58,508 nucleotides of DNA from Isosphaera sp. (GTDB lineage: Bacteria > Planctomycetota > Planctomycetia > Gemmatales > Gemmataceae), in assembly GCA_013822345.1 (NCBI GenBank), contig PNKH01000043.1, positions 1 through 58,508 of the forward strand, given 5' to 3'. The translations under genes and the position numbers were made by a program. This document shows, piece after piece, positions 1 through 58,508 of this stretch; the first letter of the stretch is position 1, and every line of letters begins with the position of its first letter. Under the pieces are notes generated by a model. It saw only the letters and a program-made list of their open reading frames with translations. It was not told where the DNA came from and searched no databases.

Positions 1-3
1 CAG

Positions 4-429
4 TCAGCTCCCGCCCGGCTCCGCCTTCTCCGCCGGCCCCTTCCGCGGCTCCACCGCCAGGTCGAGCTGCGCGATCCCCTCGGCCGGCACGTCGACCTCC
101 TTCAGCGGGGTGCCGAGTTCGGCGTACCGGCTGCCGACGGTCGCCCGGGACGGGCCGAAGTCCGGGGGCTTGAGCAGAACCAGGTACCGCCCGGGGATCA
201 CCCCGGCCCCCAACTCCTGGGTCCGCAGGGTGAAGTTCCCCCGGTCGTCGACCTGGCCGTAGGCGTCCCGGGCGCCGGGGGTGTGGCCGTGAACCGGGGC
301 GAGGTGGACGGTGATCCCGGCCACCGGCTTGCCGCCGGCGGACAGGGTGCCGGCGACCGGGACCGGGGTCGGACCGCGGTCGCACCCGGCGAGCAGCCCG
401 GCGGCGAGGGCGGGAAGCAGACGGGTCAC
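4..429 (-). CDS. Small lipoprotein with carboxypeptidase-regulatory-like fold
   Basis: This is a 141-residue predicted lipoprotein. The N-terminus has a short signal peptide ending in a lipobox (LLAGC, Cys16). The remainder resembles the one-domain 'carboxypeptidase regulatory-like' beta-sandwich lipoproteins that in planctomycetes commonly follow DUF1559 genes: a V-A-G-T-L start, an aromatic/Gly-rich middle (DDRGNFTLR) and a GRYLVLLKPPD strand. It lies downstream of and on the same strand as the DUF1559 gene at 544-1491, separated by palindrome A1. It probably acts as a surface-anchored partner of that pilin-like protein, but its exact role is unknown. The family assignment rests on context and general pattern; the lipobox is directly visible. 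Confidence 0.75.
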   Translation of the reverse strand: MTRLLPALAAGLLAGCDRGPTPVPVAGTLSAGGKPVAGITVHLAPVHGHTPGARDAYGQVDDRGNFTLRTQELGAGVIPGRYLVLLKPPDFGPSRATVGSRYAELGTPLKEVDVPAEGIAQLDLAVEPRKGPAEKAEPGGS

Positions 430-473
430 GGCGGGCTCCCGGTGGGTTCGGTTGCGGTTCCGAGGGGCCGGGC

Positions 474-537
474 GCGGGAGGGCGAGGCTCCTGCCGAGCC
501 GGGCGCGCCCGGCTCGGCAGGAGCCTCGCCCTCCCGC
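474..537. repeat. Palindrome A1 (64 bp, no loop)
   Basis: A perfect 64-bp palindrome with no spacer, arm core GGGAGGGCGAGGCTCCTGCC, lies between the DUF1559 gene and the lipoprotein gene downstream. A second copy (A2) is at 36449-36510. As RNA it would form a very stable hairpin and could attenuate transcription into the lipoprotein gene. Confidence 0.9.
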
Positions 538-543
538 CGTCGG

Positions 544-1491
544 TCAGTCGAGGTTGAACACCGCCCCGTCGTCCGGCCTCAGAAACCGGTCGACGTTGGT
601 CGAGGTGGTCGAGTACCGGACCCCGCGGACCGACCCGTCGGCCAGGGCGAACTGGGTCGTCCCCGGGTGCGCCGACCCCCAGTTCCCCTGGTAGAAGTCG
701 GTCCCGGCCTGGACCGTCGTCTGGTCCGGGAACAGCCCGGTGTCCTGGCGGGCGACCCCGTCCGTCCCGCCCGACATGGCCGGCTCGTCGAAGTACCACG
801 TGCCGGTGTTGTAGCTCCGGGTGTCCATCGCCTTCTCCCCGAGCAGGGCGCAGTTCGAGGTCCCGTCGGTGATCTCGGTCAGCTTCCAATTCTTGTCCCC
901 CGCCCCCGTCCCGGACACCCGGCGGTTGGCCGCGTAGTCGGTCTTGCCCCACAGGTTCGGGTGGACCTCCGGGTTGAACCGCCACCCCGGGACCACCGGG
1001 TCCTCGGCCGGGGCGGCCTGCGGGTTGGCCCGCGCCCGGGCCGGGCACAACAGGATCTTGATCGCCGCCGCGTAGTCCCCGTACGTCCCGGTCGTCGCCA
1101 CGTTCCCCTGCTCGATGTTCGGCAGGATCGACCACGCCCACCCGCCCGGCTGGTCCTTCGGCCGGCGGTCGCGCCGCCCGAGGCCGCGGTACGCCACCGC
1201 CCCGCTCGGGTTCGTCCGGGAGATGTACGGCTGCTGGAGGAAGTTCGGGGCGGTGGCCGAGGCCGTCGGGCTCAGCCCGAACCCGCTCTTCGGCAGCACC
1301 CCGTAGATGTCGTGGTGGCCGTGGAACCCGAGGGCGATCTGCTTCAGGTGGTTCTGGCACTGGGACCGGGCGGCCGCCTGGCGGACCTTCTGGACGGCCG
1401 GGAGCAGGAGGCCGACCAGGACGGCGATGATGGCGATCACGACCAGCAACTCGATCAGCGTGAAGGCCCGGCGGGGAGAGGGGCGGGCCAC
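544..1491 (-). CDS. DUF1559 pilin-like (type II pseudopilin-like) protein
   Basis: This 315-residue protein carries a prepilin-type N-methylation motif ([19 protein letters not shown]) at about residues 7-26, followed by the DUF1559 domain ([21 protein letters not shown]) and the characteristic C-terminal H-x9-DG motif ([18 protein letters not shown]). I place the start at the GTG at 1491, which is preceded by GGAGG and puts the methylation motif at the N-terminus. The longer open frame upstream runs through palindrome B1 and is not believed. DUF1559 proteins are hugely expanded in Planctomycetes and are thought to be cell-surface pseudopilins, though their function is not established. It is probably cotranscribed with the lipoprotein gene that follows. 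Confidence 0.93.
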
Positions 1492-1638
1492 GGATGTCCT
1501 CCGGATAGATGAGGGGCGCGGAAGAGGAGCGACGGGGGAGCCGTCGCCGATGGTGACGCGCCGGGTCGGAGGGTGCAAGGGGAAAATGCGACGGGCGTTC
1601 GCGTGACCGGCGGCCGACCGGCCACCGGTGGACTCGTC

Positions 1639-1843
1639 AGGTGGTTCCCCCTCACCCGCCGCCCCGGACGGAGTCCGGGGCGGCGACCTCTCCCCCGAGT
1701 ACGGGGGAGAGGTGGGGGTGGCTGGCCCCCTCCTCAGCTCCCCGGGTCGGCAACGTTCGGAGGGGCCGCACCGCCCCCACCTCTCCCCGCTGGGGAGAGG
1801 TCGGCTCCGGCGCCTCGCCGGAGCCGGGTGAGGGGCGCCACCT
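1639..1843. repeat. Palindrome B1 (composite, about 205 bp)
   Basis: The outer arms (AGGTGGTTCCCCCTCACCC and its imperfect complement GGGTGAGGGGCGCCACCT) enclose several smaller hairpins built from CCTCTCCCC/GGGGAGAGG and from CCGGAGCC/GGCTCCGG words. It lies between the start of the DUF1559 gene and the 3' end of purF, filling most of a 390-bp gap that shows no other gene. A second copy, B2, lies inside a coding sequence at 52219-52396. Confidence 0.9.
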
Positions 1844-1881
1844 ACAGAGTCCACCACCGCCGCTGACCTCGCCCGGGACGG

Positions 1882-3495
1882 TCAGGTCCGGCCGTCGTCG
1901 TTCACCGAGCACACCAGCGGCTCCGGCGGGCGGTCGTACGTCCGCCCGCCGGCCCCGGTCGCGTGGTTCCGCAGCGCCAGCTGGTACATCTCCTCCCCGG
2001 CCGGGGTCGGGTAGTCCCCGGTCACGCACGCCCGGCACAGCCGGTCGGCCGGCAGGTCGATGCACCGGGCGACCGCGTCCACCGGCAGGTAGAACAGGCT
2101 GTCCGCCCCCAGCTCGGCCGCCATCGCGTCCTGCTCGGCGACCGTCGGCACCTTCCCGGCCATGAACTTCGGCGCGAACAGCTCCCCGACGGTGCTCATG
2201 TCGATGCCGTAGAAGCACGGGGCGACGATCGGCGGGCACGCCACCCGGACGTGCACCTCCCGCGCCCCGCCCTGGTCCCGCAGGTGGTGCAGCAGGCTCT
2301 TCAGCGTCGTGCTCCGGACGATCGAATCCTCGACCAGCAGCACCCGCTTCCCGGACAGCACCTCCCGCAGCGGGGTGAACTTCAGTCGCACCTTGTCGGC
2401 CCGGTTCGCCCCCTCGATGAACGTCCGGCCGATGTACCGGTTCCGGATCAGCCCCTCGACCGACGGCACCCCGAGGGCGAACGCCATCGCGTCGGCCGCC
2501 GCCTTCCCGGTGTCCGGGACCGGCACCACGACGGTCCCCTCCGGGTCGAGCGGGACCCGGCCGAGGACCCGCTCCTGCCGGGCCAGTTCCTGCCCGAGCC
2601 GCGACCGGGACAGGTACACGCTCCGGTCGTCCAGGGTGCTCGACACGTTCGCGAAGTACACCCACTCGAAGAAGCAGTGGGCCATCCGCGGGGCGTCGGC
2701 GAACTTGTGGACCGACAGCTCCCCGTCGCGGATCAGGACCAGGTGCCCCGGCTCCAGCGACCGGACGTTGCGGAACCCGAGGTTCTGCAGGGCGACGCTC
2801 TCGCTGGCGGCCCCGAACATCGGGCCGTCGTGGGCGTAGACGAGCGGCCGCAGCCCGAGCGGGTCGCGGGCCACCACCATCTCGCCCATCGCGTTCAGGA
2901 ACGCGAGGTTGTACGCCCCGTCGAACTTCGCCGCCAGCCGGCGGAACACCTCGACGAGGTCCGGCCGGTCGTCCCCGCGCACCTCGTGCGCGAGGTAGTG
3001 CATGATGACCTCGGTGTCGTTGTCCCGGGTCAGGTGGTAGTCGTGCTGCTTCAGCAGCCGGTCGCGGAGGTCGGCGAAGTTGGTGAGCTGGCCGTTGAAC
3101 GCGAACGCGAACCACTTCCACTTGCACCCGTGCCGCCGCTCGAACGGCTGGGCGTAGCTCCGGGACTGCCCGCCGCAGGTGGCGTACCGGGTGTGCCCGA
3201 TCGCCGCCCGCCCGGCGTACTCCTCCATGATGCTGGCGTACTTGTGCGGGTGGTTGATCCGGAACGCCTCGATGACCGTCCCGACCTCCTTGTACGTGTC
3301 GACGAGTTGTTCCCGCTCCGGGTTGAACGTCGCCATCCCGGCGGCGAGCTGGCCGCGGTTCTGCAGGTCGAGGAGCATCCGCGGCATCAGCCGGGAGACC
3401 TGGTCCGGGTCGCCGGTCCAGACGGGCGAGCGGGTCCCGGCGGGCGGCAGGTGGTACAACGCCGCCACGCCGCATTCGTGGTGCAACTCGTCCAT
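1882..3495 (-). CDS. purF: Amidophosphoribosyltransferase PurF
   Basis: This 537-residue enzyme catalyses the first committed step of purine synthesis, converting PRPP and glutamine to phosphoribosylamine. The N-terminal Ntn glutaminase domain has its nucleophile at Cys8 (ECGVAALY), implying removal of a short propeptide, plus the conserved [10 protein letters not shown]. The phosphoribosyltransferase domain has the PRPP loop [10 protein letters not shown] at about residue 388. CFYGID (about 425) and [11 protein letters not shown] (about 486) match positions of Fe-S cluster ligands in the B. subtilis-type enzyme, so an oxygen-sensitive 4Fe-4S form is likely. The ATG at 3495 was chosen because it puts the Cys near the N-terminus; the frame extends further upstream without homology. 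The gene stands alone, with its own promoter at 3535-3563. Confidence 0.97.
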
Positions 3496-3534
3496 GTCAC
3501 CGCCGGGGCTGGGAGAGGCGACCGTCCTACCGGC

Positions 3535-3563
3535 AGTATAAGACCCGGCCGGGTGGGGTCCAA
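3535..3563 (-). promoter_or_regulatory. Sigma70-type promoter of purF
   Basis: Read on the minus strand, TTGGAC (3558-3563) and TATACT (3535-3540) are separated by exactly 17 bp, about 40 bp upstream of the purF ATG. This is one of the clearest housekeeping promoters in the window. Confidence 0.7.
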
Positions 3564-3649
3564 CGGCCGGGGGCGGGGGGCGGCAATCCGCCGGCCCGGG
3601 ACCGTCGTCTGACCGGTGTCGTCCGCACCTACCGAGTTGGAGGGTTGAG

Positions 3650-4285
3650 ATGTCGCTCCGGATTCTGCCGCTGGCACTGGTGCTCGGGCTCGCCGGGTCC
3701 CTCCCGGCCCAGGAGAAGAAGGAAGACAAGAAGGCCGACCCGGCCGCCGGGCCGCTGGAGGTGACCGCCACCGGGAAGGCGACGAAGTACGAGCTGGACC
3801 CGGCGAAGGCCGGGGCGGAGTTCAAGAAGTCGCTGGAGGACATGGCAAAGAAGAAGGGGCTGGTGGGCGGGCGGCCGCCGGCCCCGCCGGCGGTCGACCT
3901 GGCGGTGTCGATCAAGAACACCTCCGACAAGCCGGTGCGGGTGTGGGTGAAGGGCGACCCGGTGGTGCTGACGCTGGAGCTGAAGGGGAAGGGGGCGGTG
4001 AACGTCGACTCGTTCGGGCCGATGACGCTGGAGTTCCGGCTGCCGGAGGCGGTGGAGATCGGGCCGGGGAAGACCTACGAGATGCCGCTGAAGGCGCTGC
4101 AGAGCGGGATGCGCGGGCAGACCCGGTTCTCGTACTGGACGGAGCCGGGGGAGTACGAGCTGGTGGCGGCGCTGAGGACCGGGGTGAGCCCGGCCCCGAA
4201 GGGGTCGAAGGAGGGGATGGACGGGTTCGGGATGGTGACCGCGACCGGCCCGGGGCTGAAGCTGACGGTCGAGGCGAAGAAGTGA
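3650..4285 (+). CDS. Exported protein of unknown function
   Basis: This 211-residue protein has a clear signal peptide (about residues 1-20, cleavage near SLPAQ), a short Lys-rich linker and a predicted all-beta body ([36 protein letters not shown]). The '[10 protein letters not shown]' and 'PGEYEL' elements recall Ig-like periplasmic domains of the BsuPI kind, but I do not recognise the family with certainty. GGAGGG sits just upstream of the ATG. It is divergent from purF and convergent with the desaturase gene, so it is probably monocistronic. Confidence 0.85.
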
Positions 4286-4342
4286 CGGCGGTCAGGCCCG
4301 GCGGGCCTCCCGCCGGGCCTCCCGGGTCGGGACACGCACCTT

Positions 4343-5242
4343 CTACGCCAGCCCGGTCCAGCTCATCAGCCGGATCAGGTAGTAGCTGACGTCCACCTGC
4401 CACCACCGGAGGCCGTGCCGGGCGGAGGTCGGGAACGCGTGGTGGGCGTTGTGCCACCCCTCCCCGAGGGCGAGGATCCCGAACACCACGTTGTTCCGGC
4501 TCTCGTCCTCGCTCCGGTACGGCCGCAGCCCCCACAGGTGGCAGGCCGAGTTCACGCTCCAGGTCACGTGGTGGACCAGGAAGATCCGCACCAGCCCGCC
4601 CCAGATCAGGCCGGTCCACACCCCCGCCCAGCTCCCCGCCACCAGCCCGCCGACCAGCCCCGGGATCGCCAGCCCGAGGACGATCCAGACCGGCCACAGG
4701 GCGTCCGCGACCCGCAGGGCCCGGCTCTTCCGCAGGTCCTTGACGTACTCGTCCAGGCCCGGCGGGTCGGCCTGGAAGAACCACCCGATGTGGGAGTGCC
4801 AGGCCCCGCGGAGCACCCCGAGGACGCCCCGCCCGCTGTGGTGCGGGGTGTGCGGGTCGTCCGCCGTGTCCGAGTGCTGGTGGTGCCGGCGGTGGAACGC
4901 CACCCACTTGAACAGCGACCCCTGGACGGCCATCGACCCGAGGGCGGCGAACACCACCTTCACCCTGGTGTACGTCTCGAAGCTGCGGTGGACGAACAGC
5001 CGGTGGAACCCGACGGTGATCCCCAGGCCCGTCACCAGGCACATGCCGATCAGCAGCCCCATGTCGGTCCACGAGAACCCCCACCCCCAGAGGAAGAACG
5101 GGGCGGCGACGAGGCCGAGCAGGGGGACGACGATGACCAGCAGGGTGACGAACCGGACGACGAGCGGGGCGCGGCCGGGCAGCTCGAGACCCGGCGGGGA
5201 GGCGGGGGGGCCGGAGAGGGTTGGCGCGGCGGCTTCGGACAT
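4343..5242 (-). CDS. Fatty acid desaturase (delta-9 acyl-CoA desaturase type)
   Basis: This 299-residue integral membrane di-iron desaturase carries all three histidine boxes: HRLFVH (about residues 80-85), HRRHHQH (about 116-122) and HNAHH (about 262-266). Four hydrophobic helices are present, two of them near residues 28-70. It would introduce a double bond into membrane acyl chains using O2 and an electron donor that is not encoded nearby. The start at 5242 (MSEAAAP) was chosen because the upstream extension is low-complexity and reaches into the tRNA region. It is monocistronic and convergent with the exported-protein gene. Confidence 0.93.
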   Translation of the reverse strand: MSEAAAPTLSGPPASPPGLELPGRAPLVVRFVTLLVIVVPLLGLVAAPFFLWGWGFSWTDMGLLIGMCLVTGLGITVGFHRLFVHRSFETYTRVKVVFAALGSMAVQGSLFKWVAFHRRHHQHSDTADDPHTPHHSGRGVLGVLRGAWHSHIGWFFQADPPGLDEYVKDLRKSRALRVADALWPVWIVLGLAIPGLVGGLVAGSWAGVWTGLIWGGLVRIFLVHHVTWSVNSACHLWGLRPYRSEDESRNNVVFGILALGEGWHNAHHAFPTSARHGLRWWQVDVSYYLIRLMSWTGLA

Positions 5243-5441
5243 GGCCCGGGTCCCGGTCACTTCGGGAAGGTGGGCCGCCCTCCGCGGCCCTTCGGACAGG
5301 TGTCTGCACGTCCCGGGCCGCCGGGGCGGTGCGGGCCGTCGGGACTTTCCCGGGCGGGTGTGAGGCGGGGCGGCGGGGCACCGCGCCCGCCCGGCCGGCG
5401 GGTCCGGACCCGCGGCCGACGCGGGGGCGCCCCGCCGCCAG

Positions 5442-5510
5442 TACCCCGAGAAGGAGTCGAACCTTCGCCGCCAGGCTTCGTAGACCCGGCGCCGACCCGT
5501 CGGCCGGGGC
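5442..5510 (-). tRNA. tRNA-Arg(ACG), atypical
   Basis: The anticodon loop CTACGAA sits on a 5-bp stem (CGGGT/GCCTG), and the T-arm GAAGG-TTCGACT-CCTTC is perfect. The acceptor GCCCCGG/TCGGGGT has G-U pairs at both ends. Only about 15 nt lie between acceptor and anticodon stem; a CCGA/TCGG D-stem abuts the acceptor directly, so U8/A9 are missing. It is the last gene of the array, has no encoded CCA, and may be degenerate. Confidence 0.65.
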
Positions 5511-5515
5511 GTCAG

Positions 5516-5584
5516 TTCTCCGTGCGGGAGTCGAACCTGCCAACCGGGCTTCGGAGGCCCGGCGCCGCAACCGTCGGACGGAGA
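5516..5584 (-). tRNA. tRNA-Arg(CCG), atypical
   Basis: The acceptor TCTCCGT/ACGGAGA is perfect, and the anticodon arm CGGGC-CTCCGAA-GCCCG gives anticodon CCG. The T-stem has one A-C mismatch (GCAGG/CCCGC). As in its neighbour, the D-arm (CCG/CGG stem) follows the acceptor with no U8/A9. Its length is 69 nt with no CCA, and it is 5 nt from the next tRNA. Confidence 0.7.
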
Positions 5585-5585
5585 G

Positions 5586-5657
5586 TCAGGGAGGCAGGAA
5601 TCGAACCTGCTTGGGCGGGTTCCCGAAACCCGTGGCCGGCCAATGGCCCACACCCTG
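5586..5657 (-). tRNA. tRNA-Pro(CGG)
   Basis: The D-arm is GGCC/GGCC, the anticodon arm CGGGT-TTCGGGA-ACCCG, and the T-arm GCAGG-TTCGATT-CCTGC. U8 is present. The acceptor CAGGGTG/CTCCCTG has one U-U mismatch. It starts one base after the 5' end of tRNA-Arg(CCG). Together with the proline synthetase gene at 12825 it serves CCG decoding, which is common in such GC-rich coding. Confidence 0.85.
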
Positions 5658-5669
5658 AAAGACCAAGGT

Positions 5670-5735
5670 CGGGCCGCCACGGAGGGCGGCCCCTACCAAC
5701 ATCGTCTCGTAGGGGCCGCCCTCCGTGGCGGCCCG
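5670..5735. repeat. Palindrome I inside the tRNA array
   Basis: Two 27-bp perfect arms (core GGGCCGCCACGGAGGGCGGC, ending CCCTAC) with a 12-nt loop separate tRNA-Phe from tRNA-Pro. It interrupts an array whose other spacers are 1-11 nt. The GTAGGGG ends resemble families D and N. Confidence 0.9.
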
Positions 5736-5746
5736 CGCCTCCCCAG

Positions 5747-5819
5747 TCCCGGTGGCTGGAGTCGAACCAGCTCCTCCGCGTTTTCAGCGCGGCGCTGCTA
5801 CCGAGTCAGCTTCGCCGGG
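5747..5819 (-). tRNA. tRNA-Phe(GAA)
   Basis: The anticodon arm is CCGCG-CTGAAAA-CGCGG, the D-arm GCTG/CAGC with GG in the loop, and the T-arm GCTGG-TTCGACT-CCAGC. The acceptor CCCGGCG/CACCGGG has one mismatch, and position 8 is A instead of U. There is no CCA. Confidence 0.85.
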
Positions 5820-5828
5820 AATCGTCGG

Positions 5829-5901
5829 TGCCCCGCCAGGGGATCGAACCCTGCGTCTGCCGGTTAAAAGCCGGCGGCTTCGCCGTTGGAGCACGCGGGG
5901 C
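5829..5901 (-). tRNA. tRNA-Lys(TTT)
   Basis: The acceptor GCCCCGC/GCGGGGC, anticodon arm GCCGG-CTTTTAA-CCGGC and T-arm CAGGG-TTCGATC-CCCTG are all perfect. Position 8 is G rather than U. There is no CCA. Confidence 0.88.
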
Positions 5902-5907
5902 GGTCAG

Positions 5908-5982
5908 TTCCGGGGGCTGGAATCGAACCAGCGGCGGCCGCCTTCAAAGGGCGGCATCGGTACCAGCACCGAACCCCCCGGA
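5908..5982 (-). tRNA. tRNA-Gln(TTG)
   Basis: The acceptor TCCGGGG/CCCCGGA is perfect, the D-stem is TCGG/CCGA, and the anticodon arm is CCGCC-CTTTGAA-GGCGG. The T-arm GCTGG-TTCGATT-CCAGC is identical to that of its neighbour tRNA-Gln(CTG). U8 is absent. Confidence 0.85.
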
Positions 5983-5992
5983 GTCGTCACAG

Positions 5993-6067
5993 TTGCCGGG
6001 GCTGGAATCGAACCAGCGTCGCCCACCTTCAGAGGGTGGTATCCGTACCAGCACGGAATCCCCGGCA
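5993..6067 (-). tRNA. tRNA-Gln(CTG)
   Basis: The acceptor TGCCGGG/CCCGGCA is perfect, the D-stem is TCCG/CGGA, the anticodon arm is CCACC-CTCTGAA-GGTGG and the T-arm GCTGG-TTCGATT-CCAGC. It looks like a duplicate of tRNA-Gln(TTG): same D-loop TGCTGGTA and same T-arm. U8 is absent. Confidence 0.85.
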
Positions 6068-6078
6068 TCGTCGGTCAG

Positions 6079-6152
6079 CAGCGGTGGCAGGACTCGAACC
6101 TGCAGTTTCTGCTTTAACAGAGCAGCGCCTTACCGTTCGGCTCCACACCGCT
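6079..6152 (-). tRNA. tRNA-Asn(GTT)
   Basis: This is the first gene of the array. The acceptor AGCGGTG/CACCGCT is perfect, the anticodon arm is CTGCT-CTGTTAA-AGCAG, the T-arm is GCAGG-TTCGAGT-CCTGC and the discriminator is G. U8 is present. It is the most canonical member together with tRNA-Pro. Confidence 0.9.
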
Positions 6153-6170
6153 GTGGGTGCCCCGGAAACG

Positions 6171-6213
6171 CCCCGGGGCCGGGCGCCCCTCGCGGATGCG
6201 CCCGGCCCCGGGG
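6171..6213. repeat. GC hairpin upstream of the tRNA array
   Basis: Sixteen-bp perfect arms (CCCCGGGGCCGGGCGC and its complement) enclose an 11-nt loop just upstream of tRNA-Asn. Its role is unknown; it could belong to the array leader. From here to the next palindrome (6214-6373) no gene or clear promoter is seen. Confidence 0.6.
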
Positions 6214-6373
6214 ACAAACCCCGTGTGGTCCGCGCGTCACCCGGTGACGGGCTGCGGGCGTTGGGCATTCCGGGGCCGGTTCGGTATCAGGACCACTGGA
6301 GTTCCTCCCTCGCGGTGTTCACTACCACAGACGCGGCCGCCGGAAGATGGTTCGCGGCGGCCGCGGATTTCTT

Positions 6374-6488
6374 TCCCGGGACCGCGGCCGTCCCGGCCGC
6401 CCCGCCGACCCGACTCCGGTCGCCCCCGGGACGGTCGTGATGCCTCCCCACCAGGGGAGCAGCGGCCGGGACGGCCGCGGTCCCGGGA
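6374..6488. repeat. Palindrome E1
   Basis: The outer arms (core GGACCGCGGCCGTCCCGG, 27 bp perfect) enclose a GC-rich middle. It is one of four family E copies (also 8831, 54352 and 58095). It lies 6 bp beyond the stop codon of the small exported protein gene. Confidence 0.88.
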
Positions 6489-6494
6489 CTCCCC

Positions 6495-6863
6495 TCACCA
6501 GGCGAACCCGTTGTCGTAGTCCCGCACCGGGACGATCCGGGTCGCGTACCCGAACGCCTCCAGCCGGAACGCCGCCGCCTGGGCGGACCGGGACGTCTCG
6601 AACCGCCCGTACACCCGGGCCGGGGCGAACGGCGACGTCTTGTACACCACCACGAAGTCGAAGTCGACCCGCGGCGGGAACGGGACCGGCCGGGGCGGGA
6701 ACGGGCCGGGGTTCGGGTACGGGTAGGGGTACGGGGCCCACCCGTTGCCCGGGAAGTACCCGCCGAAGAACCCGGTCGACTTGACCGGGTCGGCCGCCGA
6801 CGCCGCCCCCGCGACCCCGACCGCCGCCACCGCCGCCGCCACCCACCGCTTGAAGCCGCTCAT
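6495..6863 (-). CDS. Small exported Pro/Tyr-rich protein
   Basis: This 122-residue protein has a signal peptide (residues 1-24, ending SAADP) and a low-complexity Gly/Pro/Tyr segment (repeated PYPYP and FPPRP) at about residues 34-64. A small C-terminal domain follows (VVVYKTSPF, FRLEAFGYATRIVPV) that may fold as an SPOR-like alpha/beta unit. The function is unknown. The ATG is preceded by GGAGGA. It is probably envelope-located, transcribed divergently from manA. Confidence 0.75.
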   Translation of the reverse strand: MSGFKRWVAAAVAAVGVAGAASAADPVKSTGFFGGYFPGNGWAPYPYPYPNPGPFPPRPVPFPPRVDFDFVVVYKTSPFAPARVYGRFETSRSAQAAAFRLEAFGYATRIVPVRDYDNGFAW

Positions 6864-6970
6864 CGCTGTCCTCCTCCGGGCCTGGCCCGGCCTCGTGTGT
6901 GCTGCGGGTGAGTCGCCCGCCCACCCGTCTCATCCGTGAATCGCCGTCCGGCGGCCAAATTGCGCTCCCG

Positions 6971-7000
6971 TTGTCGCCCGGCCCGGCCGGGAGGTATGCT
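6971..7000 (+). promoter_or_regulatory. Probable manA promoter
   Basis: TTGTCG (6971-6976) and TATGCT (6995-7000) are spaced 18 bp apart, 24 bp before the manA ATG. Confidence 0.5.
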
Positions 7001-7023
7001 GACCGCACGCACGAGGCCCCGCG

Positions 7024-8007
7024 ATGGACCTGTACCCGCTCCGGTTCGAGCCGATCTTCACGACCAACCTGTGGGGCGGCCGGCGCCTCCCCGACCTCCT
7101 CGGGCGCGCGGTCGGGCACCCCGACCCGGTCGGCGAGGCGTGGGTGCTCAGCGACGTGGACGGGAGCCAGACCCCGGTCGCCGACGGCCCGCTCGCCGGG
7201 GCCACCCTGCGCGAGCTGATGGCCGCCGACCCGGGGCGCGTCCTCGGCCCGGCCGCCGCCCCGCAGGGCCGGTTCCCGCTGCTCCTGAAGTTCCTCGACG
7301 CCCGGCAGGAGTTGTCCGTCCAGGTCCACCCGAACGACGACCAGGCGGCGGAGCTCGGCCCGGGGAAGTTCGGGAAGACGGAGGCGTGGGTGGTGCTGGA
7401 GGCGAACCCGCGGACGAGCCGGCTGTACGCCGGGTTCGCCCCCGGGATGACGGCCGACCGGTTCCGGGCCGCCCTGGCGGCCGGGGCCGTCCCGGGCGCG
7501 CTCCACGCCTTCACCCCGCGGCCCGGGGACTGCGTGTTCGTGAAGGCCGGCACGGTCCACGCGATCGGGGCCGACCTCCTCCTGTTCGAGGTGCAGCAGA
7601 CGAGCGACCTCACCTACCGGCTGTACGACTGGGGCCGGGTCGACGCGAAGACCGGCCGGCCGCGGGAGCTGCACGTCGAGGAGGGGCTGGCGGTCGCGGA
7701 CTTCGCCCGCGGGCCGTGCCCGCCGGTCCGGCCGACGGCGGAGGAGGCCGGCGGGGTGCGGTCCGAGAGGCTGGTCGGGTGCCGGTACTTCACCCTGGAC
7801 CGGACGACCGGGCGGGCGCCGTTCCCGGTCGGGGCGGCGGGGCGGTGCCGGGCGGTGGTGTGCGTCGGCGGGGCCGGGGAGCTGGAGTGGCGCGGGCACC
7901 GCTCCCCGGTGAAGGTCGGCGACACGGTGCTGCTCCCGGCCGAGGTGGGGGCGGCGACGTTCCACCCGGCCGGCGACGCGGTGGTGCTGGAGTGCGGGTT
8001 GCCGTAG
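7024..8007 (+). CDS. manA: Mannose-6-phosphate isomerase, class I
   Basis: This 327-residue cytosolic Zn-dependent isomerase interconverts mannose-6-P and fructose-6-P. Metal-site motifs are visible: QVHPND (about residue 99), GKTEAW (about 117) and GTVHAIG (about 176). The length and the N-terminal LYPLRFEPIF-TTNLWGG match the short Bacillus-type class I enzymes. The stop TAG (8005-8007) lies within the end of palindrome D1. It is in line with pxpA but separated from it by D1, so cotranscription is possible but not certain. Confidence 0.94.
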   Translation: MDLYPLRFEPIFTTNLWGGRRLPDLLGRAVGHPDPVGEAWVLSDVDGSQTPVADGPLAGATLRELMAADPGRVLGPAAAPQGRFPLLLKFLDARQELSVQVHPNDDQAAELGPGKFGKTEAWVVLEANPRTSRLYAGFAPGMTADRFRAALAAGAVPGALHAFTPRPGDCVFVKAGTVHAIGADLLLFEVQQTSDLTYRLYDWGRVDAKTGRPRELHVEEGLAVADFARGPCPPVRPTAEEAGGVRSERLVGCRYFTLDRTTGRAPFPVGAAGRCRAVVCVGGAGELEWRGHRSPVKVGDTVLLPAEVGAATFHPAGDAVVLECGLP

Positions 8008-8099
8008 GGTGGGCCGAAGCCGGCGCTTCGCCGGCGAGTCCCACCGCGAGGCGGTTGGTGGGACTCGCCGGCGAAGCGCCGGCTTCGGCCCACCCTACG
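8003..8099. repeat. Palindrome D1
   Basis: A near-perfect 97-bp palindrome begins CGTAGGGTGGGCCGAAGCCG and ends with its complement. The left end contains the TAG stop of manA and the right end lies 25 bp before the pxpA start. A shorter copy, D2, at 27561-27607 likewise provides a stop codon. Confidence 0.92.
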
Positions 8100-8123
8100 A
8101 CTACGACCGGCCCGGGGTTCGTC

Positions 8124-8819
8124 ATGCTCGTCGACCTGAACGCGGACCTCGGCGAGGGGGCCGGCGCCGACGCCGACCTGATGCCGCTGGTCACCTCGGC
8201 GAACGTCTGTTGCGGGCTGCACGCCGGCGGGCCGGGGGAGATCGCCCGTGCGCTCGGGCTGGCGCACCGGCACGGGGTCGCGGTCGGGGCCCACCCGGGC
8301 TACGCCGACCGGGAGCACTTCGGCCGCCGCGAGCTCGACCTTGGGAACCAGGACCTCGTCGCCCTGTGCGTGTACCAACTCGGGGCACTCGCCGCGATGG
8401 CCGCCGCCCTCGGCCTCGCCGTCCGGTACGTGAAGCCGCACGGCGCCCTGTACCACCGGGCGTGCCGCGACCGCGACACCGCCGACCTCGTCGTGGTCGC
8501 CGCGGCGCAGTCCGGGCTGCCGGTCGTCGGGCTCCCCGGGTCGGAACTGGAGGAGGCGTGCCGGGACCGGCTGCCGTTCGTCCCCGAAGGGTTCGCCGAC
8601 CGCCGCTACCGGCCCGACGGGTCGCTCGTCCCGCGGACCGAGCCGGACGCCTTCGTCCGCGACCCGGCGGAGGCCGTCGAGCAGGTCGACCGCCTGGTCC
8701 GCGGGCGCGGGGTGCGGACGGTCTGCGTCCACGGCGACAACCCGGACGCGGTCGCGTTCGCCCGGGCGGTGCGGGACGGGCTGGTCGCCCGCGGGTTCAC
8801 CCTGAAGGCGTTCGCGTGA
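8124..8819 (+). CDS. pxpA: 5-oxoprolinase subunit A (LamB/YcsF family)
   Basis: This 231-residue LamB/YcsF-family protein has the hallmark N-terminus VDLNADLGEG, followed by SANVCCGLHAGGP, GAHPGYADREHFGRR, VKPHGALYH and C-terminal VCVHGDNPDA. PxpA acts with PxpB and PxpC in ATP-dependent opening of 5-oxoproline (pyroglutamate). The start at 8124 was chosen because it gives this N-terminus. pxpC follows 142 bp downstream, but the usual pxpB is absent and palindrome E2 occupies the gap. Confidence 0.94.
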   Translation: MLVDLNADLGEGAGADADLMPLVTSANVCCGLHAGGPGEIARALGLAHRHGVAVGAHPGYADREHFGRRELDLGNQDLVALCVYQLGALAAMAAALGLAVRYVKPHGALYHRACRDRDTADLVVVAAAQSGLPVVGLPGSELEEACRDRLPFVPEGFADRRYRPDGSLVPRTEPDAFVRDPAEAVEQVDRLVRGRGVRTVCVHGDNPDAVAFARAVRDGLVARGFTLKAFA

Positions 8820-8830
8820 CGCCCCCCCCT

Positions 8831-8934
8831 GGACCGCGGCCGTCCCGGCCGCTGCTACCCCGGTCGGGATGCGACACGACCATCCCGGGGCGACCGGAGT
8901 TGTGCCGGTGGGGCGGCCGGGACGGCCGCGGTCC
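8831..8934. repeat. Palindrome E2
   Basis: Twenty-two-bp perfect outer arms (core GGACCGCGGCCGTCCCGG) and inner complementary segments form a second family E copy. It occupies the gap between pxpA and pxpC, where pxpB often sits in other genomes. Confidence 0.88.
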
Positions 8935-8961
8935 AAGCAAGAGCGGCCGCGCTCCAAACCC

Positions 8962-9867
8962 ATGAGCCTCGTCGTCCGCGACCCCGGGCTGTTCTCCCTC
9001 CTGGTCGGCGCCGGGCGGACCGGGAGCCGGGCGCTCGGGGTGCCGGTCGGCGGGGCGGCGGACCGGGCCGCCCTCGCCCTCGGGAATGGCCTGGTCGGCA
9101 ACCCGCCGGACGCCGTCGCCCTCGAACTCACCCTCGCCGGGCCGACGCTCGAAGCCCTCCACCCGGCGGCGTGCGTCGTGTTCGGCGCCCCGTTCCACCT
9201 CACCGTCGGCGGCCGCGACCTCACCGCCGGCACCACCTTCACGCTGCAGCCGGGCGACGTGCTCCGCGTCGGCGGGACGCCCACCGGGTGCCGCGGCTAC
9301 CTGTGCGCCGCCGGCGGGTTCGACGCCCCGGAGGTGCTCGGCAGCCGGTCCGCGTTCGACCCCGTGAAGCCCGGCGACGTGCTGACCTGCCGGCCGTCGC
9401 GGACCGAGCCGCGCGCCCTGCCGTTCGCCGCCGGGCCGCCGGGTCCGCTCCGCGTCCTCGACGGCCCGCAGCGCGACTGGTTCGCCGACGACGCCTTCTT
9501 CACCCGGACGTTCGCGGTGTCGGCGGCGAGCAACCGGATGGGGCTGCGGCTGACCGGCGACCCGCTCGCCCGCCGCCCGGGGGAGCTCGTGTCGGAGGCG
9601 GTCGCGCCGGGGGCGGTGCAGGTGACCAACGACGGCCTGCCGGTGGTGCTCGGGGTCGACGGGCAGACGATCGGCGGGTACCCGAAGGTGGCCCACCTGG
9701 TCCGCGCCGACCTCGACGCCCTCGCCCGTCTCCGGCCCGGCGACGCGGTGCGGTTCACCCGGGTGACATCCGAGGAAGCGGAGGCCGCGGCGCGGGAGCA
9801 GGCCGCGCTCCTGAGGGAATGGCTGACCCGGCTGCGGCACGCCGAGCGGGCGCCGGCGTTCCTTTGA
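8962..9867 (+). CDS. pxpC: 5-oxoprolinase subunit C (biotin-dependent carboxylase-like, KipA type)
   Basis: This 301-residue member of the PxpC/KipA family begins DPGLFSLLVGAGRTGSRALGV and has GVPVGGAADRAA, the central SNRMGLRLTG and C-terminal VVLGVDGQTIGGYPKVA, all typical of the family. It would form the 5-oxoprolinase complex with PxpA. PxpB is missing from this window, so the complex must recruit it from elsewhere or work without it. The start at 8962 follows palindrome E2. Confidence 0.93.
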   Translation: MSLVVRDPGLFSLLVGAGRTGSRALGVPVGGAADRAALALGNGLVGNPPDAVALELTLAGPTLEALHPAACVVFGAPFHLTVGGRDLTAGTTFTLQPGDVLRVGGTPTGCRGYLCAAGGFDAPEVLGSRSAFDPVKPGDVLTCRPSRTEPRALPFAAGPPGPLRVLDGPQRDWFADDAFFTRTFAVSAASNRMGLRLTGDPLARRPGELVSEAVAPGAVQVTNDGLPVVLGVDGQTIGGYPKVAHLVRADLDALARLRPGDAVRFTRVTSEEAEAAAREQAALLREWLTRLRHAERAPAFL

Positions 9868-9921
9868 CCTTGCCCCGTTCCCGGCCGCCGGTATCGTCCG
9901 CCGCAAACCACGGAGGGTGCT

Positions 9922-10224
9922 ATGCGGTACGCGGCGGTCAGCGGGCTCGGGGCGGCGTGCGTCGGCCTCGGGGCGTATCTCCTGTTGCGGCTCTCCACGC
10001 CGGACGCCCCGGCCCCGTTGCCGGCGCCCCCGCCGCCGGCGGTGGTGGCCGCCCCGGCCCCGCTCCCGGCGTCCGTCCTGGCCGAGGTGGTCGACCTGGC
10101 CGACCTCGACGCCCTGCTGGACCCGCCGGCCCGGCCCGACACCGGGGCCCCGTTCGACCCCGACCCGGCGGTCGTCCCGGCGTCCGGCCCGGCCCCGGCC
10201 GTCATCCCGTTCGCGGTCGATTGA
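9922..10224 (+). CDS. Small membrane-anchored or exported protein
   Basis: This 100-residue protein has one N-terminal hydrophobic helix (about residues 5-24) and a Pro/Ala-rich tail containing an acidic stretch (VVDLADLDALLDPP). No known domain is recognised. The start is supported by GGAGGG seven bases upstream of the ATG. A possible promoter (TTGCCC, 16 bp, TATCGT at 9870-9897) precedes it, so it is probably independent of pxpC. Confidence 0.65.
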   Translation: MRYAAVSGLGAACVGLGAYLLLRLSTPDAPAPLPAPPPPAVVAAPAPLPASVLAEVVDLADLDALLDPPARPDTGAPFDPDPAVVPASGPAPAVIPFAVD

Positions 10225-10248
10225 TCGCCCCCGGCCCCGCCGTAGAAT
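10221..10248 (+). promoter_or_regulatory. Promoter of the exported-protein gene at 10282
   Basis: TTGATC (10221-10226) and TAGAAT (10243-10248) are spaced 16 bp apart. The -35 element overlaps the TGA stop of the preceding gene. Confidence 0.5.
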
Positions 10249-10281
10249 GCCCCGGTGTCGCCCCACACCGGAGCCTTCCCC

Positions 10282-10842
10282 ATGCGCCTCCTCCTCGCCG
10301 CCGCCCTCGCCGCGGCCGCCGCCTCCTCCCCGTCCGCCCCCGCCCAGGACAAGAAGGGCACCGCCGTCGAACTCGGCGGCCTCAAGTCGACCACCCCGGC
10401 CGACTGGAAGGAGGAGGCCCTCCCGGCGAAGTCGATGCGGATGAACACGTTCAAGCTGCCGAAGGCGGACGGCGACCCGGAGGACGCGGACCTCGGGCTG
10501 TTCTTCTTCCGCGGCAACGCCGGCACCATCCAGCAGAACCTGGAGCGGCAGGAGAAGAAGTTCGAGCTGCCGGCCGGGACGAAGCCGGAGGACGCGATCA
10601 AGGTGGAGAAGCTGAAGGTCGGGACGTTCGACGGGGTGTACCAGGACATCCGGGGGACGTACCTGAAGAAGACCGCCCCGTTCGACCCGAACGCGAAGAC
10701 GACGAAGGTGGAGAACTACCGCCAGCTGTACGTCATCTTCGAGACCAAGGACGGGCAGTACTACATGACCCTGGTCGGCCCGGCCAAGACGGTCGAGAAG
10801 CACAAGAAGGGGTTCGACGAGTGGCTGAAGAACTTCAAGTGA
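10282..10842 (+). CDS. Exported protein of unknown function
   Basis: This 186-residue secreted protein has a signal peptide (MRLLLAA... cleaved near SAPAQ). The body is Lys-rich with alternating strands: VELGGLKSTTPADWKEE, KVGTFDGVYQDIRGTYLKK, and QYYMTLVGPAKTVEKHKKGFDEW at the C-terminus. The final 'tGpak.ve.h...f..wl' pattern resembles planctomycete secreted proteins with a PsbP/Mog1-like fold, but that is only a suggestion. I prefer the ATG at 10282 over an upstream in-frame GTG because it starts the signal peptide. Palindrome H follows 4 bp after the stop. Confidence 0.82.
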   Translation: MRLLLAAALAAAAASSPSAPAQDKKGTAVELGGLKSTTPADWKEEALPAKSMRMNTFKLPKADGDPEDADLGLFFFRGNAGTIQQNLERQEKKFELPAGTKPEDAIKVEKLKVGTFDGVYQDIRGTYLKKTAPFDPNAKTTKVENYRQLYVIFETKDGQYYMTLVGPAKTVEKHKKGFDEWLKNFK

Positions 10843-10846
10843 GCCG

Positions 10847-10915
10847 CGGTTAGCGACGCGTCGCAGACGCGTCCGCGTACCCAGCGCGGACGCGTCTGCG
10901 ACGCGTCGCTAACCG
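10847..10915. repeat. Palindrome H
   Basis: Thirty-one-bp perfect arms (core CGGTTAGCGACGCGTCGCAG) with a 7-nt loop lie between the exported-protein gene and queA. It is the only copy of its family in this window and could terminate the upstream transcript. Confidence 0.9.
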
Positions 10916-10924
10916 GGTCGAGTC

Positions 10925-11950
10925 ATGTCCGACGCGTTCTTCGACTACCACCTGCCCGACCACCTGGTCGCCCAGCACCCGGCGGCCCGGCGGGACGAGT
11001 CCCGCCTGCTCGTCGTCCGCCGCGACACCGGCGCCCTCGACCACCGCACCTTCCGCGACCTCCCCGACCTCCTCGCCCCCGGCGACCTGCTCGTCCTGAA
11101 CGACACCCGGGTGCTCCACGCCCGGCTCGTCGGTCGGCGCGAGCGGACCGGCGGGAAGTGGGAAGGGCTGTTCCTCCGCGCGGCCGGCGACCACTGGGAG
11201 ATGCTCGCCCAGACCCGCGGCTACCCGGAGGCCGGCACCGTCTTCGTCACCGACACCGGGCTGCGGCTCACCCTCCGCGGCCGGACCGCCGACCGCCACT
11301 GGCTGATGGAGCCGGACCCGGCCGGGCCGCCGGCCGAACTGCTGGGCCGGTTCGGCCACGTCCCGCTCCCGCCGTACATCCGCAAGGGCCGCGGCGGGGA
11401 CGCCGACCGGGAGCGGTATCAGACGGTGTACGCCGACCGGGCCGGGTCGGTGGCGGCGCCGACGGCCGGGCTGCACTTCACCCCGGAGCTGTTCGCACGG
11501 CTCGCGGACCGGGGCGTCGGCACCGCCCGGGTGACGCTCCACGTCGGGCTCGGGACGTTCGCCCCGGTGAAGGTCGACGACCCGGAGAAGCACGAGATCC
11601 ACCGGGAGTGGTGCGAGGTGTCGGAGGCGACGGCCGACGCGGTCCGGGCGGCGAAGGGGCGCGGCGGGCGGGTGGTCGCGGTCGGGACGACGACGGTTCG
11701 GACGCTGGAGACGGCGGCCGGGCCGGACGGGGTGCGGCCGTTCTCCGGCGAGACGGGGCTGTACGTCCGCCCGCCGTTCGCGTTCCGGGTCGTCGACGGG
11801 CTGGTGACGAACTTCCACCTGCCGCGGACGACGCTGCTGCTGTTGGTCGGGGCGTTCGCGGGGCCGGAGGTGCTGCGGGCGGCGTACGCCGAGGCGGTCA
11901 CCCGGGGGTACCGGTTCTACAGCTACGGGGACGCGATGCTGGTGCTCTGA
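10925..11950 (+). CDS. queA: tRNA preQ1(34) S-adenosylmethionine ribosyltransferase-isomerase QueA
   Basis: This 341-residue cytosolic enzyme of queuosine synthesis transfers and isomerises the ribosyl moiety of SAM onto preQ1 in tRNA. It has the typical N-terminus (FDYHLPDHLVAQHPAARRDESRLL), LVLNDTRVLHARL, VPLPPYIRKG, the signature VAAPTAGLHFTPEL, THVGLGTF-like LHVGLGTFAPVK and C-terminal TNFHLPRTTLLLLVGAF. The length is normal. Substrates in this window would include tRNA-Asn(GTT). It is convergent with the Rpn-like gene. Confidence 0.97.
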   Translation: MSDAFFDYHLPDHLVAQHPAARRDESRLLVVRRDTGALDHRTFRDLPDLLAPGDLLVLNDTRVLHARLVGRRERTGGKWEGLFLRAAGDHWEMLAQTRGYPEAGTVFVTDTGLRLTLRGRTADRHWLMEPDPAGPPAELLGRFGHVPLPPYIRKGRGGDADRERYQTVYADRAGSVAAPTAGLHFTPELFARLADRGVGTARVTLHVGLGTFAPVKVDDPEKHEIHREWCEVSEATADAVRAAKGRGGRVVAVGTTTVRTLETAAGPDGVRPFSGETGLYVRPPFAFRVVDGLVTNFHLPRTTLLLLVGAFAGPEVLRAAYAEAVTRGYRFYSYGDAMLVL

Positions 11951-11958
11951 CGCGGCGG

Positions 11959-12810
11959 TCAGAGCGGCAAGTCGGCCGGGGCGGCGACGCGGTACACCTG
12001 AAGGAGGGCGGCCCGGAGGCGGTCCGGGTCGGTGGTCGCCCGGACCCGGGCCTCGACCTCCGGCGGGACCGCCCCGAACCGCTCCCCGAGCAGGGCGAGC
12101 ACGGCGTCCTGGTTGGCCATGACCGCCCCCTCTTCCAGGATCGCCTGGTACGTCGACGACTCGCGCATCTTCTGCACCCCGTGGAACAACGTCCGGGCCA
12201 CGGCCTTATCATACCGCAGCCCGAGGAGCAGGTAAGCGCAGCTCAGCAACAGGTTCTCGGCCTCGGTCGCCCCGGCCTCGCGGGTCACCCGGTCGGCGAA
12301 CCGGGACACGACCTGCGGCAGCCGCGGGGCCGCGTCGTCGGTCAGCAGGGCGAGCGGGGCCGCCCCCAGTCCGCCGGCCAGGAGCGCGTCCGCCGCCAGC
12401 TCCCACACCCGCACCACCGCGTACCCGAACCGCAGGTACTCCCGCCCGTCCGCGGACCGCCGGACCAGGTCCCCGGTCAGCCCGGACGTGTTCGCCTCGC
12501 GCCGGAGTAGCAGCGCGACCGTGTGGACCGGCCCGCCGTACCGGTCCTCCAGCAGCACGTTGTACAGCAGCAGCCGGTCCGGGAACCCGCCGTCCCAGCT
12601 CGACTGCGGCTCCAGGTGGAGGAGCCCGGCGGCCGGCGGGCGGAGCCGGAACACCTTGTCGGCGACCGGCCGGACGGTGGACAGGTCGGGGTCGAGCGGG
12701 TCGGCCGCGACGCCGGCCGGCAGCCCGACGAGCGGGGCCAGCCACCCGACCCAGTCGGGGGCGCAGGCGTCGAGCAACTGCTTCAGCACGGCGTCGAACG
12801 ATCCGGCCAT
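11959..12810 (-). CDS. Rpn/PD-(D/E)XK nuclease-family (putative transposase-like) protein
   Basis: This 283-residue protein has the pattern of the Rpn family: LLHLEPQSSWDGGFPDRLLLYNV, followed by VHTVALLLRREAN, YLRFGYAVVRVWEL and, near the C-terminus, SSTYQAILEEG and LLGERFG. The E..Q..-D segment corresponds to the nuclease core. Closely similar proteins are expanded in Gemmata-like genomes; Rpn proteins in E. coli promote RecA-independent recombination. There is no terminal inverted repeat pair around the gene, so I do not call it an insertion sequence. It lies 14 bp downstream of proS on the same strand and may be cotranscribed. Confidence 0.85.
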   Translation of the reverse strand: MAGSFDAVLKQLLDACAPDWVGWLAPLVGLPAGVAADPLDPDLSTVRPVADKVFRLRPPAAGLLHLEPQSSWDGGFPDRLLLYNVLLEDRYGGPVHTVALLLRREANTSGLTGDLVRRSADGREYLRFGYAVVRVWELAADALLAGGLGAAPLALLTDDAAPRLPQVVSRFADRVTREAGATEAENLLLSCAYLLLGLRYDKAVARTLFHGVQKMRESSTYQAILEEGAVMANQDAVLALLGERFGAVPPEVEARVRATTDPDRLRAALLQVYRVAAPADLPL

Positions 12811-12824
12811 CGGCGCCCCGCCGG

Positions 12825-14366
12825 TCAGTACGCCCGGGCGAACACCACCCGCCGGGCCGACGGCTTCCCCGAAAAGATGCACGTCCCCGGCTCCTGCTCC
12901 CCGTCGAACGGCAGGCACCGGATCGTCGCCTTGTACTCCTTCTGCACCCGGTCCTCCGTCTCCCGCGTCCCGTCCCAGTGGGCGTACACGAACTTCAGCA
13001 TCTCCGCTCCGGCCTCGTCGCCCTCCTCCCGCGCCGGGAACAGCGCCTTGAACTCGTCCAGCGTGCTCGCCGTCACCGTGCACCGGTCGCGGTACGCCTT
13101 CGCCCGGTCGTACAGCGCCTTCTGGATGTCGCGCAGCAGCGTGTCGATGTGCGCCGCCGCCCCCGCCAGCGGCACCCCGAACTGCTTCCCGTCCTTCCCC
13201 GGCACGTCCCGCCGGGCCACCGCGCACGCGCTCTTCTCGATGTCCTTCGGCCCGATCTCGACCCGCACCGGCACCCCGCGCACCTCGTATTCCGCGTACC
13301 GGTGCCCGGGCGAGTTCTTCATGTCGTTGTCGAGCTTCACGGCGATCGGCTCGTACCCGTAGAAGTCGTCCCGCGGCAACGCCCGCAGCTCCGCCGCCAG
13401 CCGCTCGGCCGCGGCCAGGCACGGCGCCCGCTCGGCCTCGTTCTTCCCGAGCGGGCAGATGACGACGTGCGTCGGGGCGAGCCGCGGCGGCACCACCAAC
13501 CCGTTGTCGTCCGAGTGCGTCATGATGAGGCCGCCGATGAGGCGCGTGCTGACGCCCCAGCTCGTCGCCCAGGCGAAGTCCTCCTTGTTCTGCTCGTCAC
13601 GGAACGTCACGTCGAACGCCTTGGCGAAGTTCTGGCCGAGGAAGTGGCTCGTCCCGGCCTGCAGCGCCTTGCCGTCCTGCATCATCGCCTCGATGCACAG
13701 CGTGTACACCGCCCCGGGGAACTTCTGCCCGTCGGTCTTCGGCCCGACCAGCACCGGCATCGCCATGAACTCCTCGGCGAACTTCTGGTACACGCGGACC
13801 ATCTGCAGCGTCTCGGCCTCCGCCTCCTTCGCGGTGGCGTGGGCGGTGTGGCCCTCCTGCCACAGGAACTCGGCGGTCCGCAGGAACAGCCGGGTCCGCA
13901 TCTCCCACCGGACCACGTTGCACCACTGGTTGACGAGGATCGGCAGGTCGCGGTAGCTCTGCACCCACTTCTTGTAGGTGTTCCAGATGATCGTCTCGGA
14001 CGTCGGCCGGATGATCAGCGGCTCCTCCAGCTTGGCCTCCGGGTCGACGTGCAGCGGCTTGCCCGGCTCGGCCTTCAGCCGGTAGTGGGTGACGACGGCG
14101 CACTCCTTGGCGAACCCCTCGGCCATCTGCTCTTCCTTGGCGAGGTACGACATCGGGATGAACAGCGGGAAGTACGCGTTGACGTGCCCGGTGTCCTTGA
14201 ACAGGCGGTCGAGGCCGCGCTGCATCTTCTCCCACAGGGCGTACCCGGTCGGCTTGATGACCATGCACCCGCGGACGTCCGAGTTGTCGGCCAGCCCGGC
14301 CTCCTTGACCACGTCCAGGTACCACTGGGGGTAGTTCTTCGCGCGGGCGGTGATGGCGTCGGCCAT
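12825..14366 (-). CDS. proS: Prolyl-tRNA synthetase, archaeal/eukaryal-type (ProS type 3)
   Basis: This 513-residue class II synthetase charges tRNA-Pro. It starts [18 protein letters not shown], has [17 protein letters not shown], the motif 2 region [17 protein letters not shown], and ends in a C-terminal Tyr (VVFARAY). It lacks the editing insertion of the longer bacterial ProRS. Both the short length and the Tyr end are features of the archaeal-like form, which is found in scattered bacteria. The -10-like TATAAC (14402-14407) lies 36 bp upstream. Confidence 0.96.
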
Positions 14367-14547
14367 GAGCGGCGGCTCCGGGAACGGGGGGCGGTGGTCA
14401 CGTTATAGACACGGACACCGGCCGGGTCGGGAGGTGACCGCGGGGCGTTTCCGCTTGCCCGGCGGCGGCCGCCGCCTTACACTCCAATCAGCCTGCGACG
14501 CTGCCCGCCACCCGCCCCCGCGCCCACCCGTCCCGCGAGACCACCCC

Positions 14548-16758
14548 ATGCGATGGCCCGTCGCGCTCGCCTGCGTCGCCGCGCTCGCGCCCGCCCCGGC
14601 GTCCGCGGCCGAGCCCCCGTCGTTCGTCCGCGACGTGATCCCGCTCCTCACCAAGGCCGGGTGCAACCAGGGGGCGTGCCACGGCAAGGGGGCCGGCCAG
14701 AACGGGTTCCGCCTGTCCCTCCGCGGGTTCGCCCCGGAACTCGACCACACGTGGATCACCCGCGAGTTCAGCGGCCGGCGCCTCGACCCGACCCGGCCCG
14801 AAGACAGCCTGCTGCTCCGGAAAGCGACCGGCCAGACGCCGCACGAGGGCGGCCGGCTGTTCGCCCCCGGGAGCCGCGAGTACGAGTTGCTGCTCGCCTG
14901 GGTGAGGGCCGGGTTCCCCGGGCCGGACAAGGCCGAGCCGAAGGTCAGCAAGCTCGAACTGACCCCGGCGGCGAAGGTGCTGAAGGTCGGCGAGGCGGTG
15001 CAGCTGGTCGCCACCGCCACGTTCGCCGACGGCACCACCCGCGACGTCACCTGGCTCACCAAGTTCGACTCCAACGACCCGGCGTACCTCGACGTCTCGC
15101 CCGACGGGAAGGCGAAGGCCGTCCGGAACGGGGCGAGCGCCGTCCGGGCGATGTTCCTCACCGAGGTCGCCGTCTGCGTCGTCAGCATGCCGTTCGACCG
15201 CCCCGTCGACCCGACGCGGTTCGACGGCGGGAACAACTTCGTCGACACCCACGTCCTCGCCAAGCTGAAGGAGCTGCGGATCGAACCGTCCGACCTGTGC
15301 GCGGACGACGAGTTCGTCCGCCGGGTCTTCCTCGACGCCTGCGGCGTCATGCCGACCGCCGACGAGGTCACGGCGTTCGTCGCCGACCGCGACCCGAAGA
15401 AGCGCGAGAAGCTCGTCGACGCCGTCCTCGCCCGGCCGGAGTTCACCGACTACTGGACGCTGCAGCTCGGCGACCTCTTGCAGAACCGCCGGGAGCGCGA
15501 CCACGACGTCCGCGGGGTGAAGGGCGTCCGCCAGTTCCACGACTGGCTGCGGAAGCAGGTGGTGGCGAACCGGCCGTGGGACGAGCTGGCCCGCGACGTG
15601 CTGACCGCGACCGGGCCGAGCACCGACCGCCCGGCCGTCGGGTACTACGTGGTGACGGTCGGGGAGCAGCGGCACGGGGAGAACTCGGAGGCCCCGGAGT
15701 CGGTGGCGCAGGCGTTCCTCGGGACGCGGATCGGCTGCGCCCGGTGCCACAACCACCCGCTGGAGCGGTTCACCCAGGACGACTTCTACCACTTCGCCGC
15801 GTACTTCAGCCGGGTGAAGCTCGACCGGAAGGACTCGAAGCAGGGGCCGACCGTCCTGCGGGTGTCGCACCCCGACGACAAGCAGAACAAGAACCCGGTC
15901 GGGGTGAGCCAGCCGCGGACCGGGATGTTCATGAAGCCCCAACCGCTGGACCGCACCCCGGCGGACGTGAAGCCGGGCGACGACCCGCGGGCGGCGCTGG
16001 CGGCGTGGGTCACCGACCCGTCGAACGAGCACTTCGCCGGGGCGATGGTGAACCGCGTCTGGCGGCACTACCTGGGGGTCGGGCTGGTCGAGCCGGTGGA
16101 CGACCTGCGGGCGACGAACCCGCCGACCAACCCGGCGCTGTGGAGGGCGCTGGTCGGGGAGTTCGTCGGGAGGAAGTTCGACCTGCGGGCGCTGACCCGG
16201 GTGGTGTTGACCTCGCGGACGTACCAGTTGTCGAGCGCGACCCGGCCGGGGAACGCGGCCGACGCCCGGTTCTACTCGCACTACTACGCCCGGCGGCTGC
16301 CGGCGGAGGTGATGCTGGACGCGATCTGCGACGCGACCGGGGTGCCGGAGAAGTTCGACGGGTATCCGGTCGGGGTGCGGGCGGTGCAGGTGCCGGACCC
16401 CGGGGCGGCGTCGTACTTCCTGCGGACGTTCGGGCGGTCGGAGCGGGTGACGGCGTGCGCCTGCGAGCGGGTCGGGGAGGTGAGCCTGCCGGCGGTGCTG
16501 CACCTGGTCGCCGGGGACACGGTGACCGGGAAGGTGGGGTCCGGGAACGGGTGGCTGGCGAGGCGGCTGGCGGCGGAGAAGGACGACGACAAGTTGCTCG
16601 ACGCGCTGTTCCTGCGGTGCCTGGCGCGGGGGCCGTCGGCGGCGGAGCGGGCGAAGGTGAAGGGGCTGCTGGCGGAGGACGGGGCGGGGCGGGAGGCGGT
16701 GTTCCGGGACGTGTTCTGGGCGGTGCTGAACACGAAGGAGTTCCTATTCAACCGGTGA
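14548..16758 (+). CDS. DUF1549/DUF1553 planctomycete cytochrome-type exported protein with Ig-like domain
   Basis: This 736-residue secreted protein has a signal peptide ending at SAAEP. An N-terminal heme-type segment has CNQGACHG (Cys39, Cys44, His45), followed by an Ig-like BIG2 domain (about residues 132-205). DUF1549 contains the second motif CARCHNHP (about 397), and DUF1553 ends with the family-typical LNTKEFLFNR. Such proteins usually pair with a DUF1501 gene and are thought to act in periplasmic redox or carbohydrate-associated processes. No DUF1501 partner follows here; palindrome C1 does. The start at 14548 was chosen for the signal peptide. Confidence 0.92.
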   Translation: MRWPVALACVAALAPAPASAAEPPSFVRDVIPLLTKAGCNQGACHGKGAGQNGFRLSLRGFAPELDHTWITREFSGRRLDPTRPEDSLLLRKATGQTPHEGGRLFAPGSREYELLLAWVRAGFPGPDKAEPKVSKLELTPAAKVLKVGEAVQLVATATFADGTTRDVTWLTKFDSNDPAYLDVSPDGKAKAVRNGASAVRAMFLTEVAVCVVSMPFDRPVDPTRFDGGNNFVDTHVLAKLKELRIEPSDLCADDEFVRRVFLDACGVMPTADEVTAFVADRDPKKREKLVDAVLARPEFTDYWTLQLGDLLQNRRERDHDVRGVKGVRQFHDWLRKQVVANRPWDELARDVLTATGPSTDRPAVGYYVVTVGEQRHGENSEAPESVAQAFLGTRIGCARCHNHPLERFTQDDFYHFAAYFSRVKLDRKDSKQGPTVLRVSHPDDKQNKNPVGVSQPRTGMFMKPQPLDRTPADVKPGDDPRAALAAWVTDPSNEHFAGAMVNRVWRHYLGVGLVEPVDDLRATNPPTNPALWRALVGEFVGRKFDLRALTRVVLTSRTYQLSSATRPGNAADARFYSHYYARRLPAEVMLDAICDATGVPEKFDGYPVGVRAVQVPDPGAASYFLRTFGRSERVTACACERVGEVSLPAVLHLVAGDTVTGKVGSGNGWLARRLAAEKDDDKLLDALFLRCLARGPSAAERAKVKGLLAEDGAGREAVFRDVFWAVLNTKEFLFNR

Positions 16759-16792
16759 CCGGGTCAGTCCGAGCCGGGCGCGCGAGCGACGG

Positions 16793-16980
16793 GTCTTCAC
16801 CCCGGAGGGGTGGGACAGCGTAGCCCGGGGCAACGCCCCGGGTACGCGGCCCGAACCAACTCTCAGCCTGAAGGGCTGGGACAACGCCGTGTCGCAGCCC
16901 TTCGGGCTGCGGCCCTCCCGCCTCTGCCGACCCGGGGCGTTGCCCCGGGCTACGCTGTCCCACCCCTTCGGGGTGAAGAC
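16793..16980. repeat. Palindrome C1 (nested, 188 bp)
   Basis: The outer arms read CTTCACCCC-GGAGGGGTGGGACAG, then GTAGCCCGGGGCAACGCCCC, and return in complement at the right. Inner arms contain AGCCTGAAGGGCTGGGAC and its near-complement. It overlaps the 3' end of a truncated VapC-like gene. Other copies are at 35400 and 45491. Confidence 0.93.
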
Positions 16981-17054
16981 GGGCCGGCTCCGGCGCCATT
17001 CCCCTTGGCGCGCAGGTTGTGGGCGCAGACGTTCGTGTCGTGGAGGTACTTCAT
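16950..17054 (-). pseudogene. Truncated PIN-domain (VapC-like) toxin
   Basis: The ATG at 17054 overlaps the antitoxin stop in an ATGA. The first residues, MKYLHDTNVCAHNLRAKG, match the N-terminus of VapC PIN-domain toxins, including the first catalytic Asp (Asp6). After about 24 residues the frame enters palindrome C1 and stops, giving 34 codons instead of roughly 130. The remaining catalytic acids are missing, so no active RNase can be made. This reading is based on the visible N-terminal motif and operon structure. Confidence 0.72.
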
Positions 17055-17341
17055 TCCGCGTCCAGGGGCGGGATCGGCTTGGCCGGGTGGCGGGGCGGGG
17101 CGACGAACGCCTCGTCGTCGATCGAGCCGATGACGTTCTCGAAGAAGCCGGGCGGCCAGCCGAGCTCCTCCGGCGTCTTCGGCGTCGCCGCCGGCTTCGG
17201 CGTCACCACCACCTGCACCTCGAACTCCCCGCCGGCCGACCCGGTCGGCACCTCCGGCCGCAACACCCCGTCCGGCCCGGCCGTCGCGCTCAGTCGGATG
17301 GTCGCCGTGTCGTCCCCCCTGGCGTGACCCCCGGATTGCAC
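17051..17341 (-). CDS. Antitoxin-like protein, orphaned
   Basis: This frame of up to 96 residues has a short beta-rich N-terminal half (TIRLSATAGPDGVLRPEVP; GEFEVQVVVTPKP) and the C-terminal segment TPEELGWPPGFFENVIGSID. That segment resembles antitoxins which in Gemmata-type genomes precede VapC-like genes. The stop overlaps the start of the truncated toxin (ATGA). The start is uncertain: the ATG at 17341 gives a poor N-terminal extension. The natural start of this family appears to fall at an ACG (12th codon) that follows AGGGGGG, so the initiation codon may have been lost by mutation. It is probably a decaying toxin-antitoxin remnant. Confidence 0.6.
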   Translation of the reverse strand: MQSGGHARGDDTATIRLSATAGPDGVLRPEVPTGSAGGEFEVQVVVTPKPAATPKTPEELGWPPGFFENVIGSIDDEAFVAPPRHPAKPIPPLDAE

Positions 17342-17460
17342 CAGAACCCCTCGGACCCGGGGGAAAGCGACCGGGTCGGGCGGAAACCCCGAACCCCGGC
17401 CGGGCGCGTTCCCGATAAACGGTCACAACGGCACGTGACCAACACGGGGAGGCCAGGCCG

Positions 17461-18399
17461 ATGATCCGGCGACTCCTGCGGGCGCTCGGGGTGCGGCGGG
17501 TCGAGCAGGTGCTCGGGGCCGCCGACGAGGACTTCCTCCTGGTCACCTGGGACTCGTGCCGGCTGGACGCGTTCCACCAGGCCCGCAAGCCCCGCCTCGA
17601 CCCGTTCGGCCCGGCCCGCCCCGGGTGGGCGATGGGGACGTACACCCTGCCGGCCCACATGGCCCTGTTCCAGGGGTTCCTGCCGCACGTGTTCGGGCCG
17701 GAGCCGCTGTACAACCGGTACCGCCAGCAGCTGTGGCGGATCAGCCACCGGAACCTGTTCGCCCGCCCGGTGGTGACGTTCCCGTCCCGCACCCGGAACG
17801 TCGCCGCCGGGTTCCGGGACCGCGGGTACCTGACCGCCGGGACCGGGGCGATGGACTGGTTCCGCGACTGCCCGGCCCTGCGGGACGGGTTCGCCGCGTT
17901 CTGGCACTCCGGGACCGCCGCCCGGCGGCAGAACGACTGGCTCCTGGGCCACCTCGGGCGGGCGGGCGGGCGGCCGGTGTTCGCGTTCGTCAACTACGGG
18001 GAGACGCACAGCCCGTTCCGGCACGAGGGGATGGCGGACGCCGACCCCGGGGTGGAGGAGCGGTTCAAGCGGCGGCGGCTGAACAACCAGGCCGGGGTCC
18101 GCCGGGACGACTGGACGTTCGACCGGGACGCGTACCTGCGGCAGGTCGCCTGCGCCGAGTACCTGGACGCCCGGACCGGGGAACTGCTCGACTTCTTCCG
18201 GGCCCGCGGCCGGCCGACCACGGTGGTGGTGTGCGCCGACCACGGGGAGTGCTTCGGGGAGCACGGGCTGTACGGCCACGCCTTCCACCACGAGCGGGTG
18301 ATGGAGGTGCCGCTGTTGATCTTCCGGCTGAACGCCCCGCCGCACCCGGCCCCGACCCTGACCGAGTTCGGCGAGCAACACGCCGGGGCGGCCGATTGA
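17461..18399 (+). CDS. Sulfatase/alkaline phosphatase-superfamily metal-dependent hydrolase
   Basis: This 312-residue predicted soluble protein has metal-site motifs VTWDSCRLDAF (about residue 28), the nucleophile region TYTLPAHMALFQG (about 60), VNYGETHSPF and ADHGECFGEHGLYGHAFHHE (about 260). The absence of a C/S-x-P-x-R formylglycine site argues against a true sulfatase and for a phosphohydrolase or phosphotransferase using the Thr. No signal peptide is visible. The substrate is unknown. It is monocistronic and followed by a strong hairpin at 18481. Confidence 0.85.
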   Translation: MIRRLLRALGVRRVEQVLGAADEDFLLVTWDSCRLDAFHQARKPRLDPFGPARPGWAMGTYTLPAHMALFQGFLPHVFGPEPLYNRYRQQLWRISHRNLFARPVVTFPSRTRNVAAGFRDRGYLTAGTGAMDWFRDCPALRDGFAAFWHSGTAARRQNDWLLGHLGRAGGRPVFAFVNYGETHSPFRHEGMADADPGVEERFKRRRLNNQAGVRRDDWTFDRDAYLRQVACAEYLDARTGELLDFFRARGRPTTVVVCADHGECFGEHGLYGHAFHHERVMEVPLLIFRLNAPPHPAPTLTEFGEQHAGAAD

Positions 18400-18480
18400 C
18401 CCGCAGGGTGTCGGGTTTGTGGCACAGGCGGGAGACCCGGTACCACGAGTCGGAACCCGTTCCGGAAGGCCGTCACGGTG

Positions 18481-18521
18481 GTCGGGCGCGGGCGGCTACG
18501 GAGCGCGGGCCCGCGCCCGAC
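18481..18521 (+). terminator. Hairpin terminator candidate
   Basis: Twelve-bp perfect arms (GTCGGGCGCGGG/CCCGCGCCCGAC) lie about 80 bp after the hydrolase gene. No clear U-tract follows, so termination is an inference. The rest of the 524-bp gap to the PEP-CTERM gene contains an unusually AT-rich stretch (about 18640-18765) with a promoter candidate and a long leader. Confidence 0.45.
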
Positions 18522-18674
18522 GCCCCGATCGGATCCCGGAACAGGTTCTGAGTTCCAGTTCGGGTGTCATCGAACACGGCGGGGGCCGCCGGGTGCGGCA
18601 TTCCGGAACACCCGGCCCGTCAACACGGTACGACGCCCGGAGTAAGTTTCACTGTCGCCAGAATACCAGCTTCT

Positions 18675-18703
18675 TGGGAAAAGCCGAGAATAATCATATC
18701 CTG
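18675..18703 (+). promoter_or_regulatory. Promoter candidate of the PEP-CTERM gene
   Basis: TTGGGA (18675-18680) and TATCCT (18698-18703) are spaced 17 bp apart inside an AT-rich island. If used, it would give an untranslated leader of about 210 nt, containing a small CCACCATTGGTGG hairpin. Confidence 0.4.
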
Positions 18704-18923
18704 CACCTTGCACCTGTGCGATAGAACTGTTACCGTTGGCAAAGTTTACCGAACCGGATTCCTGACCCCCGCCGGTCCACCATTGGTGGGGGTGTCTGTC
18801 CTCCGAGCGAACACCCCGCGACCCGATGTTCGGGCACGCGGCTTCCCCCAGGTGTTTGACCGCCCCGTCACCGCCCCCCGGCGGCCGGGCGGTTCCGTCG
18901 GCCCAGCGGAAAGGACGTGCATC

Positions 18924-19823
18924 GTGAAGGGTCTGATTAAGTTGTGTGCGGTCGTGGCCGCCGCGGCGGCCGCCGCCGGCGACGCCCGGGCGGCGATCAT
19001 CACCAACGGCCCCCTGGTGGCCAACATCCGGGACGACAACGGGGCGATCAACAACCTGACGTTCATGGGGACCGAGTTCTACCGTGTCGGCGCCTTCATC
19101 TCGGACTTCGGGCTGCAGGTCGGGACCGACATCACGACGTTCCGGATCAACAACGCGAACGGTGGGGAGGGGATCCCGGCGGGCGTCACCAGCTCGACCG
19201 CCACTAGCGTGACCGTCACCGGTACGTACGTCGTGGGCGGGGCGAACGTGGGGTTCACCCGGGTGTACGACCTGGTCCCGGGCCAGAACGTCCTGCGGAC
19301 CACCACCACGTTCACCAACATGGGGGCGGCCACCAGCCTCCGGTACTTCGACACCGCCGACCCGGACCAGACCCCGTCGCTCCTGACCTTCAACGACGTG
19401 CTCGGCCTCGGCGGGTTCACCGTCGCCCAGGCGGCCTCGACGAACCCGACCATGACCAACGGCGGCCTGACCGTGGTCGCCGGGTCCGGTGACATCAACG
19501 CGTTCGGAGCCGGGACCTCCCCGTTCGGCCTGGGGATCGGCAACGGGACGGCGCTGAACCAGGCGTTCGCCACCCCGTTCGACCCGAACAACGCCCAAGA
19601 CGACATCGGGTTCGGGGTCGGGTTCACCGTCAACCTGGGCGTCGGCGGGACCGCGACGGTCACCTACCTGCAGGCGTTCGGGGCCACGACCGCGGACGCC
19701 CAGGCGGCGTTCCTGGCCGCCGGGGCCCCGGCGGCGGCCGTCCCGGAGCCGGCCAGCATCGCCCTCCTGGGGATCGGGGCGGCCGGGCTGGTCGGCCGGC
19801 GGCTGCGGCGGAAGGCCGCCTGA
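18924..19823 (+). CDS. PEP-CTERM sorted exported protein
   Basis: This 299-residue secreted protein has a signal peptide (KGLIKLCAVVAAAAAAAG...ARA) and a Thr/Asn/Gly-rich beta-structured body. It ends in a textbook PEP-CTERM tail: VPEPAS at about residue 273, then a hydrophobic helix and the Arg cluster GRRLRRKAA. The tail is recognised by exosortase and removed at or across the membrane. The start is the GTG at 18924, with GGAAAGGA upstream. No exosortase gene is in the window. Surface display or exopolysaccharide association is typical for this class; the specific role is unknown. Confidence 0.93.
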   Translation: MKGLIKLCAVVAAAAAAAGDARAAIITNGPLVANIRDDNGAINNLTFMGTEFYRVGAFISDFGLQVGTDITTFRINNANGGEGIPAGVTSSTATSVTVTGTYVVGGANVGFTRVYDLVPGQNVLRTTTTFTNMGAATSLRYFDTADPDQTPSLLTFNDVLGLGGFTVAQAASTNPTMTNGGLTVVAGSGDINAFGAGTSPFGLGIGNGTALNQAFATPFDPNNAQDDIGFGVGFTVNLGVGGTATVTYLQAFGATTADAQAAFLAAGAPAAAVPEPASIALLGIGAAGLVGRRLRRKAA

Positions 19824-19842
19824 CCCGGGCCGCGCAAACCCC

Positions 19843-19877
19843 GACCCCGCCGGGCGGCCCGCGCCCCCGGCGGGGTC
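19843..19877 (+). terminator. Intrinsic terminator of the PEP-CTERM gene
   Basis: Twelve-bp perfect arms (GACCCCGCCGGG/CCCGGCGGGGTC) start 20 bp after the stop and are followed by TGCTGTTTC. Confidence 0.6.
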
Positions 19878-19887
19878 TGCTGTTTCA

Positions 19888-20013
19888 TGCCACCTCGCCG
19901 AGGCGTACTTCGGGAGGAACGACTTCTTCCCGTTCACCCGTGCCGAGCTGGAGAAGCACGACCCGGTCGGGTTCGGGTTGATGAAGGCGGCGTGGGGCGA
20001 GCCGCTGAAATAG
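19888..20013 (+). pseudogene. C-terminal remnant of a metalloprotease-like gene
   Basis: An open frame without a start codon encodes about 40 residues (HLAEAYFGRNDFFPFTRAEL, then EKHDPVGFGLMKAAWGEP) and ends in TAG. The 'EAYFG.NDF.PF.RAEL..hDP' pattern is what I recall from the C-termini of secreted zinc-metallopeptidase-like proteins, so this looks like a leftover gene end. The upstream part has been lost and replaced by the PEP-CTERM terminator. The family suggestion is from memory and uncertain. Confidence 0.4.
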
Positions 20014-20067
20014 GGTGACAGCGCATGGTTCGGTGGCGAGAATTATGCAAAAAAAAACGCTTGACCG

Positions 20068-20097
20068 TTGACAGGGCGACCCGTCCTTGTTTAAACT
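20068..20097 (+). promoter_or_regulatory. Promoter of the Cys-rich protein operon
   Basis: TTGACA (20068-20073) and TAAACT (20092-20097) are spaced 18 bp apart and preceded by an A9 tract. It lies about 40 bp upstream of the Cys-rich protein start. Confidence 0.6.
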
Positions 20098-20138
20098 CCA
20101 ACCGTTTCGCCCAACTCACCACCGAACGGGTGGCCGCC

Positions 20139-20489
20139 ATGATGTCATCTTCCCGCATGCTCGGCGGCGTGGCCCTGGTGCTCTGCGTGGTGGTGCTGTG
20201 CTCCTACGCGTCGCGCCGGCTGTCCGCCCAGTCGTTCAACGAGAAGTGCTACACGGGTGTCAAATGCTCGGGCACCGTATCTGGTGCGTACACGGACGGG
20301 GGTGGGGCGCAGGGGAAGTGTAATTGCAAGCTGGACCCGATGCAGGTCAACACCGTTACTACTTGTGTGCTTGTGCAGCTCTATTCTTGTACTTCTGTTT
20401 TTGAATCGGCCAATATTTGCGGGGGTACTTGTACGGTAAGGGGGGTCGTAGTGGATTGTTCCGCCATACTCCCTGGCTGCATCCCGTGA
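20139..20489 (+). CDS. Small secreted cysteine-rich protein, AT-rich gene
   Basis: This 116-residue protein has a signal peptide (residues 1 to about 30) and a mature part of about 86 residues with ten cysteines (37, 43, 61, 63, 76, 84, 94, 98, 107, 114). The even number and spacing suggest five disulfides. No known domain is recognised. The second half of the gene is strikingly AT-rich for this genome: 20341-20400 is 26 G/C of 60. Its codons such as TGT, ACT and CTT are rare in neighbours, suggesting recent acquisition. The start at 20139 (ATGATG) was chosen for the signal peptide; a longer frame from 20025 overlaps the promoter. It appears to head an operon with the next three genes. Confidence 0.78.
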   Translation: MMSSSRMLGGVALVLCVVVLCSYASRRLSAQSFNEKCYTGVKCSGTVSGAYTDGGGAQGKCNCKLDPMQVNTVTTCVLVQLYSCTSVFESANICGGTCTVRGVVVDCSAILPGCIP

Positions 20490-20562
20490 CTCGTGGTATG
20501 TCGGCCTCCGGTACGCTCGGGTGGAAGCGCCGGCCCGGTTCAGACCGCTGGGGTTGCGGCCA

Positions 20563-21636
20563 ATGATGATCCATCGGTGGTGGGGCGCCGTCGCGTGCGG
20601 GTGCGGGCTCCTCGGGTCCGTACCGGTCCCGCCGGCCGGCGCCGGCGATCGCAAGGAAACGGTCGAGACGGTCACGCGTGGCCACGCCGCCGCCCTGGAG
20701 CGCCTCTCCCAACTCTCCTTCCTGGCGACATTCGAGGAGGGCGAAGGCGGCAAGCGCGGGAAGTACACGGTGCGGTACTGGCGCTCGGGCGACCGGTGGC
20801 GGATGCAGCTGAAAGCCGTGTCGGCCTGGATGCGCGGCAACCCCCTCGCCGACCTCGACATTTGCTGCGACGGGTCCGACATCCGGTCGGTCACGACCCG
20901 GCGGGGCGAGGGGGCCGGCGGGCCGGCGGGCGGCGTGTTGCAGCCACTGCCGGCGTTCCGGCCCCTGAAGTTCTACGACCCCTGGGGCGCGGCACTATTG
21001 AGCTTGGCCGCCGAGCAAGGTGCGCTCCCGCTCGCCGACTTCCTCGCCCAAGGGGAGGTGCTGGCGGCCGAGGCGCGCGACCCGGCCGGGGACGTTCTCC
21101 TGCGCGTGAAGCACGACGAGGAGCCGTCGACCCTGTGGGTGTCCCCGGGGCGGATGTTCCTCGTCCGCAAGCGGTCGTCCGACCCGGACGCCGAGGACAG
21201 GTGGGAGACCGAGGTCACCGCGTTCCACGAGCCGGTGCCGGGGGTGTTCTTCCCGGCCCGGGCGGAGGCCACCCACATCACGAAGGCCGGGCGGGTCCCG
21301 GTCCGCACCGTCACCTTCACGGACGTGGCGGTCGACAAGCCGCACCCGCCGGGCACGTTCGCGCTGAAGTTCCCGCGCGGGACCCGGCTGCTCAACCAGG
21401 TCCGCAACCTGACGTACGAGACCGACGCGGACGGGAACCCGATCGGGAAGGTGGAGACCCCGCCCCAGATCGCCCTGCTGCCGACCAACCTCCCAGACAC
21501 CGGCGCCCCGCCCCGGACCGAGACGACGGAGGAGCCGCGATCGCCGGTCCGGTACGTGCTGCCGGCGGCCCTGGCCGTGCTGGCCGCGGCCGGCGTCGCC
21601 TGGGCGATCCGCCGGCGGGTCCGGCCCGCCACCTGA
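20563..21636 (+). CDS. Exported, C-terminally membrane-anchored protein
   Basis: This 357-residue protein has an N-terminal signal peptide (MMIHRWWGAVACGCGLLGSV) and a large extracytoplasmic domain. A C-terminal transmembrane helix (YVLPAALAVLAAAGVAWAI) with an Arg-rich stop-transfer end follows. The body has a LolA/outer-membrane lipoprotein-sorting-like alternation (LSFLATFEEG, KYTVRYWRSGDRWRMQ, TLWVSPGRMFLVRKR). That fold assignment is tentative. It lies 73 bp after the Cys-rich gene and 27 bp before the DUF1573 gene, consistent with one operon. Confidence 0.78.
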   Translation: MMIHRWWGAVACGCGLLGSVPVPPAGAGDRKETVETVTRGHAAALERLSQLSFLATFEEGEGGKRGKYTVRYWRSGDRWRMQLKAVSAWMRGNPLADLDICCDGSDIRSVTTRRGEGAGGPAGGVLQPLPAFRPLKFYDPWGAALLSLAAEQGALPLADFLAQGEVLAAEARDPAGDVLLRVKHDEEPSTLWVSPGRMFLVRKRSSDPDAEDRWETEVTAFHEPVPGVFFPARAEATHITKAGRVPVRTVTFTDVAVDKPHPPGTFALKFPRGTRLLNQVRNLTYETDADGNPIGKVETPPQIALLPTNLPDTGAPPRTETTEEPRSPVRYVLPAALAVLAAAGVAWAIRRRVRPAT

Positions 21637-21663
21637 CCCGATACCCCTGACCCGACTTTCGTC

Positions 21664-22755
21664 ATGCGAACCGGCCGGGCCGTCTGCGTCGGGGCGGCGC
21701 TCCTCCTGCTCGGCGGGGCGGTCGCCGCGTTCGCCTTTCGGGACCACCTCTTCCCGGTAACCCCGCCCGGCCCGCCCGTCCTCTGCTGCCCCGACCTCCT
21801 CGACCTCGGGCGGCAGGAGGTGGCGACGGTCGCCGCGGGCAACCTGACGGTGTCCAACCCGGGCGGCAGTCCGCTCGTGATCGACCAGGTCCGGACGGGG
21901 TGCAGTTGCACCGGCCTCGAACGGATGACCGAGGACGGGCCGCGCCGGGTCGAGTCGCTGACCCTGCCGCCCGGCGGGTCGGTCGAACTCACGGTCCGCG
22001 TGTCGGTGCCGGGTCCGGTCGGCCAACAGTTCGCCACCGTCGTCTACTTCCGGACGAACGACCCGAACGTCCCGGAAGGCCGGTTCGCGGTCGTCGTCCC
22101 GGTGGCGACCGGCGGGGTGCGGGCCGACCCGAGCGCGGTGGCGTTCGGTCTGGTCCCGCCCGGCACGGCGGCCGAGCGGGTCGTGGAGCTGCGGGACTAC
22201 GCGCTGGAGCCGCGAACGGTGCGCTCGGTCGCGGTGTCCGCGGACGACCGGGTGACCGCCGAACTCCTACCGCCCCCGCCCCCCGACCCGGCCGCCGACC
22301 CGCGGGCCGGGGTGACGGTCGCACGGGTGCGGGTGCGCCTCCGGACCGACGCCCCGGGGGCGGTGGCCGGGAAGATCCTGGTCGTCCTCGACGGCCCGGC
22401 CCGCGAGCCGGACGTGGTGCCGGTCTCCGGCCGGGTGGTCGGGCCGGTGGAGGTGACGCCGGCGTCGCTGGTGCTGCCGCTGGTCGCCGGGGACGGGAAG
22501 CCGGTGGCGCGGGCGGTGTGCTCGCTGTCCGCCGGCTGGAAGCCGTTCACCCTGGAGGTCGCCGAGTGCCCGGCCGGGCTGACGGCGACGGTGACCGAAC
22601 CCGGTCCGGACGGCGGCGTGCGGCGGGTGGCGATCGAGTTGGCGGCGGGGGCCGTGCCGGCCGGCCGGACCGAGACCCGGACGGTGCGGCTCCGCGCGGT
22701 GGTCGGCGGCGAGACCGTGACCCTGGACGTTCCCGTCCTCTGCCGGGGGCTCTGA
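21664..22755 (+). CDS. DUF1573-containing exported protein
   Basis: This 363-residue protein has an N-terminal signal anchor and a DUF1573 domain with the hallmark TGCSCTG (about residues 78-84). Further Ig-like beta domains follow (GVRADPSAVAFGLVPPGT; VEVTPASLVLPLVAG). DUF1573 proteins are common in Planctomycetes and Bacteroidetes envelopes and have a HYDIN/ASH-like fold; their function is unknown. The stop is one base before the ATG of the following DUF1559 gene, so translational coupling is likely. Confidence 0.9.
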   Translation: MRTGRAVCVGAALLLLGGAVAAFAFRDHLFPVTPPGPPVLCCPDLLDLGRQEVATVAAGNLTVSNPGGSPLVIDQVRTGCSCTGLERMTEDGPRRVESLTLPPGGSVELTVRVSVPGPVGQQFATVVYFRTNDPNVPEGRFAVVVPVATGGVRADPSAVAFGLVPPGTAAERVVELRDYALEPRTVRSVAVSADDRVTAELLPPPPPDPAADPRAGVTVARVRVRLRTDAPGAVAGKILVVLDGPAREPDVVPVSGRVVGPVEVTPASLVLPLVAGDGKPVARAVCSLSAGWKPFTLEVAECPAGLTATVTEPGPDGGVRRVAIELAAGAVPAGRTETRTVRLRAVVGGETVTLDVPVLCRGL

Positions 22756-22756
22756 C

Positions 22757-23683
22757 ATGGCCGCGCCGCGCCGCGGGTTCTCGCTCGTCGAGCTGCTCGT
22801 CGTGATCGGCGTGGTCGGCGTCCTGGTCGGGCTGCTACTCCCGGCGGTCCAGCGGGTGCGGGCGTCGGCCGTCCGGACGGCGTGCCAGAACAACCTGAAG
22901 CAGGTCGGCGTCGCCCTGTACGCCTACGAGTCGGCCCGCGGCCGGTTCCCGCCGGAGGGGTCCCCGGCCCCGCCGCCCGGCGGCGGTTTCGCCCCCAACC
23001 CGAACCAGCTCCTGAGCTGGCAGGCGCTGATCCTGCCGCAGGTCGAACAGTCCGAGTTGTGGGAGGCGGCGGTCCGCGCGTGTCGGGACGACGTGCTGCC
23101 GTTCCACAACCCGCCCCACGCCGGGTACGCGACCGTCGTCCCCCTGTACGTCTGCCCGGCCGACCCCCGCCTCCGCTCGCCCCTCCGCTACCCGTCCGGG
23201 GACGAGGCGGCGTTCACCTCGTACCTCGGGGTGGAGGGGTACGTCGACTCCGCCCGGGTCCGGTATCTGCCCGGGATGCTCGGGGTGCAGCTCTCGCCCG
23301 GGGCCCGGGTGGCCCAGGTGACGGACGGCACGTCGCAGACGGTGATGGTCGGGGAGCGGCCGCCCCCCGCGTCCCTCCAAGCCGGGCGGTGGTACGCCCG
23401 GGTCGCGGACGCGGCGGCGGTCCCGAATCCGGGGCCGGACGAGGCGATGCCGGCGGAGACGCCGAAGCCGGCGACGGAGGTCGAGTGCCGGCTGGCCGGG
23501 ACGCGGTACGGCCCGGGGGTGGTCGAGAACCCGTGCGACCGGTACCACTTCTGGAGCCTGCACCCGGCCGGGGCGAACTGGCTGTTCGCCGACGGCTCGG
23601 TCCGCTACCTCCCCTACACCGCTCGGGACCTCATCCCGGCGCTGGCGACCCGCGCCGGGGGGGAGGTCGTCTCCTTGGAGTGA
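22757..23683 (+). CDS. DUF1559 pilin-like protein
   Basis: This 308-residue protein has a type IV pilin-like methylation motif at residues 5-22 (RRGFSLVELLVVIGVVGV), then AVQRVRASAVRTACQNNLKQV, and the C-terminal H-x-DG motif (HPAGANWLFADGSVRYLPY). It is the last gene of the probable Cys-rich operon and the second DUF1559 gene in the window. Pseudopilin-like surface role by family; exact function unknown. Confidence 0.93.
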   Translation: MAAPRRGFSLVELLVVIGVVGVLVGLLLPAVQRVRASAVRTACQNNLKQVGVALYAYESARGRFPPEGSPAPPPGGGFAPNPNQLLSWQALILPQVEQSELWEAAVRACRDDVLPFHNPPHAGYATVVPLYVCPADPRLRSPLRYPSGDEAAFTSYLGVEGYVDSARVRYLPGMLGVQLSPGARVAQVTDGTSQTVMVGERPPPASLQAGRWYARVADAAAVPNPGPDEAMPAETPKPATEVECRLAGTRYGPGVVENPCDRYHFWSLHPAGANWLFADGSVRYLPYTARDLIPALATRAGGEVVSLE

Positions 23684-23696
23684 CACCGGTCCGGGG

Positions 23697-25235
23697 TCAC
23701 TTCGCCGCCCCGACCCCGGTGTGCTGCGGGTTCCCGCCCCAGCACGTCCACCCGGTCAGCGCCTTGTCCCCGGTGTCGATGCAGATCAGCTTCCCGTCCT
23801 GCGTCCCGACGTAGATCCGCCCGCCCTCCACCGCCGGCTGGAACCGGCTCGGGCTCTTCGTCTCCCACGTCTTCACCACCTTCCCGGACTGGTCCATCCG
23901 GAGCACGTCGCCCTTCAGGGTGGTCAGGATCAGGTGCCCGCCGGCGGCCGCCGGCGGCGCCCCGAGGAACCCGCCCGCCTTCTTCAGGTCGCCGTCCAGC
24001 TTGTGGGTCCACAGCTCCTCGCCGGTCCTCGCGTCGTTGCACACCACCCGGTCGCCCATCGTGTTGAAGTTCCGCCCCCCGACGTGCAGCACCCGCGACC
24101 CCTGGAACGCCTGCATCGTGGACACGTTGTCCTGCCCGACGTTCCACTTCGCCGCCTCCGCGTTCGCCTGCACCGGGGCCCCGCCGGCGAACCCGTTCCC
24201 GGCGTCCAGCTTCTGCGCCAGATCCTTCAGCCCGGCCAGGGCCTGCACCTTGGCGTCCAGGTACTCGGCCGGGACCGCCTTCCCGGCCGCCCGCTGCCGG
24301 CCGTCGGCCGCGAGGGCGACGGCGCACTCCTCGGCCGCCCGGCCGCCCTTGTCCGTCCGCCGGCTGAAGTACACCTCCCCGCCGACCACCACCGGGGCGG
24401 ACGTGGCCCGGGTCCGGACCGCCGACCGGACCGCCCCGTCCTTCCACGCGAACCGGTACACCACCCCGCCGAAGCTGGTGCAGTACACCTCGTCCCCGGC
24501 CACCACCGGGGCGCTCATCACGTCGCTGTCCAGCCACCGCTGCCACAGGATCTTCCCGGTCCTCAGTTCCAGGGCGCACAGGACGTGCGAGCACGGCGGG
24601 GCCTTCCCGCCCGCCGCGGGCTTGGCCGGGTTGTTCGGGGCCTGCTGGCCGTTGTCGCCGTTCCCGCCCCCGCCGGCCGCCGGGTACGAGGTGAACACCA
24701 CCCCCTCGGCGATCGTCGGGGTGCTGGTCAGCGGGTCCCCGAGCCAGTGCGACCACAGGTGCTTGCCGGTCGCACTGTCGACCGCGAAGACGGTGCAACT
24801 CTCGGTGTTGAACACGCACACCCCGCCGTCGCACACCGCCGCGCTCGGCCCGTCGTCGTCCAGGTCGATCGCCCAGACCAGGTCCCCGGTCGCGGCGTTG
24901 AAGCAGTAGAACTCCTTCGAGTGGAACCCGCCCGACACGTACACCTTCCCGTCGTACACGGTCGGGGTCGGGACCGGGGCCCCGCTCGGGAGCTGCACCG
25001 TGAACCCCAGCGCGGTCTTCGACACCGCCTTGGCGTCGAGCTTCCGCGGGGTGACGTGCCCGGCCCGGAACTTGGTCGGCGGGGCCGCGTACCTCGCCGT
25101 GTTCCACTCCCTCGCCTCGGCGGTGATGTCCTCGTCGACCGGCACCACCCGCGGCATCGGGGCCGCTTCCGGCGCCCCGAGCACCACCCCCACCAGGCCC
25201 ACCACCACCGCCCCGGCCAGCGTCGTCCGCGCCAT
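23697..25235 (-). CDS. PQQ-binding-like beta-propeller repeat exported protein
   Basis: This 512-residue secreted protein has a signal peptide (MARTTLAGAVVVGLVGVVLG) and multiple propeller blades with the typical W/TG-K pattern (AATGDLVWAIDLDDDG, SATGKHLWSHWLGDP, LRTGKILWQRWLDSD, ARTGEELWTHKLDGD, DTGDKALTGW). No catalytic cofactor residues are obvious, so a binding or scaffold role, as in BamB-like propellers, is more likely than dehydrogenase activity. The start at 25235 was chosen for the signal peptide. It is convergent with the DUF1559 gene (13 bp apart). Confidence 0.9.
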   Translation of the reverse strand: MARTTLAGAVVVGLVGVVLGAPEAAPMPRVVPVDEDITAEAREWNTARYAAPPTKFRAGHVTPRKLDAKAVSKTALGFTVQLPSGAPVPTPTVYDGKVYVSGGFHSKEFYCFNAATGDLVWAIDLDDDGPSAAVCDGGVCVFNTESCTVFAVDSATGKHLWSHWLGDPLTSTPTIAEGVVFTSYPAAGGGGNGDNGQQAPNNPAKPAAGGKAPPCSHVLCALELRTGKILWQRWLDSDVMSAPVVAGDEVYCTSFGGVVYRFAWKDGAVRSAVRTRATSAPVVVGGEVYFSRRTDKGGRAAEECAVALAADGRQRAAGKAVPAEYLDAKVQALAGLKDLAQKLDAGNGFAGGAPVQANAEAAKWNVGQDNVSTMQAFQGSRVLHVGGRNFNTMGDRVVCNDARTGEELWTHKLDGDLKKAGGFLGAPPAAAGGHLILTTLKGDVLRMDQSGKVVKTWETKSPSRFQPAVEGGRIYVGTQDGKLICIDTGDKALTGWTCWGGNPQHTGVGAAK

Positions 25236-25326
25236 CGCCGCCCCTCCGCTCGGTGCCACGGGAACCACCCGCCAGTGTACCGCCGGGGCGTAACGGCCGG
25301 GTAACGGGCGATCCGCGTCTCGGTTG

Positions 25327-25386
25327 GGTGGGGCAGGCATTCCTGCCTGCCAGTCCTGCTCGGCAGGCAGGAATGCCTGCCCCACC
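25327..25386. repeat. Palindrome J
   Basis: A 60-bp palindrome (arm core GGTGGGGCAGGCATTCCTGC) with a 10-nt loop sits in the divergent region between the PQQ-type propeller gene and the membrane protein gene. Confidence 0.9.
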
Positions 25387-25462
25387 ATCACGGGCGACGG
25401 GGGTTGTGCCCGTCGGCGGGCCCGGGTATCTACGCGCCCCCGGCGACACAGGGGGGCGGCAC

Positions 25463-26923
25463 ATGCGGCGGCGGGCGGACCACCCGGCGGCGGGGTGGGT
25501 GCTGGCGGCGGCGGCGCTCGCGGCGGCGGCCGCGGGGGCCCGGCCGTTCGCCGGCGGGTGGCACGACGGGAGCCGGCTGGCGGCGGTCGAGGCCCTGGTC
25601 GAGCGCGGCACGTTCTGCATCGACGGGACGGTGTTCGCCGCCGCCCCGCCGCCGGGCGAACGGTCGCCCGTCTACGACCCGGAGGCGGTCGCCGCCCGCA
25701 CCGGGACGCTCGACAAGTTGCTCGTCGACGGGCGGTACTACTCGGACAAGCCGCTCCTGGTGAACCTGCCGCTGGCGGCCGCGTACCGCGGGCTGATGGC
25801 CGTCGGGTTCCCGGCCCCGTCCGCGCGGCCGGACGTGTTCGCCTGGACCGTGACCGTCCTGCTGAGCGGGGTCGGGTACGCGGCGGCGGTCGGGTGCCTG
25901 TGGGCGGTCGGGAAGCGGGCCGGGCTGCCGCCGGGGTGGCGGCTGGCGTGGCTCGGGGCGTTCGCCCTGGCGACGGTGCTGCCGGCGTACACCCGGCACG
26001 CGAACACCCACCTGGCGCAGCTCGGGGCGGTGGCCGGGGTGTGCGTGCTGCTCGGGCGGGTCGCCGACGCGGCGGCCGCCGGGCGGACCGCGTGGGCTTC
26101 GCTCGTCGGTGCCGGCCTGCTGACCGGGTTCGCGTACCACCTCGACTACGGGGTCGGTCCGCCGCTGGTCCCGGCCGTGCTCGCGGTGGTCGCGTGGCGG
26201 ACCCGGCGGCTCGGGCCGGTGCTGGTGTGCGGCCTCGGGATGCTGCCGCTCGTCGCCGCCGGGCACGCGGTCAACTACGCGGTCGCCGGCGAGTGGCTCC
26301 GCCCGCCGAACATGAACCCCGAGTTCCTCCGCTGGCCGGGGAGCCCGTTCGACGCCACCAACATCACCGGGGTGACCCGCCCCCGGCCGGTCGCCCAGTT
26401 CCTCTACGCCCTGGACATGCTGTTCGGAAAGAAGGGGTTCTTCACCCACAACCCGCCGCTCCTGCTGGCGGCGACGGCGGGGCTGCTGGTGCTGGTCCGC
26501 CCCGGCCGCGACCGCGTCGAGTTGCTCGCCCTGCTCGCGTGGGCGGCGGCGGGGTGGGCGCTGTACGGGGTGCTGTCGAAGAACCACGGCGGGGGGTGCG
26601 TGTCGGTCCGCTGGTTCCTGCCGTTCCTGGCCCCCGGGTTCTGGCTGCTGGCCCGCGTCCTGGCCGAGCGCCCGACCTGCCGGCCGGACTTCGTCATCCT
26701 GTCGGCGTGGGGGGTGGCGCTGGCCGCCGCCGCATGGGCGGTCGGGCCGTGGACGGTGAAGGTGGTGCCGGGGTACTGGGTGGTGTTCGCCGGGTCGCTG
26801 CTGACGTGGGCGGTGGTCCGCTACCGGGTCGCGGGGGGCCGGGGGCGTTTGGTGATCCCCCGGCCCGTCGACTGGCAACTGGCAACCGGCAACTGGCGTG
26901 CCCGTCAGTCCCCGCCGCCGTAG
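25463..26923 (+). CDS. Polytopic membrane protein, glycosyltransferase-like (GT-C fold?)
   Basis: This 486-residue integral membrane protein has about ten hydrophobic helices. An extracytoplasmic loop after the first helix is rich in charged residues (HDGSRLAAVEALVERGTFCID; TLDKLLVDGRYYSDKP). The pattern 'RG.F.ID... DK.L.VDGRYYSDKP' is found in GT-C-like membrane proteins of planctomycetes and related bacteria, but donor and acceptor are unknown. The last 15 or so codons run through a short TGGCAACTGGCAACCGGCAA repeat. The 3' end overlaps the convergent small gene by 19 bp. Confidence 0.82.
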   Translation: MRRRADHPAAGWVLAAAALAAAAAGARPFAGGWHDGSRLAAVEALVERGTFCIDGTVFAAAPPPGERSPVYDPEAVAARTGTLDKLLVDGRYYSDKPLLVNLPLAAAYRGLMAVGFPAPSARPDVFAWTVTVLLSGVGYAAAVGCLWAVGKRAGLPPGWRLAWLGAFALATVLPAYTRHANTHLAQLGAVAGVCVLLGRVADAAAAGRTAWASLVGAGLLTGFAYHLDYGVGPPLVPAVLAVVAWRTRRLGPVLVCGLGMLPLVAAGHAVNYAVAGEWLRPPNMNPEFLRWPGSPFDATNITGVTRPRPVAQFLYALDMLFGKKGFFTHNPPLLLAATAGLLVLVRPGRDRVELLALLAWAAAGWALYGVLSKNHGGGCVSVRWFLPFLAPGFWLLARVLAERPTCRPDFVILSAWGVALAAAAWAVGPWTVKVVPGYWVVFAGSLLTWAVVRYRVAGGRGRLVIPRPVDWQLATGNWRARQSPPP

Positions 26924-27150
26924 TCGTGGGTCGGGTACCCGTCGTCGGCGAGCCGGGTGCGGGCCGGCCAGGTGGCGGCGGCCGGGGTCGGGGACGGGGC
27001 GGCGGCCGGGCGGGCCGGGATCAGGCGGAGGCGGATCGGGAGCGGGTCGGCCCCCGGCCGGTCCACCGACACCGACACCTCCTGCTCCTCCGGGAGGAGG
27101 AACCCGACCGGGACGACCACGCGGAGTTCACCCACGTCGAGCTTGGTCAT
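26905..27150 (-). CDS. Small hypothetical protein
   Basis: This 81-residue protein has a beta-rich N-terminal half (TKLDVGELRVVVPVGFLLPE; EVSVSVDRPGADPLPIRLRL) and a Pro/Ala-rich disordered tail. No family is recognised. The start at 27150 was chosen because the longer frame upstream is low-complexity Pro/Arg. It overlaps the end of the membrane protein gene convergently. Coding is plausible from the balanced composition of the first 45 residues but not certain. Confidence 0.5.
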   Translation of the reverse strand: MTKLDVGELRVVVPVGFLLPEEQEVSVSVDRPGADPLPIRLRLIPARPAAAPSPTPAAATWPARTRLADDGYPTHDYGGGD

Positions 27151-27560
27151 TCGGCACCCGCTGGCGAGAAGGGATGGGACGGGCGTCGGCACCGGACCGC
27201 CGGCGCCGGGTGGCCCGCGGCGGGGGTTGCTCCCCCAGACTCCGCGGGACCGGGGTTGTGGGATGGCGAGGAGGAGAGTCCCGCCGGTCGGCTCCCACCC
27301 GACGGCCCGCCGATCATACCGGGCGGCGGGCCGGGTGGGAATCACCCTCCCGGCGAATTCCTCGGGAGGGGCGGCCGCGGGCGGCGCTTCGGCGTCCGCG
27401 GCCGGCGGGGCGAATCCGTACCCGAATCCTAACGGGATTCAAGCCCGGCCGACACCCGTCCGCGGCCCGAACGGCCGGAAGATGTGGAGTTTCGGGACGG
27501 GTCGGACCGCGTGGGGAAGGTGGCGAAGTTGGCGAGCGGGTGCGGCGGACGAAGAGTCCC
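27151..27560. other. Stretch without a recognisable gene
   Basis: About 410 bp lie between the small hypothetical gene and palindrome D2. It holds a small hairpin around 27346-27370 (CCCTCCC/GGGAGGG) and an AT-richer patch at 27410-27445. Six-frame translation gives only Arg/Pro-rich shadows. Nothing else is supported. Confidence 0.5.
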
Positions 27561-27607
27561 GTAGGGTGGGCCGAAGCCGGCGAAGCGCCGGCTTCGGCCC
27601 ACCCTAC
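27561..27607. repeat. Palindrome D2
   Basis: A 47-bp perfect palindrome (arm GTAGGGTGGGCCGAAGCCGG plus CG, 3-nt loop) whose right end contains the TAG stop of the G8-domain gene read on the minus strand. It is the short form of D1. Confidence 0.93.
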
Positions 27608-29688
27608 TTCACCGCCACCTCGTGCGCCGTCTGCTCGGCGTTCCCGGCGGCGTCCGTCGCGGCCGCGGTCAGCTTCGTGGTCCCGGCCGGCAGCTCCGCC
27701 TCCCACTCGGCGAAGTTCGCCCCGACCGCCCGGGCCGCGACCCCGTTCACGGTCACCGCCTTCACGGTCCCGTTGTCGGCGCAGCTGCCGCGGACCACCA
27801 GCTTGTCCCCCTTCCGCAGGACGTGCGTGATGACGGTCTGCGGCGGGAGGGTGTCGACCGGGGTCAGCTTCGCGACCTCGACCTCGGCCGGCTGGAACCG
27901 CGCCCCGCCGTCGGCCCTCCCGGCGGGGAAGCCCGGGAAGCGGTTCCGATTGAGCGAGCCGTTCTTCAGGTACTCGTCGAGGTTGGTGACGGTCTGGTTG
28001 CGGGCGTTGAGCGACACGTTGCGGTAGTCCTGGGCCCGGTACACCGAGTCGCGGACGCTGTACTCCGCCCGGTGCACGGTCAGCCCGTCGATCAGGACGT
28101 TCGGCACCTCGACCCCGAACCCGCCGAACACGTTCCAGATCTTCATCCGCCGGATCACGAACGGGGTGCCCGGGTCCGGCCCGACCCCCGCCCCGCCGGA
28201 CCGCTCGCCCAGGTTCAGCCCCCAGAACCCGTGGCTGTGCGACTCGTTGTCCTCGAACCGCACGAACGGCAGGGCCCGCACGTCGACCGGCTTCCTGCCC
28301 CCGCCCGGCTGCCGGACGCCCAGCACCAGGTCGAACGGCCGCTTCGGGTCGCCGAACGCCTCCCCCCCGACGACGCACCCGGCGTGCGGCTCGGCGTCGA
28401 ACCGGAACCCGTACTGGGCGCACTCCACCGCCACGTTCCGGGTGAGCGTGTTGTGGCAGTTGGCCCACCAGAACCCGGCCCCGTCGTTCCGGTCGAACGG
28501 CAGCACCTGCTTCGGCAGCGGCCGGCCGCGGAGCGCCTGGCAGGCGAGGTTGCGGTCGAGGACGTTGTACACCTCGGTCCCGTCCTCCAGGAAGAACCCG
28601 TGCCCGGTGCTCTTGTACCCGACGCAGTCGCGGACCACGAGGTAGTCGGTGCCGTGGACGGTGACCCACCGGTTCTTGCTGTGGTGGACCGAGGCCCCGA
28701 CCAGGGAACTGCCCCGCATCGTGTCGCCGCACAGGTGGTAGTGGATGCTGTACCGGCCGAGCACGCCTTCCTTGCCGAGGTGGCGGAACTCGGCGTAGGA
28801 GATGCCCCCGGAGCTGTGCCGGTGGTACATGGTGTGCCCGCGGACGCCGGCCGGCTCGGCGGACTCGACGACGACGTTCCGCGACAGGTTGGCCACCTCG
28901 GACCGGTACTCGCCCGACCCGGGGTGCGGGTGGACGAGGGCGGCTTCCAGCGCGACCGTGTCGCCGTCGACCGCCTTGACGGCGACCTCCTCCGTGTGGC
29001 TCTTGTCGCGGTTCCGCTCGAAGTCCTCGACGCCGTTGGTCTTCTGCCCGGTCGTGACGACGAGACGGTCGCCCGGTCGCCACCCGCTCACCGGCTCGGC
29101 CAGGGTGATGGTGGTCGCGCCGGGGTTGTTCTTGCCGGCGGCCGCCACGTCCGCCCCGAGCTTGACCCAGGTGCGGCTCATCGGCCGGCCGTGGAAGTCC
29201 ATCCGCCCGCCGCAGCAGACGACCGCCGGGCACGACTCCTTGTCCATCCCGTCGACGTAGTGCAGCCGGATGACGGCGGTCGCCGAGACCGGCTTGTCCG
29301 GGGTGCCGACGAGCAGGGCCGGGCGGGCTTCTCCCGCCTTCGGGGCGGAGACGTGCAGCTCGCAGTCGAACCCGTTCTCGTCGGTCGAGTCGCCGGCCTG
29401 CACCTTGACCAGGCCGGCGTTCAGGACGGTGTCCGTGTCCGGGGCGAAGGCGAGGGTGCCGGAGACGTGGACGGACCGGATCACGGCGTCGGACTTCACG
29501 TCGTAGGTGACGGCGTGGCCGGCGCGGACGAGCACCTTGTCGCCGGCGGCCGGGAGCTTGCCGCCGGCCCAGGTGGCGGGGTCGGACCAGTTGCCGGACC
29601 TGGCGGACGCGACGACCGGCGGGGCGGCGAGCACCGGCGAGGCGAACAGGAGGGCGGCGGTCGCCGCGAGCAGGCGGGTCGGGGTCAT
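27604..29688 (-). CDS. G8-domain exported beta-helix protein (CEMIP/TMEM2-like)
   Basis: This 694-residue secreted protein has a signal peptide (residues 1-21) and a G8 domain (about 28-150, starting ARSGNWSDPATWAGGKLPAAGD). A long right-handed parallel beta-helix region follows (about 170-590, with repeated 'VVESAEPAG', 'SHHSKNRWVTVHGTDYLVV'-type turns), and a C-terminal Ig-like domain (about 600-694) ends DAAGNAEQTAHEVAVK. G8 proteins in animals include hyaluronan-binding or hyaluronan-degrading CEMIP and TMEM2; a polysaccharide-binding or lyase role is an inference. The TAG stop lies inside palindrome D2. Confidence 0.9.
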   Translation of the reverse strand: MTPTRLLAATAALLFASPVLAAPPVVASARSGNWSDPATWAGGKLPAAGDKVLVRAGHAVTYDVKSDAVIRSVHVSGTLAFAPDTDTVLNAGLVKVQAGDSTDENGFDCELHVSAPKAGEARPALLVGTPDKPVSATAVIRLHYVDGMDKESCPAVVCCGGRMDFHGRPMSRTWVKLGADVAAAGKNNPGATTITLAEPVSGWRPGDRLVVTTGQKTNGVEDFERNRDKSHTEEVAVKAVDGDTVALEAALVHPHPGSGEYRSEVANLSRNVVVESAEPAGVRGHTMYHRHSSGGISYAEFRHLGKEGVLGRYSIHYHLCGDTMRGSSLVGASVHHSKNRWVTVHGTDYLVVRDCVGYKSTGHGFFLEDGTEVYNVLDRNLACQALRGRPLPKQVLPFDRNDGAGFWWANCHNTLTRNVAVECAQYGFRFDAEPHAGCVVGGEAFGDPKRPFDLVLGVRQPGGGRKPVDVRALPFVRFEDNESHSHGFWGLNLGERSGGAGVGPDPGTPFVIRRMKIWNVFGGFGVEVPNVLIDGLTVHRAEYSVRDSVYRAQDYRNVSLNARNQTVTNLDEYLKNGSLNRNRFPGFPAGRADGGARFQPAEVEVAKLTPVDTLPPQTVITHVLRKGDKLVVRGSCADNGTVKAVTVNGVAARAVGANFAEWEAELPAGTTKLTAAATDAAGNAEQTAHEVAVK

Positions 29689-29743
29689 GGCGGGGTCTCC
29701 GTGGGCAGGGCTGCTGGGCGGGTGGTTACCGGGCCGTCGTCAC

Positions 29744-29782
29744 CGCCCCCGAACCCAGGCCAACGGCCTGGGTTCGGGGGCG
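29744..29782. repeat. Palindrome M
   Basis: Eighteen-bp perfect arms (CGCCCCCGAACCCAGGCC) with a 3-nt loop lie between the G8 gene start and the 3' end of the small exported beta protein gene. Confidence 0.85.
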
Positions 29783-29825
29783 TGGACCCGGGGGCCTGGG
29801 GCCGTAGGGTCGTGGCGGGCGGCGG

Positions 29826-30227
29826 TCACTTCCCTTCCTTGCCCGACTCCTTCTTCGCCGGGCGGCGGACGACCACCTCGGCCGCCTTCTTGTCCGCGTC
29901 GTGGGTCACCGTCACCCGCTGCCCGGCCTTCAGGTCGGCGGCGGTCCCGTCCTTCGCCTTCGGCCGGGTGACGGTCCGCTCGCCGCCCTCGCCCTTCACC
30001 GTCTCGTCCTCGGCCGTCTCGAGCACGATCTTCGTCTTCGCGTCCAGGGCGAAGGTGGTCGACTTCACTCCGCTGTCGCCGCGCTGGGTGACGGTCAGGG
30101 ACGTGGCGTCGACCTTGGCCACCTCGCCGGTGGTCGTGGCCGGCCGCGGCCGGTCTTTCTCCTGGGCGGGGGCGAGGGCGGCGCACAGCAGAGCGGCCGG
30201 GACGGCGAGCAGGGTTCGGCGGGTCAC
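29826..30227 (-). CDS. Small exported beta-domain protein (DUF5666-like)
   Basis: This 133-residue secreted protein has a signal peptide (cleaved near LAPAQ) and one small beta-barrel-like domain: GEVAKVDATSLTVTQRGD, then TTFALDAKTKIVLE, then AADLKAGQRVTVTHD. The same pattern (V.AVD....T.TV... / DAKT... / DLK.GD.VTVT) occurs in the C-terminal extensions of the sigma factors at 30285 and 31849. It follows the sigma factor gene at 30285 by 57 bp on the same strand and is likely cotranscribed with it. Confidence 0.82.
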   Translation of the reverse strand: MTRRTLLAVPAALLCAALAPAQEKDRPRPATTTGEVAKVDATSLTVTQRGDSGVKSTTFALDAKTKIVLETAEDETVKGEGGERTVTRPKAKDGTAADLKAGQRVTVTHDADKKAAEVVVRRPAKKESGKEGK

Positions 30228-30284
30228 GTGGGACTCCTGTGCCGCGCGGGGCGGCGGTTCGGGGGACGGACTCGGGACACGGGT

Positions 30285-31664
30285 TCAGGGCGGGCCGGCG
30301 GTCACGGCCAGGACCCGCTTGCGGTCGGCGGACAGCTGCACGGCGACGGCCCGGCCGGGGGCGAGGTCGGGCGGCACGGTCGCGGCGGGGTCGAGCGGCC
30401 ACGTCGTCGTGGTCGTCCGGGCGGATTCGGCGAGGTGCTCGACGGTGACGGCGTTCCGGCCGACCGCCCGGAGGGTGCCGGCAAGGGCCGCCCCTTCGGT
30501 CGCCAGCGCGGCCACCTCCGACCCGTCGGCGGAGAGCCGCACCTTCACCCGGTACGGCGGCTTGAAGTCGGTCAGCACCGCGGGCCGGCCGTCGACGCGG
30601 AGGTCGGCCCCGGCCGCGACCGGGTACGTCGTGTCGACCTCGCGGGCCCGGACGGTGACCGTGCCGCGGTCCGGCTGCACCCCGCGGACGACGGCGGCGA
30701 CCGTCGCCCCCGACTCCGGCGGCTTCTCCCGCGGGACCGGGGCGGGCGCGACCTCGGGAACCGGCGGCGGTTCCGGGGCCGGGGCGGGCGGCGATACCGG
30801 CGCCTGGGCCGCGACCACCCCGGGCGCCGGGCGGGCGTCGCCGACGCTCAGGTGGTGAACCCCGCCGGCCGCCAGCCCGACGGCGAGTAGCCCGGCCAGC
30901 AGGCCGAGTTTGCCGACCGCCGCCTCGCGCAGCAGGCCGCCCGCCAGAGCCCCCGCGGCGGACGCCGGCAGCGCCTCCCCGGCGGCGGAGCGGACGGCCG
31001 CGTCGACGGTGCCGGCGGCGAGCCGGGCAGGGACGGCGGCGGCGGTCATCGACGTGGTCAGGAACGCGACCGACAGCGTGACCCCGCGGCGGGCCAGGCG
31101 GGACCGCAGCAACTCCCGGCCGCGCTCCAGCCGGATCTTCACCGCCCCCGGCGCCCACCCGAGTTCCCGGGCCGCCTCGTCCCGCGACTTCCCCTGCAGC
31201 CCGCACAGCAGGAGCGGGGCGCGGTACTTGTCCGGCAGGGCCGCGAGTTCCTCGTCGAGCACCGGCCCGAGGTCGTCCCAGGTGCGGGGCGGGTCGGCGC
31301 GGCGGCGGGCGCCGGCGGCCTCGCGCTCCCGCGCCGCCCGCCGGGCGGCGGCCGTCCGCGCCTTCCGGGCGAGCAGGTACGCGGTGCCGTAGAGCCAACT
31401 CCCGACCGACTCGTGCCTGCGGACCGACCCGGCCTTCCGGACGAGGACCAGGAACGTCGCCTGGAGCACGTCCTCGGCGTCCTGCTCGTTCGGCAGGAGC
31501 CGGCGGCAGGCGGCGAGGACGAGCGGGGCGTGGCGGTCGACCAGGGCGGCGAACGCGGCCCCGTCCCGGTGCTCGACGAACCGACGCAGCAGGGCCCGGT
31601 CGTCGAGCTTCCGGGCGTCCTCAACCGCGACGAGGTTCCGCAGGTATCGGAGCAGGGTGCTCAT
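30285..31664 (-). CDS. ECF sigma factor with membrane-anchored C-terminal extension
   Basis: This 459-residue protein has sigma2 at about residues 27-100 (DAEDVLQATFLVLVRKAGSV) and sigma4 at about 133-190 (LPDKYRAPLLLCGLQGKSRD, then the helix-turn-helix). A transmembrane helix follows at about 252-271, then a Pro-rich linker and a C-terminal region of DUF5666-like beta domains. The predicted topology puts the sigma part in the cytoplasm and the extension outside, so signal sensing could be built into the sigma factor. No classical anti-sigma gene is adjacent. The TM helix and shared beta pattern are visible; the signalling role is inference. Confidence 0.9.
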   Translation of the reverse strand: MSTLLRYLRNLVAVEDARKLDDRALLRRFVEHRDGAAFAALVDRHAPLVLAACRRLLPNEQDAEDVLQATFLVLVRKAGSVRRHESVGSWLYGTAYLLARKARTAAARRAAREREAAGARRRADPPRTWDDLGPVLDEELAALPDKYRAPLLLCGLQGKSRDEAARELGWAPGAVKIRLERGRELLRSRLARRGVTLSVAFLTTSMTAAAVPARLAAGTVDAAVRSAAGEALPASAAGALAGGLLREAAVGKLGLLAGLLAVGLAAGGVHHLSVGDARPAPGVVAAQAPVSPPAPAPEPPPVPEVAPAPVPREKPPESGATVAAVVRGVQPDRGTVTVRAREVDTTYPVAAGADLRVDGRPAVLTDFKPPYRVKVRLSADGSEVAALATEGAALAGTLRAVGRNAVTVEHLAESARTTTTTWPLDPAATVPPDLAPGRAVAVQLSADRKRVLAVTAGPP

Positions 31665-31766
31665 CTCACCGATATGGTGCCGCGCCGACCGCCGGCGGCA
31701 TCAGCTTTTCCCGGGCACGGGGCGGAAATGGAAGCGGCCGGCGGGCGCCGGCCGGGGGCGGACTGG

Positions 31767-31839
31767 CGGGCGAACCGCGACCGTCAGGGAGCGGGTGTCG
31801 GCACACCTCACCCGCTCCCTGACGGTCGCGGTTCGCCCG
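31767..31839. repeat. Palindrome F1
   Basis: Thirty-bp arms (core CGGGCGAACCGCGACCGTCA) with a short loop lie between the two sigma factor genes, 10 bp beyond the stop of the upstream one. A second copy, F2, is at 34045, with a matched change in both arms (GTCAGGG versus GTCCGGG). Confidence 0.9.
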
Positions 31840-31848
31840 GGGTGTGGG

Positions 31849-33888
31849 TCACTCGTCTTCCTTCTCCGGCTTCGGCGCGTCCCCGCCGGCCTTCGTCGGG
31901 CCGGCGACGACGGTCAGGGCGGCGGACGCGTCGGCGGTCAGGGTGACGGTCACCACGTCGCCCTCCTTCAGGTCGGTCAGCTTGACGTCCTTCCCGCCGG
32001 CCGTCACCGTCCCGCCGTCGGCCAGCTTCAGGACGCGGTCCCCGCCCTTCCCCTTCTCCCCCTTCACGTTCACCGTCACGGTCGCCAGGTCGACCTGCCG
32101 GACCGTCCCGGTGAACGTCTCCCCGGCGGCCCGAACCTCGCCCACCTCCTTCGCCCCGTCCTTCAGCCCGCCGAAGGTGACCACCGCCCCCTTCGGCACG
32201 TCCGCCAGCTTCGCCTCCCGGCCGTCCACGAACACCTTCGCCCCGGCCGCCACCCGCACCACCGGCGCGCCCCCGCCGTCCGTCTTGACCGCCAGGGTGA
32301 TGGTGCCGGCGACCGGGTCCACGGCCGCGACCGGCTTGCCGGCCGGCACCTTCCCGCCGTCCGGCTTGCCGCCGTCCGGCTTGGCCGGCTTCTCGCCGCC
32401 GTCCTTCCCGCCGGTCCCGCGGGACACCGACAGGGCCGCGTCCCCCTTCGCCGTCAGGGTCACCGTCACCTTGTCCCCGGCCTTCAGGTCGGCCGCCTTG
32501 GCCTCCTTCCCGTCGACCGTCACCTTCGTGTCGGCGGTCAGCTTCACCACCTTGTCCCCGACGTCGGCGACCCCGACGGTGACGGCCCCGGCCTCGACCT
32601 TGCTGATCAGCCCGGTGACGGACGCCCCGGTGACCCGGGCCTCCAGGATCTCCGGCCGCTCCCCGTCCTTGGTCCCGGCCAGCAGCACCAGGGCGGCGGT
32701 GCTGTCCCGCGGGACGTCCTTCAACCCGGCCGGCTTCCCGTCGACGAACAGCTTGGCGTCGGCGGCCAGCTTGAAGAACTCCTCGACGATCCCGCTCTCC
32801 CGCTGCCGGGCGACGGCCAGGGAGTTGTTCGTCACGTCCACCCCGGCGACCTTCCCGGCCACCTTGAACTGCTTCCGCCCGGGCTTCTGCCCGTCGTTCT
32901 TCTGGTTCTTCTGCCCGTCGTCGTTCTGGTTCCGTTGGCCGTCGTTCTTCTGGTTCTTCTGCCCGTCGTCGTTCTGGTTGTTCTGGTTGTTGCCGCCCGG
33001 CTTCTCGGGCTTGGCGGCCGGCTTCTCGGCGGCCGGCTTCTGCTCGTCGGCGCCGGTGGCGACCAGGCCGAACCCGCCGCCGGCGAGGGAAACGGACACG
33101 GCGATCGCGCCGAACACTTTCAGGTTGAAGAGGGTCATGGAACGGAGGACCTCGTGGGACAGGGTGAGGACGGCGGCGGGAGCCGCGGCCGACCCGACGG
33201 CGGTGGCGGCGGCCGACCCGGCCAGGGCCGGCGGGACAGCGGCCTGGAGGGTGTCGGCGGTGAGCACGGCGGCGAACCCGGCGGCCGGGACCGCCACCCC
33301 GCGGCGGGTGAGGCGGTCGCGGAGCATCTCCCGGGCGCGGGCCAGGCGGCTCGACACCGTCCCTTCGGGGAGCCCGAGCCGGGTCGCCGCCTCGGCCTTG
33401 TTCAGCCCCTGCACCCCGCACAGCACCAGCGGGTCGCGGTACTTCTCCGGCAGGGCACTCACCTGCTCGTCGATCAGCGGCAGGAGGTCGGCGGCGTCGG
33501 CGGCCGGCGGGGCGGAGCGGTCCGCGGCCCGGGTGGCGTAGTCGGCCTCGACCTGGCGGCGGCGGAACGCCCGGCCGCGGGCCTTCAGGGCGGTCCGGTA
33601 CGCCACCCCGTACAGCCACGGGGCGAGGCGGTCCGGCGGGCGGACCGCCCCGGCCTTCCGGGCGAGCACCAGGAACGTCGCCTGGAACGCGTCGTCGGCG
33701 GCGTGGGTGTCGCGGAGGACCCGGCGGCAGACGCCGAGGACCATCGGCCCGTGCCGGCGGACGAGCGACCCGAACGCGTCCGGGTCGCGGCCGGACCGGT
33801 AGCGGGTGAGCAGTTCCCCGTCCCCGCCGGCCGGGCCGCGGGCCTGCTCGAACACCTTGCGGACCGCTCCGAGTGTGGCCGCCGCCAT
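31849..33888 (-). CDS. ECF sigma factor with TM helix, Asn/Gln-rich linker and repeated beta domains
   Basis: This 679-residue protein has sigma2 (about residues 28-100, HAADDAFQATFLVLARKAGA) and sigma4 (about 133-195, ALPEKYRDPLVLCGVQGLNK). A TM helix follows at about 257-277, then an Asn/Gln/Asp/Lys low-complexity linker (about 299-336) built of repeated GQKNQKND/GQRNQNDD units. After it come at least four DUF5666-like beta units (about 340-670, e.g. AKLFVDGKPAGLKDVP, TKVTVDGKEAKAADLKAGDK, AKVFVDGREAKLADVPKGA). It is adjacent to a second sigma factor of the same architecture. Likely a transmembrane sigma factor with an extracytoplasmic sensory part. Confidence 0.9.
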   Translation of the reverse strand: MAAATLGAVRKVFEQARGPAGGDGELLTRYRSGRDPDAFGSLVRRHGPMVLGVCRRVLRDTHAADDAFQATFLVLARKAGAVRPPDRLAPWLYGVAYRTALKARGRAFRRRQVEADYATRAADRSAPPAADAADLLPLIDEQVSALPEKYRDPLVLCGVQGLNKAEAATRLGLPEGTVSSRLARAREMLRDRLTRRGVAVPAAGFAAVLTADTLQAAVPPALAGSAAATAVGSAAAPAAVLTLSHEVLRSMTLFNLKVFGAIAVSVSLAGGGFGLVATGADEQKPAAEKPAAKPEKPGGNNQNNQNDDGQKNQKNDGQRNQNDDGQKNQKNDGQKPGRKQFKVAGKVAGVDVTNNSLAVARQRESGIVEEFFKLAADAKLFVDGKPAGLKDVPRDSTAALVLLAGTKDGERPEILEARVTGASVTGLISKVEAGAVTVGVADVGDKVVKLTADTKVTVDGKEAKAADLKAGDKVTVTLTAKGDAALSVSRGTGGKDGGEKPAKPDGGKPDGGKVPAGKPVAAVDPVAGTITLAVKTDGGGAPVVRVAAGAKVFVDGREAKLADVPKGAVVTFGGLKDGAKEVGEVRAAGETFTGTVRQVDLATVTVNVKGEKGKGGDRVLKLADGGTVTAGGKDVKLTDLKEGDVVTVTLTADASAALTVVAGPTKAGGDAPKPEKEDE

Positions 33889-34010
33889 CGCGTCCTCCGC
33901 CTGCCGTCACCAGGTAATGCCGCCCCGGCCGGGCGCCGGTCCGGGATTTTCCCCGCCCCGTCGAGTCTACCGTATCTTCTCAACCCGGGGCTACAATGCG
34001 GGTACCGTCT

Positions 34011-34040
34011 CGATTCCCGGGACGGCGGTCCCGGGAATCG
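34011..34040. repeat. Short perfect hairpin upstream of F2
   Basis: Twelve-bp perfect arms (CGATTCCCGGGA/TCCCGGGAATCG) with a 6-nt loop lie in the divergent region between a sigma factor gene and the ApgM-family gene. Confidence 0.7.
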
Positions 34041-34044
34041 GCGG

Positions 34045-34115
34045 CCGGGCGAACCGCGACCGTCCGGGAGCGGGTGAGGGCGCCACCCGCTCCCGGACGG
34101 TCGCGGTTCGCCCGG
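34045..34115. repeat. Palindrome F2
   Basis: Thirty-one-bp arms (core CCGGGCGAACCGCGACCGTC) lie immediately upstream of the -10 element of the ApgM-family gene. It occupies the position where a -35 element would be expected. Confidence 0.9.
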
Positions 34116-34133
34116 CAACTCTCCCCGGGGCTG

Positions 34134-34139
34134 TATAAT
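34134..34139 (+). promoter_or_regulatory. TATAAT -10 element, leaderless start
   Basis: A perfect TATAAT ends 6 bp before the ATG at 34146. Transcription from it would begin at or next to the start codon, implying a leaderless mRNA. There is no -35 consensus upstream, only palindrome F2, and no Shine-Dalgarno. Confidence 0.5.
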
Positions 34140-34145
34140 TCCCCC

Positions 34146-35366
34146 ATGAAGTACGTCGTCGTCATCCCGGACGGGTGCGCGGACGAGCCGGTCGCCGAGC
34201 TGGGCGGCCTCACGCCCCTCCAGGCGGCGCACCTGCCGAACATGGACCGGGTCGCCCGGGCCGGGGTCGTCGGCCTGTCGAACAACGTTCCCCCGTCGCT
34301 CACCCCGGCGTCCGATGTCGCCACCCTGTCGCTGTTCGGGTACGACCCGCTGAAGGTGTACACCGGCCGGGCGCCGCTCGAAACGGCCGCGATGGGGATC
34401 CACCTCGGGCCGCACGACTGGGCCGTCCGGTGCAACCTGGTCCACGTCCCGGACGGGACGATGCAGGACTTCACCGCCGGACACATCTCCAGCGAGGACG
34501 GCCGGCCGCTGATCCAGGCCCTGCAGCGCGAACTCGGCGGGACGGAGGTCGCCGGCGGGGTGCTCGAGTTCCACCCCGGGGTGCAGTACCGCAACATCCT
34601 CGTCTGGCGCGGCACGTCCGCCGACTCGCCGCTCGCCGGGCTGACCACCCAGGCCCCGCACGACATCCCGCTGAAGCCGGTCGCCGACTACCTCCCGAAG
34701 GGCACCCCGGCCGGCCGCGACCTGCTCGTGTCGCTGATGGAGGCGAGCAAAGCGGTCCTCGCCGACCACCCGGTCAACAAGCGCCGGATCTCCGAGGGGA
34801 AGAAGCCGGCGACGCAGGTGTGGCTGTGGGGCCAGGGGAAGGCGCCGACCGTCGAGCCGTTCCTCGACACCTACGGCAAGACCGGGGCGATCATCTCGGC
34901 CGTCGACCTGGTGCGCGGGGTCGGGGTGCTGATCGGGTGGCACCGGATCGACGTGCCCGGGGCGACCGGGTACCTGGACACCGACTACGCGGCGAAGGGG
35001 CGGTACGCGGTGGAGGCGCTCGGGGCGTTCGACCTGGTGTGCGTCCACGTCGAGGCCCCGGACGAGGCGTCCCACGAGGGGAAGGCGGCGGAGAAGGTGA
35101 AGGCGCTGGAGCGGATCGACGCCGACATCGTCGGCCCGCTGCTGGGCGCCCTGCCGCGGTACCGCGAGTGGCGGCTGCTGGTCGAGCCGGACCACCGGAC
35201 GACGCTGGCCACCCGGGCGCACGCCCACGGCCCGGTGGCGTTCGCCGCCTGTGGGACGGGCATCGCCCCGGACGCCGCGACCACCTACGACGAGCCGGCC
35301 GCGGCCGCGACCGGGCTGGCGTTCGACCCCGGGTGGCACCTGATGCGGTGGTTCCTGAACCAGTGA
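34146..35366 (+). CDS. apgM: ApgM-family phosphoglycerate mutase / proposed homoserine kinase
   Basis: This 406-residue cytosolic alkaline-phosphatase-superfamily enzyme begins KYVVVIPDGCADEP and has NNVPPSLTPASDVATLSLFGYD (with the catalytic-Ser region PASD), HVEAPDEASHEGK and DHRTTLATRAHAHGPV. These match the archaeal-type cofactor-independent phosphoglycerate mutases. Bacterial members of this family have been proposed to act as homoserine kinases, so either 3-PG/2-PG interconversion or threonine synthesis is possible. No threonine genes lie nearby to decide. The length is normal for the family. Confidence 0.9.
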   Translation: MKYVVVIPDGCADEPVAELGGLTPLQAAHLPNMDRVARAGVVGLSNNVPPSLTPASDVATLSLFGYDPLKVYTGRAPLETAAMGIHLGPHDWAVRCNLVHVPDGTMQDFTAGHISSEDGRPLIQALQRELGGTEVAGGVLEFHPGVQYRNILVWRGTSADSPLAGLTTQAPHDIPLKPVADYLPKGTPAGRDLLVSLMEASKAVLADHPVNKRRISEGKKPATQVWLWGQGKAPTVEPFLDTYGKTGAIISAVDLVRGVGVLIGWHRIDVPGATGYLDTDYAAKGRYAVEALGAFDLVCVHVEAPDEASHEGKAAEKVKALERIDADIVGPLLGALPRYREWRLLVEPDHRTTLATRAHAHGPVAFAACGTGIAPDAATTYDEPAAAATGLAFDPGWHLMRWFLNQ

Positions 35367-35399
35367 CTCGCGGCGTGGGTGCGCGGTCCGCGCGGCCGG

Positions 35400-35590
35400 G
35401 TCTTCACCCCGAAGGGGTGGGACAACGTAGCCCGGGGCACCGCCCCGGGTCCGGGCGGCGGAGGGTTGTGCAGCCTGAAGGGCTGCGACACGCCCACGGT
35501 GTCCCAGCCCTTCAGGCTGGGAGGTGGTCGGTATCGCCCACCCGGGGCGTTGCCCCGGGCTACGTTGTCCCACCCCTTCGGGGTGAAGAC
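35400..35590. repeat. Palindrome C2 (nested, 191 bp)
   Basis: The second family C copy lies between the ApgM-family gene and the MBL-fold hydrolase. The outer arms match each other (GGGACAACGTAGC versus GCTACGTTGTCCC), with inner arms CAGCCTGAAGGGCTGCGACA and near-complement. It ends 19 bp before the start codon of the next gene. Confidence 0.93.
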
Positions 35591-35608
35591 ACACCCCCGG
35601 AGGTTCGT

Positions 35609-36418
35609 ATGCGTCGGTTCGCCGCGGTGGTCGCCGGTGCGGCCCTCGTCTCCGTCTCGGTACTCGGTACTCCGTACCCGGAACTCCGCGCCCAGGACAA
35701 CGCGCGGAAGGTGAAGCTCCGGTGGTACGGGCAGTCGATGTTCCAGCTGGAGACGTCGGCCGGGAAGCTGGTGGTGTTCGACCCGCACGCCATCCCGACC
35801 CCGTTCAACCCGCCCCGGCTGACCGCCGACGTGACGCTCATCAGCCACCCGCACAACGACCACAACGTGCTGGAGGTGCTGAAGGAGAAGGGGAAGGTGT
35901 TCGAGGGGGTGAAGGCCGGGAAGGGGGCGAAGCAGGAGTGGGTGGCGGTGGACGAGAAGGTCGGGACGATCCGGGTCCGGACCCTGGGGACGTTCCACGA
36001 CGCGGTGAACGGGACGCAGCGGGGGAAGAACAGCGTCTGGATCGTGGAGGCGGACGGGCTGGTGGTGGCGCACCTCGGGGACCTGGGGCATGAGCTGTCG
36101 GCGGAGCAGGTGAAAGCGATCGGCAAGGTGGACGTGCTGATGGTCCCGGTCGGCGGCATCTACACGCTGAACGGGGACCAGGCGAAGAAGGTGGTGGAGC
36201 AGTTGAAGCCGCGGCTGTACGTGCTGCCGATGCACTACGGGGTGCCGGACTACGACGAGCTGCTCGGCCCGGAGGAGTTCTTCGACGGGCAGAAGAACCT
36301 GAAGCGGATGAAGGAGACGAACGAGCTGGAGGTCCCGCTCGACCTGAAGGCGGACGCCCCGACGGTGGTGCAACTCGGGTGGACCCGGCCGGTCAAGAAG
36401 GAGCCGGAGAAGAAGTAG
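35609..36418 (+). CDS. Exported MBL-fold metallo-hydrolase (UlaG-like)
   Basis: This 269-residue secreted protein has a signal peptide (cleaved near LRAQD), then the metallo-beta-lactamase fold of the UlaG/L-ascorbate-6-P lactonase-like type: LRWYGQSMFQLET, ISHPHNDHNVLEVL (the zinc motif HxHxDH reads HPHNDH), HLGDLGHE and VLPMHYGVPD. The substrate is unknown. GGAGG lies just upstream of the ATG. The leader of this gene is essentially palindrome C2. Confidence 0.9.
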   Translation: MRRFAAVVAGAALVSVSVLGTPYPELRAQDNARKVKLRWYGQSMFQLETSAGKLVVFDPHAIPTPFNPPRLTADVTLISHPHNDHNVLEVLKEKGKVFEGVKAGKGAKQEWVAVDEKVGTIRVRTLGTFHDAVNGTQRGKNSVWIVEADGLVVAHLGDLGHELSAEQVKAIGKVDVLMVPVGGIYTLNGDQAKKVVEQLKPRLYVLPMHYGVPDYDELLGPEEFFDGQKNLKRMKETNELEVPLDLKADAPTVVQLGWTRPVKKEPEKK

Positions 36419-36448
36419 TGGCCGTGCGGCGCGGGAGCCGCTCCGGCT

Positions 36449-36510
36449 CGGGAGGGCGAGGCTCCTGCCGAGCCGCGCCGCTCCGGCTCGGCAGGAGCCT
36501 CGCCCTCCCG
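36449..36510. repeat. Palindrome A2
   Basis: This is the second copy of family A: 27-bp arms (GGGAGGGCGAGGCTCCTGCC core) with an 8-nt loop, located 30 bp after the MBL-hydrolase stop. Confidence 0.9.
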
Positions 36511-36667
36511 CCCCCGCCCGCCGGCGGGCGGGGCGTCATCCCCCGCCTCACCTCTGTACCCCGGCCGCACCGGTCGGTACGCCGGTGGCCCCCCGCGGTT
36601 TCCCGCTCTAAGGTTGTGCCGCCCACGCGTCCCGCGCGCCCGGGCGCCGACGCCGAGCGAGACCGCC

Positions 36668-38017
36668 ATGACCGGCCGCGTGTTCCTGGGGCGGTACGAG
36701 ACCCGCCGGCTGCTCGGCGAGGGCGGGATGGGCCGCGTCTACCTCGCCCGCCAGCTCGACCTCGGCCGGGACGTGGTCGTCAAGGTGATGCACGACCACA
36801 TCGCCGCCGACCCGAAGTTCCGCGACCGGTTCCAGCGCGAAACCCTCCTCATGGCCCGGTTCCACCACCCCGGGGCCGTCACCCTGTACGACGCCAGCCT
36901 CGGCGACCCGCTCGGCCCGTGCATCGTCATGGAGTACGTCAAGGGGGTGAACCTGGAGGCCGTCCTCGCCCGCAACGGGCGGATGACCGCCCCGCGGGTC
37001 GGGCGGATCGTCGGCGAGCTGTGCGAGGTGCTCCAGGCCGCCCACGACGGGAACATCATCCACCGCGACCTGAAGCCGGCGAACCTGATGCTGGTCGACG
37101 CCGACACCCCGCGGGAGCGGGTGAAGGTGATGGACTTCGGGCTGGCGAAGCTGATCGAGGGGGAGGCGGTCCGTAAGGTCACCGACACGAACGTCGACTT
37201 CGCCGTCGGCACCCCCGGGTACATCTGCCCGGAGCAGGTCCGCGGGGAGGAGATGGACCACCGCGGGGACCTGTACTCGGTCGGGGTGATGATGTACGAG
37301 CTCTTGACCGGGCGGCTCCCGTTCACCGGCCCGACCGGGATGGACATCCTGCTGGCGCACGCGACCGAGACCCCGCCGACGTTCGCCGAGATCGGGCTGA
37401 AGGGGTGGGTGCCGGGGGAGGTGGAGCGGCTGGTGTTCGACTGCCTGGCGAAGGAGCCGGCGGACCGGCCGCAGCAGGCGCGGGAGCTGGCGGAGCGGTT
37501 CGACACCGCCCTGGAGCGGGCGAAGGCGGCGGCCGACGCCCGCCCGACCGGCGCCCCGCGGCCGTCGGCCGAGCGGCCGCGGCCGCGGCCGAGCTCGATC
37601 GCCGACCCGGACCCGTCGCGGCCGACGCCGGTGCGGGAGCCGGCGGTCTTGCCGTTCCACATGGAGGCGTGGATGCCGGAGGGGGTGGCGCTGATGAAGC
37701 TGCGGGGGTTCGTGCACGACTCCGGGGGGGAGGTGGTGGAGAGCCTGCCGGGCCTGGTGCGGGTGCGGCTCGGGAGCCGGCGGACGCCGTCCGGGGGCGG
37801 GCTATCGTGGTTGGGGTTGGGGCGGCGGTCGGCCGGCCCGCTGGACGTGGAACTGCACCTGCGGCACGCCCACCCGGACCAGGAGAACCAGTTGACGGTG
37901 CACGTCCTGTTCCGGCCGGCGACGGCGGGGCTGCTGTCGGACGCCGGGTGGAAGCAGCGGTGCGCGGACGTGTTCGTGGAGCTGCGGTCGTACCTGATGG
38001 GCCGCTCCCCGGAGTGA
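36668..38017 (+). CDS. Serine/threonine protein kinase (Hanks type)
   Basis: This 449-residue kinase has a complete catalytic domain: glycine-rich loop GEGGMGRVYLA (residues 17-27), VVVKV with the Lys at 39, HRDLKPANLML (132-142, catalytic Asp134), DFGLA (156-160) and GTPGYICPEQ. A Pro/Arg-rich linker (about 300-345) follows, then a C-terminal domain of about 100 residues (LPFHMEAWMPEGVALMKLRG; VELHLRHAHPDQENQLTVHV) that may bind a ligand or partner. No transmembrane helix is visible, unlike PknB types. It precedes the sigma-WD40 gene by 150 bp with palindrome G1 between. Confidence 0.93.
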   Translation: MTGRVFLGRYETRRLLGEGGMGRVYLARQLDLGRDVVVKVMHDHIAADPKFRDRFQRETLLMARFHHPGAVTLYDASLGDPLGPCIVMEYVKGVNLEAVLARNGRMTAPRVGRIVGELCEVLQAAHDGNIIHRDLKPANLMLVDADTPRERVKVMDFGLAKLIEGEAVRKVTDTNVDFAVGTPGYICPEQVRGEEMDHRGDLYSVGVMMYELLTGRLPFTGPTGMDILLAHATETPPTFAEIGLKGWVPGEVERLVFDCLAKEPADRPQQARELAERFDTALERAKAAADARPTGAPRPSAERPRPRPSSIADPDPSRPTPVREPAVLPFHMEAWMPEGVALMKLRGFVHDSGGEVVESLPGLVRVRLGSRRTPSGGGLSWLGLGRRSAGPLDVELHLRHAHPDQENQLTVHVLFRPATAGLLSDAGWKQRCADVFVELRSYLMGRSPE

Positions 38018-38032
38018 CGACGGGGCTGTTCT

Positions 38033-38089
38033 GTCCGAGCCCGAGCGCCAGCGAGGTGAGAAACCCCTCGCTGGCGCTCGGGCTCGGAC
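38033..38089. repeat. Palindrome G1
   Basis: Twenty-four-bp perfect arms (GTCCGAGCCCGAGCGCCAGC core) with a short loop are followed by TTCTTCCGTTTTTG, so it may also work as the terminator of the kinase gene. Other copies are at 48502 and, degenerate, at 57319. Confidence 0.9.
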
Positions 38090-38166
38090 TTCTTCCGTTT
38101 TTGTTGGGTCCCCTCCGCGACGGCCGGGCACCTTTCCGGTAAGCCTGTCGCCGGAGGTGCCCGCCG

Positions 38167-40986
38167 ATGCCCGCGTCGCCCGCCGAGATCGCCCGCCGCG
38201 CCCTCGCCGACCACCTCGCCGCCCTGCCGGCCGGCCACCTCCTCAACCGCTACGCCGCCTCGCGCGACCCGGAGGCGTTCGCCGGGCTGGTCCACCAGTT
38301 CGGCCCCTTGGTGCTCGGCACCTGCCGGCGGGTGCTCGGCCCGTCCGCGGACGCCGACGACGCGTTCCAGGCGGTGTTCCTGGCCTTGTCGCGGCAGTCC
38401 GAGTCGTTCCGCGACGCGAAGGCGCTGCCGGCGTGGCTGCACCGCGTGGCGCTGCGGGTGTCGCGGAAGGCGCTGGCCCGGCGGACCCCGTCCGCGGCGC
38501 TGCCGGACGCCGTCGCCGACCCGGCCGACCCGTTCGCGGACGTGGCGTGGCGGGACGTGCGGCGGGTGCTGGACGAGGAGGTGGACGGGCTGCCGGAGAA
38601 GTACCGCGGGCCGGTGGTGCTGTGCTGGCTCGACGGGCTGACCCGGGACGAGGCGGCGGGGAAGCTCGGGCTGTCGCTGAACACGCTGGCGCGGCGGCTT
38701 GACGCCGGGCGGGAGTTGCTGCGGTCGCGGCTGACGCGGCGGGGGCTGGCCCCGGTGCTGGTGACGGCGGCCGTGGCGAACCCGACCGGGCTGCGGGCGG
38801 TGGTGCCGGAGGCGCTGCGGGTGCTGGCGGTGGAACTGGGGGTCGGGGCCGAGGTCTCCCAGGCCGTGATGGCGCTGGCCGCGGTTCGGGTCGCGGCCGG
38901 CGGGCGGGGCCTCCTGAAGGCCGTGACGGCCCTCGTCTTGGTCGGCGGTGCCGCGGCGGGCGGGGTGGTTGCCTTCCGCACAGGCCCCCCACCGAAGCCC
39001 GAGGCCGACCCGCCCGGCACGGTCCGTATCGACGGGCCGGAGGAGCCGTTCCCTCCGGGGGCGGTTGCCCGGTTCGGCACCACCCGGTTCCGCGCCCCCT
39101 TCCCGATCACCGGGGCCGCGCTGTCCCCGGACGGCACCCGGCTGGCGGTCGGGGGTTCCGCGGAGGTGGCCGTCTACGAGGTGGGGACCTGGCGCCGCCT
39201 TTCCGGGGTGCGCCTAAACCGGGGGGACGGCTCAGCCCGCCTGTCCTTCACCCCGGGCGGGGAACAGGTGGCGTACTCGTGGGATACCCGAGACGATTCC
39301 CTCGAGGCCCAATTACGTCCGGGCACTCTCGACATCAGTTCCGGCCGCCGGGAGGCTTTCACGGAGGGGAGGGTTGACCCCGACGGGCTCTACCACCCGG
39401 AGGCTCCGCCTGCGACCTCCCCCCGGTGGACCCGCCACGCCGACGGGTGGCGCTGTCGCACGCCGGACGGGATGCACGAAATCCGCGCCTGTTTCGGGAT
39501 CCGCGGGTGGACAGTCCTCGACGCGGCGACCGGTCGGGAGGTCGTGAGACTCACGCCGACGCCGACCCGCGGGGGGGGCCGCCTTCGCGACCTGCTGTGC
39601 CTGGCTCCGGACGGGAGAACCGTCGCCCGCGTCGCGGACGAGTTCGCCGGGGTCGAGATCTGGGACGCGGCGTCGTGGCAGCGGCGGGCCGTCCTGCCGT
39701 CGCCGATCGGCCCTGACACCAGAGAGGGGTTCCAGAACCTCTGGTCGAGCCGTGGCCTCTGGTACTCCGCGGACGGCCGGCGAGTGGCCCTCCGGCTTCG
39801 CACCGGGGACGTGGCCCGCTGGGAAGTGGACACCGGGCGGGAACTGCCGCTCCTGCGGACCGGGTCGCGCTGGAAGGATGTCGGGGCGTCGACGCCGCCC
39901 ACCTTCGCGGTGGGGTGTTACGACCTGCCGGGCGGGCGGTTCACCGTCACGCCGCGCGCCGACGGGGACGTGCGGGTGTGGGACACCGCCACCGGCGGCG
40001 AGGTCCCCGTCCCGCACCGCTACGAGTCGCGCCTGCGGGGCTGTCAGTCGGCCGACGGACGGTACCTCGCGCTCGCCGACGCGGGCGGACGGATCGACCT
40101 GTGGGATGCGGCCTCGGGCGGGTTCATCCGCACACTGCGGGAGGGCGGGAGCCCGGTCGGGGGGGTAGCGCTGAATGCCGACGGATCGCGGCTGGCCTTC
40201 GCCACGTTGCCCAGCCGGTTCCGCAACGAGTACGATGCCGTTCGACTCGTGAGCACGATCGACGGCCGCGAGTCGGGCAGCGCGGCCGCGAGGAACTTTG
40301 TCTCGGAAGGGTTCGTCCCCCTCTCCTTCGCGAACAACGACCGGCAGGTGGTCATCGGCTCGGGGTGGGGACACGTCTGGAACCCGGGGACGGATCACGT
40401 CTCGAGTTTCGTTAACTTCCGGTGGGTGGCACCCGGCGGTAACGCCTGGATCTTCGAGCAGCACGCGCCCCCGCGTCATACGGATTACGTCGCGGTGGAT
40501 GTCCGGACGGGCCGGGAGATCTGGAGGCGGGACAAGAGGTTCGGCACCGAGTGGCACGAGCACATTCTTGACCACCGCAGCGTCTCGGCCGATGGGCGGG
40601 TCGTCGCGGTTTCGACGCAGCACAGGCTTGGATCACTTGGCGCCGCGTCCGTGTCCGTGCTCCGTTCCCGTTCCGGGGGAGACGCGGAGGAAACGCGGAT
40701 CGAGTTCCGCCCCCGCCTGCCGGAGGCCGAACGGTGGCAGGCGCGAGTGAGGTTCGTCGCCCTCTCCCCCGACGGCAGCCGAGTGCTCATCGCGGTCCAG
40801 CGGGCAGCGGGCCAGGTCAACCAGGTGTGGGACGCCGAGGCCGGCCGGCTCCTCGCCACGTTCGAGGCCGACGCGTCCGACGCCTGGTTCAGCCCGGACG
40901 GGAGGTCGATCTTCGCCGTCCTCGGCGACGCCGGGGCGTGCCTCCGGTACGACATCGAGAAGCTCATCGCGGCGGAGAAGAAGTGA
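38167..40986 (+). CDS. ECF sigma factor fused to a membrane-anchored WD40-like propeller
   Basis: This 939-residue protein has sigma2 (about residues 24-100, DADDAFQAVFLALSRQ) and sigma4 (about 130-190, LPEKYRGPVVLCWLDGLTRD). A TM helix lies at about 252-271, and an extracytoplasmic C-terminal part of about 640 residues carries WD40-like repeats (VWDTATGGEVPV, LWDAASGGFIRTL, IWDAASWQRRAV, VWDAEAGRLLATF). Sigma factors with such C-terminal extensions are known from Planctomycetes. It is the third sigma factor with a TM-anchored extension in this 10-kb region. Adjacent to the Ser/Thr kinase; a functional link is plausible but unproven. Confidence 0.9.
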   Translation: MPASPAEIARRALADHLAALPAGHLLNRYAASRDPEAFAGLVHQFGPLVLGTCRRVLGPSADADDAFQAVFLALSRQSESFRDAKALPAWLHRVALRVSRKALARRTPSAALPDAVADPADPFADVAWRDVRRVLDEEVDGLPEKYRGPVVLCWLDGLTRDEAAGKLGLSLNTLARRLDAGRELLRSRLTRRGLAPVLVTAAVANPTGLRAVVPEALRVLAVELGVGAEVSQAVMALAAVRVAAGGRGLLKAVTALVLVGGAAAGGVVAFRTGPPPKPEADPPGTVRIDGPEEPFPPGAVARFGTTRFRAPFPITGAALSPDGTRLAVGGSAEVAVYEVGTWRRLSGVRLNRGDGSARLSFTPGGEQVAYSWDTRDDSLEAQLRPGTLDISSGRREAFTEGRVDPDGLYHPEAPPATSPRWTRHADGWRCRTPDGMHEIRACFGIRGWTVLDAATGREVVRLTPTPTRGGGRLRDLLCLAPDGRTVARVADEFAGVEIWDAASWQRRAVLPSPIGPDTREGFQNLWSSRGLWYSADGRRVALRLRTGDVARWEVDTGRELPLLRTGSRWKDVGASTPPTFAVGCYDLPGGRFTVTPRADGDVRVWDTATGGEVPVPHRYESRLRGCQSADGRYLALADAGGRIDLWDAASGGFIRTLREGGSPVGGVALNADGSRLAFATLPSRFRNEYDAVRLVSTIDGRESGSAAARNFVSEGFVPLSFANNDRQVVIGSGWGHVWNPGTDHVSSFVNFRWVAPGGNAWIFEQHAPPRHTDYVAVDVRTGREIWRRDKRFGTEWHEHILDHRSVSADGRVVAVSTQHRLGSLGAASVSVLRSRSGGDAEETRIEFRPRLPEAERWQARVRFVALSPDGSRVLIAVQRAAGQVNQVWDAEAGRLLATFEADASDAWFSPDGRSIFAVLGDAGACLRYDIEKLIAAEKK

Positions 40987-41058
40987 CCGCCGCCGGCCCC
41001 TCGCGTCGCGCCGGCGGGTGCGGTAGAATGGCCGCGGTCCCGCCGCCCGGGGGATGCG

Positions 41059-41469
41059 ATGGCCGCCCAGATCCTGCCGGCCGTGAAGCTGTTCTTCCCG
41101 TGCGAGCGGCTCGGGTACGACGCCGCCGAGGCCCGGTACCAAATCGAAGGGCCGATCCACTCGGTGGCCCTCGGTGCCGCCGACGCGTTCCCGTTCGTGT
41201 GGGACGAGTTCTTCTGCTACGCCCAACTGACGGACGGGATCGGGACGTTCCGGTTCGCGGCGGAGTTGCTGGCCGAGGAGGCGGACGTCGCCCTCCGGCG
41301 GTCGCCGCCGGTGGAGGTCACGTTCCCGCCGGCGCTGCGGCTCGCGGTGCACGAGGTCGCGTTCCGGCTGACGGAGGCCCGGTTCCCCGGGCCGGGGCTG
41401 TACCGCCTCCCGCTCCTGTGCAACCACCGCCCGCTCCCCGGCACCGACGCCACGATCCGTTTCCTGTGA
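41059..41469 (+). CDS. Hypothetical cytosolic protein
   Basis: This 136-residue protein has no signal peptide or TM helix. It has a regular alternating composition (QILPAVKLFFPCERLGYDAA; YQIEGPIHSVAL; VEVTFPPALRLAVHEVAFRL; GPGLYRLPLLCNH). It looks like a single beta-sandwich domain, possibly of the DUF6941 kind that occurs widely in Planctomycetes; I am not sure of the family. TAGAAT at 41024-41029 could be its -10 element. The next gene starts 12 bp after its stop. Confidence 0.75.
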   Translation: MAAQILPAVKLFFPCERLGYDAAEARYQIEGPIHSVALGAADAFPFVWDEFFCYAQLTDGIGTFRFAAELLAEEADVALRRSPPVEVTFPPALRLAVHEVAFRLTEARFPGPGLYRLPLLCNHRPLPGTDATIRFL

Positions 41470-41480
41470 GGCCACCGACC

Positions 41481-41939
41481 ATGAGCACGACGGGAACCGG
41501 CGACGCGGGCGGGAGCCGGGGCAAGCCGGTCCGCGTCTGCCAAGCGCTGCCGCCGGTGGAGTGCGTGATGCTCCCGGTCGGGAACGAGCCGGAACCGCCG
41601 CCGGCGTCGCGCGGGAAGCCGGTGCGGGTGTGCGAGGCGCTGCCGCCGGTGACCCTGGTGATGGAGGAGGTGCGGCCGCCGGCGCTGGTGCTGCGGGTCG
41701 CGGACCGGGCGCCGGAGGTGGTGGCCGACGTGCTCCTGCGGGTGCTGAACTCCGACTGGGCCGCCGGCGGGACCGGGCTGACCCGCGACCCCGGCCGCGA
41801 GACCCCCGAGCCCGGCGTCGTCACCCTCGCCCTCGTCCCCGACGGGCCGCCCGGGCCGGCCGCCGAGGAGCGGCTCCGCGAACTCGCCCGCCGGGTCGCG
41901 TCCCCGACCGTCACCGCCACCGTCGTCCCGGCCGCCTGA
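41481..41939 (+). CDS. Hypothetical protein with duplicated SRGKPVRVC motif
   Basis: This 152-residue protein has an N-terminal region with two copies of a motif (SRGKPVRVCQALPPV and SRGKPVRVCEALPPV) about 31 residues apart. A predicted alpha/beta domain follows (LVLRVADRAPEVVADVLLRV; EERLRELARRVASPTVTATV). The two Cys-containing repeats could bind a metal or partner. I do not recognise a family. It is probably cotranscribed with the gene upstream. Confidence 0.7.
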   Translation: MSTTGTGDAGGSRGKPVRVCQALPPVECVMLPVGNEPEPPPASRGKPVRVCEALPPVTLVMEEVRPPALVLRVADRAPEVVADVLLRVLNSDWAAGGTGLTRDPGRETPEPGVVTLALVPDGPPGPAAEERLRELARRVASPTVTATVVPAA

Positions 41940-41945
41940 CCGCCG

Positions 41946-42935
41946 TCACTTCGCCCCCACCAGCAGCCGGGCGCACCCGGCCGCCCCGATGAACCCGGCG
42001 TCCGACCCCAGGCTCGCGAACGCCACCTTCACCGACCGCGTCGGGAACGGCAACCCGAACCGCCGCACGTACCCCTCGATCGCCGACCGGAACCGCTCCC
42101 CCGCGGCCGTCATCCCGCCGCCGAACACCACCGTCTCCGGGTCGACCGCGGCGATCGCGGCGCACGCCCCCAGGGCCAGGTAGTACGCGGTGTCGTCCAC
42201 CACCTTCGCCGCCAACCCGTCCCCGGCCGCCGCCAGGTCGAAGATCACCTTCGCCGTCAGCTCGTCGTCGTTCGCGGTGAAGTACGCCCGCAGCTTCGTG
42301 TCGCCGCGCCACGCGGCCAACTCCTCCCGCACCCGCTCCGTGATGTGGGACGCCCCGGCGTACGCCTCCAGGCACCCCCGCGCCCCGCACCCGCACAGCC
42401 GGCCGCGGTCCGGGGTGTCGATCCGCAGGTGCCCCAGCTCCCCGCCGTGGCTGTGCTCCCCCTCCACGATCCGGTCGTCCAGGATGATCCCGCCCCCCAC
42501 CCCGGTCCCGAGCGTGAACAGCACCATGCTCTTCGCGTCCTGCGCCGCCCCGACCCAGAACTCCCCGTAGGCGGCCGCGTTCGCGTCGTTCTGGTACGCG
42601 GTCGGCTTCCCGAACGCCGCCTTCACGTGGTCCCGGACCGGGACGTTCTTCCACGGCTTCAGGTTCGGCGGGTCGAGGATCAGCCCGGCCTTGATGTCCA
42701 TCAGCCCCGGCGTCGCCACCCCGACCGCGGTCACCCGGTCCATCCCCAGCCCGGCCGCCGCCACCGCCCGGCGGATCGTCTCGCACATCGTCTCCAGCCC
42801 GGCCTCCTGCCCCCGCTCCGGGTGGGTGTCGAGCACCGCCGGCTCGGACAGCGGCCGCCCGTCGTCCCCGACCACCGCCGCCTTCATCGTCGTCCCGCCG
42901 ACATCCAGGCCGACGAAGTACCGCTCACCGGACAT
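41946..42935 (-). CDS. ROK-family sugar kinase (glucokinase-like)
   Basis: This 329-residue ROK kinase has the N-terminal ATP-binding loop VGLDVGGTTMKAAVV and the sugar-binding QNDANAAAYGE. The zinc motif CGCGARGCLEAYAG lies at about residues 185-198, preceded by GELGHLRID. It would phosphorylate glucose or a related hexose in the cytosol. The ROK signature GGLGTGVGGG is recognisable as FTLGTGVGGGIIL. Closest expectation is glucokinase, but ROK specificity cannot be read from sequence. It is convergent with the hypothetical gene at 41481 (6 bp apart). A TACAAC -10 candidate lies at 42971-42976 on the minus strand. Confidence 0.93.
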   Translation of the reverse strand: MSGERYFVGLDVGGTTMKAAVVGDDGRPLSEPAVLDTHPERGQEAGLETMCETIRRAVAAAGLGMDRVTAVGVATPGLMDIKAGLILDPPNLKPWKNVPVRDHVKAAFGKPTAYQNDANAAAYGEFWVGAAQDAKSMVLFTLGTGVGGGIILDDRIVEGEHSHGGELGHLRIDTPDRGRLCGCGARGCLEAYAGASHITERVREELAAWRGDTKLRAYFTANDDELTAKVIFDLAAAGDGLAAKVVDDTAYYLALGACAAIAAVDPETVVFGGGMTAAGERFRSAIEGYVRRFGLPFPTRSVKVAFASLGSDAGFIGAAGCARLLVGAK

Positions 42936-43159
42936 GACCCGACCCCGGGGAATGAGGGGGATAGGCGGCTGTTGTACCGAACGGCCGGCCCGGCGGCGGT
43001 GTTAACCCCGGTTACCGGACAACCCCGCGGGACGGGAAAACTGCGGGCGGCGGCCGTCGCCGGCCGAAAACGTGTCATACGGTTGGGGGTGACACACCCG
43101 ACCGCCCTCGCCCCGGGCCGGCGGCCGCCGCCCGCCCCACCCGCCCGCCCCCGGTCGCC

Positions 43160-43816
43160 ATGGAACCGCTCTCGCCCCAGGTGATGCACAAGCTCGTCTT
43201 CACCGTCCTGGTGCACGGCCTGCCGGACGCCCAGGCCGGGGTCGCCCTGGACGTCCTGCTCGACGCCCAGAACAGCCCGAACCCCCAGGTCCGCGAACTC
43301 GCCGTGGTCGCCCTGGCCGACCTACCGGTCCCGCCGGCCCGGCGGGTCGGGGCCCTGGTCCGGGCCCTGCACGACGCGACCGCCCGGGTCCGCCGCCGGG
43401 CCGCCCGGGCCCTCGGCGACTTCGGGGCCCACGCCGCCCCGGCCGTCCCGGCCCTGGCCGCCGCCCTCCGCGACCCGGACGCCAGCGTCCGCCGGGACGC
43501 GGCCGGCACCCTCGGCCGGCTCGGCCCGGCGGCGGCGGCCGCCGCCGACCGCCTGGTCAACCTCCTGACCGAGCCGGACGCCCGGTCCCGGGCGGTCGTC
43601 GCCACCGCCCTGAAGCGGGTCGGGAAGGCGGCCGTCCCGGCCCTGCTGGGCGCGGCCCGCAGCCCGGACGACGACCTCCGGACCCGGGCCGCCGCCGTCG
43701 TCGGGCAGATCGCCCCGGACGACCCGGACGTGGCCGCCGCGGTGCGGGCCGCGGCCGCCGCCCCGGCAGCCGCCCCCGCCTCCCCGCCGTCGACCGTCGT
43801 GCTGGCGGGCGTGTAA
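43160..43816 (+). CDS. HEAT-repeat protein
   Basis: This 218-residue protein is made of about five HEAT-like helical pairs, e.g. VRRRAARALGDFGAHAAPAV, VRRDAAGTLGRLGPAAAAAA, RTRAAAVVGQIAP. It forms an alpha-solenoid for protein-protein contacts. No signal peptide. There is no enzyme domain and the partner is unknown. It stands alone between the ROK kinase and the SDR gene, and palindrome K1 starts 3 bp after its stop. Confidence 0.85.
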   Translation: MEPLSPQVMHKLVFTVLVHGLPDAQAGVALDVLLDAQNSPNPQVRELAVVALADLPVPPARRVGALVRALHDATARVRRRAARALGDFGAHAAPAVPALAAALRDPDASVRRDAAGTLGRLGPAAAAAADRLVNLLTEPDARSRAVVATALKRVGKAAVPALLGAARSPDDDLRTRAAAVVGQIAPDDPDVAAAVRAAAAAPAAAPASPPSTVVLAGV

Positions 43817-43818
43817 CC

Positions 43819-43909
43819 GAGAGGGGGTGAAGGGGTGAACGGGTGAAGGGGTGACAAGACTGTGTTGACTCGGTCACCCCTTCACCCGCTCACCCCTTCA
43901 CCCCCTCTC
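43819..43909. repeat. Palindrome K1
   Basis: The 37-bp arms are built from GAGAGGGGGTGAAGGGGTGA and related units, with a 17-nt loop. It lies between the convergent HEAT and SDR genes, and the SDR stop codon (TGA) is inside the right arm. Copy K2 is at 44696. Confidence 0.92.
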
Positions 43910-44678
43910 TTCGAGACTGGATCCACTCCACCACCCGAATGACCAGTCCGCGGGGCAGGAACCGCCCGACGAACAGCATCATCCGGTTCCGCCACCCGGT
44001 CACCACCATCCGCCGCCCGCGCCGCATCGCCCGCACCCCCGCCTCGGCCACCGCCCGGGCGTCGGCCACCGGCCCGGTGAACGCCCGCGTCCCGGCCATC
44101 CCGGACGCCGCCGCGAACTCGCTGGCGGTCGGCCCCGGGGCCAGGCACGTCGCCGTCACCCCGGTCCCGGCCAACTCCCGCGCCACCGCCTCGGTGAACG
44201 AGTTCACGTAGGCCTTGGTGGCGTAGTACACGGCCATCAGCGGCCCCGGCTGGAACCCGGCCACCGACCCGACGTTCAGCACCCGCCCCCGGCCGCGGGC
44301 CACCATCCCCGGCAGGAACAGCCCGGTCAGCTCGGTCAGGGCCAGGACGTTCACCCGCACCATCCGCAGCAGCTTGTCCAGGTCGGCGGCGGCGAACCGG
44401 CCGAGGTCGCCGAACCCGGCGTTGTTCACCAGCACGTCGACCGTCAGCCCGGCGGCGGCGACCGCGTCGGACAGGGCGCGGGGGGCGGCCGGGTCGGCGA
44501 GGTCGGCGGGGAAGACGTGGCAGGTCGCGGGGGCGAGGTCGGCGGCGAGGGCCCGGAGGTCGGCCTCGCGGCGGGCGGTGAGAACCAGGTCGTGGTCGGC
44601 GGCGAGGGCCCGGGCGATCTCCCGGCCGATCCCGGCGCTCGCCCCGGTGACCAGGGCGACGGGGCGTGCGGACGACAT
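43890..44678 (-). CDS. Short-chain dehydrogenase/reductase (SDR)
   Basis: This 262-residue NAD(P)-dependent oxidoreductase has a Rossmann loop TGASAGIG (residues 11-18), NNAGFGD, and an active-site YYATK with a preceding Ser (VGSVAGFQPG). The C-terminal part has a possible membrane-associating segment (MMLFVGRFLPRGLVIRVVEW). The substrate is unknown. The last residues, REGVKG, and the stop are encoded by palindrome K1. Start at 44678 with GGAG upstream. It follows the histidine kinase gene on the same strand across palindrome K2. Confidence 0.92.
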   Translation of the reverse strand: MSSARPVALVTGASAGIGREIARALAADHDLVLTARREADLRALAADLAPATCHVFPADLADPAAPRALSDAVAAAGLTVDVLVNNAGFGDLGRFAAADLDKLLRMVRVNVLALTELTGLFLPGMVARGRGRVLNVGSVAGFQPGPLMAVYYATKAYVNSFTEAVARELAGTGVTATCLAPGPTASEFAAASGMAGTRAFTGPVADARAVAEAGVRAMRRGRRMVVTGWRNRMMLFVGRFLPRGLVIRVVEWIQSRREGVKG

Positions 44679-44695
44679 GGGGGCTCCGTTCGGAA

Positions 44696-44785
44696 GAGAG
44701 GGGGTGAACGGGTGAGGGGGTGAAGGGGTGAAAGACGAGCCCGGTCTTCTCACCCCTTCACCCCCTCACCCGTTCACCCCCTCTC
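44696..44785. repeat. Palindrome K2
   Basis: The second family K copy uses the same words in a different order (GAGAGGGGGTGAACGGGTGA in the arm). The histidine kinase stop codon (TGA) and its last residues EGVNG are encoded in the right arm. Confidence 0.92.
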
Positions 44786-45467
44786 CCCCCAAGGCGGGGA
44801 GGCGGACGGTGAACTTGGTGCCGCGGCCCGGCTCGCTCTGCACCCCGATGGTGCCGCCGTGGGCGAGGACGATCTTCCGGGTCGTCGCCAGCCCGAGGCC
44901 GTGCCCGCTCGCCTTCGTCGTGTGGAACGGGCGGAACACCTTGGCGAGCTGGTCCGGCGGGATGCCGCACCCGGTGTCGATCACGTCCAGGCAGACCCCG
45001 TCGGCGTCCCGGGCGGCGGTCAGGGTGAGGGTGCCGCCGTCCGGCATCGCCTGCTCGGCGTTCAGCATCAGGTTCAGCAGGCACTGCTCGAACAGGTCGC
45101 GGTCGAGGCGGACGGGCGGGAGGTCGGGGGCCGGGAACCAGCGGATCTCGACCCCCACCCGGCGGGCGGTGGGCGAGAGGAAGTCGACCACCCGGGAGAC
45201 GACCGCGTCGAGGGCGGTCGGCTCGGTCTTGAGGTCGTGGACCCGGGCGAACCGGAGGAAGTCGGACGCGAGGTCGACGAGCTTCTGGCACTCCGCGGAC
45301 AGCCGGCCGACGCGGTCCAGGGCCTGCCGCTCGCGCGGGGTGCGGGGGTCGGCGAAGTCCTCGGCGAGGAGCTGGAGGTTGAGCGACAGGGTGCCGACCC
45401 GGTTCTTGATCTCGTGGATGAACCCGCCGGCGACCTCGGCCAGCTCGGCGGGCGGCTCGGCCGTCAT
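44766..45467 (-). CDS. Soluble histidine kinase (HisKA-HATPase only)
   Basis: This 233-residue protein has an H-box with the phosphoacceptor His18 (GGFIHEIKNRVGTLSLN), then N-box (LLNLMLNAEQAM), G1 (DTGCGIP), F-box (FRPFHTTKASGHGLGLA, including G2) and the final GGTIGVQSEPGRGTKFTVRL. There is no sensor or TM domain, and no response regulator gene is adjacent, so it is an orphan, possibly responding through a protein partner. The C-terminal residues EGVNG come from palindrome K2. Confidence 0.92.
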   Translation of the reverse strand: MTAEPPAELAEVAGGFIHEIKNRVGTLSLNLQLLAEDFADPRTPRERQALDRVGRLSAECQKLVDLASDFLRFARVHDLKTEPTALDAVVSRVVDFLSPTARRVGVEIRWFPAPDLPPVRLDRDLFEQCLLNLMLNAEQAMPDGGTLTLTAARDADGVCLDVIDTGCGIPPDQLAKVFRPFHTTKASGHGLGLATTRKIVLAHGGTIGVQSEPGRGTKFTVRLPALGGEGVNG

Positions 45468-45490
45468 GGCGGGGCCCTCCGCGGGTCACG

Positions 45491-45697
45491 GGCCGGGGGT
45501 TTTCAGCCCGAAGGGCTGGGACGACGTAGCCCGGGGCAACGCCCCGGGTCCGGGGTGGGGAAGGGTTGTGCAGCCTGAAGGGCTGCGACACGGCGCGGTG
45601 TCCCAGCCCTTCAGGCTGGGAGGCGGGCGCACCCGTCGACCCGGGGCGTTGCCCCGGGCTACGTCGTCCCAGCCCTTCGGGCTGGAAACCCCCGGCC
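45491..45697. repeat. Palindrome C3 (nested, 207 bp)
   Basis: This is the third family C copy, in the gap between the histidine kinase start and the pnp 3' end. It carries matched changes in both arms relative to C1 and C2: CAGCCCGAAGGGCTGGG with CCCAGCCCTTCGGGCTG, and GGGACGACGTAGC with GCTACGTCGTCCC. Confidence 0.94.
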
Positions 45698-45718
45698 CCG
45701 CCGGCCCACCGCCGCGCG

Positions 45719-47947
45719 TCAGTCGCGGTCGCGGCGCTCACCGCCGCGGCCGCCCCCGCCCCGGCCGCTCCGCTCCCGGCCGCCGCGGTCCCCGCCCCGG
45801 TCGCGGTCCCCGCGGTCGTCGCGCGGCGGGCGGTCGCCGTTCCCCCCGCCCTCGCCCGGGGCCAGCAGCGCCTTCCGCGACAGCTTCACCCGCCCCTGGT
45901 CGTCGATCGCGATCACCTTCACCTGCACCTTGTCCCCGACCTGCACCACCTCCGACGGGTGGCCGACGAACCCGCTGTCGAGTTCCGAGACGTGGCACAG
46001 CCCGTCCCGGCCCGGGGCGATCTCGATGAACGCCCCGAACTCCTTCAGCGTGATCACCTTCCCCTCGTAGACCGCCCCCACCTTGATCTCGGCGCACATC
46101 GCCTCGATCCGCCGCTTCGCCTCCTCCACCCCCGCCGCGTCCAGCCCGGCGATCGACACCGTCCCGTCGTCCTCCACCTCGATCTTCGCCCCCGTCTCCT
46201 CCTGCATCGCCCGGATGTTCTTCCCGCCCGGGCCGATCAAGAGCCCGATCTTGCTCGGGTCGATCTTCGTCGTCACCATCCGCGGGGCGAACGAGCTGAT
46301 CTCCTTCCGCGGGGCCGGGAGCGTCGCCAGCATCGTCTTCAGGATCTGCAGCCGGGCCTCCCGGGCCTGGTCCAGCGCCCCCCGCACCACCGCCTCGGTG
46401 ATCCCGTCCAGCTTGATGTCGAGCTGGATCCCGGTGATCCCCTTCTGCGTCCCGGCCACCTTGAAGTCCATGTCCCCGTAGTGGTCCTCGTCCCCCTGGA
46501 TGTCGGTCAGCAGGGTGAACTTCTCCCCGTCCATCACCAGCCCGACCGACACCCCGGCCACCGGCCGCTTGATCGGCACCCCGGCGTCCATCAGCGCCAG
46601 CGTCCCGCCGCACACCGACGCCATGCTGCTCGACCCGTTCGACTCCAGGATCTCGGACACCAGCCGGACGGTGTACGGGAACCGGGTCGCCGGCGGGATG
46701 ACCGCCTTCAGCGACCGCTCGGCCAGCATCCCGTGCCCGATCTCCCGCCGGCCCGGGCCGCGGATCGGCTTGCACTCCCCGACCGAGTACGGCGGGAAGT
46801 TGTAGTCCAGGAAGAACTTCTTCGAGTACTCCTCACCGAGCCCGTCCACCTTCTGCTCGTCCGCGATCGTCCCGAGGGTGGCGACCACCAGCCCCTGCGT
46901 CTCGCCCCGCTGGAACACCGCCGACCCGTGCGTCCGCGGCAGCACCCCGACCTCCGCCGACACCGCCCGCACGTCCTTCGGCCCGCGGCCGTCGATCCGC
47001 GTCCCGCCCAGGGTGATCTCCTTGAAGATCCGCTCCCGCATCGCCCCGAACGCCGCCGACACCTGGCCGGCGGTGTACTTCGGGGCCGCCTCGCCCTCCG
47101 GGACGTACTCCTTCTTCACCCGCTCCTTGAACTCGTCGATCGCCGCGTACCGCTGCAGCTTCCCCTTCGTCAGGTAGCGCTCGCGGAACTCGGCCCCGAA
47201 CTTCTTGTGGAACTCCTCGGCCAGGGCGTCGGCGGGCGGGGCCGGCGGCAGCACCTTGGCCCCGAGCCCGGCCTCGGCCCGGAGGCGGTCGATGGCGTCG
47301 ATCACCACGGCGCACTGGCGGTGGGCCTCCAGGATGGCGTCGCCCACCTCCGCCTCGGGCATCTCCCGGGCGAACCCCTCGATCATGCACACCGCCTCGC
47401 GCGTCCCGGCGACGATCAGGTCGAGGTCGCTCTCCTCCATCTGCGCGGCGACCGGGAGGACGACCAGCTGCCCGTTCACCCGCCCGAGGCGGACCGCCCC
47501 GTACGGCTTCAGGAACGGGATGTCGGAGACGTGGAGGGCGGCGCTGGCCCCGATCAGCCCGAGCACGTCCGGGTCGTTCTCCCGGTCGGCGGAGATGACG
47601 GTGGCGTGGATCTGGACCTCGTTGAAGTAGTCGACCGGGAAGAGCGGGCGGGTGGGGCGGTCGATCAGCCGGGAGGTGAGGGTTTCCTTCGTGCTCGGGC
47701 GGGTCTCCCGCTTGATGAACCCGCCGGGGAACTTGCCGGCGGCGTAGGTCCGCTCCCGGTACTCGACCTGGAGCGGGAAGAAGTCGCGGCCGGGGATGAC
47801 GTTGCCGGCGACGGCGGCACAGAGCACGACGGTGTCCCCGTACCGGACGAGGACGGACCCGTGGGCCTGCTTGGCGAGTCGGCCGGTTTCGAGGACGAGG
47901 GTGTTGTTGCCGAGTTGGACTTCGACACGAGCCTGGTTCACCGCCAC
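45719..47947 (-). CDS. pnp: Polynucleotide phosphorylase
   Basis: This 742-residue 3'-5' phosphorolytic exoribonuclease has two RNase PH domains (GSVLVRYGDTVVLCAAVAG; PRTHGSAVFQRGETQGLVVA), the helical linker, a KH domain (SKIGLLIGPGGKNIRAMQEE) and an S1 domain (GAVYEGKVITLKEFGAFIEI). It ends in an Arg/Gly/Asp-rich tail of about 40 residues not present in E. coli PNPase. The start is the GTG at 47947 with AGGAAAGGG upstream; a second GTG at 47941 is also possible. It follows rpsO, as in most bacteria, with a strong hairpin between them. Confidence 0.97.
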   Translation of the reverse strand: MAVNQARVEVQLGNNTLVLETGRLAKQAHGSVLVRYGDTVVLCAAVAGNVIPGRDFFPLQVEYRERTYAAGKFPGGFIKRETRPSTKETLTSRLIDRPTRPLFPVDYFNEVQIHATVISADRENDPDVLGLIGASAALHVSDIPFLKPYGAVRLGRVNGQLVVLPVAAQMEESDLDLIVAGTREAVCMIEGFAREMPEAEVGDAILEAHRQCAVVIDAIDRLRAEAGLGAKVLPPAPPADALAEEFHKKFGAEFRERYLTKGKLQRYAAIDEFKERVKKEYVPEGEAAPKYTAGQVSAAFGAMRERIFKEITLGGTRIDGRGPKDVRAVSAEVGVLPRTHGSAVFQRGETQGLVVATLGTIADEQKVDGLGEEYSKKFFLDYNFPPYSVGECKPIRGPGRREIGHGMLAERSLKAVIPPATRFPYTVRLVSEILESNGSSSMASVCGGTLALMDAGVPIKRPVAGVSVGLVMDGEKFTLLTDIQGDEDHYGDMDFKVAGTQKGITGIQLDIKLDGITEAVVRGALDQAREARLQILKTMLATLPAPRKEISSFAPRMVTTKIDPSKIGLLIGPGGKNIRAMQEETGAKIEVEDDGTVSIAGLDAAGVEEAKRRIEAMCAEIKVGAVYEGKVITLKEFGAFIEIAPGRDGLCHVSELDSGFVGHPSEVVQVGDKVQVKVIAIDDQGRVKLSRKALLAPGEGGGNGDRPPRDDRGDRDRGGDRGGRERSGRGGGGRGGERRDRD

Positions 47948-48028
47948 GGATGTGACCCTTTCCTGTTGTTCCGACAGGGCGCGGGCGGGTTGCGGTCCGG
48001 CCCCGGGCGGGGCACCGCAAACACAGCG

Positions 48029-48058
48029 GCGGCACGCGGGAACCGTCCCGGGTGCCGC
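48029..48058 (-). promoter_or_regulatory. Hairpin in the rpsO-pnp intercistronic region
   Basis: The arms GCGGCAC-g-CGGGA and TCCCG-g-GTGCCGC with a 4-nt loop lie between rpsO and pnp. In E. coli an RNase III-cleaved hairpin at this position mediates pnp autoregulation; a similar role here is inference from position. Confidence 0.45.
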
Positions 48059-48081
48059 GCGGGGGAAGATGGGGGGCGGAA

Positions 48082-48348
48082 CTACTTCCGCAGCCCGAGC
48101 TTGCCGATGACCGACAGGTACCGCTCCCGGTCCGTCTCCCGGAGGTACTTCAGCAGGTCCGACCGCGAGCTGACGAGCTTGAGGAGCCCGCGGCGGCTGG
48201 AGAAGTCCTTCTTGTGGGCGCGCATGTGCTCGGTCAGCTCGTTGATCCGGGCCGTGAGCAGGGCGATCTGGACCTCGGGGGAGCCGCTGTCGTTCTCGTC
48301 GCGCCGGAACTGGCTGATGAGCTCGGCCTTCCGCTCCTTCGTGATCAT
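48082..48348 (-). CDS. rpsO: 30S ribosomal protein S15
   Basis: This 88-residue primary 16S rRNA-binding protein has the typical sequence: [60 protein letters not shown] and [20 protein letters not shown], ending GKLGLRK. It has normal length and is in the conserved rpsO-pnp order. Confidence 0.98.
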
Positions 48349-48428
48349 CTTCCCGTCTCCGCGATTCGCTGCCCGCCGCGTCGCACTCCTGCCGTCGGTT
48401 ACGAAACGACGTCTCTTTCACGCACAGT

Positions 48429-48447
48429 ACAGTGTTCTACGCACTGT
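48429..48447. promoter_or_regulatory. Dyad upstream of rpsO
   Basis: ACAGTG-N7-CACTGT, a perfect inverted repeat, lies about 85 bp upstream of the rpsO ATG in a region with weak -10-like elements (TACTGT at 48424, TAGAAC at 48434 on the minus strand). It may be an operator for the rpsO-pnp operon. Confidence 0.3.
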
Positions 48448-48501
48448 AACCGGCCCCGGCCAGACGGCAAGGGGAGAAAAACCGGCGGGGGCGGTCCGTC
48501 C

Positions 48502-48561
48502 GTCCGAGCCGGAGCGCCAGCGACGGTCGCGGTGGACCGTCGCTGGCGCTCCGGCTCGGAC
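48502..48561. repeat. Palindrome G2
   Basis: Twenty-seven-bp perfect arms (GTCCGAGCCGGAGCGCCAGC core) with a 6-nt loop lie between ndh and the rpsO promoter region. It is changed in both arms relative to G1 (GCCGGAGC/GCTCCGGC in place of GCCCGAGC/GCTCGGGC). Confidence 0.9.
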
Positions 48562-48566
48562 CGCGG

Positions 48567-49886
48567 TCAGCCGGGCGCCGCCCCGGTCCGGTCCGCCCGC
48601 TCCCCGGTGATCAGCCGGGCCGCCCGGTTCCGGGTGACGAAGTTCCAGAACCACTGGAACAGCACCAGGATGCGGTTCTCGAACCGGGCCAGGTACAGGA
48701 TGTGGATGAACAGCCAGGCGAACCACGCGAGGTGCCCGCTGAACCGGAACCCGTTCGTCTCGGCCACCGCCTTCGCCCGCCCGATCGTCGCCATCACCCC
48801 CTTGTCCCAGTACCGGAACGGCCCCTTCGGCTCCTTCCCCTTCGCCCGCCGCCCGATCGCGTCCGCCACGTACTGCCCCTGCTGCATCGCCACCGGGGCC
48901 AGCCCCGGCAGCGGCTTCCCGTCCGCCCCGGCCTGCAACGCCAGGTCGCCGATCACGAACAGGTCCGGCCGGGCGCCGACGGTGCAGTCCGGGTTCACCG
49001 GCACCCGCCCGGCCCGGTCCGCCTCCACCCCCGCGGCCGCCGCGACGAGCTTCCCGAGCGGGTTCGCCTTCACCCCCGCCGCCCACACCACCGTGGCCGT
49101 GTCGATCCGGTACGCCGGGGCCTTCCCGCCGTCCGGCTTGACGGTGACGCCGTCGGCCTGCACGTCGGTGACGTGGCAGTCGAGCCGGACGTCGATCCCC
49201 ATCTTCACGAGGGCCTCCAGCGCCTTCCGGCTGAGCGTCTCGTGGAACCCGCCGAGCACCCGCGGCTGGCCCTCGACCAGGATCACCTTGCACGCCGCCG
49301 GGTTGAACGCCCGGAAGTCGTACCGGATGGTGTGGATCGCCAGCTCCCGGATCGACCCGGCCATCTCCACCCCGGTCGGCCCGCCGCCGACCACGACGAA
49401 GGTGAGGAGGCGGTCGAGTTCGACCGGGTCGGTGGTCCGCTCGGCCCGCTCGAACGCGGACAGCACCCGCCGGCGGATCTCGGTCGCGTCCTCGATCGTC
49501 TTCAGCCCCGGGGCGTGCTGCTCCCACTCGTGGTGCCCGAAGTAGTGGTGCGTCGAGCCGGTGGCGGCGACGAGGGTGTCGAACGGGACGGCCGACCCGT
49601 CGGCCAGGGTGACGGACTTCGCGGCCCCGTCGACCGCGGTCACCTCGCCGAGCAGGACGCGGCAGTTCCGCTGCCGCTTGAACATGCTCCGGAGCGGGGC
49701 GGCGATGTTCGCCGGTGACAGGGCACCGGTCGCGACCTGGTACAGGAGCGGCTGGAACAGGTGGAAGTTGCGGCGGTCGATCAGGGTGATGTCGACCGGC
49801 TGCTTGTTCAGCCCGCGGGCCGCCCACATCCCGCCGAACCCGCCGCCGACGATCACGACCCGGTGCCGGGGTGCGCCGCTCGACAT
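48567..49886 (-). CDS. ndh: Type II NADH dehydrogenase (NDH-2)
   Basis: This 439-residue FAD-dependent NADH:quinone oxidoreductase is membrane-associated and does not pump protons. It has an N-terminal FAD loop (VVIVGGGFGGMWAARGL, residues 10-26), NFHLFQPLLYQVATGALSP, the NADH-binding loop VVVGGGPTGVEMAGSIRELA, the second FAD motif VFVIGDLAL-like DLFVIGDLAL, and AMQQGQYVADAI. The C-terminal hydrophobic segment (HLAWFAWLFIHILYLARFEN) anchors it to the membrane. The gene is monocistronic and has a palindromic operator candidate just upstream. Confidence 0.95.
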   Translation of the reverse strand: MSSGAPRHRVVIVGGGFGGMWAARGLNKQPVDITLIDRRNFHLFQPLLYQVATGALSPANIAAPLRSMFKRQRNCRVLLGEVTAVDGAAKSVTLADGSAVPFDTLVAATGSTHHYFGHHEWEQHAPGLKTIEDATEIRRRVLSAFERAERTTDPVELDRLLTFVVVGGGPTGVEMAGSIRELAIHTIRYDFRAFNPAACKVILVEGQPRVLGGFHETLSRKALEALVKMGIDVRLDCHVTDVQADGVTVKPDGGKAPAYRIDTATVVWAAGVKANPLGKLVAAAAGVEADRAGRVPVNPDCTVGARPDLFVIGDLALQAGADGKPLPGLAPVAMQQGQYVADAIGRRAKGKEPKGPFRYWDKGVMATIGRAKAVAETNGFRFSGHLAWFAWLFIHILYLARFENRILVLFQWFWNFVTRNRAARLITGERADRTGAAPG

Positions 49887-49908
49887 GACCCGTGCCCTCC
49901 GCGGGCGG

Positions 49909-49929
49909 CTTGTAACACTCCGTCACAAG
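49909..49929. promoter_or_regulatory. Operator candidate in the ndh promoter
   Basis: CTTGTAAC-N5-GTCACAAG, 8-bp half-sites with one mismatch, lies 23-43 bp upstream of the ndh ATG. It is just downstream of a TACAAT -10 element (49940-49945, minus strand). It resembles Rex boxes (TTGTGA-N6-TCACAA), although the spacing is one base longer; binding there would block transcription. Confidence 0.5.
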
Positions 49930-49996
49930 CCTCCCACCCATTGTACCGCAGTCAGAGGACGGTCTATCACCGGGCGGCGGGTCGGGCGAGGAGTTG

Positions 49997-50085
49997 GTAG
50001 GGTGTGTCGAGCGAGTCTTCGAGCGACGACGCACCGGGGGTCGCCGGTGCGTCGTCGGTCCGAAGCGGACCTCGACGCACCCTAC
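49997..50085. repeat. Palindrome N
   Basis: The arms begin GTAGGGTG and end CACCCTAC, with CCGGTGCGTCGTCG-type inner words. They are less perfect than most families. The right end contains the TAG stop of the membrane protein gene at 50082-51245. Confidence 0.85.
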
Positions 50086-51245
50086 GAAGGGTCCGCGGGT
50101 GGGGCGAGGAATCCGAGCGAGCACGGGGCGAGGACGGCCGGGGCGACCCACCAGTAACCTTCCAGCGGCCCGGGCGGGAGGGCGAGTGACACCGAGGTGA
50201 CACCGGCCTGGCCGGCGAGGAACGCGGCGAGCAGCCCGTGCCGCCCGGCGGCCGCGAGCCGGCCCGCGCACCACACCGCCGGGACGACCAGCACCGGGAG
50301 GTCGAACACCCACCCGCCGTAGGGCGTCGCGAGCACCGACACGACGACCACGACCGGGAGCGCCCGCCGCCAGTCCCACGCGGCGCCGACGCGGATCCGC
50401 CACGCGACGAGCACCAGGCACGCCACGGCGCACGGCGCGAACTGCACCGCGAACCGGTCCGGGGCTACGGCCGTCCGGAGCCAGTAACCCGGCACCGGCA
50501 GCGCCCACCCGCTCAGCGGCACCGCCCCGGCGCCCGGGTCGCGGACGGCGGCGACGAACTGCCCGACCACGTCCGGGTTCGCCGCGACGGCCAGGCCGAG
50601 TGACACCGCGATGACACCGACCCCGGCGGCGAGCGCCCGCCGGCCGCCGCGGGCGGCGGCGTCGGCGAGCAGGAGCACCCCGAACCCGGCGAGGAGGTGC
50701 GGCTTCAGGGCGGTGAGGGCGGCGCAAGTCCCGGCGGCGACCGGCTTGCCGCGGGAGCGGAAGTGCAAAAACCCGGCCACCCCGAGGGCGAGCAGCCCGG
50801 CGTTCTGCCCGTAGACGACGACCCACCACGTCCCGACCGCCGACAGCCCGACGAGTGCGGCGAGCCACCGCGGCCGGCCGCCCCCGTACTCGCGCCACAG
50901 CAGGTCGCAGGCCAGCACTACCGCGGCGAGCTGCACCCCGACCCACAGCAGGGCCGCCCACCGGGCCGGGAGCAGCCCGACCGGCATGTACACGGCCAGC
51001 GCCGGCGGCGGGTTCCACATCATCACCGCCGCGTCCCGGCTGGGGTCGGCGAGTTGCTGCTCGGCGAGCAGGCGGGCGGGGTCGTAGGGGTTGTCGCCGC
51101 GGAGGTTCACCCGCCCGGCCGCCCAGTACTCGGGGAAGTCCTTCGGCAGCCGGAACCCGGGCGCGGTCACCACCCGGTCGGCGGCGGACACCAAGGCCGC
51201 CAGGCCGAGCGCCACCACCGCGACGGACCGGACGGTTTGTGACAT
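50082..51245 (-). CDS. GT87-like (DUF2029) membrane glycosyltransferase
   Basis: This 387-residue polytopic membrane protein has about nine helices. The N-terminal extracytoplasmic region has the GT87-type pattern DFPEYWAAGRVNLRGDNPYD, and TALKPHLL occurs in the middle. GT87 enzymes are polyprenyl-phosphate-sugar dependent mannosyltransferase-like proteins. It is the third gene of an operon with 51253 and 53082 and is paralogous to the latter. The TAG stop lies in palindrome N. Confidence 0.85.
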   Translation of the reverse strand: MSQTVRSVAVVALGLAALVSAADRVVTAPGFRLPKDFPEYWAAGRVNLRGDNPYDPARLLAEQQLADPSRDAAVMMWNPPPALAVYMPVGLLPARWAALLWVGVQLAAVVLACDLLWREYGGGRPRWLAALVGLSAVGTWWVVVYGQNAGLLALGVAGFLHFRSRGKPVAAGTCAALTALKPHLLAGFGVLLLADAAARGGRRALAAGVGVIAVSLGLAVAANPDVVGQFVAAVRDPGAGAVPLSGWALPVPGYWLRTAVAPDRFAVQFAPCAVACLVLVAWRIRVGAAWDWRRALPVVVVVSVLATPYGGWVFDLPVLVVPAVWCAGRLAAAGRHGLLAAFLAGQAGVTSVSLALPPGPLEGYWWVAPAVLAPCSLGFLAPPADPS

Positions 51246-51252
51246 GGGGGTG

Positions 51253-53085
51253 TCACCGGCTCGGGGTGGCGCGGACCCGGGCGACCGCCTCGGGGTCGCC
51301 GGTGAGGTCGAAGACGTGGACGCAGTGGCCCGGGACGGCGACCGGCGGGCGGCCGCGGAGCCAAGCGTAGGTGTCGGGGTCGTTGAGGAACAGCCCGAGG
51401 AGGTGGTTCGTGCTGACCGCGACGACGTGCCGCCGGGCGTCCGCCGGGATGACTTCGCCGCCGGGCGGGCCGACCCGGCCGTACCCCGGGAGCGGCCGGA
51501 ACCGGATGCCGTGCGCCTCCGGCCGGTCGGTGCCGAAGTACCCGAGGTAGGCCGCCTCGACGCCGTTCGCGTCCATCCACCGCTTCAGCGCCGGCAGCCC
51601 TTGCCCCCAGTCGAGGTTCGAGTCGGCGAGGTGCCGCGCCCCGCCGGCCGGGCCGCCCGCGAGTTCGTTGAAGGAACTGATCTCGTAGGGGTTCGCCCGC
51701 TGGGCCGCGACCCCGCACAGGGCCAGGCACACGGCGGGTACCACCACCCGCACCGCCCGGCAGCACCCCGCGACCACCGACCCGGCCGCGAGCAGGTACA
51801 GGAACGGGAGCACCGGGGCGACCGCCCGCACCCCGACGTTCACCCGCGCCGCCGACGCCAGGGCGAAGAACGCCAGCGGCGGGACGACCAGCAGCACCCA
51901 CCGCGGGTCCGGCCGGCACCGGCCGCACGCCGCCGCGCGTGACACCGCACTGACCCCGGCGGCCAGAAGCAGGCCGAGCGGCAACTTCAGGCCGAGGGCG
52001 ACGAGGAAGTAGTGGTACCACCCGGCGCGGGAGGCTTCGCCGCTCAGGTACGCGACGCCGTCCCCGTGGCCGCCGCGGGTGAGCTGGAACTTCAGCCCGG
52101 CGGCCCACTCGGGGACGTGGACGAACCCGTAGGTGGCCGCGACGGTGACGGCCGCGACCGCCCCGAGGCGGACCGCGAAGTCGGCCGCGGCGCGGGGTCG
52201 GCCGCCGGACTTCGCCGCAGGTGGTTCCCCCTCACCCGCCGCTCCGCGGCGACCTCTCCCCAGCGGGGAGAGGTGGGGCTGGTGCGGCCCCTCCTCAGCC
52301 AACCGATCTGGTGCGCCACCGAGGCGGCCAGCCACCCCCACCTCTCCCCGCTGGGGAGAGGTCGCCGGCGCTTCGCCGGCGGGTGAGGGGCGCCACGTCC
52401 GACGGCCACCCGGCAGCGCCAACGTCCCGCCGCGCCCCACGAACACCGCGCCCGCCAGCCCCAGCCCCGCGACCAGGCCGACCGCGGAGAACTTCGCCCC
52501 GAGGGCCAGCCCGACCGTCACCCCGACCCCGGCCAGCAACCCCCGCGACGGGGCCGCCGCGTACTCCCACAGCAGGTGGCACGCCAGCAGCCCGAACAGC
52601 GACACCCCGACGTCCGTGGTCAAGACGCACGACAGGGCCAGCAGCGTCGGGTCGGCGGCCGCGAACCCGCACCCCGCCACCCCGGCGAGTTCCGTCCCCC
52701 ACACCCGGTACGCCACCCACCCGACGAGCCCCACCAGGGCGCACCCGAGGGCGAGGTTCACCCGCCGGGCCGGGTCGAGCAGCTGCCGCGGCGGCACCCC
52801 GGACCGGTACAGCCAGGCGTCCGCGACGTGCCAGTGGTTCGCGCCGGCCTCGGACGGGAGCGGCGGGGCGCCGCCGAGCACCGCCGGCAGGGCCCACACG
52901 AGCTTCAGGAGCGGCGGGTCCTCGCGGTTCAGCCGGAAGTCGCCGGCCGTCCAGTACCCGTACCCGGCGGCGAGGTGGACGCCCTCGTCGAACGTCGGCC
53001 CGTTCGCGGCGATGAACCGCTCCCCGCGCCACGCGAACCACCCGACCAGGGCGGCGCACGCCGCGACCGCGAGGGGGCGGGTCAT
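51253..53085 (-). CDS. GT39/GT-C-type membrane glycosyltransferase with in-frame palindrome B2
   Basis: This 610-residue polytopic membrane protein has the GT-C acidic motif near the N-terminus (NGPTFDEGVHLAAGYGYWTA) followed by DFRLNREDPPLLK, typical of PMT/ArnT-like enzymes using lipid-linked sugars. About residues 230-289 are encoded by palindrome B2 and read [12 protein letters not shown]...[16 protein letters not shown], Pro/Gly/Arg-rich and unrelated to the family. The insertion lies between membrane segments (…GLAGAVFVGR before, AVRLGAVAAVTVAATYGF after). The frame stays open on both sides, so the protein may be functional with an added loop. ATGA overlap with the upstream gene (53082). 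Confidence 0.87.
   Translation of the reverse strand: MTRPLAVAACAALVGWFAWRGERFIAANGPTFDEGVHLAAGYGYWTAGDFRLNREDPPLLKLVWALPAVLGGAPPLPSEAGANHWHVADAWLYRSGVPPRQLLDPARRVNLALGCALVGLVGWVAYRVWGTELAGVAGCGFAAADPTLLALSCVLTTDVGVSLFGLLACHLLWEYAAAPSRGLLAGVGVTVGLALGAKFSAVGLVAGLGLAGAVFVGRGGTLALPGGRRTWRPSPAGEAPATSPQRGEVGVAGRLGGAPDRLAEEGPHQPHLSPLGRGRRGAAGEGEPPAAKSGGRPRAAADFAVRLGAVAAVTVAATYGFVHVPEWAAGLKFQLTRGGHGDGVAYLSGEASRAGWYHYFLVALGLKLPLGLLLAAGVSAVSRAAACGRCRPDPRWVLLVVPPLAFFALASAARVNVGVRAVAPVLPFLYLLAAGSVVAGCCRAVRVVVPAVCLALCGVAAQRANPYEISSFNELAGGPAGGARHLADSNLDWGQGLPALKRWMDANGVEAAYLGYFGTDRPEAHGIRFRPLPGYGRVGPPGGEVIPADARRHVVAVSTNHLLGLFLNDPDTYAWLRGRPPVAVPGHCVHVFDLTGDPEAVARVRATPSR
52219..52396. repeat. Palindrome B2, inserted in a coding sequence
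   Basis: The 178-bp copy of family B has outer arms AGGTGGTTCCCCCTCACCC and GGGTGAGGGGCGCCAC, with inner CCTCTCCCC/GGGGAGAGG hairpins. It lies wholly within the glycosyltransferase gene at 51253-53085 and preserves its frame. Confidence 0.92.
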
Positions 53086-54302
53086 CGGGCCGGCTCCGGG
53101 CGGGGCTTGTCCGCGACCCACAGGGCGCACGCGCAGATCACCGGCCCGACCCAGGCGTAGTGGGCGGTGCCGGTGTACACCACCATCAGCACCGCCACCC
53201 CGAGGTTCGCCGCCGCGTACGCCCCGAGCAGCACCCACCGGCCCTGCACCGCCCACCCGCCGGCGTCCGCCCGGGCCGCCACCGCCACCACCGGTACCAG
53301 CAGCAGCGTGAGGTCCGACGGCCACGACCCGTACGGGGCCAGCAGCAGCCCGGCCGGCAGCACCCACAACATCGCCGCCGGCCACCGGTCCGGCCCGCCG
53401 CGCCGCCACCAGTACACCGCGAACCACGGGACCGCGACCGCCGCCGGGACGAACTGCACCCACATCGGCTGGCCCGGGGTGCAGTACCGCGCCCACGCCT
53501 GGACCGTCGGGTTGAACCACACGCTCAGCGACGGGTAGTACGGCGACCCCGGCCCGCCGACCGCCGCCAGGTACTCCCGCCACACGTCCGGGTTCGCCGC
53601 CGTCGCCGCCGCGGCCGCCGCCCCCAGCGCCGCCAGCCCGCCGAGCACCACCCGCCGGCCGAACGGCGACCGGAGGGCGTCGATCCCGAGCCCGACGGCG
53701 AACAGGAGGAACAGGTGCGGCTTCAGGGCGGTGAGGGCGGCGAACGCCCCGGCCAGGCCCGGCCGGCCGGCCCGGTGGGCGAGGAGGAACCCGACCACCC
53801 CGACCAGCAGCACCCCGCCGTACTGGCCGTAGTACGTCTGCCACCAGAGCGGCCCGAACCCGACCGCCAGAGCCGCCGGCACCCACCACCGCCCGGCCGC
53901 CCCGCCGGCCATCCGCCACACCAGCACCGCCCCGACCACGACCGCCGCGAACTGCCCGAACACCCACAAGGCTTGCGCTGCCCCGACGGACAGCGCCCCG
54001 ACCGGAATCGCCAGCGCCAGCCCCCACGGCGGCACCCACATCATCGACGCGTAGCTCGACGGGCTGCGGTTCGCCAGCTGCAGCCGGTACATCGCCTCCC
54101 CGTCGTACGGGTTCCCCCCGGACAGGGCCAGCCGGCCGGCCGACCAGACCTGGAGGAAGTCGTGCGGCCGCGGGACGGACGGGTCGTTCAGGTAGGTGTC
54201 GGCGACCCGGACGGCGAGGACCAGGACGGCCGCCGCGGCGACCGCGGACAGGGCCGGGCGGGCGAGGCCGCCGGCCGGCGGGGCGAGGGACGCGGACGAC
54301 AT
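53082..54302 (-). CDS. GT87-like (DUF2029) membrane glycosyltransferase
   Basis: This 406-residue polytopic membrane protein is paralogous to the gene at 50082, sharing PHDFLQVWSAGRLALSGGNPYD, MMWVPPWGLALAIPVG, YYGQYGGVLLVGVVGFLL and TALKPHLF. It starts the three-gene operon; its stop overlaps the next start in an ATGA, indicating translational coupling. The operon probably mannosylates or otherwise glycosylates an extracytoplasmic lipid or protein; this is inference from the families. Confidence 0.87.
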   Translation of the reverse strand: MSSASLAPPAGGLARPALSAVAAAAVLVLAVRVADTYLNDPSVPRPHDFLQVWSAGRLALSGGNPYDGEAMYRLQLANRSPSSYASMMWVPPWGLALAIPVGALSVGAAQALWVFGQFAAVVVGAVLVWRMAGGAAGRWWVPAALAVGFGPLWWQTYYGQYGGVLLVGVVGFLLAHRAGRPGLAGAFAALTALKPHLFLLFAVGLGIDALRSPFGRRVVLGGLAALGAAAAAATAANPDVWREYLAAVGGPGSPYYPSLSVWFNPTVQAWARYCTPGQPMWVQFVPAAVAVPWFAVYWWRRGGPDRWPAAMLWVLPAGLLLAPYGSWPSDLTLLLVPVVAVAARADAGGWAVQGRWVLLGAYAAANLGVAVLMVVYTGTAHYAWVGPVICACALWVADKPRPEPAR

Positions 54303-54351
54303 CGGCGGTCCTGCGGGGGGCGGATTCCGCCCGAACCATAGAACACGCCGG

Positions 54352-54500
54352 CCTGGAGCGCGGCCGTCCCGGCCGCTGGTTCGGCCTGGACCGCGGCCGG
54401 GACGGCCGCTGCTTCGCGGGTCGGATGGGTATCGGGTCTGCCAGGTCCGCGACGCGCCCGCGCCCCGTCGCGGGAGCGGCCGGGACGGCCGCGGTCCAGG
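54352..54500. repeat. Palindrome E3
   Basis: A longer member of family E: the outer arms (CCTGGAGCGCGGCCGTCCCG core) enclose a further GGACCGCGGCCGGGACGGCC hairpin, between the glycosyltransferase operon promoter region and the Fe-ADH stop. Confidence 0.88.
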
Positions 54501-54506
54501 CGGCGG

Positions 54507-55718
54507 TCAGAACGCGGCCCGGTAGATGTCGAGGATCTCCCCCTCGTTCTGCGGCATCCGCGGGTTGACCCGCATCAGCCGCTTGATCGCGAACGCCTTC
54601 GCCGCGAACCCCGGCAGCATGTCCTCCGTCACCCCGATGTCGCGGAGCCGGGTCGGGATGCCGATGTCCGCCCGCAGCCGCTCGACCTCGCGGAGGGTCG
54701 CCTCCGCCCCGGCCTCCGGCGTGTCGTCGGGGTCCGGGGGGAGCCCGAGCAGCCACCCCAGTTGCCACGTCTGCTCCACCCGGGCCGGCAGGTTGAACCG
54801 CATCACGAACGGCAGCAGCAGGCCGTTCCCGGCCCCGTGCGAGACGTGGACCGCCCCGCCGACCGGGTACTCCATCGCGTGCACCAGCGCCACTCCGGCG
54901 TTCGAGAACGCCAGGCCCCCGAGCGTCGCCGCGAGCGCCATCCCGTCGCGCGCTTCGAGGTCGCTCCCGTCCTTCACCGCCCGCCGCAGGTACGTCCCGA
55001 CCAGCTCGACCGCCTTCTCGGCCATCATGTCGGCCAGCGGGTTCTTCCCCTGGTACACGGACTTCTCCCCGCTCGGCAGCGGGAAGGCGTCGTTGTCCAC
55101 CGCGGTGTACGCCTCGATCGCGTGCGTCAGGGCGTCGATCCCGGAGTCGGCCGTCACCTTCGGTGGGCAGCTGACCGTGAGCAGCGGGTCGACGATGGCT
55201 GCGGTCGGCCGGAGGAACGGGCTGAGGCACGACACCTTGATCCGGTTGGCGGTGTCGGTGAACACCGCCGCGGCCGACACCTCCGACCCGGTCCCGGCGG
55301 TCGTCGGGACGCAGACCAGCGGCTTCACCGGCCCGGGGACGCGGCAGTCGCCGGTGTAGTCGAGCGGGTCGCCGCCGTGGGCGAGCACCAGGGCGACGAG
55401 CTTCGCCGTGTCCATGTTGCTCCCGCCGCCGAGCCCGACGATTACGTCCGGGTTGAAGGCGCGGGCCGCCGCGGCGCACTCGCGGACCAGTTCCACCGCC
55501 GGCTCCGGGGTGATCCGGTCGAACGCGTCGAACGCCACCCCGCCGGCGGTCAGCGGCCCGGCGACCTGCGCGAGCAGCCCCGCCTTCACGAGGACGGCGT
55601 CGGTGACGACGAACGCCCGCTTCGCGCCGAGCCGGTCGCAGGCGTCGCGGAGGTGGTGGCGGACCGCGTGCCGGCCGAAGAACAGGGCGCCGGCGGACGA
55701 GAAGGACCAGGTTCTCAT
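54507..55718 (-). CDS. Iron-containing alcohol dehydrogenase
   Basis: This 403-residue NAD(P)-dependent, Fe2+-type dehydrogenase has the nucleotide loop GLGGGSNMDTAK (about residue 95) and CVPTTAGTGSEVS. The metal-binding region includes DALTHAIEAY and HAMEYPVGGAVHVSHGAGNG. The substrate is unknown; close families include 1,3-propanediol and lactaldehyde dehydrogenases. The start at 55718 is directly abutted by palindrome L, whose arm forms its leader, with no Shine-Dalgarno. Confidence 0.93.
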   Translation of the reverse strand: MRTWSFSSAGALFFGRHAVRHHLRDACDRLGAKRAFVVTDAVLVKAGLLAQVAGPLTAGGVAFDAFDRITPEPAVELVRECAAAARAFNPDVIVGLGGGSNMDTAKLVALVLAHGGDPLDYTGDCRVPGPVKPLVCVPTTAGTGSEVSAAAVFTDTANRIKVSCLSPFLRPTAAIVDPLLTVSCPPKVTADSGIDALTHAIEAYTAVDNDAFPLPSGEKSVYQGKNPLADMMAEKAVELVGTYLRRAVKDGSDLEARDGMALAATLGGLAFSNAGVALVHAMEYPVGGAVHVSHGAGNGLLLPFVMRFNLPARVEQTWQLGWLLGLPPDPDDTPEAGAEATLREVERLRADIGIPTRLRDIGVTEDMLPGFAAKAFAIKRLMRVNPRMPQNEGEILDIYRAAF

Positions 55719-55720
55719 GG

Positions 55721-55867
55721 GGAGTGTGAGTGCGAGTGTGGGTGTGAGTGGAAAGCCGAAGCGGGTGATTTCCACACGTCGCCGGGTAATATAACCCGGG
55801 TCAGGGGGGCGATCAGTCCGAACGGTGTTTTCACCCACACCCACACCCACACTCGCACTCACACTCC
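55721..55867. repeat. Palindrome L spanning a divergent promoter region
   Basis: Two arms made of GTGTGAGTG/CACTCACAC words (55721-55750 and 55832-55867) flank a central CCGGGT-AATATA-ACCCGG hairpin with -10-like sequences in both directions. Both adjacent genes, Fe-ADH and mog, start directly outside the arms, so their untranslated leaders are the same sequence. Confidence 0.85.
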
Positions 55868-55871
55868 CGCC

Positions 55872-56396
55872 ATGAGAATCGGCATCCTGACCGTGTCCGA
55901 CCGGGCCAGCCGCGGGGAGTACGAGGACCGGGGCGGGCCGGCGATCGCCGCGTTCCTGGGCGAGGCCCTGAGCTGCGCGTGGGAGCCGCACGCCCTGGTC
56001 ATCCCGGACGAGCAGGACCGGATCGAGGCGACGCTGAAGGCGATGTGCGACGACGAGGGGTGCTGCCTGGTGGTCACCACCGGCGGGACCGGGCCGGCGA
56101 AGCGGGACGTCACCCCGGAGGCGACCGAGGCGGTGTGCGAGAAGCTGCTGCCGGGGTTCGGCGAGCTGATGCGGGCGGTGTCGCTGAGGTCGGTGCCGAC
56201 CGCCATCCTGTCCCGGCAGACGGCCGGGGTCCGCGGGAAGTCCCTGATCGTGAACCTGCCCGGGAAGCCGGCCGCGATCCGCGAGTGCCTGCTGGCGGTG
56301 ATGCCGGCGGTCCCGTACTGCCTGGACCTGATCGGCGGGCCGCGCCTGACGACGAACGAGGCGGTGGTGAAGGCGTTCCGGCCGATGGCGTCGTAA
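55872..56396 (+). CDS. mog: Molybdopterin adenylyltransferase (MogA/MoaB family)
   Basis: This 174-residue enzyme adenylylates molybdopterin before metal insertion. It has the N-terminus MRIGILTVSDRASRGEYEDR, the substrate-binding TTGGTGPAKRDVTPEAT and LPGKPAAIRECL. No other moco genes lie nearby. The leader has no Shine-Dalgarno and consists of the palindrome L arm. Confidence 0.94.
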   Translation: MRIGILTVSDRASRGEYEDRGGPAIAAFLGEALSCAWEPHALVIPDEQDRIEATLKAMCDDEGCCLVVTTGGTGPAKRDVTPEATEAVCEKLLPGFGELMRAVSLRSVPTAILSRQTAGVRGKSLIVNLPGKPAAIRECLLAVMPAVPYCLDLIGGPRLTTNEAVVKAFRPMAS

Positions 56397-56411
56397 CCCG
56401 AGAGGTGTGAC

Positions 56412-57317
56412 ATGCGACTGTCATTCGCGCTGGTGCTCCTGCTGCCGGGGGCCGCGGCGGCCCAACTCGACGCCGGGCAGAAGAAGGCGACGGCCGACTG
56501 GGTCGTCGGCCTGATGCACCCGCAGGGCGGGTTCTACGCGGCGGCGAAGGACCCCCGCACCAAGGTCGACCCGTTGCCGGGGCTGCGGGCGACGAGCGCC
56601 GCGGTGCGGGCGCTGAAGTACCTCGGGGCGGAGGTTCCGAACAAGGACAAGCACGCGGCGTTCGTGCTGGGGTGCTTCGACCCGAAGACCGGCGGGTTCG
56701 CGGAGCCGGGCGGGAAGCCGGACGTGACCCTGACCAGCGTCGGGGTGATGGGGGCGGTCGAACTCGGCGTCCCGAAGGAGAAGTTCGCCAAGGCGATGGA
56801 CTACCTGAAGGAGCACGCGAAGACGTTCGAGGACGTGCGGATCGGGGCGGCCGCGGTCGAGGCGTGGGGCGTCAAGGACTGCCCGTTCGACCTGAAGCCG
56901 TGGCTTGCGGTCGCGGACAAGGAGCGGCAGTCGTGGACGCTCCCGCCCGCCCCGTGGGTGAACAGCGGGCTGCCGCGCGGGGTCGGGTCGTACCAGGCCT
57001 TCCGCCTCCGGCTCGGGTATCCGCCCGGGGTCGACGCCCGGAAGGACCCGTGGCTCGGCGACACGCAGTGGTCCGACGGAGGCTGGGGCCGTGACGGCGC
57101 GAAGGCGTCCGACCTCGAGACGACCTACCGCGTCATGCGGGCGCTGATGCTGTTGAAGGAAAAGCCCAAGGACGTGGGGAAACCCCGCACCTTCCTCGCG
57201 GCGCACCGGAACAAGGACGGCGGATACGGGGCGAAGCCCGGCGACGTATCCGCCGCCGGGCCGACGTACTACGCGGTCATCATCTCGAAGTGGCTCGACG
57301 AGATGGAGAAGAAGTGA
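56412..57317 (+). CDS. Exported alpha/alpha-toroid (prenyltransferase/squalene-cyclase-like) repeat protein
   Basis: This 301-residue secreted protein has a signal peptide (cleaved near AAAAQ) and helical repeats with the QGGF/GGF/DGGWG/DGGYG turn motifs of the prenyltransferase-beta/terpenoid cyclase toroid (MHPQGGFYAA, PKTGGFAEPG, WSDGGWGRDG, KDGGYGAKPG). It lacks the acidic catalytic motifs of squalene cyclases. It starts 15 bp after mog on the same strand and may be cotranscribed. The function is unknown. Confidence 0.85.
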   Translation: MRLSFALVLLLPGAAAAQLDAGQKKATADWVVGLMHPQGGFYAAAKDPRTKVDPLPGLRATSAAVRALKYLGAEVPNKDKHAAFVLGCFDPKTGGFAEPGGKPDVTLTSVGVMGAVELGVPKEKFAKAMDYLKEHAKTFEDVRIGAAAVEAWGVKDCPFDLKPWLAVADKERQSWTLPPAPWVNSGLPRGVGSYQAFRLRLGYPPGVDARKDPWLGDTQWSDGGWGRDGAKASDLETTYRVMRALMLLKEKPKDVGKPRTFLAAHRNKDGGYGAKPGDVSAAGPTYYAVIISKWLDEMEKK

Positions 57318-57318
57318 C

Positions 57319-57383
57319 CGTCCGGGCCGGAAACGTGAGTGACGGGTGTTGGCCTTCCGTCGCTCACGCGTCCGGCTCGGACG
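57319..57383. repeat. Palindrome G3 (degenerate)
   Basis: An imperfect member of family G: GTCCGGGCCGG...GTGAGTGACGG against CCGTCGCTCACGCGTCCGGC. It lies between the toroid gene and the convergent small membrane protein gene. Confidence 0.7.
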
Positions 57384-57386
57384 ACC

Positions 57387-57809
57387 TCACTTCGGGTCGC
57401 CGACGTTCCACGCCGCGGTCCCGGCGGCCGCGGTCGCCTGGCGGGACCGGCGGGCGTCGACGAACGACTTCACGCACAGCACCAGGAACACCGCCGACAG
57501 GGCCGCCATCAGCAGCCCGACTTGTACCGACACCTTGCCGAAGTCGAACCCGCCCCGGAGGGCCGGGACGAACCCGCCGACGGCGCCGACCAGCCCGAGG
57601 ATGGCGGCCGCGTGCATCGCGTGCTTCCGCAGGGCCGGGTTCGCCAGGGTGGCCAGCCCGGTCAGCAGGATCGGGATCCCGACGAACGCCGGGATGGCGG
57701 CCGTCATCGCGTGCCGGGTGTCCCCGCCGAACACCTCGGGCGAGAAGAAGTAGGCGACCGCCCCCAGGGCCGTGAGCAGCCCGCCGAACAGGATCGCGAA
57801 CGCCGGCAT
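57387..57809 (-). CDS. Small four-helix membrane protein
   Basis: This 140-residue protein has four predicted TM helices (MPAFAILFGGLLTALGAVAY; AAIPAFVGIPILLTGLATL; HAAAILGLVGAVGGFVPAL; VQVGLLMAALSAVFLVLCV) and a polar C-terminus. It resembles conserved small hypothetical membrane proteins of Planctomycetes. The function is unknown. It follows the 85-residue gene by 17 bp on the same strand. Confidence 0.82.
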   Translation of the reverse strand: MPAFAILFGGLLTALGAVAYFFSPEVFGGDTRHAMTAAIPAFVGIPILLTGLATLANPALRKHAMHAAAILGLVGAVGGFVPALRGGFDFGKVSVQVGLLMAALSAVFLVLCVKSFVDARRSRQATAAAGTAAWNVGDPK

Positions 57810-57826
57810 CGTCAGTCCTCGGTGGG

Positions 57827-58084
57827 TTACGCGGGCCCGCCGCCCGCCCCGGTCATGCTCTCCAGTACCCGCCGGACCAGGCCGTCCGGCCCCTCCAGGT
57901 CGACCGCCCAGGCGTCGGCGAGCACCGTCAGGATATCGGTCCCGGCCCGGAACCGGAGGAGCCCGGTCGGGAGCGGCACCTCCAGCTCGAAGTCGTCGTC
58001 CGGGTGCGCCCCGGCCGCCGCCAGCGCCTCCAGCAGCGCCGCCTGGGTGGCGTAGTCCTCGCGCGGGCAGACGTCGACTCTCAC
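57827..58084 (-). CDS. Small acidic protein of unknown function
   Basis: This 85-residue acidic protein (RVDVCPREDYATQAALLEAL; DDDFELEVPLPTGLLRFRAG; DILTVLADAWAVDLEGPDGL) has a GTG start at 58084 preceded by GGAAGAGG. It has no signal peptide or TM helix. No family is recognised. It probably forms an operon with the downstream membrane protein gene. Confidence 0.65.
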   Translation of the reverse strand: MRVDVCPREDYATQAALLEALAAAGAHPDDDFELEVPLPTGLLRFRAGTDILTVLADAWAVDLEGPDGLVRRVLESMTGAGGGPA

Positions 58085-58094
58085 GGCGGCCTCT

Positions 58095-58204
58095 TCCTGG
58101 ACCGCGGCCGTCCCGGCCGCACGCGAGACCGCCCGGAAGCCTGCGGGGTGTCCCCGGAGCCTCCCGATCCGGGCACCGGCGGCCGGGACGGCCGCGGTCC
58201 AGGA
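58095..58204. repeat. Palindrome E4
   Basis: The fourth copy of family E (outer arms with the GGACCGCGGCCGTCCCGG core and flanking TCC/GGA) lies 3 bp from the guaA stop and just upstream of the 85-residue protein gene. Confidence 0.9.
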
Positions 58205-58206
58205 GG

Positions 58207-58508
58207 TCACTCCCACTCGATCGTCGCCGGCGGCTTGCTGCTGATGTCGTACACCACCCGGTTCACGCCCTTCACCCGGTTGATGACGGCGGTCGCCACC
58301 CGGGCGAGCAAGTCCTCCGGCAGCCGGGACCAGTCGGCGGTCATGAAGTCGTCGGTCTGGACGGCCCGCAGGCAGACCGCGTTCTCGTACGTCCGCCCGT
58401 CCCCCATCACCCCGACCGACCGCACCGGCAGCAGCACCGCGAACGCCTGCGCCGTCTTCCGGTACCACCCGCTCTTGTGCAACTCCTCCAGGAAGATCGT
58501 GTCCGCCC
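58207..58508 (-). CDS. guaA: GMP synthase C-terminal end (partial, cut by window edge)
   Basis: The last 100 or so residues of GMP synthase are present, with the gene continuing beyond the window. Features are [40 protein letters not shown] and the terminal [11 protein letters not shown], which is the dimerisation domain of GuaA. The enzyme converts XMP to GMP using glutamine. It is truncated by the window edge, not by mutation. Confidence 0.95.

Follow-up and report, generated by a model that had tools for sequence, protein, structure and literature searches.

The locus considered here raises the question of how a palindromic repeat comes to lie in frame within an intact gene for a membrane glycosyltransferase, and whether it belongs there. 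The window, that is, the whole 58,508-nt stretch of Isosphaera sp. DNA that was analysed, contains a GT39/PMT-like gene at 51253–53085 on the minus strand whose 610 codons read without a stop through the palindrome, termed B2, and which a codon-usage gene finder calls as one gene. Its overlap with the upstream neighbour is 4 nt, and 7 nt separate it from the downstream one. The insert-free orthologue L011 matches the PMT family (PF02366, 4.7e-7), unlike the insert-bearing protein, for which no Pfam match was found at E 0.001. In the AlphaFold2 model of the window protein (17 sequences, mean pLDDT 65), residues 228–293 form coil with pLDDT <50 between predicted helices 201–217 and 296–319, and the B2 insert is predicted to occupy a disordered loop between these helices. 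A preliminary description of the sequence had placed the palindrome in frame inside a GT39-like gene, in a loop between membrane segments, and both statements agree with the intact reading frame, the single gene call, the membership of B2 in a repeat family and the predicted coil. The genes on either side, at 50082–51245 and 53082–54302, also encode membrane proteins, with N-termini that look alike by eye, and we take them to be probably glycosyltransferases.

A clear orthologue of the GT39-like gene is present in 16 of the 18 other genomes of the genus. In 14 of these 16, the loop from LALP to the RLG-type motif that follows measures 14 or 16 residues, against 79 residues in the window gene, which corresponds to a net gain of 63–65 residues. 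The region is likewise absent from an orthologue in another genus of the family (L026), and the unit is absent, as judged by eye, from seven other named orthologues (with Gemmataceae in the title of five and Fimbriiglobus in that of two) among the 20 of 43 additional loci that were inspected, 13 of the 20 being contigs already covered. Since 14 of the 16 same-genus orthologues lack the region, B2 is an insertion. The clean insertion of 55–60 residues anticipated in the preliminary description is therefore real but somewhat larger than proposed, and the condition it set for refutation, orthologues in which the region is native sequence, was looked for and did not arise. The two remaining same-genus orthologues carry loops of 28 residues (L010, from genome G015) and 34 residues (L016, from the sister species G003), with one repeat unit each in the same loop. 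The net gain of 189–195 nt falls short of the element's assigned 222 nt, and either the ends of B2 have been set too wide or some of the native loop has been lost.

Several readings of the insert other than an arrival in the window lineage have to be weighed against these data. That B2 is native coding sequence, palindromic by chance or through codon bias, could be argued from the GC content of 74%, which favours hairpins and open frames, but the reading is refuted by the orthologues without the region and sits badly with a family of hundreds of hairpins, leaving it a negligible probability. An assembly artefact is very improbable: the window genome is a draft of 226 contigs and repeats can misjoin contigs, but the frame, the gene order and the orthologous sequence are continuous on both sides of B2, and inserts of this kind occupy the loop in two other assemblies as well. 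More weight, if still little, attaches to a single ancestral insertion that was inherited and afterwards either disappeared from most lineages or was overwritten through concerted evolution. The units in L010 and L016 have the same orientation and are identical in their 3' halves, and in a tree of the orthologue proteins built with the loop removed their grouping is not rejected (p-AU 0.055). In the same tree, however, the window protein clusters with two insert-free orthologues (support 100/100), and a forced clade of the window protein with L010 (p-AU 1e-90) or with L016 (p-AU 3e-71) is rejected; moreover, the window copy is a 222-bp dimer of the type found in its own genome, whereas the L010 and L016 copies are ~53-bp units of other sequence types, and a single origin would need several clean losses. 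Parsimony requires 3 changes, a count that alone cannot separate gain from loss. Because the union of the window gene with either L010 or L016 is rejected, the loop was struck at least twice independently, a recurrence overlooked in the preliminary description, which had recognised the in-frame loop insertion as such. Three independent origins are not claimed, given that the grouping of L010 with L016 is not rejected; the number of hits in this loop is at least two and perhaps three. The branch of the window protein (0.25) is no longer than those of its sisters (0.26 and 0.16 beyond a shared 0.15), and there is no sign of decay.

B2 is larger than at first described. The stretch 52219–52396, which the preliminary description had delimited as the palindrome, is its strongly palindromic core, and sequence common to other copies extends to ~52194 and ~52415, giving a whole element of 222 bp (52194–52415). 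This extent was read from flank conservation over 52 dimers, the fold and the orthologue gap, the ends themselves being fixed by conservation alone and hence approximate. The left unit comprises a tail block at 52228–52237 (minus strand; CCCCTCACCC on the plus and GGGTGAGGGG on the minus strand), a variable spacer hairpin at 52238–52252 (minus strand) and a core hairpin, CCTCTCCCC-AGC-GGGGAGAGG, at 52253–52273. A central core (52274–52340) separates it from the inverted right unit, in which the core hairpin, CCTCTCCCC-GCT-GGGGAGAGG, at 52341–52361 is followed on the plus strand by the variable spacer hairpin at 52362–52380 and the tail block GGGTGAGGGG at 52381–52390. The inner arms (52247–52293 and 52321–52367) are 87% complementary over 47 nt and the outer arms 100% over 14 nt; in the outermost flanks, within-copy complementarity does not exceed column expectation. 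As DNA, 52194–52415 folds at -96.5 kcal/mol compared with -60.5 +/- 3.9 for 200 dinucleotide shuffles, none of which reaches the value (z -9.35), and the RNA fold gives a z of -11.6. Four of the six frames are open through B2, compared with means of 3.1 for 52 sampled dimers and 2.6 for mononucleotide shuffles of B2, and the open frame is unremarkable because of the GC content. No target duplication was seen at B2 by eye, the ends of the element being fuzzy and the orthologues having diverged too far to provide an empty site exact to the base. The sister copy B1 (1639–1845, ends approximate, tails 1648–1835) is intergenic, as had been reported.

The repeat family recognised in the preliminary description is confirmed, but it had gone unnoticed that the element combines two boxC/TM_ECO-like units. 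Each unit consists of a 21-nt core hairpin (CCTCTCCCC-n-GGGGAGAGG), a second or spacer hairpin that is variable and ~12–35 nt long, and the tail GGGTGAGGGG, and two inverted copies of one unit make up the element. The window genome (7.47 Mb; a draft assembly, as are most of the genomes compared) contains 211 exact hairpins of the pattern ACCTCTCCCCN2-8GGGGAGAGGT, compared with 0 for the reversed-pattern control. A sample of 60 stretches plus the window, built from the copies with the highest scores and from hairpins at the head of the contig-ordered list, contains 56 hairpin pairs and 12 singles, with a start-to-start spacing of exactly 88 nt in 33 of the 56 pairs. The spacer varies widely in sequence (48 distinct versions among 120 units of the window genome) and yet remains paired: 98% of its positions pair between own halves versus 81% when halves are swapped between copies, with corresponding values of 91% versus 68% in G015 and 70% versus 60% in G003. 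Dimers of the window genome mostly have their tails outward, with a few tails-inward pairs (L046, L051, L054), and those of G013 have them inward; since orientation differs within and between genomes, the elements are mosaics. The pattern GGGAGAGG-N5-35-GGGTGAGGGG occurs in 17 of the 19 genomes of the genus, at up to 299 places, with two control matches over all 19. Of 102 genomes of the order, 52 contain the three blocks in a relaxed form, for which the control gave no match, and of 294 genomes sampled from the phylum, 35 contain the core hairpin taken by itself. A search of Rfam with the element gave only sub-threshold microRNA look-alikes and one sub-threshold sRNA, and no report of the family in Planctomycetes was found among the open-licence PMC papers listed. 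Single longer-armed hairpins near GGTCTTCA-CCTCTCCCC...GGGGAGAGG-TGAAGACC (L049 2421–2444, L057 2465–2485) seem to form a sub-class of their own within the family, and a 3.9-Mb genome of the same phylum (G122) contains 332 exact CCTCTCCCC hairpins, some at a regular spacing of ~174 nt.

Within the window genome, B2 is the exception among its relatives. The home-made gene finder, based on codon usage and trained on the same stretches, called 87% of the sample coding. The 52 dimers lie between co-directional genes (29), in convergent (15) or divergent gaps (6), at a stretch edge (1) or, in the case of B2, inside a gene; accordingly, none of the other 51 sampled dimers, counting the one at the stretch edge, falls inside a predicted gene, and 113 of the 115 exact core hairpins of the sample are outside genes, the other two being those of B2. 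The difference between convergent and divergent gaps (15 vs 6, p 0.078) is not claimed as an excess. The earlier proposal that such palindromes can enter genes thus holds for B2 and finds no second case in the sampled part of the window genome. A different distribution is seen in G003, where all 33 exact listed units were placed: 12 in predicted genes, 15 between co-directional genes, 1 each in a convergent and a divergent gap, and 4 at edges, so that 17–21 of the 33 are outside predicted genes. Eight of the 12 genic units have domain or orthologue support on both sides, their hosts being the linker of a PfaA-like polyketide synthase, a MutS-like protein (two units), the ligase domain of Pnkp, TruD, QueA, a squalene-hopene cyclase and the GT39 orthologue; for the other four, support is one-sided or absent. 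The MutS_III match of the MutS-like gene (L156 941–2830), which bears its two in-frame units at codons ~182 and ~403, is below the Pfam cut-off. Compared with solved relatives, QueA has 18 added residues, Pnkp 16 and TruD a net 36, the last being more than one unit; the phmmer alignments obtained with the cyclase and with the MutS-like protein do not reach across the insert. In G015, 20 of 93 units were placed, with 3 in predicted genes (two of them forming one dimer) and 8 at edges, a weak sample on which no conclusion here relies.

The unit finds its closest structural counterpart in the boxC/PIT/TM_ECO repeats, a triplex-capable family reported from 262 proteobacterial genomes, with which, in the portion of the account available, it shares a C-rich arm, a G-rich arm and a second G-rich block in the same order, the block fitting GGGNGAGGG, as well as the occurrence of inverted pairs (PMC4666352). 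The dispersed copies are described as intergenic in E. coli, and as far as that portion of the account extends it reports no translated copies (PMC4666352). The two differ in the spacer, which is 3 nt there and a variable hairpin of ~12–35 nt here, and the strict published TM_ECO pattern with its 3-nt second spacer occurs in 0 of the 19 genomes of the genus. G330, which belongs to the same family but another genus, has short 3-nt spacers of the TM_ECO type and is a bridge between the TM_ECO pattern and the hairpin-spacer unit. From these sequence patterns we infer common descent and read the genus unit as a boxC-like repeat whose spacer became a hairpin. The reversed tail, GGGGAGTGGG against GGGGAGAGGT, could form an intrastrand triplex, the purine tail folding back on the first hairpin.

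With REP/BIME/REPIN elements the family has in common, according to the part of the source consulted, singles alongside inverted dimers, mosaic orientations and intergenic positions often near gene ends (PMC3733652), and the short palindromes with many inverted dimers, mainly extragenic, that mark REP/REPIN sequences were found here. It differs from them in that the unit has two consecutive hairpins and that no cognate RAYT flanked by the repeat was found among 35 Y1-transposase loci in six genomes of the genus; inspection of the unit ends by eye showed no GTAG or CGTC tag. Some REPs of the GTAG and CGTC families encode amino acids within ORFs, and in recB of two Xanthomonas species a REP lies at about the same site, in the excerpt at hand (PMC3733652). 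MITEs, too, are described in a partly available source as short, high in copy number and bounded by inverted repeats (PMC10969869), but no parental transposase was found here and no target duplication was seen, and the ends are fuzzy. According to the same partial source, Rickettsia palindromic elements are ~150-bp sequences that encode a conserved peptide and lie in frame in unrelated genes (PMC10969869). Entry into unrelated genes in frame is seen here as well, in one gene of the window and 12 of 33 units of G003, and so is a preferred frame in 8 of the 12 genic G003 units, a small sample; the parallel with Rickettsia drawn in the preliminary description is therefore sound as regards behaviour, and more strongly so in G003 than in the window genome. 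The differences are that the host belongs to another phylum, that the sampled window-genome dimer is extragenic except for B2, and that the elements are known here from sequence alone. The Rickettsia elements are not known to be related in sequence to the unit described here. The family behaves as REP/BIME dimers do outside genes and as the Rickettsia elements do inside them.

Taken together with the orthologue comparison, this makes it probable that B2, a dimeric copy, comes from a dispersed family of non-autonomous palindromic elements and was inserted in the window lineage, where it kept the frame by chance. The best reading of elements of this type is that of mobile, REP/BIME-like non-autonomous palindromes that survive in genes mainly when in frame in permissive loops. 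What gets copied may be the single-stranded hairpin form, by a transposase acting in trans or through replication or repair errors; purifying selection would then purge most genic copies and spare those in frame in permissive loops, the extra peptide presumably being an inert Pro/Gly/Arg-rich linker that leaves the enzyme working. A broader proposal, put forward tentatively and with the odds somewhat against it, is that Planctomycetes have an independent counterpart of the Rickettsia elements, a hairpin-remodelled, triplex-capable unit of boxC type that repeatedly enters conserved genes (those for tRNA modification and DNA/RNA repair, and for lipid and sugar enzymes), with a preference for one frame and with a recurrent loop as a site. 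If this is true, a repeat described as intergenic would be a source of new protein segments. In-frame palindromes have already been described in Rickettsia and in several GTAG/CGTC REP families, in the parts of the two sources available (PMC10969869, PMC3733652); the present case adds the same outcome with a boxC-like unit and the repeated hits in one protein loop, which make it testable how boxC/TM_ECO repeats spread and how mobile DNA yields new protein segments.

Two further explanations concern what keeps the units in genes and what copies them. If the peptide itself were selected, as in the Rickettsia elements, the unit would stay translatable, its Pro/Ser/Gly/Glu-rich product being a useful or harmless linker and the family adapted to genes. 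Eight of the 12 genic G003 units share one orientation and phase and start like PSPxxGEGG, although the unit has five of its six frames open (binomial 5.8e-4, or ~2.9e-3 when corrected for five frames). Of the remaining four, two are read in another sense phase and two in antisense, each of the latter in a phase of its own; L010 lies outside these 12, as its diverged unit misses the strict pattern. Selection against bad frames, however, accounts equally well for this bias, the 12 units are not all independent (two lie in one gene), and in 2 of the 8 same-frame units the translation changes partway through to a different ending. Since, in addition, the sampled window-genome dimer is extragenic apart from B2, and the two units of B2 are read in different frames, only one of which is of the PSP type, selection for the peptide appears unlikely, if well short of fanciful. 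As to copying, none of 35 Y1-transposase loci (from 36 matches to PF01797 in six genomes of the genus) has a unit within up to 1.5 kb, and one shows a loose hairpin match; as some of the loci are shortened by contig ends and about one or two chance neighbours would be expected from the density of units, this points to no association rather than to avoidance, and a RAYT as mobiliser of the unit is unsupported. When longer stretches are considered, two Y1 genes have one core hairpin each in their surroundings, at 2.4 kb in L099 and at 8 kb in L100. The lack of an associated Y1 transposase is consistent with copying by template switching or repair at hairpins or triplexes without any transposase, as is the persistence of complementary internal hairpins while their sequence turns over, which foldback correction would give, and TM_ECO loci are reported to be unstable in the accessible part of the account (PMC4666352). 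On the other side, more than 100 dimers' worth of units, commonly at a fixed 88-nt spacing, look like the copying of a defined element, and as the search covered PF01797 only, a diverged or lost transposase from some other family is just as plausible; we regard transposase-free copying as a serious possibility, though less likely than not. Apart from the unit discussed here, three Y1 genes of the window genome (L098, L100, L102) adjoin palindromes of their own and are probably REP/RAYT pairs of other families; in L100, copies of GGCAGGCAGGAATGCCTGCC surround the gene, and in L102 each end of the gene has another palindrome.
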